This document shows positions 1-41,612 of a DNA stretch of 41,612 nucleotides, one piece after another. Below the pieces are notes generated by a model. That model was not told the DNA's origin, searched no databases, and saw only the letters and a list, made by a program, of their open reading frames with translations. The stretch covers positions 1 to 41,612 of the forward strand of contig PFXG01000045.1 of assembly GCA_002791545.1 (NCBI GenBank), given 5' to 3'. Numbering within the stretch: position 1 is the stretch's first letter; every line of letters starts with the position of its first letter. A program made the translations under genes and the position numbers. The stretch comes from Zetaproteobacteria bacterium CG_4_9_14_3_um_filter_49_83. Its GTDB lineage: Bacteria; Pseudomonadota; Zetaproteobacteria; Mariprofundales; Mariprofundaceae.

Positions 1-19
1 GATCGCTATACTTGTTCAT
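1..19 (-). CDS. Start of a possible transposase gene, cut by the window edge
   Basis: Reading the minus strand, an ATG at 19 is followed by codons for M-N-K-Y-S-D before the window ends. An AGGAG-like ribosome site lies about 11 nt upstream. Many IS3-family OrfA proteins begin with a similar K-Y-S-D/E-F stretch, and a sequence resembling an IS3-type terminal repeat lies near 98-104. Only six residues are visible, so the identity is a guess. Any other gene start is possible. Confidence 0.3.
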
Positions 20-132
20 GGTTCGTCTCGCTCCTTCTTCGTTTGGAATATCTCCATTCTGGCACATTGCGATGCCGTTTGATGAGCGGGACGGACCATC
101 CCATTACAATATTTATCTCCACGCCAGGAATG

Positions 133-262
133 GGCTGAAGTCGAAAGATTAAGACTGGAACTGTTGTTTGAAATTATTCCCTCGCCCTCCAGAATTATGA
201 ATGACCTCCATCCCCCAAACTGCGTGATTCAAGGATAGAGTCGCATACTGCATGGCAATCAT
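133..262. repeat. Dispersed intergenic repeat, copy 1
   Basis: This block shares two segments with copies near 3.5, 5.6 and 13.0 kb: a segment reading CTGTTGTTTGAAATTATTCC at about 158-177, and a GCATGGCAAT segment near its right end (about 250-260). The segments between them are less conserved. It lies between the window-edge gene and serB. No ORF is associated with it. Confidence 0.55.
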
Positions 263-331
263 GTCCGGCTTCGCCCATCTGGTTTTCACACGCAACTCTG
301 GCAGAATTCACGGATCATCAAGGAGCCGTTC

Positions 332-1420
332 ATGCTGAGTAATTTTCTGTTACCGCCCGACTACCAACTACCGATCCCGCTGAACTCGCCGTTGTTCGGC
401 ACGCCCGGCGGCGGCCGCTTACTGCTTTGCAGCACGCATGATGCTTGGCGGCTGCGCGAACACTACAGCGCATCATCGCTGGAAGCCGTGCAGATGCAGA
501 TTATGCAGCAGGAAGGTAAATGGCTGGATACCTGGCAGTCAAAACTGCAAGCTGCTCACATGAATGCGCACATTTTTGGCTGTGACACATATGAGGCTTT
601 CAAGGAAATATGCCAGTCACTGGCTCTGGAGCGTATTGCAGTTCTGCATGCATCAACGCAAACAGGCTACTGCCGCATGCTGCTGGCAGGCAATGTAGAT
701 GCCAAAGTCATGACCGCCCGCCTGCGCCCGCTCTCGGAGCGCCTGAAGGTTGATATCGCTATCACATCACTCAAACCCTCACCGAACCTCAGTGAGCCCG
801 GCCTGTTGTTGATGGATATGGATTCGACGCTGATTCAAAACGAATGCATCGATGAAATTGCCGACTTCATCGGCATGAAAGAAAAAGTCGCCGCTATTAC
901 CCAGATGTCGATGGAGGGCAAGCTTGATTTCGCGGCCTCCTTCACCGAGCGCGTCAAACTGCTCAAAGGGCTTGATGTCTCTGTGCTTCAGCGGGTACTG
1001 GATGAGCGCATACGCTTCACTGACGGAGCTCAGGCATTGATTCGGGGTTTGCAGGCACACGGCTGGAAAACCGGCCTCGTATCCGGTGGCTTCACCTTCT
1101 ACACCCATCATTTCGAGAAAATGCTCGGGCTGGATTTTTCACTCGGTAACGAGCTTGAGATTGTTGACGGCAAACTCACCGGCGGCTTTATCGGCAACAT
1201 CGTCGATGCCAATACCAAACGCACAACGCTGCTCGCTAAAGCGCAAGAGTGGAACATTCCCATGTCGCAGACCATTGCCATCGGTGATGGTGCCAACGAT
1301 CTGCCGATGATCGAGGTCGCAGGCATGGGCATCGCCTTCCACGCCAAACCCAGAGTCAGGGAGCTCGCCCCCTACGCCCTCTCCTACGGCGGCCTGGATC
1401 GCACGCTTGATCTGTTGTGA
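332..1420 (+). CDS. serB: Phosphoserine phosphatase SerB
   Basis: Catalyses the last step of serine synthesis, hydrolysing O-phosphoserine to L-serine in the cytoplasm. The C-terminal half is a HAD phosphatase. Motif I is the DMDST segment at residues 162-166, with Asp162 the expected nucleophile and Asp164 the acid/base. Motif II is V-S-G-G-F-T-F-Y, and motif III is the I-G-D-G-A-N-D-L-P stretch near the C terminus. The N-terminal 150 residues correspond to the ACT-like regulatory region of long proteobacterial SerB proteins, and 362 residues is within the family range. The ATG at 332 has an AAGGAG site 8 nt upstream. It stands alone on the plus strand, with no co-oriented neighbour within 250 nt. 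Confidence 0.96.
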   Translation: MLSNFLLPPDYQLPIPLNSPLFGTPGGGRLLLCSTHDAWRLREHYSASSLEAVQMQIMQQEGKWLDTWQSKLQAAHMNAHIFGCDTYEAFKEICQSLALERIAVLHASTQTGYCRMLLAGNVDAKVMTARLRPLSERLKVDIAITSLKPSPNLSEPGLLLMDMDSTLIQNECIDEIADFIGMKEKVAAITQMSMEGKLDFAASFTERVKLLKGLDVSVLQRVLDERIRFTDGAQALIRGLQAHGWKTGLVSGGFTFYTHHFEKMLGLDFSLGNELEIVDGKLTGGFIGNIVDANTKRTTLLAKAQEWNIPMSQTIAIGDGANDLPMIEVAGMGIAFHAKPRVRELAPYALSYGGLDRTLDLL

Positions 1421-1448
1421 CCCTCTGATTCCGCCACGAAAGGCTTGC

Positions 1449-1478
1449 AAGGGTTAACCTCAAAGACTCAAAGATTTA
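1449..1478. repeat. GGTTAACC-CAAAGAC short repeat, left copy
   Basis: About 26 of 28 positions match the copy at 2291-2320. The two copies are in direct orientation and flank the single YdjM-family gene. The core GGTTAACC(A/T)CAAAGAC resembles an intergenic sequence that recurs in many bacterial genomes. Confidence 0.7.
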
Positions 1479-1519
1479 TAAAAAATCCGTGCTAAAGCTC
1501 TTATAATCTTTGGCCATTA

Positions 1520-1548
1520 CGTGCCACTTTATGTGGCGCGATAAATAT
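1520..1548 (+). terminator. Possible weak terminator after serB
   Basis: CGTGCCAC at 1520-1527 can pair with GTGGCGCG at 1533-1540 around a 5-nt loop (8 bp, one G-U pair). The run after it is AT-rich (ATAAATATTTT) rather than a clean T tract, so termination is uncertain. Confidence 0.4.
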
Positions 1549-1691
1549 TTTACAGGAAACATCCCCCCACTACCGCTTGGTTCTCTGAATACCAGCATTG
1601 GAAAGTCGGCTGGCGCTGAAAAACATCATATAGAGAAGCATTTCTTTTTTCTCTTGATGACATTTTTTCGATAAATATTAATAATCGTTTC

Positions 1692-2255
1692 ATGAGTCCG
1701 ATCAATCACATCCTTACTGGCTGGGTAATTGCCAATGCCAGTGCTTCTTTTACCTGTCGCGAACGCATCGCTATTACGCTGGCATGTGTTATTCCTGATC
1801 TCGATGGTCTTGGCCTTATCGCTGAATTCCTGACCAAAAGCTCGGACAACCCGCTGATGTGGTGGAGTAAATATCATCACGTGCTTGCACACAATCTCCT
1901 GTTCGGCCTGCTCCTGGCACTCACGGTTTACCTGCTGTTCAAACGTAACTGGCTTATCGCTGCATTTGCCTTCTTCAGCTTTCATCTGCACCTGATTGAA
2001 GATCTGATCAGCGGCAGACAGAGCGACGGCCACGCATGGACGATCCAGTATATGTATCCGTTTTCAAATCAGGAATGGCTCTGGAATGGCCAATGGGAAC
2101 TCGATGCCTGGCCCAACTTTGTCGTAGTGATATTGCTGCTTCTGCTTACTTTTCATCTGGCCTGGAAGCGTGGTTATTCTCCGCTTGAGATGATTTCAAA
2201 GCGCGTTGATGAAGCGTTTATTGTCAGCTTAAGAGAAAGGTTTGGTCGCCCGTAG
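1692..2255 (+). CDS. YdjM-family (PF04307) membrane protein, putative metal-dependent hydrolase
   Basis: 187 residues. The N-terminal SPINHILTGW segment, an internal D-L-D-G (residues 36-39), the YHHVLAHN stretch and the F-H-L-H-L-I-E-D-L segment give the spaced His/Asp pattern of the YdjM/YbcI family of small inner-membrane proteins. Several hydrophobic segments support membrane insertion (about 58-75, 80-95 and 145-165). The family is called metal-dependent hydrolase from its motifs; no substrate is established. The gene is isolated and bracketed by two direct copies of a 28-bp repeat (1449-1478 and 2291-2320), so it may have arrived as a small unit. No strong ribosome site precedes the ATG. 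Confidence 0.8.
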   Translation: MSPINHILTGWVIANASASFTCRERIAITLACVIPDLDGLGLIAEFLTKSSDNPLMWWSKYHHVLAHNLLFGLLLALTVYLLFKRNWLIAAFAFFSFHLHLIEDLISGRQSDGHAWTIQYMYPFSNQEWLWNGQWELDAWPNFVVVILLLLLTFHLAWKRGYSPLEMISKRVDEAFIVSLRERFGRP

Positions 2256-2290
2256 GCTGTGTACTTTAGTCTGACCTTGAAAAAGCTAAA

Positions 2291-2320
2291 AAGGGTTAAC
2301 CACAAAGACGCAAAGATTAT
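2291..2320. repeat. GGTTAACC-CAAAGAC short repeat, right copy
   Basis: Direct partner of the copy at 1449-1478; both start AAGGGTTAACC and share the CAAAGAC and CAAAGATT blocks. It lies 36 nt past the YdjM-family stop codon. Confidence 0.7.
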
Positions 2321-2386
2321 GAAAATTCATCAGGATGGCTTCGATTCAAAATCCCGGGATCAATCGACCCTATTGATAGGATATAT

Positions 2387-3394
2387 TCATTTTGGTGATT
2401 GGGCAGTGCTGTCCATGATAAATTCGTAGCTGATATTCTTTTTGTAGTCGATGACAGATACCTCGGCAATGTCCGGGCGGTGCACGCTGATTCTTGTGGA
2501 AAACAATCTTCCATTTGCAATATCCCAGACTTTGCGAGTTGAAATATTCGTCTTCGGTAATGCGATCAGCTTATCATCCGGATAGGAGTAGATGTAATAC
2601 CCCATACCTGTGTGTTCACCTGGAACAGGTTCAAGCAAATAATAGTAACTCCCTTGATATTCGGCAGCATAAATAAGCGTAAGACCATCCGGCAATTTCT
2701 TTGGACGTGGGATCTCCGTGATCTTGCCTGATTCGATGTGGTAGATATATCCAATTGGGCCGGCAGGATCTACGTTCATTCTTGGATCATATCCCAGTAA
2801 GGCAAAGTGCTTGATATCATTGCTGAGCAGCAATCTGCCATCGTATCTGAATTGTCTTGCCGTATATTCTTTAAACTTCAAGAACTCTGATTGATTGATT
2901 TGTTTAACGGCCTGCATGGAATCGGCGTTATATATCTGGTAGTTGTAGAATAAATGGTGACGGTCTGTGGTTAACCAGTAATGTCCCTTGTCCCAGAATC
3001 CTACAAACTTACCATCGGAAAACTTTTTGAAACTATCGAAGTTTCTACTTACAAAGACACCGGAGCGAACTGATTCATAGAAGCTGTCGCCGCCCTTGAG
3101 TTTGGATAGTTTTGCCGGTGAAGCACATTGCACCTTCTCATCGTGTAGTGACAGGGAGCACTCAAGCAGATGGGTTCCGGTAGTGAGTGTGGTATTCCTT
3201 TCTCCTGAGGGGTGTCTGCCCGTGATCGCGGGGGTGACCATCTCATAAGAGGTTGTTCCGCCTTCGGTGAGGGTAATGACTTTTAAATCGTTATCCAACA
3301 GGGCCAGATCTTTGTTAAAGGTGGAGTGCCAGGAAGTGACGCCGCATCCGCTTATTAAGGTGAAGATTACTGTGGCTAGGAGAACGCGGAGCAT
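2387..3394 (-). CDS. Lipoprotein of unknown function
   Basis: From the ATG at 3394 the protein starts M-L-R-V-L-L and has a typical lipoprotein signal with lipobox L-I-S-G-C, the cysteine at residue 17. It should therefore be exported and lipid-anchored. An upstream in-frame ATG at 3442 would give an over-long leader, so the internal start is preferred, although neither has a good ribosome site. The mature part (about 318 residues) is rich in Y, D and G with repeated Y-x-Y/W patterns and Gly-Asp turns, which suggests a beta-rich, possibly propeller-like fold. I recognise no family. It runs convergent with the YdjM-family gene and lies downstream of the PIN cassette on the same strand, separated by a repeat block. 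Confidence 0.8.
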   Translation of the reverse strand: MLRVLLATVIFTLISGCGVTSWHSTFNKDLALLDNDLKVITLTEGGTTSYEMVTPAITGRHPSGERNTTLTTGTHLLECSLSLHDEKVQCASPAKLSKLKGGDSFYESVRSGVFVSRNFDSFKKFSDGKFVGFWDKGHYWLTTDRHHLFYNYQIYNADSMQAVKQINQSEFLKFKEYTARQFRYDGRLLLSNDIKHFALLGYDPRMNVDPAGPIGYIYHIESGKITEIPRPKKLPDGLTLIYAAEYQGSYYYLLEPVPGEHTGMGYYIYSYPDDKLIALPKTNISTRKVWDIANGRLFSTRISVHRPDIAEVSVIDYKKNISYEFIMDSTAQSPK

Positions 3395-3463
3395 GACGCT
3401 ATTCAACCGGAACCATGGTAAAAGGACACGTATGACAATCATATATGAGTGCCATCGCTTCTT

Positions 3464-3547
3464 TCATTCGATCATGAGTGGCATCTTATAGATTGTGTCT
3501 AAGTTCGCGGATTTTCTCATACTCCCTCCTTCCATCATGACAGGCAT
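3464..3547 (-). CDS. Possible 27-residue small ORF
   Basis: An ATG at 3547 follows a very good ribosome site (GGGAGGTGA, 6 nt spacing), and an in-frame ATG further in also follows GGAGGGAG. The ORF ends at a TGA at 3464-3466. Its start lies at the edge of the repeat block left of the PIN cassette. It may be a real small protein, a leader for the lipoprotein gene, or the decayed 5' end of a longer gene. Only the ribosome sites support it. Confidence 0.3.
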   Translation of the reverse strand: MPVMMEGGSMRKSANLDTIYKMPLMIE

Positions 3548-3548
3548 A

Positions 3549-3678
3549 TCTGTCACCTCCCAAAGAACATTAAAACAACAATAGGCGTATTCGCGTCGCA
3601 TGGTAATTTGCTAACAGTTGCTGATACAAGGCATCATATTAAAGCCATAAAAGAGCCTGAACCTCAGACAATTCGTAC
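3549..3678. repeat. Flanking direct repeat, left of the PIN cassette
   Basis: Positions 3649-3678 are identical over 30 bp to 5698-5727, which holds the last codons and stop of the M48 protease gene. Similarity continues leftward for about another 100 bp at lower identity (matching segments AATAGGCG, GCATGG-AATTT and CCCAAAGAA). The block starts 10 nt past the PIN gene stop. It also belongs to the dispersed repeat family seen at 133-262 and 12.9-13.0 kb. Confidence 0.8.
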
Positions 3679-3688
3679 AACTCGCAGT

Positions 3689-4225
3689 TTACGCCAATAA
3701 CCGTCTGTTCGCCGTGACTACTGGAATGCCCTGCCCATGAAAATCACCATCATCTGTAATCAACTTCAAGCCCTTCCTATGACACAAAGCAGTGATAACC
3801 TGGTCATTGAAATCAGCATCTCCAGCTGCATATTCGGCAATTAAAGCATCTATATCTAACGTCTCAAAGCCATTTTCCACACGCGAGCAATGATTCAACA
3901 CTTGTTTGACATCGGCAGCAATATCGCGGGAAATCGGCTTAAAATCGGCGCTATTTCGAAATAGTTTGAAATCACCGTGCGGCTTGCCCATTACATTCCA
4001 TTTCAGACGGGCATAGGTGTTAATGAATTCGGAAACAATCAGCACATCAATATAAATACGGCTTTTTGCGGCGAGAATGTTTGCGAGCGCTTGAGAGTAG
4101 ATTGCCACTCTCCGGTCTCCCGGTTTTTGCGGTCCATAGACAAGCAGCCAGATATTGGTATCCAAAAACAACTCATCTTCAGCCTCGAAGCTATAATCAG
4201 TTACTGCCACAGGGTTATGCTTCAT
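3689..4225 (-). CDS. PIN-domain ribonuclease-like protein
   Basis: A PIN domain. The first strand L-F-L-D-T-N carries Asp22, V-S-E-F carries Glu66, D-F-N-D carries Asp138/Asp141, and I-T-D-D-G-D-F carries Asp158 to Asp161. All four acidic positions needed to bind Mg or Mn are therefore present, and nuclease activity is plausible. With the ATG at 4225 the protein has 178 residues. That start has GGGAG 9 nt upstream and overlaps the end of the DUF4325 gene by 11 nt; the ATG at 4234 is an alternative. PIN proteins are best known as VapC toxins of about 130-140 residues, and this one is longer with an insert around residues 75-125. No VapB-type antitoxin lies beside it. The gene is coupled to DUF4325 and GHKL genes, so control by a partner switch is inferred. 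Confidence 0.85.
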   Translation of the reverse strand: MKHNPVAVTDYSFEAEDELFLDTNIWLLVYGPQKPGDRRVAIYSQALANILAAKSRIYIDVLIVSEFINTYARLKWNVMGKPHGDFKLFRNSADFKPISRDIAADVKQVLNHCSRVENGFETLDIDALIAEYAAGDADFNDQVITALCHRKGLKLITDDGDFHGQGIPVVTANRRLLA

Positions 4226-4580
4226 CGTTTTCATCTCCCAATGACTCTCGAACAGCCTGATCAAATTTCTGAGGGTCTCTGAAGTATTGCTTTGCTGTTT
4301 CAACCACCCGCTTTAACAGAGCCAGATCATCCGGCTGCATGTCCTGCACATTTAATAAGGCGCGGATTTGCACTTCACTGAATTCGCCATACAACTGACC
4401 AACGGCTGAATTCAGAAATGCAGATGTTAACGTCGAAATATTGTAAAATGAGAGAGACACGCGCCGACTATCTTTAAGTGCAACTGAGAGGCGTTCATAC
4501 ACCTTCTGCCCATCGCCGGAGGCAACACACAAAGGACTTCCCACTATCTCGAATATAGATATCGTCATCGCTTTTTCCAC
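4215..4580 (-). CDS. STAS-like domain protein (DUF4325)
   Basis: A 121-residue protein matching the DUF4325 pattern: a strand-rich start, then S-L-S-F-Y-N-I-S-T-L-T-S-A-F-L-N-S-A, the hallmark segment of STAS-like partners of GHKL ATPases, at about 42-59. The C-terminal 40 residues are charged and helical. The GTG at 4580 is chosen because GAGGTGAT lies 6 nt upstream of it; an ATG at 4568 is the alternative. The ribosome site sits on the stop of the upstream ATPase gene (11-nt gap), and the end overlaps the PIN start, so all three are likely translated from one mRNA. By analogy with SpoIIAA/SpoIIAB it could bind or be phosphorylated by the ATPase. No conserved phospho-Ser can be assigned with confidence. 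Confidence 0.8.
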   Translation of the reverse strand: MEKAMTISIFEIVGSPLCVASGDGQKVYERLSVALKDSRRVSLSFYNISTLTSAFLNSAVGQLYGEFSEVQIRALLNVQDMQPDDLALLKRVVETAKQYFRDPQKFDQAVRESLGDENDEA

Positions 4581-4591
4581 TTTTTATCACC

Positions 4592-5464
4592 TCAAAATAT
4601 GTCCGTAGCGCTAGCCTCGGTAGTCAGCATATATGTATTCGTATCAGCCGTATTTATTTCAATGGTTACGACGGTGCCTGGAAAGGAATGGATAAGTAGG
4701 CCGGTGGTAGTTATCTTATTTTCTCTCCGCCAATAACCAGCATCCGACACAATCTGAATGCACCCTCCGTTTAAATCAATGAACTCTCCAAGTAATTTAA
4801 GCCCCAGCCCACCCGGTACGGGGCCTCGTTTGGTTGTATTGCGCCCTTCAGTCGACCAGCAAATCGCATCCTCGGCCGAAAGGTCAAGTCCCGCATTCTC
4901 TTTAATATTTGCCCGCATGCCGATACCTAAATCAGCCACAGAGAAATCAAGGCAGTGCCGAGCCGGAAAAAACTGCCCACAACTAAAAATTCCCAATTCA
5001 GAACGTGAATGCAGTACTGCATTGCTAAAAATCTCAAAAATACTTTCGCGAAATTTTTTAAGCAGTCCTGAAGACATGGTTGGAATCTCATCCCTGTGAA
5101 TCAACTCATTTTCAATATAATCGGCAAAGTAACGGTCGTCCTTCGCATCGAACCTTTGGTAGGGAATCGTTGTTCCCCAGCGATCAGGTATCTTTTCACG
5201 GCCATAGTGACTGAGGAATCCGTTTTTCGAGAGAATGTTGTCAACACCGGGACGAGTATTAAGTAATCTAACCGTATTCACGTTCTCACCCATGCGGTAC
5301 AGGAGTGCACCGAATGCCGAGCACATATCGGCATCGAACCACGAAACCGTGCTCATGTCGATATCGATATCTTCAAAATAGGTGTTTTCGGTTTTTTCTG
5401 CCAAGCCCACTAATGCCTGAAACCCCGCCTGATCATGTCGAATCTCAGGCAATATCAGCCTCAC
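4592..5464 (-). CDS. GHKL-family ATP-binding protein with STAS-like N-terminal region
   Basis: 290 residues. The C-terminal part is a histidine-kinase-type ATP-binding fold. It has an N-box E-I-F-S-N-A-V (Glu144, Asn148), a G1 box A-D-L-G-I-G-M (Asp178, Gly180, Gly182), and a G2 box G-G-L-G-L-K-L-L (Gly218-Gly221). There is no dimerisation His domain and no membrane segment, so it is not a classical sensor kinase. Residues 30-88 (I-D-I-D-M-S-T-V-S-W-F-D-A-D, then R-L-L-N and a K-N-G-F-L turn) look like a STAS fold fused to the ATPase. The GTG start at 5464 overlaps the stop of a 48-residue upstream ORF by 4 nt. It heads the DUF4325-PIN pair and probably controls it. Confidence 0.8.
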   Translation of the reverse strand: MRLILPEIRHDQAGFQALVGLAEKTENTYFEDIDIDMSTVSWFDADMCSAFGALLYRMGENVNTVRLLNTRPGVDNILSKNGFLSHYGREKIPDRWGTTIPYQRFDAKDDRYFADYIENELIHRDEIPTMSSGLLKKFRESIFEIFSNAVLHSRSELGIFSCGQFFPARHCLDFSVADLGIGMRANIKENAGLDLSAEDAICWSTEGRNTTKRGPVPGGLGLKLLGEFIDLNGGCIQIVSDAGYWRRENKITTTGLLIHSFPGTVVTIEINTADTNTYMLTTEASATDIF

Positions 5465-5607
5465 ACCATCACCTCGACCATTGTCATCGTATCGTTACCG
5501 AAGATATCGGCCAATTTTTCTGGAATTCTGGAAAAGTGATACTTCCCCCACCTCCTAAGCTTGACCGAAGTCTGAATTTTAAGGTTAGTACTGTTATTTA
5601 AAATCAT
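5461..5607 (-). CDS. Possible 48-residue ORF leading the GHKL-STAS-PIN cassette
   Basis: Starts at an ATG at 5607 after GAGGGG and ends at a TGA that overlaps the GHKL start codon by 4 nt, a typical coupled junction. The last 20 residues (E-K-L-A-D-I-F-G-N-D-T ending V-E-V-M-V) read like a real protein end. The first 15 codons lie inside the dispersed repeat, so the ORF could be the truncated remnant of a longer first gene of the cassette. I recognise no family. Confidence 0.4.
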   Translation of the reverse strand: MILNNSTNLKIQTSVKLRRWGKYHFSRIPEKLADIFGNDTMTMVEVMV

Positions 5608-5672
5608 CCCCTCGCCCCCAAAGAATACATATTACAACGATAGGCGCTTTCACGCAGCATGGCAATTTACTG
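5562..5672. repeat. Dispersed intergenic repeat, copy 3
   Basis: Contains CTGTTATTTAAAATCATCCC near 5591-5610 followed by CGATAGGCGCTTT and GCATGGCAATTT, the same order of segments as at 133-262 and 12.93-13.03 kb. It continues into the flanking repeat that ends at 5727. Confidence 0.7.
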
Positions 5673-5727
5673 ACGCGAGATCACATCTTGCGACAACAAA
5701 AGAGCCTGAACCTCAGACAATTCGTAC
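5598..5727. repeat. Flanking direct repeat, right of the PIN cassette
   Basis: Partner of 3549-3678. The exact 30-bp core at 5698-5727 spans the last four codons and TGA of the M48 protease gene plus its first downstream bases. The unit from one core to the next is 2049 bp and holds the whole GHKL-STAS-PIN cassette. Confidence 0.8.
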
Positions 5728-7596
5728 TCCGACCTTGATGATCGCCTTCGTAAGCTTCTTATACTCCCTCTTTTTGGGAACGATAAAAATCGTGCCGTCG
5801 ATTTCGAGCTCGTCGAGCAGTTCGCTTACCACCTTATCCTCGTTGATTATAAATCCACCGAGTTTGACGACGATGGCAACTGCCGGAAACTCAGGATAAT
5901 GCTGCATCACCTTCTCGGCCATCCAGGCTGATTTCACCTTCGGGTGTGCCGCCAGTGCATCGATGATGGCCTGACGCATCTCAATCGGAATATCCGCCCG
6001 CTTCATCGGATCTTTTGGCATGAGTTCGCTTCGTTCCGCCTCACTCGCCGCGTCGATACGCACCTGCTCTTCGGCCCTCTGTTTCCACCAGTTGGCCTCT
6101 TCATGCCGTTCGTTGCGGGTAAGGAAATAATAAGCATATTCACATGCCTCGATCACATGGGCCGGATGCGCCAGCGCCTTTTTCATCTGCGTCAGCAGTG
6201 CTTCATCATTTTTATCGTAGAGAATTCGACCTACGATCAGGCCCGCATCGGCATCGTCCGGATGACGCTGTTGAAAAGCATCGTAGTAAGTTAATGATGC
6301 CACACCACCTTCGAACTCTTCTGTGAATCGGGCAAGCTGCCAGAGCTCTTCATCGCTTAGATCACTCACCGGCTTCGCATGGAACCCGGCCATCTTCTCC
6401 CGGCTCTGCTTCACATAATCGAACCGCTCCCGCCACTGGCTGCCGATATTCTCCATCCACTGATGATCAAACTGCTGGATAATAGTTTCGTATTCACCGC
6501 CGAACCAGCTGTATGCCGCTGTCTCCTGAACTGAACTCAGCGGCTTTGCTTCAAGCTCACTATCGGCACCGCCCGTTAGCGCTCGCACACGATCTGCCAA
6601 TGCCGGATGCGTGTTGTGATAAGCCGTCTCCACCTGCAGTTCGTGATGTAACATCTCCTCCAGTTTCGCCGCAGCCATTTCATGCTCAGAGAGAAAACCG
6701 TGCAATCCCTGCCACGGTCCATGCGGCGGTTCCGGCAGGGTATCGGCCTGCTCAAAGAAGTGACCCCAGTAATGATTATTGATGTAAGAACTGGTGACAT
6801 AGCTATTCACCAGCGCCTTTTTCGTACTCTCCGGTGAAGTCAGTTGCGCGGAAATAGCATCGGCCTCGTATTCGTTTGAGCGCGCCAAAGCGAACGAGTA
6901 GGCGGCAAATCGTGGCGCATACCAATCGAAGAAACGGCACATCAACCCGGCACCCCAGGATTGCTGCTGATGAAATGCCTCCATGAGAGTTCCCCAGGTG
7001 ACACGCACCCGATAGATCCAACCACTGAAGCGGGAATGATTGCCGGACAGATGCCCAAACTCATGCGCAATCACCGCCCTTGCCTGTTCCGGTGAAAGCA
7101 CCAACAAAAGCTCAAGCCCCAAAGTCAGCGTATTACGTTGCCAGCCGAAGATACCGAGCCGGGGTGTTTGCGAAATTGAGGCGTTAAATTCAGGCTCAAG
7201 CAGCACACGGTGAATCTTTGGTGCATTCAAGCGTAGCTGCAGTTCATCCAGTTCATTGAACAACAAGGGAGCCTGCTGGCGTTTCAATTCGTATCCCTGA
7301 GGCTGCTCGAAGCGAACCCATAGTGCCTTTAGCAATACCCATATGGTTGGCGCTATCAATAAAATCAGCTTCTTTTTCAGTAACAGCATAATGAGCAATG
7401 AACTACTGGAAAAAGCCAACCAGCCAAGGCCACCAACGAGACCGAACAAAGAGGCAAGGATGCCAAAAATCACCATGTAACCAAGAATAGCAAAGAGGAA
7501 AAGTCGAACCTTATAGCTGCCCGCATTGGCCTTTGCCAGCTGTTCAGCCTTTCTGGCTGTCTCTTCGAAGACGATATCCCCCTCGCTCTTCAACAT
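5713..7596 (-). CDS. M48-family membrane metalloprotease
   Basis: 627 residues. The zinc motif H-E-F-G-H lies at 178-182 and the third ligand region N-E-Y-E-A-D at 241-246, as in HtpX/Ste24-like M48 peptidases. N-terminal hydrophobic segments at about 32-56 and 58-92 place it in the inner membrane. The C-terminal 300 residues hold a helical region and a short domain ending V-G-V-R-I-V, which may act in substrate handling. The protein is about twice the length of HtpX, so it is a different M48 subtype and its substrate is unknown. The ATG at 7596 has GGGTGA upstream. The exact 3' end of this gene is duplicated beyond the adjacent PIN cassette, so the cassette may have inserted here. Confidence 0.88.
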   Translation of the reverse strand: MLKSEGDIVFEETARKAEQLAKANAGSYKVRLFLFAILGYMVIFGILASLFGLVGGLGWLAFSSSSLLIMLLLKKKLILLIAPTIWVLLKALWVRFEQPQGYELKRQQAPLLFNELDELQLRLNAPKIHRVLLEPEFNASISQTPRLGIFGWQRNTLTLGLELLLVLSPEQARAVIAHEFGHLSGNHSRFSGWIYRVRVTWGTLMEAFHQQQSWGAGLMCRFFDWYAPRFAAYSFALARSNEYEADAISAQLTSPESTKKALVNSYVTSSYINNHYWGHFFEQADTLPEPPHGPWQGLHGFLSEHEMAAAKLEEMLHHELQVETAYHNTHPALADRVRALTGGADSELEAKPLSSVQETAAYSWFGGEYETIIQQFDHQWMENIGSQWRERFDYVKQSREKMAGFHAKPVSDLSDEELWQLARFTEEFEGGVASLTYYDAFQQRHPDDADAGLIVGRILYDKNDEALLTQMKKALAHPAHVIEACEYAYYFLTRNERHEEANWWKQRAEEQVRIDAASEAERSELMPKDPMKRADIPIEMRQAIIDALAAHPKVKSAWMAEKVMQHYPEFPAVAIVVKLGGFIINEDKVVSELLDELEIDGTIFIVPKKREYKKLTKAIIKVGVRIV

Positions 7597-7640
7597 GACA
7601 TCACCCGATCTGTTGCTTTCAATAGCTGTAAATTATGCGT

Positions 7641-7675
7641 GTTTGATAAAATCATTCCCTTGCTCATCACCCCTC
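7641..7675. repeat. Possible degenerate copy of the dispersed repeat
   Basis: The stretch GTTTGATAAAATCATTCCC resembles the left segment of the repeat copies at 133, 5562 and 12932. It sits just upstream of the M48 gene. The match is short and lacks the right-hand segments. Confidence 0.3.
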
Positions 7676-7740
7676 CCCTTTAGTGCATCACCTGCTGCTT
7701 AAGCACGGCGGTAAAGATGAACTTTCTAAAGTTTGCTGTA

Positions 7741-7758
7741 ATCATCAATGTTGATGAT
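7741..7758. promoter_or_regulatory. Short inverted repeat upstream of the M48 gene
   Basis: ATCATCAA and TTGATGAT form a perfect 8-bp inverted repeat with a 2-bp centre. The size fits a dimeric regulator site, about 145 bp upstream of the protease start codon. The 7597-7831 interval otherwise holds only a weak repeat copy and no gene I can support. Confidence 0.3.
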
Positions 7759-7831
7759 ACACGGAAGAAAAACAGGAACTTTCATGATTTATTTTCAAAC
7801 TGCAGCGCGAAATAAGACAAACAAGCCAGGC

Positions 7832-7970
7832 TTAGGCGAGTGACTGCGCCAGCGATTTTTCGCTCAGCGCACGACCCAGTCGAGCATTACCATCATCGAA
7901 AGGATGAATAAAATTAACGTTATTCATCAGTTCCGCCTCATTTGGTGAGCTGAATCGCCGACTGAACCTA
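7832..7970 (-). pseudogene. Remnant of a Fic-family protein
   Basis: The minus-strand frame ending at a TAA at 7832-7834 reads F-I-H-P-F-D-D-G-N-A-R-L-G-R-A-L and ends S-L-A-Q-S-L-A. This matches the Fic active-site motif H-P-F-x-D-G-N-G-R except that the second glycine is alanine. Only about 45 codons remain, starting immediately at the stop of the next gene, with no start codon and none of the upstream Fic fold. Intact Fic proteins transfer AMP or similar groups to target proteins; this fragment should be inactive. It looks like the scar of a deletion that joined the fragment to the DUF3592-like gene. Confidence 0.65.
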
Positions 7971-9122
7971 AGGTTGCTGCCGGCTGCGTAAATCACGACG
8001 GGCAAGGAAAAGGTAGATCAGCGTCAACACGCCACCCACCGCCAGCATGGCGAGACTGGCACCGCTCACACCGGTGATCACCACCGCAGCTTGCGGGTCG
8101 GCCGGATCGAAATGGATAGTGATCTGTTTACCGGCTTGATAATCGCCCATTTGGATGCGCTCTCGATCCAGCACATAGAACGGATAGTGTAGCAGCGGGT
8201 AGGAGGGATCGTCCCCCGCCATCGGCTTGATATAGAGCGTTCTGGCACAAAATTTCTCGCCGGACACCTGATAACAGTATTCCAGGCGGAAACGGCGCTC
8301 ATCGTCGCCCGTGTGGTGGTCCAGTCCCGAAACAAGCACCTCTGCCGCAAGCTGCGGCCATTGCTTACTGCTCTCCCCCAGATAGCTGTAGTACACACCA
8401 AAGCCCAGCAGCAATGGCCCGGTGAGCAATGAAATCAGCGCCAGAATTGCCAGCAACTGTGCATTTTCACCGCCGCTGATAATGCCGTCACGCGCCTGTG
8501 TTGCCGAAGGTAATGCTTCAAGCAACACGGGGTGAGCAATCACCCGCTTCGCACCGAAGATCGACAATCCATAAGTTGCCCGCAACGAACTCACCGCCTC
8601 TATGATCCGCCCGCCTTGCATCGCCGAGCGGATACCCTCTTTGACCACATCGGATTCCTTGCCGCTCACCCATTGATTCAGCAACACAGCCAGTGTCTCA
8701 ATGTGATCCTCACAGCCACTATAACTGCGCGACAGGGGCACCTCTGCTGCTGCGCTGATTATCGCCAGTCGCATAGTCCGGCCGCCATCGGTATCACGCA
8801 ACTCCTGCACGGCGATGCTGCGAATCTCATCAAACGGAACCTCGCCGTTGCGTCGTGAAATCAATGTGGTCATTTGCCAGCGTACACGTCGCGCCTTGCG
8901 GTCAAAAATAAACTCACCCCGCTCAAACAACACTGCGGTAATCGCCAGCAACACCAAAGCAGCCAGCGCCGCAGGGATATAACCATCCTCCGCCCCACTA
9001 CGACTGAAGAACAGATACATGGCCGCCACCCCCGTCAGCAAAGACGCTGTAAAAAACACCAGCGCCAATGCCATCTCGCTGCGCACAATCAACCGATCGC
9101 GTTCCGACTGAATCACCTGCAT
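7968..9122 (-). CDS. DUF3592-like multi-spanning membrane protein
   Basis: 384 residues with hydrophobic segments at about 14-36, 48-65, 225-250 and 358-376. The region between the last two, with L-E-Y-C-Y-Q-V-S-G-E-K-F followed by D-Y-Q-A-G-K-Q-I-T-I-H-F-D-P and a final V-V-I-T-G, has the strand pattern of DUF3592 proteins. No enzymatic motif is visible and no function is known. The ATG at 9122 follows a CAGGGAGAA site. The stop codon abuts a Fic remnant. The neighbours give no functional clue. Confidence 0.75.
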   Translation of the reverse strand: MQVIQSERDRLIVRSEMALALVFFTASLLTGVAAMYLFFSRSGAEDGYIPAALAALVLLAITAVLFERGEFIFDRKARRVRWQMTTLISRRNGEVPFDEIRSIAVQELRDTDGGRTMRLAIISAAAEVPLSRSYSGCEDHIETLAVLLNQWVSGKESDVVKEGIRSAMQGGRIIEAVSSLRATYGLSIFGAKRVIAHPVLLEALPSATQARDGIISGGENAQLLAILALISLLTGPLLLGFGVYYSYLGESSKQWPQLAAEVLVSGLDHHTGDDERRFRLEYCYQVSGEKFCARTLYIKPMAGDDPSYPLLHYPFYVLDRERIQMGDYQAGKQITIHFDPADPQAAVVITGVSGASLAMLAVGGVLTLIYLFLARRDLRSRQQP

Positions 9123-9390
9123 GATTTATTCTCCCTGCTTTAGCGTCTGTCACCCTTAGCATGTGCATCTTGTTGAGCTGCGCTATTGCGCTGAGGTAAG
9201 CAGAAAATGCCTGCCCGAACAAAAAACAACAAGCCTATTCCCGATGGCAAGGCGCAGCGATTATACACCAACAAACTATAGGCAGATGCAGCCAATGCTT
9301 TGAAACCTTTGAACAACCCTGCATACGAGTGCTAATTTACGGCACAATAGCCGGTCAACCCAACAGACATCAAAAAAAGGAGCTATTGCT

Positions 9391-9711
9391 TTGAAAAACG
9401 CTGCATTATCAAGAATATCCGGTCTTGTAACCATCGCTCACACGCGCATTCAGCAGGACTTTAAATATATTGATCCGGTGGTCTCGGTAAGCCACAAGAT
9501 GCGCGAGATCGGCATTCCGGCCGATGCGATGACCATCGACTGCATGAAGACGGGCAAACGAATTCTACTGGTCGTGCACGATGAGGAACCGAACATCGTC
9601 AGCTATCAGTTCGGTTTTCGCAATCAGGATCCGGACAAACTTTTCCGTCAAATCGCCCTTTACGATGTAACCAGCGAAGTGCTTTATGACTGGATAAGCA
9701 GATATTTCTAA
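9391..9711 (+). CDS. Small hypothetical protein
   Basis: 106 residues from a TTG start at 9391, chosen because AAAAAAGGAG sits 8 nt upstream; no in-frame ATG exists near the beginning. There is no signal peptide or membrane segment. The central part alternates strand-like stretches (R-I-L-L-V-V-H-D-E-E and V-S-Y-Q-F-G-F), and the C terminus is amphipathic. The ribosome site and balanced composition argue that it is a real gene. I recognise no family. It is isolated, with 268 nt to the divergent gene on the left and a convergent receiver gene on the right. Confidence 0.7.
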   Translation: MKNAALSRISGLVTIAHTRIQQDFKYIDPVVSVSHKMREIGIPADAMTIDCMKTGKRILLVVHDEEPNIVSYQFGFRNQDPDKLFRQIALYDVTSEVLYDWISRYF

Positions 9712-9777
9712 AGCACTGGTGCAATGAAATCCGTGATTGAAGGTAGAGACTGGCTGGCCGCATCATCAGCCCTTCAA

Positions 9778-10164
9778 TTAATCGCAAACCACCCGACTCA
9801 GATCTGAAACATTGAATGGTTTGGAAAGAACAATATTTGCACCCAGTACCTCACCCTTCTGCGCTTCGCCTTTGTCATAGCCGGTGGAGAAAACAACTTT
9901 AGCATCCGGCTCAACTTTCCGGGTTTTATACGTAGCTTTCACGCCACCGAGCCGTGGCATCACCACATCCATAATGATCAGTGTAATGATGCCCTTTTCC
10001 CTCACAAAGCAAGCCATAGTTTCTATGCCATTTGCGGCTTCAAACACCTTGTAATTCAGTGTTTTCAAAATCGCCCGGGTACAGCTGCTAACCATGTCAT
10101 CGTCATCAACAATCGAACAATTCGTAAAAACCGAACAACTTGCATCGCTCGCCTTACAGCCCAC
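9778..10164 (-). CDS. Stand-alone response-regulator receiver protein
   Basis: A receiver domain with the acidic pocket I-V-D-D-D-D (residues 18-23), phospho-acceptor Asp66 in I-I-M-D-V-V-M-P, a signalling Thr/Ser near F-S-T-G-Y and Lys115 in L-S-K-P-F. No output domain follows. The first 17 residues are cysteine-rich and unlike a normal receiver start, and the GTG at 10164 has no clear ribosome site. The gene could therefore be a decaying copy or be read by coupling from the sensor kinase gene 29 nt upstream. That hybrid kinase has its own receiver, so this protein is its likely second partner. Confidence 0.72.
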   Translation of the reverse strand: MGCKASDASCSVFTNCSIVDDDDMVSSCTRAILKTLNYKVFEAANGIETMACFVREKGIITLIIMDVVMPRLGGVKATYKTRKVEPDAKVVFSTGYDKGEAQKGEVLGANIVLSKPFNVSDLSRVVCD

Positions 10165-10193
10165 TGCAACAAGTTTACAAGAAAAGCACAGAA

Positions 10194-12866
10194 CTATTGA
10201 TCAGCCAACAAAGCCTGCATAAAGGATTCCAGCGTTTCGATTTTCCACGGCTTGGAAATTAAACTGGTTTTCGATCGGGATAACAAGCTTTGTGGAACCG
10301 CATCAGCATCGTATCCCGTGGCGAACAATATGGGGAAATCCGCACATATTTTCCGCAAAGCTAATGCTGTCTCTACACCATTCTGACGTGGCATCATGAC
10401 ATCCAGAATAGCCATAGCGAAATGATCAGGGTGCTTGCAGAATAAATTAACCGCATCTTCTCCGTTATCACACGTCACCACCTGATAACCGAGTGCGGCT
10501 AAAATTTCAGAGCCAATATCCAGCATCATCGGTTCATCATCAACCAGTAAAATGGTTACTGAGTTTTCCTGAATAAGCGGAGGATGCCCTGATGCCTCAT
10601 GGCTTACCATGGGGAAATAAAGTCGGAACTCTGTCCCTTCGCCCTTATTTGAAGTCAGTTCAATCCAGCCAAGATGCGATTGTACAGCGCCATAGGCCAT
10701 TGCCAGACCCATACCTGTCCCTTTACCTATCTCTTTGGTGGTGAAAAACGGATCAAAAATGGATTCTTTATTTCCCTCTTCTATGCCGCAACCATTATCT
10801 TCCACGGTTAACATGGCAAATCGTTCACCCAATCTCAGGCCACTTCGCTTCGATAGTTTTTCACCTACTTCTATTGTCGACAATGAGACAGAAATCATGG
10901 GATTTTCAATATCTTTAATCGCATCACTGGAATTTTTCAGCATATTTAACAAGATCTGCTGCAGCTGGCTGGCGTTACCATTGATATAAATATGTTTGGC
11001 TATCTGCCAATGTAGGGCAACATTCCTAGGTATGAGCAACTGACTTAATTCTTTGGTTTCTTCAATCAACTCTGAATAAGGCAGAAGCTTATTGATCAGT
11101 TTTTCATTGCGCGAAAAGGTCATTAACTGCGCTATCAGTGAAGCTGCCCTATCGGTAATTTGTTCAAGCTTATTCAAACGCTCAAAGGCCTCCGGCATAT
11201 GTTGCAGTTCACGTTTAAGCAAATAAACAGAGCCCGTAACAGCCCCTAAATAATTATTAAAATCATGTGCAATACCACCGGCAAGTGTCCCTATTGTTTC
11301 CATTTTCAGTGATTGCAAAGCAATTTGTTCCATCTCCCGACGAAAACTCATGTCTTCATAAATATTCACAAAGTAATCGACTCTTCCTGCTCCGGGAACA
11401 TGCACCGGGGCACAGGACAAGCGTAAATCAAGCATTTTCCCCGTCTTTGACTGATGGAAAAACTCACCCTTATATGGAACACCATCTTTCACCGAAGCCC
11501 AGACATTCTCTTTATACTGACTACGGCCATCGATGCGATGCTCAAGTGTCTCCAGGTTCGTTCCTATCAGGCAACCTTCTTCATACGCAAAAAGCTGATG
11601 CATTTTCAAATTAGCAAACTCGATCACCCCATACGCATCGGTAATAGCAATAGGCTCACCAGCCTGTTGCAGCGCCTCTGACAGCCTGTATAAACGCAAT
11701 TCAGCCATCACACGTTCGGTCATGTCGAATGAAACAGCATAAACGCCGGTGATAATTCCTTCCACCTGAACAGGCACAAAACTCATGAAAATGTGAATCG
11801 TTCGAGCATCCGTCACCAGCATGCGCAGATACATGCTTTTGGCATCACCATTTTTTGCAGACTCAAAAGCCGCAATCCCATGATCAAGACATTCCTGATC
11901 GTAAAACTCTGTAATCGCTTTATTTTCGAGATATTCACTACCAAAACCGGTCAATAAAATAGCCGCCGGATTCACGTGCGTGATGATGCCTTTGGAGTCG
12001 AGCGAAAAAACGGCATTGGGATTTCTTTCAAAAAGTGCACGGTTCCGACTCCCGGCGGTCAGAAGGTCTTGTCCCATATCTTGCATCACCGAACGCATAA
12101 ATTCGACATAACGTCCTTCCATACTATGGGCAACATCACTGATGGTGACTAAATCAATAAATTCTTCGCGGTCTCCAACCACAATCAGATGACGGGTGCG
12201 ATGCTCTTTCATTAATGCAGAGGCTTCAGGAACAAAAGCTTTACGATAAATACAAACAGGTGGCTTCATCACATCCTGAACTGTTAATGATTTCCATTCA
12301 TTGAATGGGCGTCCGCATAATCGAACGACTGCTCGCGAAGTCAAAATCCCAACAGCTTTACCCTGATCTATGACGATCATTGCATGCTTGCATTCATGCA
12401 TCCTCTGAATGGCTTCAATGACGAGGGTATCGGTAGCAACAGTCACCTCAACATGATGCAGAATATCGGAAACCCTTTGCAGTTCAGAAAAATGCTCCAC
12501 CCCCAGATTGGCAATAAAGCTCGACATAGTAACCACGCCGACAATTTCCCCGACCTCATTTTCAACCACCAGATGACGCATCTTTTGCTGCACCAGCTTA
12601 TCATAGGCATAAAAAACATTGGCATCAGCCTGCACACCAAATACCGGTGAATGCTTGAATTGGCGAACCGGTGTGGCGCGAATATCAATGCCCTGTGCGG
12701 CTAAACCAACCAGATCACCTTCCGTCAGCACACCACAAGCTTTACCATCTTCTTCAACAACCATAAAACCGATTCTTTTATCGATCATAATCCGCACCAC
12801 GTCGGATATCGGCAACTCAGGCGCCACGGTAATCGGCTGATCTATCATGATATCGCGTATCAGCAT
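10194..12866 (-). CDS. Hybrid sensor histidine kinase with CBS, PAS and receiver domains
   Basis: 890 residues, soluble. Domains in order: two CBS pairs (about 1-120 and 135-250), a PAS domain (about 272-392), a second PAS with PAC end (about 393-510), HisKA with H-D-F-N-N (His534), HATPase with D-N-G-C-G-I (690-695) and G-K-G-T-G-M-G-L (714-721), and a receiver with Asp822 in L-D-V-M-M-P and K-P-W near 872. The H-D-F-N-N box is typical of PAS kinases that signal through attached receivers. CBS pairs usually bind adenosine nucleotides, so the kinase may sense energy state together with a PAS ligand or redox signal. The ATG at 12866 follows GGGAG. A separate receiver gene follows 29 nt downstream, so a phosphorelay pair is likely. 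Confidence 0.9.
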
Positions 12867-12931
12867 ATGGATGAACTCCCTCTTGTTATTGCAATTCAGG
12901 AGACACGATTGGAATCTCCACTACGGCAATT

Positions 12932-13030
12932 GCCGCAAGTAGAAAAGTCAGATTATAGCTGTTGTTTGAAATCATTCTCCTGCCCCCCAACAACGATAAG
13001 CGCTTTGCTTGCACATGGCAATTTTCAGGT
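12932..13030. repeat. Dispersed intergenic repeat, copy 4
   Basis: CTGTTGTTTGAAATCATTC (12959-12977), then CCCCCC, ACAACGATAAGCGCTTT and CATGGCAATTT follow in the same order as in the copies at 133 and 5562. It lies between the sensor kinase start and the DUF455 gene end. Confidence 0.7.
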
Positions 13031-13140
13031 AAAGGTTCGGATAAAGGACCAGATAAAGAGAATAAAAAAAGTGCTGCCATCACTGCACCGGCAAATGAAC
13101 CGGCAAGCAAAATCACAGTAGAATTTACAGGTAATCCGGG

Positions 13141-13941
13141 CTATAAATCCTTGGTCAGCAGAGCGATTTCGTTATCACTAAAACCTGCCTGCACACGCGC
13201 ATCAAGATTGAATGGGCCGTGCAGGTTGCCGGTATAATATTTATCCACCAGCGCAAAAAAGGTCGGCTCCGCATCGAGCCCCCGCTGATCACAACAATAC
13301 TTAAACCAGCGTGAACCGATGGCCACATGGCCCACCTCATCACGAAAAATAACATCCAGCATCCCGACAGCCTGCTGATCTCCCACCTTGGCCAGACGCT
13401 GCTGAATACCGGGCGTCACATCCAGACCTCTTGCCTCCAGCACACGCGGAACCAGTGCCATGCGCACCATCACATCGTCGGCCGTATTTTCGGCCATTTC
13501 CCACAAACCACTGTGCGCCGTAAAATCGCCATAATCATAGCCCAACGACTGTAAATGCCGACGAATCATGGTGAAATGCAGAGCTTCTTCATCAGCCACC
13601 TGAAGCCAGTCCAGGTAGAACTGCCTGGGCATATCAGGAAAACGTTGCGCCGCATCCAGCGCCAGATTTATGGCATTAAATTCAATATGCGCAATGGCAT
13701 GCATCAAAACTGCCCGCCCTTCCGGGCTACCCAGCTTTCGCTTGGATACCGAACCCGGATTCACCAACTCAGGCTTGTCCGGCCTGCCGGGCTCATGCAC
13801 CGATGGCGCTTGCAACCAGTCGGCGGTATCAAATTCACGCTGCCGAACTGAAGCCACCATGGCATGCGTCGCTAGCGCTTTTTCTGCCGCATCCTTGATC
13901 AGATAGCAGTGATGGATCTGCGAAAATACTGAGTCAGTCAC
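13141..13941 (-). CDS. DUF455 ferritin-like di-iron protein
   Basis: 266 residues of the DUF455 family (PF04305). The four-helix ligand pattern of a carboxylate-bridged di-iron site is complete: Glu87 in A-H-I-E-F-N-A, Glu119-x-x-His122 in E-E-A-L-H-F, Glu169 in V-L-E-A-R-G, and Glu202-x-x-His205 in D-E-V-G-H-V. The family is related to ferritins and to MiaE-type monooxygenases, but no substrate is established. The GTG at 13941 is chosen for the GGGGGGA site 6 nt upstream. It is divergent from hflD with about 80 nt between the starts. An iron-oxidase, oxygenase or iron-handling role is inferred only from the ligands. Confidence 0.88.
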   Translation of the reverse strand: MTDSVFSQIHHCYLIKDAAEKALATHAMVASVRQREFDTADWLQAPSVHEPGRPDKPELVNPGSVSKRKLGSPEGRAVLMHAIAHIEFNAINLALDAAQRFPDMPRQFYLDWLQVADEEALHFTMIRRHLQSLGYDYGDFTAHSGLWEMAENTADDVMVRMALVPRVLEARGLDVTPGIQQRLAKVGDQQAVGMLDVIFRDEVGHVAIGSRWFKYCCDQRGLDAEPTFFALVDKYYTGNLHGPFNLDARVQAGFSDNEIALLTKDL

Positions 13942-14020
13942 TTTCTATCCCCCCATTGAATACATTTAATTACTTCTGACAGTTGTACAGGCAAAACGAA
14001 ATTGCCACAATGCCAGCATC

Positions 14021-14701
14021 ATGCTGGAGTCTCACTTAAATCATCCTTTGTCTCAACACGAACAACGCGTACTTGCGCTGGCCGGTGTCATGCAGGCTGT
14101 CCGCCTTGTCGATCACATTGCCCGCAAAGGCATGTGTGATGCGGAAGATTTCCAGGTTTGCATCAATAGTATTTTTGCAGAGCCTAAAGGCATTCTTTCC
14201 ATGTATGGGAATATCAACGCATTAAAAACCGGCTTACATGTCACCCACCAGATTCTTGGCGGTCATAAAACCCAACAAGCCAAGCCAATGCTAAGCTATG
14301 CGGCCGGTTTGATGGCTCTGGACAAAAAGCTTTCCAAACAACCGGAAACTCTGGCTATTCTTGCTGCACACATGAATCGCATTCACCGACAGGTGGATTA
14401 TTTTGGCAGTGCAACACATGAGAATATCATTTCGTCCATCGCCCATGCCTACGGAGAAAGCATCAGCACCATGCAGCCGAGAATTATAGTGCGTGGTAAA
14501 ACAGATTTCCTGAGCCAGGCCCATCACACGCAGAAAGTACGTGCTTTGCTGCTATCCGGCCTTCGTGCGGCGCATCAATGGCATCAACTCGGCGGCAGTC
14601 ATCTACACCTGCTTTTTCGCCGCAAACAACTGGCTCACGCCAGCCAAACGCTGATGCATCTCGAAATTACGCCTCAGGAAACTCTCAACAGCGACAGATA
14701 A
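14021..14701 (+). CDS. hflD: HflD-family protein
   Basis: 226 residues, matching the YcfC/HflD family along its length: L-A-L-A-G-V-M-Q-A-V-R-L-V near the N terminus, I-N-S-I-F near residue 49, S-Y-A-A-G-L-M-A-L-D-K-K-L in the middle, and K-V-R-A-L-L-L-S-G-L-R-A-A-H-Q-W-H-Q-L-G-G-S near the C terminus. In E. coli HflD is a peripheral inner-membrane protein that interacts with phage lambda CII; its wider role is unclear. It usually lies between mnmA and purB, and neither is adjacent here. The ATG at 14021 sits inside an inverted repeat and lacks a normal ribosome site. Confidence 0.88.
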   Translation: MLESHLNHPLSQHEQRVLALAGVMQAVRLVDHIARKGMCDAEDFQVCINSIFAEPKGILSMYGNINALKTGLHVTHQILGGHKTQQAKPMLSYAAGLMALDKKLSKQPETLAILAAHMNRIHRQVDYFGSATHENIISSIAHAYGESISTMQPRIIVRGKTDFLSQAHHTQKVRALLLSGLRAAHQWHQLGGSHLHLLFRRKQLAHASQTLMHLEITPQETLNSDR

Positions 14702-14746
14702 GCTCTGTCTCGATTCAGGGCTAATGGAATTCAAAAAACTCCCATG

Positions 14747-15679
14747 TCAGGCCCAGTCAAACAACGTTGGCGTCATTTTTTTTCCATACTCGGAAACCTC
14801 TAACCAGACCTCTTTATAACTACTTTCTTTCAAGCGTTGCAAGTGACCCTGAACCATTTTCCAAAAATATTCAGGCACATTTTCTTCTGATTCAAGCAAA
14901 ATCGACAGCGCGACAACGTAAACATTCAGTTCATAAGGATGATGCTGAAAAGCTTTGGTGAAGATGCTTTGCACCCTGTCGTATCGTCCTTCCCGATGCA
15001 GGTCGTAGGCGCGATTTAACACATCTTCATTTAATTTTCTCGAAGACATCGGGTCAACAACCCGATTGATTTTTGGTTCGCTGATTGTCATTGGGGGTGG
15101 TGTAAAGCGAATTTCAGTCTTCTGAGGCAGCGTTGCAAGCTCCTGAGGTTGAACTTCATGCTTTATTTTCTGATGCGTTCTTCTTTTCCTTGAAAGTATA
15201 GAAACACTGCCCGGTCGCTTAGCCGGCCGGCCACCCAACCACCAGCCAATTCCCATTGCCAGTAATGCAATCGGCAGCAGAAAAATAAGCCAGGCATCTT
15301 TTTGTCCCGACAATGCAATATCAGACCCGGAATTCAGCCATGACAACTGATCAACTTCGAAGTCAGTGGTTTGCGCCTTCTGAGCATTATTTCCATTCTG
15401 CGCTTTGATATTCACTTGCGTAACAGTCTGCTGAGCAGACTCAAGCAATGCCGGAGGACTTTCACTCGCCAGTTGCTGGGTTTGTTTCAGGATAATTTCA
15501 GGACTGATCGATTCAGGCTCATGAATGGCAGGCGTGATACGTTCAGCAGAGGCAGGGATCTGTTCATCCAGTTTGAGTTCAAATGCATCAGCAGGAATCG
15601 CAATAAAAAAAGTCATCGCCAAGCAAAAATAATGTCTGTGAATCCACCTTTTTATAACTTCAGAGGCATTCACATTCAT
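14747..15679 (-). CDS. FimV-like single-pass membrane protein of unknown function
   Basis: From the ATG at 15679 (about 310 residues) there is a signal peptide ending A-D-A, then a low-complexity S/Q/E-rich outer segment. A membrane helix (W-L-I-F-L-L-P-I-A-L-L-A-M-G-I-G-W-W-L) is followed by a basic stop-transfer stretch and a cytoplasmic C terminus. There, R-A-Y-D-L-H-R-E-G-R-Y-D-R-V and the following helices look like TPR repeats. The layout (signal peptide, linker, TM, basic patch, TPR) resembles a much smaller FimV, but no LysM domain is visible. The start is uncertain: upstream in-frame ATG or GTG codons reach 15730. It lies downstream of hppA on the same strand. Confidence 0.7.
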   Translation of the reverse strand: MNVNASEVIKRWIHRHYFCLAMTFFIAIPADAFELKLDEQIPASAERITPAIHEPESISPEIILKQTQQLASESPPALLESAQQTVTQVNIKAQNGNNAQKAQTTDFEVDQLSWLNSGSDIALSGQKDAWLIFLLPIALLAMGIGWWLGGRPAKRPGSVSILSRKRRTHQKIKHEVQPQELATLPQKTEIRFTPPPMTISEPKINRVVDPMSSRKLNEDVLNRAYDLHREGRYDRVQSIFTKAFQHHPYELNVYVVALSILLESEENVPEYFWKMVQGHLQRLKESSYKEVWLEVSEYGKKMTPTLFDWA

Positions 15680-15843
15680 CATAATATCAAGAACATCAGC
15701 CGTATCTGATGGCATTAACTGCCCCCCCACATCATTAAAAAATCAGCAGGCTAGAGTATTTCTCCCGGAATCTGCCATCAAGGCTGGTGATAGTAGTCAT
15801 GCAAGCTTCTGAAAACAATGCACTGATGCTTGAACTATCCGGG

Positions 15844-17844
15844 TCAAAGCAATGGGGCTATTACCAATGATACTATCGCCATCACATTGATGAGAATATT
15901 CATGGAGGGTCCGGCAGTATCTTTGAACGGATCACCCACTGTATCGCCAACAACTACAGCTTTGTGAACATCAGAGCCTTTGCCACCAAAGTTACCCTTT
16001 TCGACATGCTTCTTGGCATTATCCCACGCACCACCGGCATTGGACATGGTCAAAGCAAGCAATACACAACAAACCAGTGCCCCGCCCAGCATGCCGCCAA
16101 GAGCTTCAGGTCCCAGACCGAAGCCGACCATTACGGGGGCTGCAACTGCCAACACACCGGGCAACACCATTTTTTTCAATGCCGCGTTGGTCGCAATACT
16201 GATACATGTCGCATGATCAGGTTGCCCCGTTCCTTCCATCAAGCCCGGAATTTCACGGAATTGCCGACGGATTTCCTTGATCATTTCAAATGCGGCATCA
16301 CCGACGGCTGTCATTGTTAAGGAAGCAACCAGAAAAGGAAAAATACCGCCGATAAATAGCCCGATCAGAACTGTTGGTTTATTCAACAGCAAAGAAAAAT
16401 CATGCACATGTAATGAAACCGTTTGTACATAGGCCGTAATAATCGCTAATGCAGCCAGAGCCGCAGCACCAATAGCGAACCCTTTGCCGATAGCAGCTGT
16501 CGTATTTCCTAATTCATCCAGTGAATCTGTGATTTGACGTGTTTCTTTGTTCATACCTGCCATTTCGGCAATACCACCGGCATTGTCAGCCACCGGTCCA
16601 TAGGCATCTATAGCCATCGTCATACCCACTGTAGCCAGCATGCCAACAGCGGCAATACCAACACCATAGAGGCCGCTCATCTGGGTAGAGGCAAAGATAA
16701 TTGTACAAATAGTCAACACCGGCACTACAACTGATTGCATGCCAATGGCGAGTCCGGCGATCATCACTGTCGCCGCTCCGGTTTCTCCGCATTGAGCAAT
16801 GTCCCTGACCGGTTTGCCACCGGTATAATACTCAGTGACAACACCGATGATGATACCTCCCACTGCGCCGGACAGCACTGCTCCCCAAACGCCAATAGAG
16901 ATATCTGCCATCGCTATAACGACCCATGCCGCAAACATGAAAAACACGGATGCACCAATTGTTCCAATTCGTAAAGCCAGATGCGGGTCCCGATGAGCAA
17001 ACATACGTACCAGAACAATACCAAGCATAGAGCAAAGCAGCCCGACTGAAGCCAGCCCTAATGGCAAAAACATTAATGATTGCTGCGTACCAAGCTGCTG
17101 ATAGACATCCCAGGACATTGTTGAAGCCATCGCAATCGTGGCAATAATCGCGCCACAATAGGATTCAAAAATATCTGAACCCATGCCAGCCACATCTCCA
17201 ACGTTATCGCCCACATTATCGGCAATAACTCCCGGGTTACGTGGATCATCCTCAGGAATTCCGGCCTCAACCTTGCCAACCAGATCAGCCCCTACATCGG
17301 CACTTTTAGTGAAAATTCCGCCACCGACACGGGAAAATAAAGCCACAGAAGAAGCGCCCATACCAAAGCCGTGGATAGCGTGCGCTGTTTCCGGATCTCC
17401 ACCAAACATCAGATACAAAGTACCAAGCCCAAACAAGCCAAGTGAAGCAACCGTCAGCCCCATAATGGAACCGCCGTAAAAGGCTACCGTTAAGGCCTCG
17501 GACTGACCGTGATTGTTTGCAGCCATGGCAGTACGAACATTGGCACGTGTCGCTGAAAACATGCCGAAATACCCAGCCAGAGCTGAGCTTAATGCTCCGA
17601 CCAAAAAAGCAAAAGTGGTACTCAAGCCAAGACTGAGAGAAAGAAGAACAGCGACAATCACGATAAACACAGCAAGAATGGAATATTCCCGCTTTAAAAA
17701 CACCATAGCACCGAGATGAATAGCCTCGCCAATTTCGGCCACTTTCCCTGACCCTGCCGGATAACGCAACACAATCCGGTAAAGCATAAAAGCTGCAAAC
17801 AATCCGACTATTCCCAATAGAGCTGGTATCCAGGTCAGTACCAT
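15844..17844 (-). CDS. hppA: Membrane-bound ion-translocating pyrophosphatase
   Basis: 666 residues, the normal length. It couples pyrophosphate hydrolysis to export of H+ or Na+ across the inner membrane. The pyrophosphate site shows [19 protein letters not shown], with D-N-A-G-G-I-A-E-M and [12 protein letters not shown] further on. In [14 protein letters not shown] the position that is Lys in K-independent enzymes is Ala, so by the established rule this is a K-dependent type. Whether it pumps H+ or Na+ cannot be told from this sequence by eye. GGGAGG lies 5 nt before the ATG. The soluble ppa lies just upstream on the same strand, beyond a terminator. Confidence 0.96.
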
Positions 17845-17956
17845 ATTCCCTCCCTGTTAAACATAACCTCGTCAAACATCAGCAATATGTCACATGCCTA
17901 TCGTTGCGAAATTATCAGATATTTTCAACTTTTATCCTTTGAATGTTATTTTGGAT

Positions 17957-17982
17957 AAAAAAATAGCGGCCCATTGGGCCGC
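17957..17982 (-). terminator. Rho-independent terminator after ppa
   Basis: On the minus strand GCGGCCC pairs with GGGCCGC around a 3-nt loop, followed by TA and seven T residues. It lies 35 nt past the ppa stop codon and 113 nt before the hppA start, so hppA needs read-through or its own promoter. Confidence 0.88.
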
Positions 17983-18016
17983 CATCCATTCAAAACCATT
18001 CTATCAAGAATATCGG

Positions 18017-18556
18017 TTAACCATTACCCTCTGCTTTATAGCGTGCGATAGACTCCAAAACCTCTTTCTTAGCGGCAGCAGCATCGCCCCAACCAATAAC
18101 TTTAACCCATTTACCTGACTCAAGATCTTTATAATGGGTGAAAAAATGTTGAATCTGATCCAGCAGGAAACGTGGCATATCTTCCGGCCCCTGCACATGA
18201 TCATAAACCGGCTTTAACTTGGAAACAGGCACAGCAAGAACTTTCGCATCCATACCTTTTTCATCTTCCATAAAAAGAACACCAACAGGACGGGCATTAA
18301 TCACACAGCCCGTAATCAAAGAAAACGTTGATACCACCAACGCATCTACAGGATCACCATCTTCTGAAAGCGTATTGGGAACAAACCCATAGTTGCTTGG
18401 ATAATGCATGGCGGTATGCATAAAGCGATCCACAAAAAATGCGCGAGAATCCTTATCCAATTCGTACTTCACCGGATCAGCATGCTGTGGCACTTCGATG
18501 ATCACATTAATATCTTCAGGTGGATTGTTCCCGGGTGGGATTTTATCGATATCCAT
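18017..18556 (-). CDS. ppa: Soluble inorganic pyrophosphatase, family I
   Basis: 179 residues, cytoplasmic. It hydrolyses pyrophosphate to phosphate and so pulls biosynthetic reactions forward. The metal-binding motif D-G-D-P-V-D-A-L-V lies near residues 66-74, preceded by the substrate segment N-Y-G-F-V-P-N-T. Length and order match bacterial family I hexameric enzymes. The start M-D-I-D-K-I-P-P-G is typical. It is divergent from the L,D-transpeptidase gene, with 93 nt between starts, and lies upstream of hppA on the same strand. The cell therefore keeps both an energy-wasting and an energy-conserving pyrophosphatase side by side. Confidence 0.96.
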   Translation of the reverse strand: MDIDKIPPGNNPPEDINVIIEVPQHADPVKYELDKDSRAFFVDRFMHTAMHYPSNYGFVPNTLSEDGDPVDALVVSTFSLITGCVINARPVGVLFMEDEKGMDAKVLAVPVSKLKPVYDHVQGPEDMPRFLLDQIQHFFTHYKDLESGKWVKVIGWGDAAAAKKEVLESIARYKAEGNG

Positions 18557-18649
18557 ATTGGCTCCGTTAAAAAAATTTCCGATATTGTAGGCAAGATATT
18601 ATTTCGCACAAGAAGAGACAGATATTTTCAAGCCTTCTATACTTGCCCC

Positions 18650-19111
18650 ATGATCATTGTATCCATCAAGCAGCAACGACTTTATCACCGTCGCCATTCC
18701 GGCGTCTGGTACATGTATCCTGTCTCTACAGCCTTACTGGGCAGCGGCAATATCCGCGATAGCTTTAAAACACCTGTCGGTAAACATCGCATATTCAAGT
18801 GTATTGGTAACGACATGCCAGCCTTCACAATTTTTCGCGGGCGCAAAGCTTGTGGTATTTATAACCCGTCACATCACTCGACTGACAAAGACTGGATACT
18901 TTCACGCATACTTTGGCTGGAAGGTATGCAAACCGAAATAAATCGCCGGGGCCGTGTAGATACAAAATCGCGATACATTTATATTCACGGCACTCATGAT
19001 GAAGAAAGCATCGGAAAGCCAGCTTCTCATGGATGTATTCGAATGAAAAATGCTGATATTTTAGATCTGTTTAAACACGTGCAACGCTACGAAACAGTCA
19101 TGATCCGTTAA
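18650..19111 (+). CDS. L,D-transpeptidase (YkuD domain)
   Basis: From the ATG at 18650 the protein has 153 residues and begins M-I-I-V-S-I-K-Q-Q-R-L-Y, the usual first strand of a YkuD domain. S-T-A-L follows, then T-P-V-G-K-H, and the catalytic segment I-H-G-T with S-H-G-C-I-R-M, where the Cys is the nucleophile. The enzyme forms 3-3 crosslinks in peptidoglycan or attaches proteins to it. No signal peptide is visible from this start. Longer in-frame starts exist upstream but would run back through the ppa gene. Small YkuD proteins without a leader are common, though export is then unexplained. No clear ribosome site precedes the ATG. Confidence 0.85.
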   Translation: MIIVSIKQQRLYHRRHSGVWYMYPVSTALLGSGNIRDSFKTPVGKHRIFKCIGNDMPAFTIFRGRKACGIYNPSHHSTDKDWILSRILWLEGMQTEINRRGRVDTKSRYIYIHGTHDEESIGKPASHGCIRMKNADILDLFKHVQRYETVMIR

Positions 19112-19206
19112 TGAAAATCACCAATAATTAGCTATTAGGTCTTCAATAACAGCGAGTTAACTTAAAACCGCTTGATCTTTTTTATACCATAAGCCAAACT
19201 CGTTGC

Positions 19207-20070
19207 ATGAAAGCAAAATCACCCCCAAGCGAAGTCCTCGATACAAAAACATTTCCGGTACTCGCCTTACTGAAAGACGAAGAGCTTTCATCATTAAATC
19301 AATCAGCCAAAGTCATCGAGACCATCAGTAATGTTGCCGTCATTTCCGAAGGCATAAAAAACACTTCATTATACTTTGTACTAGCCGGTTTTTTAGTGGT
19401 TACCAAGCGTCATGCTGGGCAGGTGTATGAAGTTGCAACCATTGGTCCAGGACAATTTTTTGGTGAAGCTTCTATTTTATATGACATTCCAACAGCTGCC
19501 GAAGTTAGAACAACCACAGCAACCAGGCTGATACAAGTCTCCGTAACAACGATACAGGATACCCTTTCCAGCTGTGCCAATTTTAAAAGATCGATGCATC
19601 AAACAAGCTTGCGTCGATCTGCAGCTACAGCTCTGGCTGTTAACCATATCTTTAAAACTTTACCTCAAAAGATCCGTGAAACCATATTACACAATGCTGA
19701 CCTGGAGATTTTTGAGGTCGATCAGGTCGTTTTCACCGAACAGACTAATGACACTAAATTTATGTACATCCTGATATCGGGGAGCTGCGAAGCCTTTGTG
19801 CTCAGAGCAAACCCTAACAATCAACGTATCATCATCGCCAGACTGGTAGCAGGTGATGAAATTGGTGATATCCCTGTTGTGACAAACCAGCCGCAAGTGG
19901 CTACGGTTTTCACCAAATCAAAGTGTGCACTATTAAAGATTCCAGTTCATCAAGTGAGGAACTGGATGGCACGATACAGCGATTTCGACTATGCACTAAG
20001 ATACAGTGTAAAAAGCAAGCTCAACCATATTGAAAATGTCATCCAGCAAGCGGTTCATAGCGATTCTTAG
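19207..20070 (+). CDS. Protein with two cyclic-nucleotide-binding domains
   Basis: 287 residues with two CRP-type beta-barrel modules. The first (about 15-130) has G-P-G-Q-F-F-G-E-A-S-I-L followed by a T-A-A-E-V-R pattern like a cNMP phosphate-binding cassette. The second (about 150-265) has V-A-G-D-E-I-G-D-I-P and lacks the usual R-S/T-A. There is no helix-turn-helix, kinase or channel segment, so the output is unknown; the final 25 residues are helical. It might act as a regulatory subunit or a titrating partner. It is convergent with the DUF2065-hflCK cluster, 20 nt away. Confidence 0.85.
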   Translation: MKAKSPPSEVLDTKTFPVLALLKDEELSSLNQSAKVIETISNVAVISEGIKNTSLYFVLAGFLVVTKRHAGQVYEVATIGPGQFFGEASILYDIPTAAEVRTTTATRLIQVSVTTIQDTLSSCANFKRSMHQTSLRRSAATALAVNHIFKTLPQKIRETILHNADLEIFEVDQVVFTEQTNDTKFMYILISGSCEAFVLRANPNNQRIIIARLVAGDEIGDIPVVTNQPQVATVFTKSKCALLKIPVHQVRNWMARYSDFDYALRYSVKSKLNHIENVIQQAVHSDS

Positions 20071-20079
20071 CCGTTTACC

Positions 20080-20100
20080 GGTTCGCTTCCTTAACGAACC
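20080..20100. terminator. Possible hairpin between convergent genes
   Basis: GGTTCG (20080-20085) pairs with CGAACC (20095-20100) around a 9-nt loop, between the stop codons of the cNMP-domain gene and the DUF2065 gene. There is no T tract on either side, so it is weak as a terminator. Confidence 0.3.
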
Positions 20101-20273
20101 AGCTTAATAATCAACCACCCGATAGCCACGGCTGTTAACCCCATCACCCGCAATGTTTGAGGCGGTATCTCCGGCAGCTTACGCATCATTTCAATCATTT
20201 GCAGCGGGAACAGCGCATAAAACACGCCTTCGAGCAATAAGACCAAGCCTAGAGCTGCCCATAAATCCTGCAT
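20091..20273 (-). CDS. DUF2065 (YjeT-like) small membrane protein
   Basis: 60 residues with two hydrophobic helices (about 4-22 and 41-58) joined by the P-L-Q-M-I-E-M-M-R-K-L loop, matching the DUF2065 family. Family members sit directly downstream of hflC in many proteobacteria, as here (12-nt gap). The function is unknown; a small partner of the HflKC complex is inferred from position. Confidence 0.9.
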   Translation of the reverse strand: MQDLWAALGLVLLLEGVFYALFPLQMIEMMRKLPEIPPQTLRVMGLTAVAIGWLIIKLVR

Positions 20274-20285
20274 ATGCGTTGAATC

Positions 20286-21161
20286 TTACTTCTTAGACTG
20301 GCCAAAATAGTCGAAAAATTCTGAATCTGGTGAAATCACCATCTGCGTACCTTCAACCATTGAATTCCTGTAAGACTCTAATGAATGTAAAAAGCCATAA
20401 AACTCAGCATCTTTCTGATGTGCAGCAGCATAAATCGCTGTTGTTAGCGCATCAGCACGACCCCGAATGATTTGCGAATCCATATAGGCTTCTGCAAGAA
20501 TAAATTTCCTTGTTTTCTCGGCTTCCGCGCGTATTTCCTTGGCCGCTTCTTCACCTTCAGATCGATATTCCTTGGCAATTCTTTGACGCTCAGCTTTCAT
20601 ACGCTGAAAGACAGCATTCGAGTTTTCCTGTGGCAGATCAGCACGTTTAATACGAACATCTACAACCTGAATACCCAGGTCCTTCACACTGGCATCAGCG
20701 CGATCACGAATTGCCTGCATCAGCTCAATACGCAGATTGGCCTCTTCTCCGCCGGAAACAATTTCATGCAATGTATGCTGACCCAGAACTTCGCGAACCT
20801 TACCTCGCACCACATCTTCCATGCGCGATGCTACCCCGTTCTGTGTGCGGGCCACCTGAAATACTTTCAGTGGATCAATAATTTTCCAGCGTGTGTAATT
20901 ATCCACATTGATGCTCTTTTTATCTTTGGTGATCACTTCATTTGGCGGCGCATCACTTTCCAACAAGCGCAAGTCAAACATCACCACACTCTGCCATGGC
21001 AATTTAAAATGCAGACCGGCCATTTTTTCAACATGGATTGGATTACCAAACTGCAAAACCAGTGCCTGCTGGCGCTGATCGACAACAAAAGCACTCATAC
21101 CTATCAGAATCACTACACCAGCAACAATCAGGGAAATTAACGTTTGTTTGGCATTCATCAT
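20286..21161 (-). CDS. hflC: HflC, subunit of the FtsH-modulating membrane complex
   Basis: 291 residues: an N-terminal membrane anchor (about 8-27), then the SPFH/band-7 domain starting V-V-D-Q-R-Q-Q-A-L-V-L-Q-F-G, and a long charged coiled-coil (about 180-250) with E-A-A-K-E-I-R-A-E-A-E-K. HflK and HflC assemble in alternation around FtsH in the inner membrane and modulate its proteolysis. The ATG at 21161 overlaps the hflK stop by 4 nt, and GGAGG lies just upstream. Confidence 0.95.
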   Translation of the reverse strand: MMNAKQTLISLIVAGVVILIGMSAFVVDQRQQALVLQFGNPIHVEKMAGLHFKLPWQSVVMFDLRLLESDAPPNEVITKDKKSINVDNYTRWKIIDPLKVFQVARTQNGVASRMEDVVRGKVREVLGQHTLHEIVSGGEEANLRIELMQAIRDRADASVKDLGIQVVDVRIKRADLPQENSNAVFQRMKAERQRIAKEYRSEGEEAAKEIRAEAEKTRKFILAEAYMDSQIIRGRADALTTAIYAAAHQKDAEFYGFLHSLESYRNSMVEGTQMVISPDSEFFDYFGQSKK

Positions 21162-22267
21162 TTCACCTCCACTTTATTCATTCGACGGTCAAGAGGTAAA
21201 TATGGCAACACTTTATCGGCCACAGAACCATCAATAATGGTTTTGTCTGCTTTAGAAAGCACTTCCTGCATGGTATCCAGATACATTCTCTTACGCGTCA
21301 CTTCCGGTGCCTTTTGGTATGCCGCTAGCAGATTATCAAATCGATCAGCTTCACCTTTGGCGCGATCAACCACTTCCTTCGAATAACCTTCGGCATCCAA
21401 AACCATCTTTTTAGACTCACCACGGGCTTTAGGGATAATATCGTTGGCATAGGCTTGTGCTTCATTCTTAGTGCGCTCCCGATCTTCTCTGGCTGAAGCA
21501 ACATCCTTAAATTCGTTGATCACCCGCTCAGGAGGCTGAACATCGCTAAGCTTTACCGTTGTAATCGAAATACCAGACTGGTAACTGTCCAGAATCTGTT
21601 GAATCAATTGTTGCGTTTCAATTTCAACTTCAGCTTTCTTTTCGGTTAACACATCATCGATCATCGTCCGGCCAATGACTTCACGAATTGCCGACTCCGC
21701 GACATCGCGCACCGTTTTCACCGCATGATCACTGTCGATATTAAAGAGAAAATCCCTTGGGGAATGAATTCTATATTGAACAATGAACGAAATTTCGACG
21801 ATATTTTCATCCTTGGTCAGCATCAAAGACTCCTCCGGCATACTCTTCTTTCTGCCATCACTGAAATCCCTGAATCCGACAGACAAACGCTGAACCGTTG
21901 TAACCGGAACCTTTTCAACTGTCTCAATCGGAAATGGTAGATGCCAGTTCAATCCGGGCGTTGTGGTTTCTTCATAATGCCCGAATTGTAATACCACGGC
22001 TTCTTCATCAGCCGCAACCATATACACACCTGAGGCGAGCCAAACAATCAGGGCAATAGCAACCACAGCGCTTAACATGGATTTTGAAAGAGCTGGAGCT
22101 CCACCATTTCCAGAACCTGAACCGCCACCGAACATACCACCGAAGCGTTCCTGCAAACGTTTAATCAATTCATCCAAATCAGGCGGTGGAGGGTTATTTC
22201 CATTACCACCGGGACCACGTCCCCATGGATTATTATTATTGTTATTCTGATTCTGACTCCAAGGCAT
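21158..22267 (-). CDS. hflK: HflK, subunit of the FtsH-modulating membrane complex
   Basis: 369 residues from the ATG at 22267, which has AGGAGAAGG directly upstream; a longer frame to 22330 lacks such a site. The N terminus is the usual Asn/Gly/Pro-rich tail (M-P-W-S-Q-N-Q then N runs), followed by a membrane helix at 63-82, the band-7 domain starting A-A-D-E-E-A-V-V-L-Q-F-G, and a charged helical region. It forms the HflKC cage with the overlapping hflC product. The cluster starts here; lptG is divergent, 234 nt away. Confidence 0.95.
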   Translation of the reverse strand: MPWSQNQNNNNNNPWGRGPGGNGNNPPPPDLDELIKRLQERFGGMFGGGSGSGNGGAPALSKSMLSAVVAIALIVWLASGVYMVAADEEAVVLQFGHYEETTTPGLNWHLPFPIETVEKVPVTTVQRLSVGFRDFSDGRKKSMPEESLMLTKDENIVEISFIVQYRIHSPRDFLFNIDSDHAVKTVRDVAESAIREVIGRTMIDDVLTEKKAEVEIETQQLIQQILDSYQSGISITTVKLSDVQPPERVINEFKDVASAREDRERTKNEAQAYANDIIPKARGESKKMVLDAEGYSKEVVDRAKGEADRFDNLLAAYQKAPEVTRKRMYLDTMQEVLSKADKTIIDGSVADKVLPYLPLDRRMNKVEVK

Positions 22268-22500
22268 ACCTTCTCCTAACTCTCTTGTTCCTGGCACATC
22301 AATATTCTTCACCAGCACCGGATCAAACAAGCGGCGAGTGTAACAGTATAAATCTTCAATGCATCAATGAGATCATTGGGGTTAATATATGAAAAATTCT
22401 TAATTTTCAGATCCGCATATTACACCCGCACAATATGGCTTTCCGTGGCAATCATTTATTTTGCGCTTTGATTCCCTGAAAATTATTGTAAGATTTCTAC

Positions 22501-23562
22501 ATGCCTATTTTGTTCCGCTGGATATTTTACAGTTGCCTTTATCGCACAATTGCCACCATGGCTGCTTTGATTGCCATTTTTGCCATTATCGAAGTATTCG
22601 ACAAATCCCGTTATCTGGGCCATGGCATGACGGGATCACTCATTGTCGAATACATTCTCCTCAAAACCCCGATGATGGTGACTGAACTTATGCCAGTGAT
22701 GCTGCTGGTCGCCATCAGCATTTATATCTCAGAAATATCGCATCATCATGAAGCTGCCGCCTTAAAGGCTTCTGGCTTGGGCTTAAAACGCATTCTGCTT
22801 CCGGCTCTACTCATAGGTTTTCTGGGAGGTATTTTAAGCTTTATACTTGGAGAATTTGTAACACCTGTTACCAACACAAGATTAGACTCCATCGAGCGAA
22901 CACATATCCACCACAAACAGGATGTTGTCACGGGAACGCAGTGGTTAAAGGATGAAAATAGATTTTACCGCATCAAACCACTTACAAGTGGTGTGTTTTC
23001 AATGATTGTTTTAGAAACTAACAATCAGGGACTGTGGAGCAAACGTATGGATGCCGCCAAAGCCATCTATAAGAACGATACCTGGTTGTTGTATGATGTT
23101 TATTTAAGTCAACCGGACACAAAAGAAGGCATGCAACTGACCCATACAGACACAGCATTCATCCCTTCGGATATCGGGCCGGAAACAGCCGATCCTCCCA
23201 GCCCAAAACATATGAATTTCGAACAACTTTTCAGCTATGCCGACAGCTTACAGCGAGCTGGTTTAGAAGCCGGTGGTTATATTTTTGAGCTTCACAGGAA
23301 AATCGCATCTTTGCTGACATGCCTTGTCATGGTCATTCTGGCTATAGCATTATGCCTCAACCTTGGCAGCCGTATTGCTGCAACCTCCTGGGGATTAATT
23401 GGTGCTTTAACTCTTGGTATGAGTTTTTACGTATTAGGCAATGCCAGTAGCCTCTTGATACATGGTAACCAGCTATCTCCTGCTTATGCAGCATGGTTAC
23501 CTTTACTCAGTTTTGGCGGCTTTTCGATGTTTCTTCTACTACACCGCGAAGGAAAAATTTAA
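22501..23562 (+). CDS. lptG: LptG-family (YjgP/YjgQ) lipopolysaccharide export permease
   Basis: 353 residues. Three N-terminal membrane helices (about 15-32, 50-75 and 97-118) include the coupling-helix segment H-E-A-A-A-L-K-A-S-G-L. A periplasmic beta-rich domain follows (about 120-265), then three C-terminal helices starting E-L-H-R-K-I-A-S. This is the LptF/LptG fold that moves LPS from the inner membrane with LptB. LptG is chosen over LptF on the overall sequence, with modest certainty. No lptF lies beside it in this window. The end overlaps the convergent suhB end by 4 nt. Only a weak GTAAG precedes the ATG. Confidence 0.82.
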   Translation: MPILFRWIFYSCLYRTIATMAALIAIFAIIEVFDKSRYLGHGMTGSLIVEYILLKTPMMVTELMPVMLLVAISIYISEISHHHEAAALKASGLGLKRILLPALLIGFLGGILSFILGEFVTPVTNTRLDSIERTHIHHKQDVVTGTQWLKDENRFYRIKPLTSGVFSMIVLETNNQGLWSKRMDAAKAIYKNDTWLLYDVYLSQPDTKEGMQLTHTDTAFIPSDIGPETADPPSPKHMNFEQLFSYADSLQRAGLEAGGYIFELHRKIASLLTCLVMVILAIALCLNLGSRIAATSWGLIGALTLGMSFYVLGNASSLLIHGNQLSPAYAAWLPLLSFGGFSMFLLLHREGKI

Positions 23563-24332
23563 CAACCTTTCAGTACACGTCCAAACTCACGATGTAACTT
23601 TGCATTGGCGCACAACACTTCACCCTTTTCAACATCTACAGTACGACCTTCGATATCTGTAATTATTCCTCCGGATTCCTGAACCAGCAGCACACCCGCC
23701 GCAATGTCCCAGGCGCACAATCCTGCCTCCCAGTACGCATCCAGACGCCCCGCTGCCACATATGCCAAATCCAATGCAGCAGACCCACCTCTTCGATAAC
23801 CCTCGGCTTCACGCATACATGCATCCATACGTTTCTGGAAAACATCAATCATTTCCTTCCTGCGATAAGGAGGAAGGCCGGAAGCGAATATAGCATGGCC
23901 AATATGCACGGATTGTGCCACACGCAAGCGGCGACGATTTAAAAAAGCGCCATTCCCAGCCTGTGCTTCAAATGTTTCATTCTTAATAGGGTCATGCACT
24001 ACAGCCAGCAAAGGACGATTATTTTTCCATGCAGCGATGGAAACAGCAAAATGAGGGTAGCCATGAACAAAGTTTGTGGTCCCATCCAGCGGATCTATAT
24101 ACCATTGAATATCCGATGAAGGGTTCAGCCGCTCAGATTCCTCTGCGACGATACCGTGTTGAGGATAATGCCTTTGAATTTCCCGAATAATCGTCTGTTC
24201 AGCTTTCCGGTCAATTGTAGTTACAAAATCACGATCTTTCTTTTCTTCCACTTTAAAGTCGGCGCGCTCATCAAAAGCTCTGGCGATAATATCGCCGGCT
24301 CTTCGCGCGGCTCGAACTGCAACATATAACAT
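23559..24332 (-). CDS. suhB: Inositol monophosphatase family protein SuhB
   Basis: 257 residues. Mg-binding motifs are E-E-S-E (near 65), W-Y-I-D-P-L-D-G-T-T-N-F-V-H-G and the C-terminal A-W-D-I-A-A-G. SuhB enzymes hydrolyse inositol-1-phosphate and also take part in rRNA antitermination and ribosome assembly in E. coli. The ATG at 24332 is the first Met of the frame; a weak GGAGA lies upstream. It is 97 nt downstream of truA on the same strand and is convergent with lptG. Confidence 0.93.
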   Translation of the reverse strand: MLYVAVRAARRAGDIIARAFDERADFKVEEKKDRDFVTTIDRKAEQTIIREIQRHYPQHGIVAEESERLNPSSDIQWYIDPLDGTTNFVHGYPHFAVSIAAWKNNRPLLAVVHDPIKNETFEAQAGNGAFLNRRRLRVAQSVHIGHAIFASGLPPYRRKEMIDVFQKRMDACMREAEGYRRGGSAALDLAYVAAGRLDAYWEAGLCAWDIAAGVLLVQESGGIITDIEGRTVDVEKGEVLCANAKLHREFGRVLKGC

Positions 24333-24429
24333 GAAAAGTCTCCGGAAATACTACTGAATTTTGCAACGCGAACACTACCCCGGCAAATAAAAGCCGCCAG
24401 CACTGATTACACGCCAAATGCTATCGAGG

Positions 24430-25239
24430 TTAATCGCAGCTTCCGATTAATTGCTGTGAAGATAACGCTGCATATCTGGCATTCATAAAATACAAACCCT
24501 GAGGCGGTGCCATCGTTGCCGCATATGCCCTATCTTTACTTTCCAGGGCATCCTTAAATTGATTGATTGACCATCTGCCATATCCGACCTGAACCAGACA
24601 GCCAACCATTGATCGCACCATGTGATATAAAAAAGCATCCGCCTCAAAATCTAATAATATTTCATAGCCTTGCCTGATTACAGATGCTTTTGCCATCGTT
24701 TTAATAGTGGATTTCGCCTGACACCCTGAAGAACGAAATGTCGAGAAGTCATGCACTCCAAGCAGAAGTTCAGCGGCATCTTGCATAGCAATATCATCTA
24801 ATTTTCTTGGGATCCACCAATGTCGCCAACTTGCCAGTACTGTCGGTGTATTCCTGCTCCATATCTGATATCGATAGCAACGGGCAATGCAATCAAAGCG
24901 GGCATGAAAATCATGATTAACGCTCTGCACACCCGTAATAACAACACCCGGAGGCAACAACTGATTCAATCCCTGAGTATAAGCACGCCTGGAACGAGTC
25001 CATCGATTTAATGACACATCCGCATGGGCCAGCATTGCCCTGGCATGTACACCGGCATCTGTTCGACCAGCAGCAAAAACACTCACCGATTGTCCTTCAA
25101 TCTTACTCAACGCATCTTCAACTGATTGTTGAACAGATGCCGCATTGAGTTGACGTTGCCAGCCGTGAAACCTTGAGCCATCATATTCTATCGCCAAAGC
25201 GATTCGCTGTGTTGAATCCAAAAGCATCATTTCAGACAT
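24430..25239 (-). CDS. truA: tRNA pseudouridine synthase A
   Basis: Makes pseudouridine at positions 38-40 of the tRNA anticodon stem. R-I-A-L-A-I-E-Y-D-G-S-R-F-H-G-W-Q-R-Q opens the domain. The catalytic Asp lies in A-A-G-R-T-D-A-G-V-H-A. The D-F-S-T-F-R-S-S-G-C segment and Y-H-M-V-R-S-M-V-G follow. The ATG at 25239 (269 residues) overlaps the end of the upstream membrane-protein gene by 8 nt and follows GGGGTGG; the longer frame to 25311 would add 24 unlikely residues. In many proteobacteria truA follows fimV directly, and here one gene is inserted between them. Confidence 0.95.
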   Translation of the reverse strand: MSEMMLLDSTQRIALAIEYDGSRFHGWQRQLNAASVQQSVEDALSKIEGQSVSVFAAGRTDAGVHARAMLAHADVSLNRWTRSRRAYTQGLNQLLPPGVVITGVQSVNHDFHARFDCIARCYRYQIWSRNTPTVLASWRHWWIPRKLDDIAMQDAAELLLGVHDFSTFRSSGCQAKSTIKTMAKASVIRQGYEILLDFEADAFLYHMVRSMVGCLVQVGYGRWSINQFKDALESKDRAYAATMAPPQGLYFMNARYAALSSQQLIGSCD

Positions 25240-25909
25240 AAATACACCACCCCAGCTCAGCAACAGATATGAACGCAAACCACCCATACGTTGAACTTGG
25301 CAATAGTTCATTATGAGATTTCAACGAGCTGATTTCACATTGCCAATTCATCCATAAATCTACGGATGCCTTACGAGCATGCGTCGTGCTGGCAAGAAAT
25401 AATTCAAAAATAACACTTGCCAAACGAAGGTACTTCTTGCCATCCGCTTTCCATTGTGCAAATGACTGTACTAATAACAAGCGCATACTCGCAGACATTT
25501 TTTTCACCAGTATGAGATATACGATCAAATGAATTTTGATATAGTCATTCTTTTCAACCCATTCAAGCAAATCGCTTTTTGATAGCAGCACGCTGAATAT
25601 CATGGCAGCTAAAAACATCTCCATCAAATGAATACTCAACCACAATCCTCCATACAAACCCTCTGCGGTTATCGAAATATCCATCAATGAAAGCACGACT
25701 TCACCGGGTGTTAAACATGCATGCAAAAAAACGATTGGAAGCAAGAGCCAACTCCCCACTTGCAGCACACGTTTCCAAACATTCTTTTTCCAATGCAGTA
25801 AAAAAAAGATGCTTATTGCGATATTTGCAATAGAAACCTCATACAGCTGATTAATCGCAACAGCCACAATCCAGATCATAGCGGTTATAAATCGAAAATA
25901 TGTCATCAC
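25232..25909 (-). CDS. Orphan CbiQ/EcfT-like membrane protein
   Basis: 225 residues with about five hydrophobic segments. L-T-P-G-E-V-V-L-S-L, I-T-A-E-G-L-Y-G-G-L-W-L-S-I-H and the S-D-L-L-E-W-V-E-K segment (about 66-120) follow the order seen in the T component of energy-coupling-factor transporters. The C-terminal cytoplasmic part has one A-R-K motif where EcfT proteins carry A-R-G. No ATPase or substrate-binding component lies nearby, so a shared ECF module elsewhere or a different role is possible. A terminator lies upstream, after fimV, and truA overlaps its 3' end by 8 nt. The assignment is by eye and uncertain. Confidence 0.5.
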   Translation of the reverse strand: MMTYFRFITAMIWIVAVAINQLYEVSIANIAISIFFLLHWKKNVWKRVLQVGSWLLLPIVFLHACLTPGEVVLSLMDISITAEGLYGGLWLSIHLMEMFLAAMIFSVLLSKSDLLEWVEKNDYIKIHLIVYLILVKKMSASMRLLLVQSFAQWKADGKKYLRLASVIFELFLASTTHARKASVDLWMNWQCEISSLKSHNELLPSSTYGWFAFISVAELGWCIYV

Positions 25910-25941
25910 GCTATAACAGGATGAAATTATGGGTTACAAAG

Positions 25942-25974
25942 AAAAAACGGGCTAACATCAAGTTAACCCGTTTT
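25942..25974 (-). terminator. Terminator after fimV
   Basis: AAAACGGGCTAAC (25944-25956) pairs with GTTAACCCGTTTT (25962-25974) with one mismatch around a 5-nt loop. On the minus strand it ends in a run of six T, so it ends the fimV transcript 32 nt past the stop codon. The following EcfT-like gene must have its own promoter. Confidence 0.85.
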
Positions 25975-26005
25975 AATTGAACCATGTTGTACTGAAACAG
26001 GGTGA

Positions 26006-29000
26006 TCAGGCTTTACCTCCGCTTTCATCATCCATATCCAGTTCATTAAGCAAATCATCCAGATCCATTGAAATATCCAGATCATCATCCGAGCCATCAA
26101 ATGATTCCAACTTGAAGTCCGGGTGTGTAACATCTGTATTATCGGAGTTCAGATCAAGCTCAACACTTGAAAGACCTCCCCCACCTTCCAAATCATCAAG
26201 ATCATCAAAATTAGCTTCAATGGTACTGGAGAATTCATCCATATCCGCATCAAGTTCGTCAGACGGATCTGTACTCAGACTGAATGCATCCAGATCCAAG
26301 CCAATTTCTTCACCTTCCAATGGCTCAAACAGAAAACCAGAGTCATCATCTAACAAACCAGCAGATGGAGTTTCTACAGCGCCGTTGTCAAGCGAAAGAT
26401 CAGCCGTTTCATGAGTCACACTGTGAGAAGGACTTAGAATAACCGTTTTATTTACATCATCGGTGTGATCGGACTGGCTAGAAGTACTGGCAGCGGAAGA
26501 ACCCGAAAATCCTTCCAAATCAAGACCAAAGTCATCAAGGTCCAGGCCATCATCCATTTCCAATGTCTCCAGAAGATTATCATTCATCTCAGGTAAGGAT
26601 GCATCAGCACTATCAGCTTCAGCGTCTTCTGATGAGAAATCATCGATCGACATATCAAGACCAAATTCATCCACCGAAGATTTTTCTTCTTCGTCACCTA
26701 CTGATTCATTTTCATCACCTGAATCAAATGCAGACAAGTCAAAATCACCCAATGACGTATCCACAGCTCCTTCAGACAAATCACCATCAACAACTTCAGC
26801 CAGTGAATCATCTTCAATTGAGCTTAAAAGATCTGAATCATCGGTTTCAAATGAAGTCAGATCCAAATCATCGAACGACATCTCGAGCCCGTCATCGGAA
26901 GAATCAGTGGTAACAGCTTCATCAGCCAAGCTTGTGTCTTTTGACTCATCTGCTCCAAAGGATGAAACATCCAGATCATCAAATGACATCTCTAGCCCAT
27001 TATCGGATGAGTCCGTTTCCAAATTGACGGATGATTCACTCTCATCAAATGAAGACAGATCAAAATCATCAATTGACATATCCAAGCCATCATCAGATGC
27101 CTCCGCATCCGCGCTTCCAGCTGCTTTAGCTCCACCTGTCGATGTTGGTTCATCTGTATCATCGATATCAAATGAGGACATATCCAGATCATCGAATGAC
27201 ATTTCCATGTCATCATCATCGACTTCCTCAGACTTCTTAGCAGAAACAGCTGATGATTTATCAGCTCCAAACGATGATAAATCCAAATCATCAAAAGATA
27301 TATCCATATCATCATCGTCTTTCGACTGACTACTACTGACTGCACTCGCTGTAGGTGCGTCAAAGTCATCAAAGGACATATCCAATCCGGAATCATCATC
27401 TTCAACATCTGTACTGAATTCGTCATCGTCGAATGAAGGCATTTCCAGCCCATCATCTTGGGCGGATGCAACTTCGGTGCTTTCTTCCGCGCCAAAATCG
27501 AGTCCACCATCAGCCACATCCGATGATGAAGAGCTTTCATCTGCTTCTCCACCCACGGCACTGTTAAAAACAGCCAGAGCTTCACCCATCAACACCAGCT
27601 TAGCTGCATTGATAGCATTATTAACACCGCTGTTGTCGCCACGAGCTTTTCTGATTTCAACCAGCTTGAGATGAGCTTTCTGATTGGAGCTATCAAGCTT
27701 CAATGCCATCTCCACCTGTTTCTCAGCTTCTTCTTCCATACCATAGCGCATATAAACATCTGCTTCCGACAAGTAGTCCACATTCGGGTCAGGTTCTTCA
27801 TCATCTTCCTGGAATGCTTCCATTTCAGAGGTGTCTTCATCCGTCAAATCAGGTAATGAAACATCCATTTCCATATCAAGATCGTCAGCACTCATTTGTA
27901 CAGTCGAGTCTGCGGAATCCATATCCTCTGTCACCGGCATTTCCGGTTCAGCAAAGGCGAATTCTTCTTCTGCCCCGATAGATTCATCAAAAACATCCGC
28001 AGCATCATTTTTGTTCATCTGAGGGTGCTGGCGACCGCGACGCAACAGGAAGCCAACCGCTGCTGAAAGCAATACAACCAGACCAATCAAGATCCAGCTA
28101 AGCCAATTCAGCATAGCAGCACTTTCACCGCCACCAGAGTTCTGCCTTGCCTCATCGAGTTGTGACTGCATACGGGCCAACTGTATTTCTAATTTCTTAA
28201 GCTGTGCAGTTGCTGCGGCTTCTACTTCACCAGGTTGACGTTTTTCGTATTCATTTAATTTCGCTTCAAGATCGAACAGCTGCTCTTCAAGAGCTGCATT
28301 TTGTTCTGTGAGTTGTTGAACAGCTTCATTAGCCAACAACTGTCCAACAGCACTAGCTCCGGCTGCATCAGCCTTCTTGTTGGATTGACTGGCCTTTTCA
28401 GGTGATTTTGCCACCACATTGGATGCCGCAGCCGCTTCATCGGCAACCGGTTTGATAGCGCTCAGCTCATTTTCATCGCCAGCCGATTCGCCTGTTTTTT
28501 CAACTTCCTTGTTTTCGTTTGCCACATCCATAGGCTTACTAGCCACACCGGAAGCATTCTCACCAACGCGTACACGTTTACTGTAACGGTTTTCCTGCGC
28601 TTCCTGTACAGAAGCGTATTCAGGCTCCTGAGCCAGTCCTTTCCAGGCTTTCGCCTGCTCAGCCAGCATTTGCTTAGCCATCAATGGTGAAATTTTTGCG
28701 ACTTCATCGGCTGTTGGTACATCAAGGTATGTTCCGGCCTGAATAAGATTGATATTATCCTGGCTGAATTTTGAACGGTTCTTTTCATAAAGCGCCATCA
28801 TCACTTGCTGACGCGTAAACCTTTCATCAACCTGCAAACGACTGGCTACCGTCGTAATCGTATCGCCAAACACCATTGGACCATATCGCGCTGTGCGCGC
28901 CCAGCCATCAAAGGCTTCAAACGATTTTACGGGCTGAGAAGCATCAGGCGAGACCTGAGAATCAGCCTGAACAGCAGCGTCAGATGGCATGTCATCAATC

Positions 29001-29473
29001 ACAGGCTGTGGTTCCATAGTCCTGACGATTGATTCAACTTGCGGTTGCGGTGCAATGACTTGAGTTTTTGCTGAGCTCGGCAATTCAAGGAAAACCGGGA
29101 ATTTCTTAAAATGAGTCGAACGACCAAAACGAACTTTCAACACGAGATTAAAAAACGGAGATTCAATCGCAGAATCAGATAGCAACTCGACTCTGGAGCC
29201 CCGGCTATCCTGCTTTAGCTGGATTCTTAACGCATTAATTGCCGACTCTCTGAAAACTTCCAGAATCCTGAAATCAGTGGGTGAGGCAAGTTCAACAATG
29301 ACATCTGAGATATCCTCGCCGGACTCCAGATTCAGGGCAACTTCACCGTAAAACGGTTCTCCCAAGTGGCTGGCGACGTCCATCTTGCCCAACGACACAG
29401 CATAGGCCTGCGTCGAAAATGCAGCCAAGGATAGTATTAATGCATAAAATACATGCACGAAATGGCGATACAT
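26006..29473 (-). CDS. fimV: FimV-like hub protein with a very acidic repetitive C terminus
   Basis: 1155 residues from the ATG at 29473, preceded by GGGAGG. Order: signal peptide (1-25), the conserved FimV N-terminal beta domain (V-S-L-G-K-M-D-V-A-S-H-L-G-E-P-F, to about 135), a LysM-like peptidoglycan-binding region (about 190-255), coiled coil (380-445), membrane helix (453-478) and a TPR-like segment (about 560-610). Roughly 500 residues of Asp/Ser-rich sequence follow, with at least six variants of G-L-E-M-S-F-D-D-L-D-L-S-S-F. FimV organises pili and polar signalling in Pseudomonas. The usual C-terminal TPR cap of FimV is not visible at the end, which reads D-E-S-G-G-K-A. Confidence 0.9.
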   Translation of the reverse strand: MYRHFVHVFYALILSLAAFSTQAYAVSLGKMDVASHLGEPFYGEVALNLESGEDISDVIVELASPTDFRILEVFRESAINALRIQLKQDSRGSRVELLSDSAIESPFFNLVLKVRFGRSTHFKKFPVFLELPSSAKTQVIAPQPQVESIVRTMEPQPVIDDMPSDAAVQADSQVSPDASQPVKSFEAFDGWARTARYGPMVFGDTITTVASRLQVDERFTRQQVMMALYEKNRSKFSQDNINLIQAGTYLDVPTADEVAKISPLMAKQMLAEQAKAWKGLAQEPEYASVQEAQENRYSKRVRVGENASGVASKPMDVANENKEVEKTGESAGDENELSAIKPVADEAAAASNVVAKSPEKASQSNKKADAAGASAVGQLLANEAVQQLTEQNAALEEQLFDLEAKLNEYEKRQPGEVEAAATAQLKKLEIQLARMQSQLDEARQNSGGGESAAMLNWLSWILIGLVVLLSAAVGFLLRRGRQHPQMNKNDAADVFDESIGAEEEFAFAEPEMPVTEDMDSADSTVQMSADDLDMEMDVSLPDLTDEDTSEMEAFQEDDEEPDPNVDYLSEADVYMRYGMEEEAEKQVEMALKLDSSNQKAHLKLVEIRKARGDNSGVNNAINAAKLVLMGEALAVFNSAVGGEADESSSSSDVADGGLDFGAEESTEVASAQDDGLEMPSFDDDEFSTDVEDDDSGLDMSFDDFDAPTASAVSSSQSKDDDDMDISFDDLDLSSFGADKSSAVSAKKSEEVDDDDMEMSFDDLDMSSFDIDDTDEPTSTGGAKAAGSADAEASDDGLDMSIDDFDLSSFDESESSVNLETDSSDNGLEMSFDDLDVSSFGADESKDTSLADEAVTTDSSDDGLEMSFDDLDLTSFETDDSDLLSSIEDDSLAEVVDGDLSEGAVDTSLGDFDLSAFDSGDENESVGDEEEKSSVDEFGLDMSIDDFSSEDAEADSADASLPEMNDNLLETLEMDDGLDLDDFGLDLEGFSGSSAASTSSQSDHTDDVNKTVILSPSHSVTHETADLSLDNGAVETPSAGLLDDDSGFLFEPLEGEEIGLDLDAFSLSTDPSDELDADMDEFSSTIEANFDDLDDLEGGGGLSSVELDLNSDNTDVTHPDFKLESFDGSDDDLDISMDLDDLLNELDMDDESGGKA

Positions 29474-29521
29474 GTTGCCTCCCTTCACCCCATCATTGAC
29501 ATCAACACGGGGGGTAAGTCA

Positions 29522-30553
29522 TCAGGTCCGGGAAATCAATATTTCCGCTATTTGTACAGCATTTAAGGCCGCACCTTTACGTACATTATCGGCAACAATC
29601 CATAAGTGCAAGGAATTTTGGAAAGAATAGTCATTTCGTATCCTTCCAACCCACACCGGATCAGTCCCGGCTGCCTCGCTTGGCATGGGATAATCTTCAC
29701 CACTTGGATCGTCAACCACACATATTCCTGCAGCATCAGCCAACGCAAGGCGCGCTTGCTCCGCAGTCAACTCTGATTCAAATGTCACATTCACTGATTC
29801 GGAATGCCCGTAGAATACCGGCACACGCACTGTAGTAGCGGTTACAGCAATATCCGCTTCCATAATTTTACGTGTTTCATCGATCATTTTGTGTTCTTCT
29901 TTCGTATACCCATCATCCATAAACACGTCTATTTGAGGGATGACATTAAATGCAATACGCGCAGGGAACACCTTCACCTCTGCTGATTGCCCATTCAGCA
30001 ATTGACCTGTTTGCCTGGCCAGTTCATCAATAGCTTTGCCACCAGCACCTGACACAGCCTGATAAGTAGAAACAACCACCCGCTTGATTGGCACCAGATC
30101 ATGCAATGGCTTCAGTGCCACCACCATCTGAATGGTTGAACAATTCGGATTGGCGATAATTCTGTTTTGCCGGGCCAATTCCAGAGCATGCGGATTTACT
30201 TCCGGCACAACCAGCGCAACATCTTCATGCATGCGCCATGCACTGGAGTTATCCACCACATAACAGCCTGCTTCAGCGAATCGAGGGGCGTATTCGAGCG
30301 AGGTGCTACCACCAGCCGAGAACAAGGCAATATCAACGCCTTTCGGATCAAATGTAGCCAAATCCTGAACGGTGTATTCTCTCTTTCTGAATTCAATGGT
30401 TGAACCCGCACTGCGGCTTGACGCAAGTGGTATGATTTCTGACACTGGGAAATTGCGCTCGGCCAGGATCTCAAGCATCGTCTGCCCTACTGCTCCTGTA
30501 GCACCAACAACCGCCACACGATATCCATCTTTTTGTGGTAAAAATTCGTCCAC
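29522..30553 (-). CDS. asd: Aspartate-semialdehyde dehydrogenase
   Basis: Reduces aspartyl phosphate to aspartate semialdehyde for lysine, threonine and methionine synthesis. The NADP site V-A-V-V-G-A-T-G-A-V-G-Q opens the protein, and the catalytic Cys lies in I-I-A-N-P-N-C-S-T-I-Q. S-G-A-G-G-K follows. The GTG at 30553 (343 residues) is chosen because GGAGG in the leuB 3' end lies 7 nt upstream and only one base separates it from the leuB stop. The longer ATG frame to 30595 would overlap leuB. The leuB-asd-fimV order is conserved in many proteobacteria. Confidence 0.96.
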   Translation of the reverse strand: MDEFLPQKDGYRVAVVGATGAVGQTMLEILAERNFPVSEIIPLASSRSAGSTIEFRKREYTVQDLATFDPKGVDIALFSAGGSTSLEYAPRFAEAGCYVVDNSSAWRMHEDVALVVPEVNPHALELARQNRIIANPNCSTIQMVVALKPLHDLVPIKRVVVSTYQAVSGAGGKAIDELARQTGQLLNGQSAEVKVFPARIAFNVIPQIDVFMDDGYTKEEHKMIDETRKIMEADIAVTATTVRVPVFYGHSESVNVTFESELTAEQARLALADAAGICVVDDPSGEDYPMPSEAAGTDPVWVGRIRNDYSFQNSLHLWIVADNVRKGAALNAVQIAEILISRT

Positions 30554-30554
30554 C

Positions 30555-31643
30555 TTATGCCTCCGAAATAGCCAGGAGTTGCTTGCAGACAGCATCCCCC
30601 ATGCCTGAACAACTCACCGATGCTTCACCATTAAATGCCAGGTCAACTGTACGCACACCCGCATCCAGAGTCTGTTCAACTGCCCGCTCAAGCAAATCAG
30701 CCAAATCTACGCGATCCAGTGAAAACCGTAACATCATGGCTACCGACAGAATCGTCGCCAACGGATTAGCCTTATCTTGACCGGCAATATCAGGCGCTGA
30801 CCCGTGAATCGGCTCATACATGGCAAATTTCTCACCAATCGAAGCAGATGGCAGCATGCCAATTGAACCAGTCAGCATTGAAGCCTCATCCGATAAAATA
30901 TCACCAAACAAATTCCCTGTGACAATCACATCAAATTGGCGCGGGTTACGAATCAGCTGCATGGCTGCGTTATCGACATACATGTGTGACAACTCAACGT
31001 CGGAGAATTCTTCTTTATGCAGTTCAATCACCACACTGCGCCACAATTCGGAGACATCCAGAACGTTGGCTTTTTCGACACTGCACACACGATTACTGCG
31101 TAAACGTGCTGCTTCAAAAGCTTTACGGGCTATGCGACGAATCTCACTTTCACGATAACCCATCGTATTAAATCCGTATCTTTCACCATCCCGCTCTTCG
31201 ATACCTCTTGGCTTACCAAAATAAATACCGGAAACCAACTCACGAACCACCAGAATATCCACACCCTCAATCACTTCCGGTTTCAGCGTGGAAGCATCAA
31301 GCAATTGGCGCTGCACTTTACTTGGCCGATAATTAGCAAATAGACCAAGATCTTCACGAATCCGCAACAAACCTGCCTCAGGACGTAATGGCTTGGCCAA
31401 TGACTCCCACTTCGGCCCACCTACAGCGCCAAGCAGCACAGCATCACAGGCATGCACCAACTTCTGCGTAGCTTCAGGGTATGGATCACCGGATTCATCG
31501 TAACCGGCCCCGCCAATACCAGCCTTTTCCCAATGTGCATCTAATCCAAAATGCTTATTCAATACATCCAGCACTTTCAGAGCTTCATCGACAATTTCAA
31601 TTCCGATGCCATCACCTGGCAGCACTGCAATCTTAACCGACAT
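30555..31643 (-). CDS. leuB: 3-isopropylmalate dehydrogenase
   Basis: Oxidatively decarboxylates 3-isopropylmalate in leucine synthesis, using NAD. The start [12 protein letters not shown] is the family signature, and [11 protein letters not shown] follows. [17 protein letters not shown] carries the Asp residues that hold the Mg and substrate. [12 protein letters not shown] marks the NAD region. 362 residues is standard. It starts 2 nt after the nrdR stop with GGGAG upstream, so the two are co-transcribed. No leuC or leuD is in the window. Confidence 0.97.
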
Positions 31644-31645
31644 AA

Positions 31646-32104
31646 CTACTCCCTATTACCCATGGCCGTTTTCACAGCCGCTAAGAAATCATCCACATCT
31701 TTAAATTCACGATAAACAGACGCAAAGCGCACATAAGCCACTCCGTCCAACTGCTGTAATTGCAACATTACATACTCACCAATCTTTGAGGAAAGAACCT
31801 CGGGCTCGCCCAATTCCTGAGCAGCTCGCAAAATACTGTTTACCCCTTGCTCAAGTGCATCTGCCGATACAGGTCTCTTCTCAAGTGCCTTGATGAGCCC
31901 CGAACGAATTTTATTGATATCAAAGGCTTGTCTTGCACCATCCTTTTTTACCACCAGAGGCAAACGAAGCTCTGCTCTTTCGTATGTTGAAAATCGTTTA
32001 CCACAGACCTCGCACTCACGACGCCGTCGAACAGTTGCACCAGCCTCAGCCACGCGTGAGTCAACTACGCGAGTATCATCATTTGAACAAAAGGGACAGT
32101 GCAC
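31646..32104 (-). CDS. nrdR: NrdR transcriptional repressor of ribonucleotide reductase genes
   Basis: 152 residues. The N-terminal zinc ribbon is C-P-F-C ... C-E-V-C (residues 3-6 and near 31-34), followed by the ATP-cone (about 46-136, [12 protein letters not shown]). NrdR senses ATP/dATP and represses nrd operons. The GTG at 32104 is the only start that keeps the zinc ribbon at the N terminus. It sits 21 nt after the glyA stop with AAGG-type sites. The glyA-nrdR pairing is common. Confidence 0.95.
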
Positions 32105-32125
32105 TTACAGACCTTTTCGCCTCAA

Positions 32126-33385
32126 TCAGCTTTCGTAGACCGGAAAGCGATCAGTCAGAGACCTTACTTCCTGCTTCACAGCAGCATGTACTTGAGCATC
32201 GTCATGCGCATTGAGTACTTTTAGAATCATTTCACCAATCTGAGAAGCCTCTGCTTCTTTCATACCACGCGAGGTAATCACTGAAGCACCAATACGAATA
32301 CCACTGGTCACAAATGGTGACTCCGGATCGAATGGGATGGTGTTTTTATTGGTCGTGATACCCGCTGCTTCCAATGCCTCTTCAGCCTGCTTGCCGGTAA
32401 TACCCTGTGGACGCACATCCACACGGAACATATGACAGTCAGTGCCGCCCGAAACAATGCGCAAGCCACCTTTTGTTAAAGTGCCTGCCAATACACGAGA
32501 ATTCTTAACGACCTGCTTCTGATCTTCCTTAAATGAATCGGCAAGCGCTTCACCAAAAGCCACTGCCTTGGCAGCAATCACATGCATTAACGGACCACCC
32601 TGAATGCCGGGGAAAATACGTGAGTTAATAGCTTTGGCCAGATCATCATCATCTGTCAGAATCATACCACCGCGAGGACCACGCAATGTTTTATGCGTTG
32701 TGGAGGTGATTATATGCGCATATCCCACAGGACTCGGATAAGCACCGGCAGCAATCAAGCCTGCATAGTGCGCCATATCAACCATCAGAATAGCACCAAT
32801 GGAATCAGCAATTTGACGCATGCGTTTAAAATCAATAGGGCGCTCATAGGCTGAAGCTCCACCAATAATCATCTTCGGCCGATGTACTTCCGCCATTTTT
32901 TGCATGACATCATAATCAATCAACTCATTATCTTCACGGACGCCGTAAGCCACTACTTTGTACAAACGACCAGAAAAGTTGACCGGAGAACCATGGGTCA
33001 GATGACCACCATGCGAAAGATCCATACCCATGATGGTATCGCCTGGCTTAAGCACGGCCATATACACTGCCATATTGGCCTGTGAACCGGAATGCGGCTG
33101 CACATTAGCATGCTTAACGCCAAACAGAGCTTTTGCCCGCTCTTGAGCCAGCGACTCAACCGCATCAACAAATTCACAACCGCCATAATAACGGCGGCCC
33201 GGATAACCTTCGGCATATTTATTGGTCAGCACAGAACCCTGTGCCTGCATGACAGCTTTCGAAACAATATTTTCACTGGCAATCAACTCCAGCGTATGCT
33301 GTTGACGACCCAACTCTTGCTGAATGGCTTTCAGAACAGGTTCATCTGCCAAATCAGTATTAAAAAAATCATTGCGATTACTCAT
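32126..33385 (-). CDS. glyA: Serine hydroxymethyltransferase
   Basis: PLP enzyme converting serine and tetrahydrofolate to glycine and methylenetetrahydrofolate. The cofactor lysine lies in [14 protein letters not shown], preceded by [12 protein letters not shown]. The N-terminal L-I-A-S-E-N-I-V-S and the Y-P-G-R-R-Y-Y-G-G segment are typical. The ATG at 33385 (419 residues, standard) has GGAG 6 nt upstream; the frame extends to 33508 without a better site. It follows a terminator behind rplS and heads the nrdR-leuB-asd-fimV transcript. Confidence 0.97.
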
Positions 33386-33485
33386 GCGCTTCTCCAATCC
33401 ACCCTGCTGTAAATTTGCAACCATATTGTGGCAACCTGTCATTGTTTGTGACGCGGCGCACAAAAAAAAGTCGATCTGCTTTGCT

Positions 33486-33519
33486 GAAAAACTAAAATGA
33501 GGGCCCACACGGAGCCCCC
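33486..33519 (-). terminator. Terminator after rplS
   Basis: On the minus strand GGGGGCTC pairs with GGGCCCTC around a 5-nt loop (with G-U pairs), followed by ATTTTAGTTTTT. It lies 49 nt past the rplS stop and 100 nt before glyA, separating the ribosomal and amino-acid transcripts. Confidence 0.7.
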
Positions 33520-33568
33520 ATTATAAACCACATCTGATCAAAGCCTACCCGAAGGTAGCAAGGATCGA

Positions 33569-33937
33569 TTAATAACGGCGCTCGCGAATACGTGCCGCCT
33601 TACCGCGCAATTGGCGCAGATAGTAAAGTTTAGCGCGACGAACCCGTCCACGACGAACAACGGTGATACTTTCCATCATTGGCGAATGCAGCGGAAAAAT
33701 ACGCTCAACACCCACACCATTAGAAATTTTACGAACTGTAAACGTACTGGAAATACCCTTGTTATGACGGGCAATCACAATACCCTCATAAGCCTGAATA
33801 CGCTCACGACGCTCTACACCTTTCTTGGTATCTTTAAAGTCAACCACTCGAAGGTTTACTCGAACCGTATCACCTTCACGAAATTCTGGTAAATCACCAC
33901 GTAACTGGTCTTTGGTTACATCATCCAACGCTCGCAT
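33569..33937 (-). CDS. rplS: Ribosomal protein L19
   Basis: 122 residues from the ATG at 33937. The GGAGG at 33946-33950 is 7-8 nt from this ATG but only one base from the ATG at 33943, which decides the start. [15 protein letters not shown] and the basic end [15 protein letters not shown] are typical of L19, which sits at the 30S-50S interface. In most bacteria rplS follows trmD. Here it follows a SPOUT methyltransferase gene and a sugar-kinase gene, so the usual rpsP-rimM-trmD block is not adjacent. Confidence 0.97.
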
Positions 33938-33997
33938 TTGCATGCCTCCAAATAAGCTCGACGATTGCATATAAAGCAAATACGTCAAATCACAATC

Positions 33998-34528
33998 TCA
34001 TCGAAACAGTCTATCCAGATAAATGGCCAAGGCTGCCCGCACCGAAAGGTGGCGCACTTTACCCTCCCCTTTGATGGCTGACAACCATCCATTTGGTTTT
34101 GGCATGTTTTGCTCATCCAGACCCGAGCCTGTGCCAAAAACAATCAGGTGTTTTCCGGTGATATCAGCCAATTTCCGGATATCAGTTTCGTCTGACACAC
34201 AACGCGCCGACGTATACCAGAGCTGATAATCATCACGTTGCATAACATCCTCAAGACAACTGACAACCTCAACCGCATCCAATACTGTTGAGCGATCGGG
34301 ATTGCGGCACACACCATCCCGACCCTTCCAGTATCCGCATACATCATCCACAAAGGCATGCATCCCCTTTGCCGGATGCACCAGATAGACCGCTCCGACC
34401 CCATAAAATGCGCATGTACGGGCAAAATCATGAATATCCAGTGTAGTGATCGATGTTGCAGTTGTCTGTCCCTGCCGATTCAGCACCGGATAATGCACCA
34501 GCGCAACCGCGATAGATGATCCAGTCAT
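33998..34528 (-). CDS. SPOUT RNA methyltransferase (PF09936-type)
   Basis: 176 residues. V-A-L-V-H-Y-P-V-L opens the protein, L-D-I-H-D-F-A-R-T-C-A-F-Y-G-V follows, then V-F-G-T-G-S-G-L and the C-terminal knot L-S-V-R-A-A-L-A-I-Y-L-D-R-L, as in the small TrmD-like family PF09936. This should use S-adenosylmethionine to methylate an RNA; the target is not established. Its genes often lie between trmD and rplS. Here rplS follows 60 nt downstream but trmD is absent, so part of that block was kept. The ATG at 34528 begins one base after the ROK kinase stop. Confidence 0.85.
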   Translation of the reverse strand: MTGSSIAVALVHYPVLNRQGQTTATSITTLDIHDFARTCAFYGVGAVYLVHPAKGMHAFVDDVCGYWKGRDGVCRNPDRSTVLDAVEVVSCLEDVMQRDDYQLWYTSARCVSDETDIRKLADITGKHLIVFGTGSGLDEQNMPKPNGWLSAIKGEGKVRHLSVRAALAIYLDRLFR

Positions 34529-34529
34529 G

Positions 34530-35495
34530 TTACGTGCGCCTTACCAACTCCATACGCACCAGTTCAGCCGCACCGAGCAATCCGGCCTGATCACTCAACA
34601 GTGTCGGTAAAACGACCACCTGCCCCTGCAACATGGGAATAACATGCTCGTTCAGGGAAGCCATCAATGGCGGATGCAACAAATCCCAAGCCCCCATAAG
34701 GCCACCGCTAACCGTGATGGTACGAAGATCAAGCAAAGTAACCACATGAGCGAGTGCTTTTCCCAAATGACACCCCGCCTGTTCGAAAGCATGCAATGCC
34801 GCCGCATCACCGTCTTTCGCCAGCTCAGCCACTTGCGCCGTATCGGTTACCGAACTGCCATGCTCGTCGCCGCATGCAAGCTGATAACTTTTCAACACAC
34901 CCTGAGCTGAGGCATAGGTTTCAACACATCCCGAACCACCACAACCACACATCCGGGCCAGCTCTCCACATGCCGTACGCACATGACCCAACTCCATCGC
35001 CATCCCATGTTGGCCGACAAAGGGGCTATCGGCCAGAATCAAACCGCCACCGACGCCGGTGCCAAGGGTGACATGCAATAAATCAGTTTGCCCTTTCCCT
35101 GCCCCGTCACGCCATTCACCCAACGCTGCGCACAAGGCATCATTCTGCATCCTGACTACACAAGACAATTGATCGGACAAGCGTGAGGCAAGTCGGACAT
35201 GCTTGAGTTGCGGCAGGTTTGGCGAAGCCAGCAGCGTCTCACCATCTGCGTCAAAAAAACCTGGAAATCCGACACCCACAGCCGTAATAGCATGCTGCTG
35301 AAGAATAGGGCGCATCGCCTCGGAAATCACCTGAATCACATAGGTCTCAGCAGCAGCAGCCGATGGTGCACGATATTCACTCAAAGCGACATGCGCCCGA
35401 TATTCGTGCTCAATTACTGCTCCAACTGCGGACTGAGACACCACCGCCATACGCATATTGGTACCGCCAATATCTGCGGCCAGAATCTTGCTCAT
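34530..35495 (-). CDS. ROK-family sugar kinase, probably glucokinase
   Basis: 321 residues from the ATG at 35495. The phosphate-1 loop D-I-G-G-T-N lies near the N terminus, and E-L-G-H-V is the ROK signature. C-G-C-G-G-S-G-C-V-E (about 184-193) is the zinc motif, and G-G-L-M forms the adenosine site. It probably phosphorylates glucose, feeding pgi and glycogen metabolism. No ribosome site is visible because the start lies in a tetranucleotide repeat that joins it to glgA, so translation may be coupled. Other ROK sugars (mannose, fructose) cannot be excluded. Confidence 0.88.
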   Translation of the reverse strand: MSKILAADIGGTNMRMAVVSQSAVGAVIEHEYRAHVALSEYRAPSAAAAETYVIQVISEAMRPILQQHAITAVGVGFPGFFDADGETLLASPNLPQLKHVRLASRLSDQLSCVVRMQNDALCAALGEWRDGAGKGQTDLLHVTLGTGVGGGLILADSPFVGQHGMAMELGHVRTACGELARMCGCGGSGCVETYASAQGVLKSYQLACGDEHGSSVTDTAQVAELAKDGDAAALHAFEQAGCHLGKALAHVVTLLDLRTITVSGGLMGAWDLLHPPLMASLNEHVIPMLQGQVVVLPTLLSDQAGLLGAAELVRMELVRRT

Positions 35496-35525
35496 CAATC
35501 AATCAACCAGTCAATCAATCAACGA
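35494..35525. repeat. Imperfect tetranucleotide tandem repeat across the glgA-kinase junction
   Basis: Eight tetramers of the ATCA type (on the plus strand), three of them with one or more mismatches. On the minus strand they contain the glgA stop codon and end at the kinase start codon. Confidence 0.75.
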
Positions 35526-36956
35526 TTCATAGCACTGAACATAAGCCTGCGCCGATGATTCCCACGTCGAATCACGCTTTACGGCACGCGTCCGAATACG
35601 CGACCATGCAGTTGGGTTACGAAATGCATCCACGGCACTCTCAACTGCCGCATCAAAGGCATCAGGATGCGCATCGGCAAAATGAAACCCGGTTCCCTGC
35701 TGTTTACCGGAAGGGTAATCCACTACCGTATCACACAAGCCGCCGGTTGAACGCACCACAGGCACAGTACCATAACGCATGGCCATTAATTGTCCCAGAC
35801 CACACGGTTCAAAACGTGAAGGCATCAGAAAAATATCACTACCCGCATAAATACGTCGCGCCAGAGCCTCATCAAACCCCCGATAAAAATACATATTTCC
35901 GCCATGTTCAGCCGCCAGTGATGACAGCACATGTTCACTATGCAGATCGCCGGAACCCAGCACAGCAAGCTGATATCCACGTGCCATCCAGCGACCGACA
36001 TTTGATATCAAAAGGTCGATCCCCTTCTGGTCAGCCAGCCTTGAAATAATTGATAGCACCGGAATGTCTTCTGCCACGCTGAACCCGCAATGTTGTTGCA
36101 GATCAATTTTACACACGGCTTTTCCGGCCATATTACTGGCACCATAATTTTCTTTAATGACCACATCATTTTCCGGATCCCAATGCTCCACATCCAGACC
36201 ATTGACAATACCACTTAAGCGTTCGACATGGTGGTGCAGGAACCCCTCCAGCTGGCAGCCATATTCAGGCGTGAGAATTTCCCTGGCGTATGTCGGACTG
36301 ACAGTGGTAATAGCGTCGGCATAGGCAATACCTGCTTTCATGCAATTGATCTGACCATGAAATTCCAACCCGCCGAGATGAAAATGATGGCTTGGCAAGC
36401 CAAGGCGATGCAACCATAACACCGGGAACACACCCTGATAAGCCAGATTATGAATGGTATAAACAGTTTTAGCGCCTGCTATATTAGCATGATGCTGATA
36501 CTGGGTTTTAAGTAACAGAGGGATCAATCCTGTCTGCCAGTCATGGCAATGCAGCACATCGATCGGCTCACCCAGATTTGCCCCAACCTCCAGCGCCACG
36601 CGGTCAAACAACACAAAGCGCAACAAATTATCTTCATAAGCACCGCCAGCAGGGCCGTACACGCCTTCCCTGTTGAACAAGTCATCTTGCTCAATCAGCA
36701 GATAACGCAAACCATTCAAGCGCACTTCATGCAACGGACAATGACGCTGCACACCATCAGCCCACATCTCGACAGATTGATCGAGCGCCGTGGCCACAAT
36801 ATTATTCTTATACAGCTCGCGGCGATAAAATGGCAAAATCACGGTGACATGATGACCCGCATTCATCAATGCACGTGGCAATGCACCGACCACATCCGCC
36901 AAGCCGCCGGTTTTGGCTAGTGGACTAGCCTCTGAAGCAATAAATACTATATTCAT
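35511..36956 (-). CDS. glgA: Glycogen (starch) synthase, GT5
   Basis: 481 residues. Transfers glucose from ADP-glucose to glycogen. The N-terminal A-S-P-L-A-K-T-G-G-L-A-D-V-V-G-A-L-P carries the K-x-G-G-L motif, and the C-terminal domain has P-S-R-F-E-P-C-G-L-G-Q-L-M-A-M-R-Y-G. H-D-W-Q-T-G-L-I-P-L lies in between. No glgB or glgC is present here. It heads the minus-strand run with the ROK kinase and is divergent from pgi across 284 bp that hold both promoters. Confidence 0.95.
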   Translation of the reverse strand: MNIVFIASEASPLAKTGGLADVVGALPRALMNAGHHVTVILPFYRRELYKNNIVATALDQSVEMWADGVQRHCPLHEVRLNGLRYLLIEQDDLFNREGVYGPAGGAYEDNLLRFVLFDRVALEVGANLGEPIDVLHCHDWQTGLIPLLLKTQYQHHANIAGAKTVYTIHNLAYQGVFPVLWLHRLGLPSHHFHLGGLEFHGQINCMKAGIAYADAITTVSPTYAREILTPEYGCQLEGFLHHHVERLSGIVNGLDVEHWDPENDVVIKENYGASNMAGKAVCKIDLQQHCGFSVAEDIPVLSIISRLADQKGIDLLISNVGRWMARGYQLAVLGSGDLHSEHVLSSLAAEHGGNMYFYRGFDEALARRIYAGSDIFLMPSRFEPCGLGQLMAMRYGTVPVVRSTGGLCDTVVDYPSGKQQGTGFHFADAHPDAFDAAVESAVDAFRNPTAWSRIRTRAVKRDSTWESSAQAYVQCYESLID

Positions 36957-37240
36957 GGATTAGCCCCCTCGCTATACCCCTCAATATGCCCTCATCATTA
37001 ATTGCACGCGCCAAACCCTACCTGAATCAATCCAGTCTGGTAAGCGACAGCGAGACACTTTAAGCCGAAGATTCGTAAATTCCATTTCGCTCTTGCTTCC
37101 CCTTTATTCGCAACACATCCTATCCACAGTTTCCGGCATGCATCTCAACGACGCATGAATAATTCAGGGTTAAGGGCTTATCTCCGGGCAGTCTTTGTGG
37201 TAGAAAGCGTTCTGAAATTTTAGCACTCGGGAGGAGATTC

Positions 37241-38887
37241 ATGCAAAAGCTTAAGGCAACAAAAGCATGGCAAAGTTTACTGGCTCATCATCAGGATATA
37301 TCCGGCACGCATATGCGCGATCTTTTTTCGAATGACCCTGAACGCTTCTCCCGTTTTTCCCGCCAGTTCAACGATATCCTTGTTGATTACTCGAAAAACA
37401 TCATCAACGACAAAACCATGGATTTACTGATGCAACTGGCGCATGAGCGCGATGTGGCAGGCTGGACTCAGCGCATGTTTAATGGCGATAAAATCAACAA
37501 TACCGAGAACAGAGCCGTATTACACACCGCCCTGCGCAACCGTTCCAATCGCCCTGTCATAGTGGATGGCCACGATGTGATGCCGGATATTAATCGTGTT
37601 CTGGAGCAAATGCGCACCTTTACCGAAGCAGTTCGTTCCGGCGAATGGCTGGGTGGCACAGGCAAACCCATTACCGATATTGTCAACATTGGCATTGGTG
37701 GCTCTGATCTTGGCCCCGTCATGGTAGCCGAGGCACTTACCCCTTTCGGACGCGATAAACTGCATATGCATTTCGTTTCAAATGTCGATGGCACGCACAT
37801 GGTTGAAACCTTGCGGCACCTGCATCGTGAAACAACACTTTTCGTCATTGTCTCAAAAACATTCACCACGCAGGAAACCATCACCAACGCGCGCACTGCA
37901 CGTGACTGGTTCCTCACTCGTGGCGGCACCAAAACAGCCGTTGCCAAACATTTCGTGGCTGTCTCGACCAATGCCAAAGCCGTATCGGCCTTTGGTATTG
38001 ATACCGAAAATATGTTCGAGTTCTGGGACTGGGTCGGCGGCCGCTATTCACTGTGGAGTTCAGTAGGTTTATCTATCGCCTTATATCTTGGCATGGACAA
38101 CTTTGAAGAGCTGCTCGCCGGCGCCCACGACATGGATGAACATTTCCGTACAACCCCGCTGGAAGATAATATCCCGGTTATTCTGGCCATGCTGGGTGTG
38201 TGGTATAACAACTTTTTTGATGCCGACTCCCATGCAATGCTGCCTTATGATCAGTATATGCACCGTTTCCCGGCATACTTTCAGCAAGGCGACATGGAAA
38301 GTAACGGCAAGCGCGTTGACCGCGATGGCGAGACCGTTGATTACTCCACCGGCCCGATCATCTGGGGTGAACCGGGAACCAATGGTCAGCATGCATTTTA
38401 TCAATTGATTCATCAGGGAACCAAACTGGTCCCCTGCGATTTCCTGGCACCGATTGAAACCAAAAACCCTGTCGGACGGCATCATCCGATGCTGTTATCC
38501 AACTTCTTTGCCCAGACCGAAGCGCTGATGTGTGGTAAAACAGCCGAGGAAGTACGTGCCGAGCTGGAAGAAGAGGGCCTGTCGGGTGAAGCACTGGAAG
38601 CCTTGCTGCCGCACAAAGTCTTCCCCGGCAACAAACCGACCAATTCCATTCTATTCCAGAAACTGACCCCGCACACGCTGGGCGCGCTAATTGCCATGTA
38701 CGAGCACAAGATTTTCGCCCAAAGCGTCATCTGGGGCGTCAATGCCTATGATCAGTGGGGTGTCGAACTCGGCAAGCAACTGGCGCGCAAGATCCTGCCT
38801 GAACTGGATGATCATGAGATTGTTATAAGCCATGATGCGTCCACCAATGGCCTGATTAATTATTACAAGGATCATCGCAAGGAGTGA
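37241..38887 (+). CDS. pgi: Glucose-6-phosphate isomerase
   Basis: 548 residues, standard for the bacterial enzyme, interconverting glucose-6-phosphate and fructose-6-phosphate. [29 protein letters not shown] and G-V-E-L-G-K-Q-L-A are conserved. GGGAGGAG lies 6 nt before the ATG. The first Met of the frame is used and an N-terminal extension is unlikely. Divergent glgA and the ROK kinase gene suggest joint use of hexose phosphate. 87 nt separate it from the following cyclase gene. Confidence 0.97.
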
Positions 38888-38974
38888 CAGTGCCACACTA
38901 TCAGGCAACCAATCTAAGCCTGTCGTTTTAAAGTGTTTTAGCCTACAATAAAACGTGCCCGAACTGGAGGGCAT

Positions 38975-41470
38975 ATGAAAGAACTCAAGCTTAAAAAACG
39001 AATTTTTCTTCCGCTGGTATCTTCTGGACTGATACTCTTTCTGATCGGCACTTTTATGATCACCCATTTGGAAAGAAGACAATTGGGTGATGCTGTCGAA
39101 CAGCAGGCTGAATCATTGCAGGGACATATGCAGTCCATGCTGCTGAGCAAGTCCGAGCTTATGGCGAACAGCATAAATTTCATTGTACAGGACAGCCGCA
39201 TCATCGAGGCCTTGAAATCGAAAGATCAACAAGCCCTTTTGGCACTGGCCACACCGATTTATCAGAAGCTGAATAAAGCTTATAATATCACGCATTTTTA
39301 TTTCCATGATGCAGCGCGAATCAACTTGCTACGCATCCATAAACCCGAACGTTACGGTGATCTGATTAATCGATTCACATTACTGGCAGCCGAAAAAGAT
39401 AGCCGCCTCGCTTCAGGTATCGAATTGGGGCCACTGGGCACTTTCACGCTGCGCTCGGTCATGCCTCTTTTTAAACATGGCCAGTTACTGGGTTATATCG
39501 AGCTGGGTCAGGAGATTGATGATATAATTCAACAGGCTCGCAGCATGTTTGATGTCGAGCTTTATATGCTCATCAACAAACAGTATCTGGACCGTAGCGC
39601 CTGGGAATCAGGCATGCGTATGCTTGGCAGGAACTCCGATTGGGATCAATTCCCTACCACTGTGCTTGTTTCCAAAAGCATGGCTGATGTGCCTGTTGAT
39701 CTGCTTAACAAGATAACTGTCGAGAAATCCACATCGATAAACCTCGAGCACAAAGTTCTACTGGGTGAACATCAGTATTCTGCCGCCATCATCCCCCTCA
39801 ATGATGCTGGCGGACAAACGGTTTCAGCACTGATCATGATGCGCGACATGACACACCTGCTAGCTCATGCAAAAAAAGACCTCCTTTTATTCATCTTCAT
39901 TTGCACAGTGATGAGCCTGAGTATCCTGACCCTGTTCTACAGGATTCTCGGACATACAGAGCATGAACTAATCGCTGCCAGAGAAAAACTTATCGATGAA
40001 GAGAATGCCAAAGCGGCGATGCAGGCAACACATATTCAGCAACTGCAAGCCGAGCAGGAAAAATTACGAGAAAGCGAGGAGGCAACCCGCTTACTGCTCA
40101 ACGCCGCTGGCGAAGGTATTTACGGTGTCGACCAACAAGGCAATACCATATTTGTGAACCCGGCTGCCTGCCGTATTCTGGGATATACCGAAAATGAATT
40201 AACCGGACAGTTCATGCATTCGCTGATCCATCACAGCTACCCTGACGGCACGCCCTACCCCAGCGAGCTGTGCCGGATGTATAAAGCCATTGAAGACGGC
40301 CAATCCCACCATGTTACTGATGAAGTGTTATGGCGAAAAGATGGCTCAAGCCTTCCGGTTGAATACCTGAGTACACCGGTCACAAATCATGGCACAGTCA
40401 CCGGTTCCGTAGTCGTTTTTTCGGATATTACAGATCACCTGCGAGCACAAAAGAAAATTGAACGGGCACTGCAAATTCAACGCGTACTCGATACGATTCT
40501 TAACATCTCCCTTCCACCCATGACCATGAACGAGATTCTGATCAAATCACTGGATGCCATACTGGCTATACCGGCTTTTGCTTTACTGAACAAAGGGGCC
40601 ATCTTTATGGCTAATGAAAATGACAGTTCACTGGAAATGCTGGTCCACCGGAATTTATCCGATGCTCTGTTGCAAAGCTGTAGTAAGCTTTCCTTCGGCC
40701 GATGCTTGTGCGGAAAGGCTGCTTCTACGCGTAATATTGTTTTCTCAGCCCACATCGACGAACGGCATGAGATCGATTTTGACGGCATTCAACCGCATGG
40801 ACATTACTGCATCCCCATCATGAGCGGCAACAAACTTCTCGGAGTTCTGAATATGTACGTGCCCGACGGGCACCAGAGTGATGTGGAAGAACGCAAGCAC
40901 CTTAAAACAGTAGCCGATACAATGGGGCTGGTTATTGAACGCAAAAAAGATGAAGAGTCGCTCCGGCAACTGGCCCATCACGATCTGTTAACCGGACTCC
41001 CCAACCGCACGCTATTCTATGATCGCCTGGAGCAAATGCTGGCACTGGCACAAAGACAACAAGAAGGTTTTACGTTGCTGTTCCTTGACCTGGATCATTT
41101 CAAGGAAGTGAACGATAACTTTGGCCATGATGCCGGAGACCTTGTGCTGAAACAGGCCGCCACCCGCCTGCTTGGATGTGTTGAACGCAAAGCCGACACG
41201 GTAGCACGCATGGGCGGCGATGAATTTATTGTTATTCTCTCCGAAGTCACCGACACGAATCATGCCGGACAAATCGCCAACCGGATTATTCAAGCTTTAT
41301 CGCAGCCTTTCGATGTGGATGGTAAACCCCAGCAATTAGGCTGTAGCGTAGGCATCGCCCAGTATCCCGTTCATGCCGAAGACAGTGAAACATTAATCAG
41401 GCATGCTGATGAAGCCATGTATCACGCCAAAAGAAAAAGGAACACCTACAGCTTTTTCAGCAAGAAATAG
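38975..41470 (+). CDS. Membrane-anchored PAS-GAF diguanylate cyclase
   Basis: 831 residues. A first membrane helix (about 10-30), a periplasmic sensor domain of about 270 residues (Cache-like, with L-R-I-H-K-P-E and a second segment near M-R-M-L-G), a second helix (about 303-330) and a short coiled coil. A PAS domain follows (about 365-490), then a GAF-like region (about 500-650) and the GGDEF domain with R-M-G-G-D-E-F at 745-751. The active-site half-site is intact, and R-K-A-D five residues before GGDEF is the product-inhibition I-site. It should make c-di-GMP from GTP, under negative feedback. There is no EAL domain. GGAGG lies 4 nt before the ATG. Confidence 0.92.
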   Translation: MKELKLKKRIFLPLVSSGLILFLIGTFMITHLERRQLGDAVEQQAESLQGHMQSMLLSKSELMANSINFIVQDSRIIEALKSKDQQALLALATPIYQKLNKAYNITHFYFHDAARINLLRIHKPERYGDLINRFTLLAAEKDSRLASGIELGPLGTFTLRSVMPLFKHGQLLGYIELGQEIDDIIQQARSMFDVELYMLINKQYLDRSAWESGMRMLGRNSDWDQFPTTVLVSKSMADVPVDLLNKITVEKSTSINLEHKVLLGEHQYSAAIIPLNDAGGQTVSALIMMRDMTHLLAHAKKDLLLFIFICTVMSLSILTLFYRILGHTEHELIAAREKLIDEENAKAAMQATHIQQLQAEQEKLRESEEATRLLLNAAGEGIYGVDQQGNTIFVNPAACRILGYTENELTGQFMHSLIHHSYPDGTPYPSELCRMYKAIEDGQSHHVTDEVLWRKDGSSLPVEYLSTPVTNHGTVTGSVVVFSDITDHLRAQKKIERALQIQRVLDTILNISLPPMTMNEILIKSLDAILAIPAFALLNKGAIFMANENDSSLEMLVHRNLSDALLQSCSKLSFGRCLCGKAASTRNIVFSAHIDERHEIDFDGIQPHGHYCIPIMSGNKLLGVLNMYVPDGHQSDVEERKHLKTVADTMGLVIERKKDEESLRQLAHHDLLTGLPNRTLFYDRLEQMLALAQRQQEGFTLLFLDLDHFKEVNDNFGHDAGDLVLKQAATRLLGCVERKADTVARMGGDEFIVILSEVTDTNHAGQIANRIIQALSQPFDVDGKPQQLGCSVGIAQYPVHAEDSETLIRHADEAMYHAKRKRNTYSFFSKK

Positions 41471-41549
41471 TCTGACTTCACATACACATTTCTTTTAATT
41501 GCCTGAATAAATCCTTCTGCAAAGCTCAGGGCAATCGCATTAAAAAAGG

Positions 41550-41612
41550 TTATTTTCCGATTAGCAGCTTTTCCAAATAATCATTATCCCATCCAGCTTT
41601 TAGCCTTCGATT
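41550..41612 (-). CDS. C-terminal end of an unidentified gene, cut by the window edge
   Basis: The minus strand reads 20 codons from the edge and ends at a TAA at 41550-41552 (R-R-L-K-A-G-W-D-N-D-Y-L-E-K-L-L near its start). The composition is protein-like, but 20 residues are too few to assign it. It would be convergent with the cyclase gene. Confidence 0.35.
   Translation of the reverse strand, partial: NRRLKAGWDNDYLEKLLIGK

What the first reader, a model, noticed from the sequence alone, without database searches (positions are those of the whole stretch)
3689..5464. GHKL ATPase, STAS-like protein and PIN nuclease in one coupled cassette
Seen: three minus-strand genes with an 11-nt gap and an 11-nt overlap. 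The ATPase has complete N, G1 and G2 boxes, and a STAS-like N-terminal region is inferred. A DUF4325 STAS-like protein follows, then a PIN protein with all four acidic residues. Known: GHKL kinases and STAS proteins form partner switches (SpoIIAB/SpoIIAA type), and PIN domains are metal-dependent ribonucleases. Inference: the ATPase and STAS proteins switch the nuclease on or off, giving a stress or defence device whose control is not a VapB antitoxin. I know of no description of this exact combination.
Basis: partly seen in the sequence, partly recalled or inferred. Interest (0 to 1): 0.8.

Follow-up and report, generated by a model that had tools for sequence, protein, structure and literature searches.

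The report
Kinase-switched RNase toxin cassette (VapKSC)
Three adjacent genes encode a toxin that probably cuts RNA, a protein that holds it silent, and a kinase that releases it on DNA damage or phage attack; this is a new copy of the vapKSC system published in June 2026, with traces showing that it once sat inside a restriction-modification operon.

Summary
In detail: window 3689-5464(-) carries a STAS+GHKL kinase, a DUF4325 STAS-like protein and a PIN protein with the stated 11-nt gap and 11-nt overlap. The set is conserved and co-evolving. 80 of 86 loci with enough flank keep the order, from many phyla, prophages and a plasmid, and all catalytic residues are near-invariant. There the VapS antitoxin binds the VapC PIN toxin (PDB 9Z7O) and VapK is proposed to release it by phosphorylating VapS when ssDNA appears. 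The window's S53 and D22 align exactly with VapS S48 and VapC D28. I file it as a new member of a known kind. What I did not find in that paper's main text: about a quarter of the genome loci have vapKSC beside or nested between mod and res of one type III restriction-modification family, usually with a 4-nt mod/vapK overlap. The window retains the last 22 codons of such a mod gene before vapK, although the RM system is gone. A long direct repeat of the neighbouring gene's 3' end flanks the cassette; eight other loci also have flanking repeats. It looks like an escaped toxin-antitoxin cargo of a variable mod-res slot.

The parts
4592..5464 (-). vapK: kinase, N-terminal STAS-like domain (about residues 1-100) plus C-terminal GHKL ATPase/kinase domain
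   Evidence: N-box E144/N148/H152 invariant in 82 homologues; SpoIIAB top fold match for the orthologue L070
4215..4580 (-). vapS: DUF4325 STAS-like antitoxin with phospho-site S53 and a C-terminal helix
   Evidence: Pfam DUF4325 6.8e-14; 9Z7O chain A 'VapS' E 7.4e-14 with S53 aligned to S48; S/T at 53 in 94/94, partly by construction of the search
3689..4225 (-). vapC: PIN-domain RNase toxin; start ATG at 4225, 11 nt inside vapS
   Evidence: Pfam PIN 4.4e-9; 9Z7O chain C 'VapC' E 6e-13 by profile, D22 aligned to catalytic D28; acids conserved
5461..5607 (-). 48-codon ORF ending in a fossil of the C-terminus of a type III Mod methyltransferase (homologous part 5464-5529); its stop codon overlaps the vapK start by 4 nt (GTGA)
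   Evidence: tblastn 61-78% identity over 18-23 aa with Mod of L025-L032, L037, L050, L058, L072, L080; 28 hits in real flanks, 0 in reversed controls
5597..5727 (-). upstream copy of the flanking direct repeat: 3' end and downstream region of the M48 peptidase gene, including a terminator-like hairpin at 5704-5718
3559..3678 (-). downstream copy of the same repeat, starting 10 nt after the vapC stop; 72% identical over about 111 nt, 30 nt exact, hairpin at 3655-3669; only two copies in the genome

Best explanation
The cassette is a vapKSC operon. In unstressed cells VapS (DUF4325) binds the VapC PIN RNase, its STAS face gripping the toxin and its C-terminal helix reaching towards the active site, so VapC is silent. 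Single-stranded DNA from DNA damage, phage infection or restriction activates VapK. [quoted passage not shown] VapS lets go, and VapC cleaves RNA (probably tRNA or rRNA) and stops growth or phage production. Shown here: gene order, coupling, conservation, catalytic residues, fold and alignment to the solved complex. Shown by others in Escherichia: toxicity, neutralisation, complex structure, phosphomimic release, phage protection. Inferred for this host: kinase activity, ssDNA trigger, RNA target. [quoted passage not shown]
For: Order K-S-C conserved in 79 of 86 loci with enough flank, 80 once L060 is re-read. The VapK-VapS gap is mostly 9-11 nt, and in 76 of 88 loci VapC starts in the same overlapping frame. 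Pairwise distances of the three proteins correlate at r 0.85-0.94, permutation maximum 0.33. S53 = VapS S48 and D22 = VapC D28 by alignment to 9Z7O chains. Orthologue model: mean pLDDT 90, top matches SpoIIAB and VapC-type PIN. No N-terminal HTH on the kinase and no wHTH on the STAS protein, as in VapK/VapS rather than CapK/CapS. Biology of the homologue. Mod fossil and RM nesting.
Against: No assay in this organism. VapC identity to the Escherichia toxin is low: it is found only with a profile, not by single-sequence search. The GHKL domain scores below Pfam's cut-off. VapK F54, the proposed ssDNA contact, could not be placed with certainty, and even the authors could not test VapK directly. 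S/T at position 53 is partly guaranteed by the search pattern. The domain arrangement in the predicted triple chain is uncertain (pTM 0.60).
Confidence: 0.88

Rival explanations
1. The cassette is a working part of restriction biology: like PrrC beside EcoprrI, VapC is a suicide RNase guarding a type III RM system, and the signal is restriction failure or RM loss rather than general DNA damage.
For: 21 of 80 genome loci have this mod or res family beside vapKSC, 15 have both, 14 share a 4-nt mod/vapK overlap. Mod and Res distances follow VapS/VapC distances (Mantel p 0.0005-0.01, n 9-10). The mod-res slot carries other cargo or none elsewhere.
Against: Most loci, phage and plasmid copies and the window have no RM partner of this family, so the cassette must be stable without it. 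The Escherichia operon protects when cloned alone. Only small numbers enter the correlations.
Confidence: 0.25
2. CapKS-type transcription switch: the kinase and STAS pair regulates transcription, and the PIN gene is merely the regulated neighbour.
For: Same kinase-STAS chemistry; CapS is a DNA-binding repressor controlled by CapK.
Against: The window STAS protein is 121 aa with no wHTH and aligns nearly end to end with VapS, which binds VapC; the kinase lacks the CapK HTH.
Confidence: 0.04
3. Decaying passenger genes without function in this host.
For: No relative of the ATPase in 36 other genomes of the same family, the RM partner is gone, and the cassette sits between duplicated gene ends.
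Against: All three ORFs are intact, every catalytic residue is kept, the coupling is kept and even the mod-derived start region is preserved.
Confidence: 0.05

Closest known systems
vapKSC of Escherichia sp. E4736 (Chambers et al., EMBO J 2026, PMC13373217; VapS-VapC structure PDB 9Z7O)
   Same: Gene order, domain make-up, phospho-acceptor serine, catalytic aspartate, lack of HTH domains, no VapB.
   Different: Distant in sequence; this subfamily is tied to type III RM mod/res operons; the window copy carries a mod-tail fossil and flanking repeats.
CapK-CapS regulators of CBASS, Bub and other immune operons (same paper)
   Same: STAS+GHKL kinase phosphorylating a STAS protein; often beside RM operons.
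   Different: CapS is a wHTH repressor and CapK has an HTH; here neither is present and the STAS protein is an antitoxin.
SpoIIAB-SpoIIAA / RsbW / RsbT-RsbS partner switches
   Same: GHKL serine kinase and STAS substrate; SpoIIAB is the top fold match.
   Different: The output there is a sigma factor or stressosome, here a nuclease; here the kinase carries its own STAS domain.
VapBC toxin-antitoxin
   Same: PIN RNase toxin of VapC type.
   Different: No VapB; the antitoxin is a STAS protein that in the homologue leaves Mg2+ in the active site.
PrrC-EcoprrI and other RM-linked suicide RNases
   Same: RNase toxin inside a restriction-modification operon.
   Different: Unrelated proteins and sensor; the link here is to type III mod/res and only in part of the family.

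Membership tests
vapKSC | Three-gene operon kinase - STAS protein - PIN nuclease | tested here: met
vapKSC | VapK with STAS and GHKL domains, no N-terminal HTH | tested here: met
   290 aa starting directly in the STAS-like region; weak STAS profile hits, GHKL fold, motif conservation
[quoted passage not shown]
   S53 aligns to S48; 121 aa; C-terminal helices in the orthologue model
vapKSC | VapC-like PIN toxin with catalytic Asp (D28) | tested here: met
   D22 aligns to D28; profile E 6e-13
vapKSC | VapS binds and neutralises VapC; VapC is toxic | not testable with these tools
   shown for the Escherichia homologue only
vapKSC | VapK activated by ssDNA through a conserved aromatic (F54; CapK W68) | tested here: inconclusive
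   W42 is aromatic in 82/82 but I could not show that it is the F54 position; the relative L114 has Arg there
CapKS | CapS wHTH repressor, CapK HTH, downstream immune operon | tested here: not met
   no HTH in either protein; the downstream gene is the PIN toxin
VapBC | VapB antitoxin gene next to vapC | tested here: not met
   the partner gene is DUF4325; no vapB-like gene among the adjacent genes examined
Type III restriction-modification system | mod and res genes | tested here: not met
   only the last ~22 codons of mod remain at 5464-5529; no res match
PADLOC-listed defence system (2023 version) | match to a curated model | tested here: not met
   no significant match

The most novel reading that the evidence does not exclude
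The mod-res junction of one type III RM family is a cargo slot for toxin-antitoxin modules: empty, KilA-N-like, other small genes, or vapKSC. The cargo starts on the mod stop codon. There vapKSC is functionally wired to restriction: breaks made by restriction, or loss of the RM system, feed ssDNA to VapK and release VapC. The cassette can leave the slot with the mod tail as its start region and settle elsewhere with a long duplication of the target gene's end, as in this window.
Probability: 0.35. Interest if true: 0.62.

Novelty: new member of a known kind. Interest (0 to 1): 0.45.

Why it matters
It shows that the newly described kinase-controlled RNase toxin is widespread: 261 places in 84,980 species genomes with one sequence pattern, plus prophages and a plasmid. 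It moves between phyla and is often built into restriction operons. If restriction and VapKSC are wired together, the locus is a two-step defence in which DNA cleavage itself arms a suicide RNase, and that can be tested with one cloned operon.

Tried and rejected
L060 first looked like a natural VapK-VapS fusion; translation showed a chance long frame in GC-rich DNA, so that claim was dropped. One-alignment modelling of all three proteins first misplaced the PIN rows (A6); it was replaced by A7. PADLOC, NCBIfam and PHROG names gave nothing useful for the three proteins. The idea that the flanking repeat is a genome-wide repeat was rejected: only two copies in the genome. An E. coli copy of the related L114 operon was sought and not found. 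Literature searches on DUF4325 and partner switching missed the key paper; it was found through the PDB hit.

Full report
Observation. On the minus strand of window 3689-5464 lie three genes: a 290-aa ATPase (4592-5464), a 121-aa DUF4325 STAS-like protein (4215-4580) and a 178-aa PIN protein (3689-4225, ATG at 4225). The 11-nt gap and the 11-nt overlap are as described. Pfam gives DUF4325 (6.8e-14) and PIN (4.4e-9); the GHKL domain is below Pfam's cut-off (0.0077), so it was established otherwise.

Conservation. tblastn found the same trio in a Deinococcus gobiensis plasmid and in an unannotated gut phage scaffold, and a relative of the ATPase in Streptococcus phage Javan172; the phage locus also has an unannotated PIN frame. 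A profile of the DUF4325 protein hit 261 places in 84,980 species genomes, of which 80 loci were fetched. Of 86 loci with enough flank, 79 have ATPase, DUF4325 and PIN adjacent on one strand; L060, first miscounted, makes 80. The ATPase-DUF4325 gap is mostly 9-11 nt, and in 76 of 88 loci the PIN gene starts in the same frame, commonly 10 nt before the end of the DUF4325 stop codon. Distance matrices of the three proteins correlate at 0.94, 0.90 and 0.85, far above permutations. Catalytic positions are near-invariant: E144, N148 and H152 of the kinase 82/82; D22 and E66 of the PIN protein 87/87; S or T at 53 of DUF4325 94/94, the last partly imposed by the search pattern. In the tree the window sits with three Nitrosomonas cassettes (98/93), although 36 genomes of its own family that were searched lack the ATPase, which points to horizontal transfer.

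Identity. A profile search of the PDB matched entry 9Z7O: chain A 'Escherichia VapS' to DUF4325 (E 2.7e-22) and chain C 'Escherichia VapC' to the PIN protein (E 6e-13). That led to Chambers et al., EMBO J, June 2026 (PMC13373217). They named the operon vapKSC, found 289 instances, showed that VapC is toxic unless VapS is co-expressed, solved the 2:2 VapS-VapC complex, showed that S48E in VapS abolishes binding and rescue, and found about 2-log protection against phage Bas42 that needs VapC D28, VapS S48 and VapK F54. In the alignments the window S53 falls on S48 and D22 on D28 (the first after subtracting an 18-residue tag, which I infer from a chain of 134 residues and a protein that the paper numbers to 116). 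An AlphaFold2 model of an orthologous chain (L070, the three proteins joined by reading two stop codons through; pLDDT 90, pTM 0.60) matches SpoIIAB and VapC-type PIN structures.

Mechanism. VapS keeps VapC silent; VapK, activated by ssDNA, phosphorylates VapS on S53; VapC is released and cleaves RNA. For this host only the anatomy is shown. The trigger and kinase step are inferred; direct ssDNA-stimulated phosphorylation has been shown for CapK, not for VapK.

Context beyond the paper. Of the genes next to vapKSC, the commonest kind is restriction-modification: of 104 neighbours, 12 have an N6_N4 methylase domain and 12 a ResIII domain. 21 of 80 loci carry a mod or res of one type III family, 15 both, and in 14 the mod stop overlaps the vapK start by 4 nt. 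Mod and Res distances follow VapS/VapC distances. The paper's main text does not contain the words 'type III' or 'methyltransferase'; its supplement could not be read. In the window the RM genes are gone, but the 66 nt before vapK still encode RIPEKLADIFGNDTMTMVEVMV, the C-terminus of that Mod family, with the GTGA overlap intact. Reversed control sequences gave no such match. Elsewhere the same mod-res junction is empty (G084, 5-nt gap), holds a protein that looks like KilA-N (G221, same family as the window; domain judged by eye), or other small genes. So the junction behaves as a cargo slot, and the mod tail supplies the start region of whatever follows.

Mobility. The cassette is flanked by a direct repeat of the M48 gene's 3' end (72% over about 111 nt, 30 nt exact, with a terminator-like hairpin in each copy). 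Across 79 loci, nine including the window have flanking repeats above the 99th percentile of mismatched pairs, where about one is expected; several are ends of the adjacent gene (mod in L031, L032 and L062; res in L070). This resembles insertion with long target duplication, proposed for RM systems by Nobusato et al. 2000 and cited in PMC3031569. It is an inference from sequence; no empty site was available for the window.

Limits. Loci were found with one motif, 80 of 261 were read, and many are metagenome bins where split genes may be assembly errors. Whether this genome is among the 289 of the paper is unknown.

Noticed in passing
L026, L027, L028, L072 and others; L142 (G221); L143 (G084); L144, L146, L154: The mod-res junction of one type III RM family is a variable slot: empty, KilA-N-like, a small membrane protein, a two-gene set (the first resembles a DUF4065/Panacea antitoxin by eye, not tested) or vapKSC.
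   Followed up: partly
window 3559-3678 and 5597-5727; L031, L032, L034, L043, L045, L053, L062, L070: Direct repeats of 30-270 nt flank the cassette, several of them copies of the adjacent gene's end, suggesting insertion with long target duplication.
   Followed up: partly
L004 6140-6670 (Streptococcus phage Javan172): The PIN gene of a prophage vapKSC lies between the DUF4325 gene and the integrase and is not annotated in the record.
   Followed up: yes
L107, L116, L123 (and probably L109, L115, L117, L118, L120, L124, L131): Single proteins carrying both HATPase and DUF4325 domains, with no PIN gene recognised nearby; domains confirmed by Pfam for L107, L116 and L123 only.
   Followed up: partly
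L108, L110, L113, L122, L125, L127: DUF4325 genes, most next to a kinase-like gene, followed by other short genes without a Pfam match above cut-off; possible other effectors.
   Followed up: partly
window 3500-3535(-): After the downstream repeat a short stretch (REYEKIREL) resembles the C-terminus of the M48 peptidase (REYKKLTKAI), perhaps the remnant of a second copy.
   Followed up: no
L088 7980-9919: Permuted order: DUF4325, PIN, then ATPase.
   Followed up: no
L084, L091, L098, L101, L104, L048, L065, L076, L099: Other vapKSC copies lie beside SNF2/PLD helicases, DUF1156 proteins or type ISP restriction enzymes (domains checked in L084, L091, L048 and L065; the rest by similarity clusters).
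   Followed up: partly
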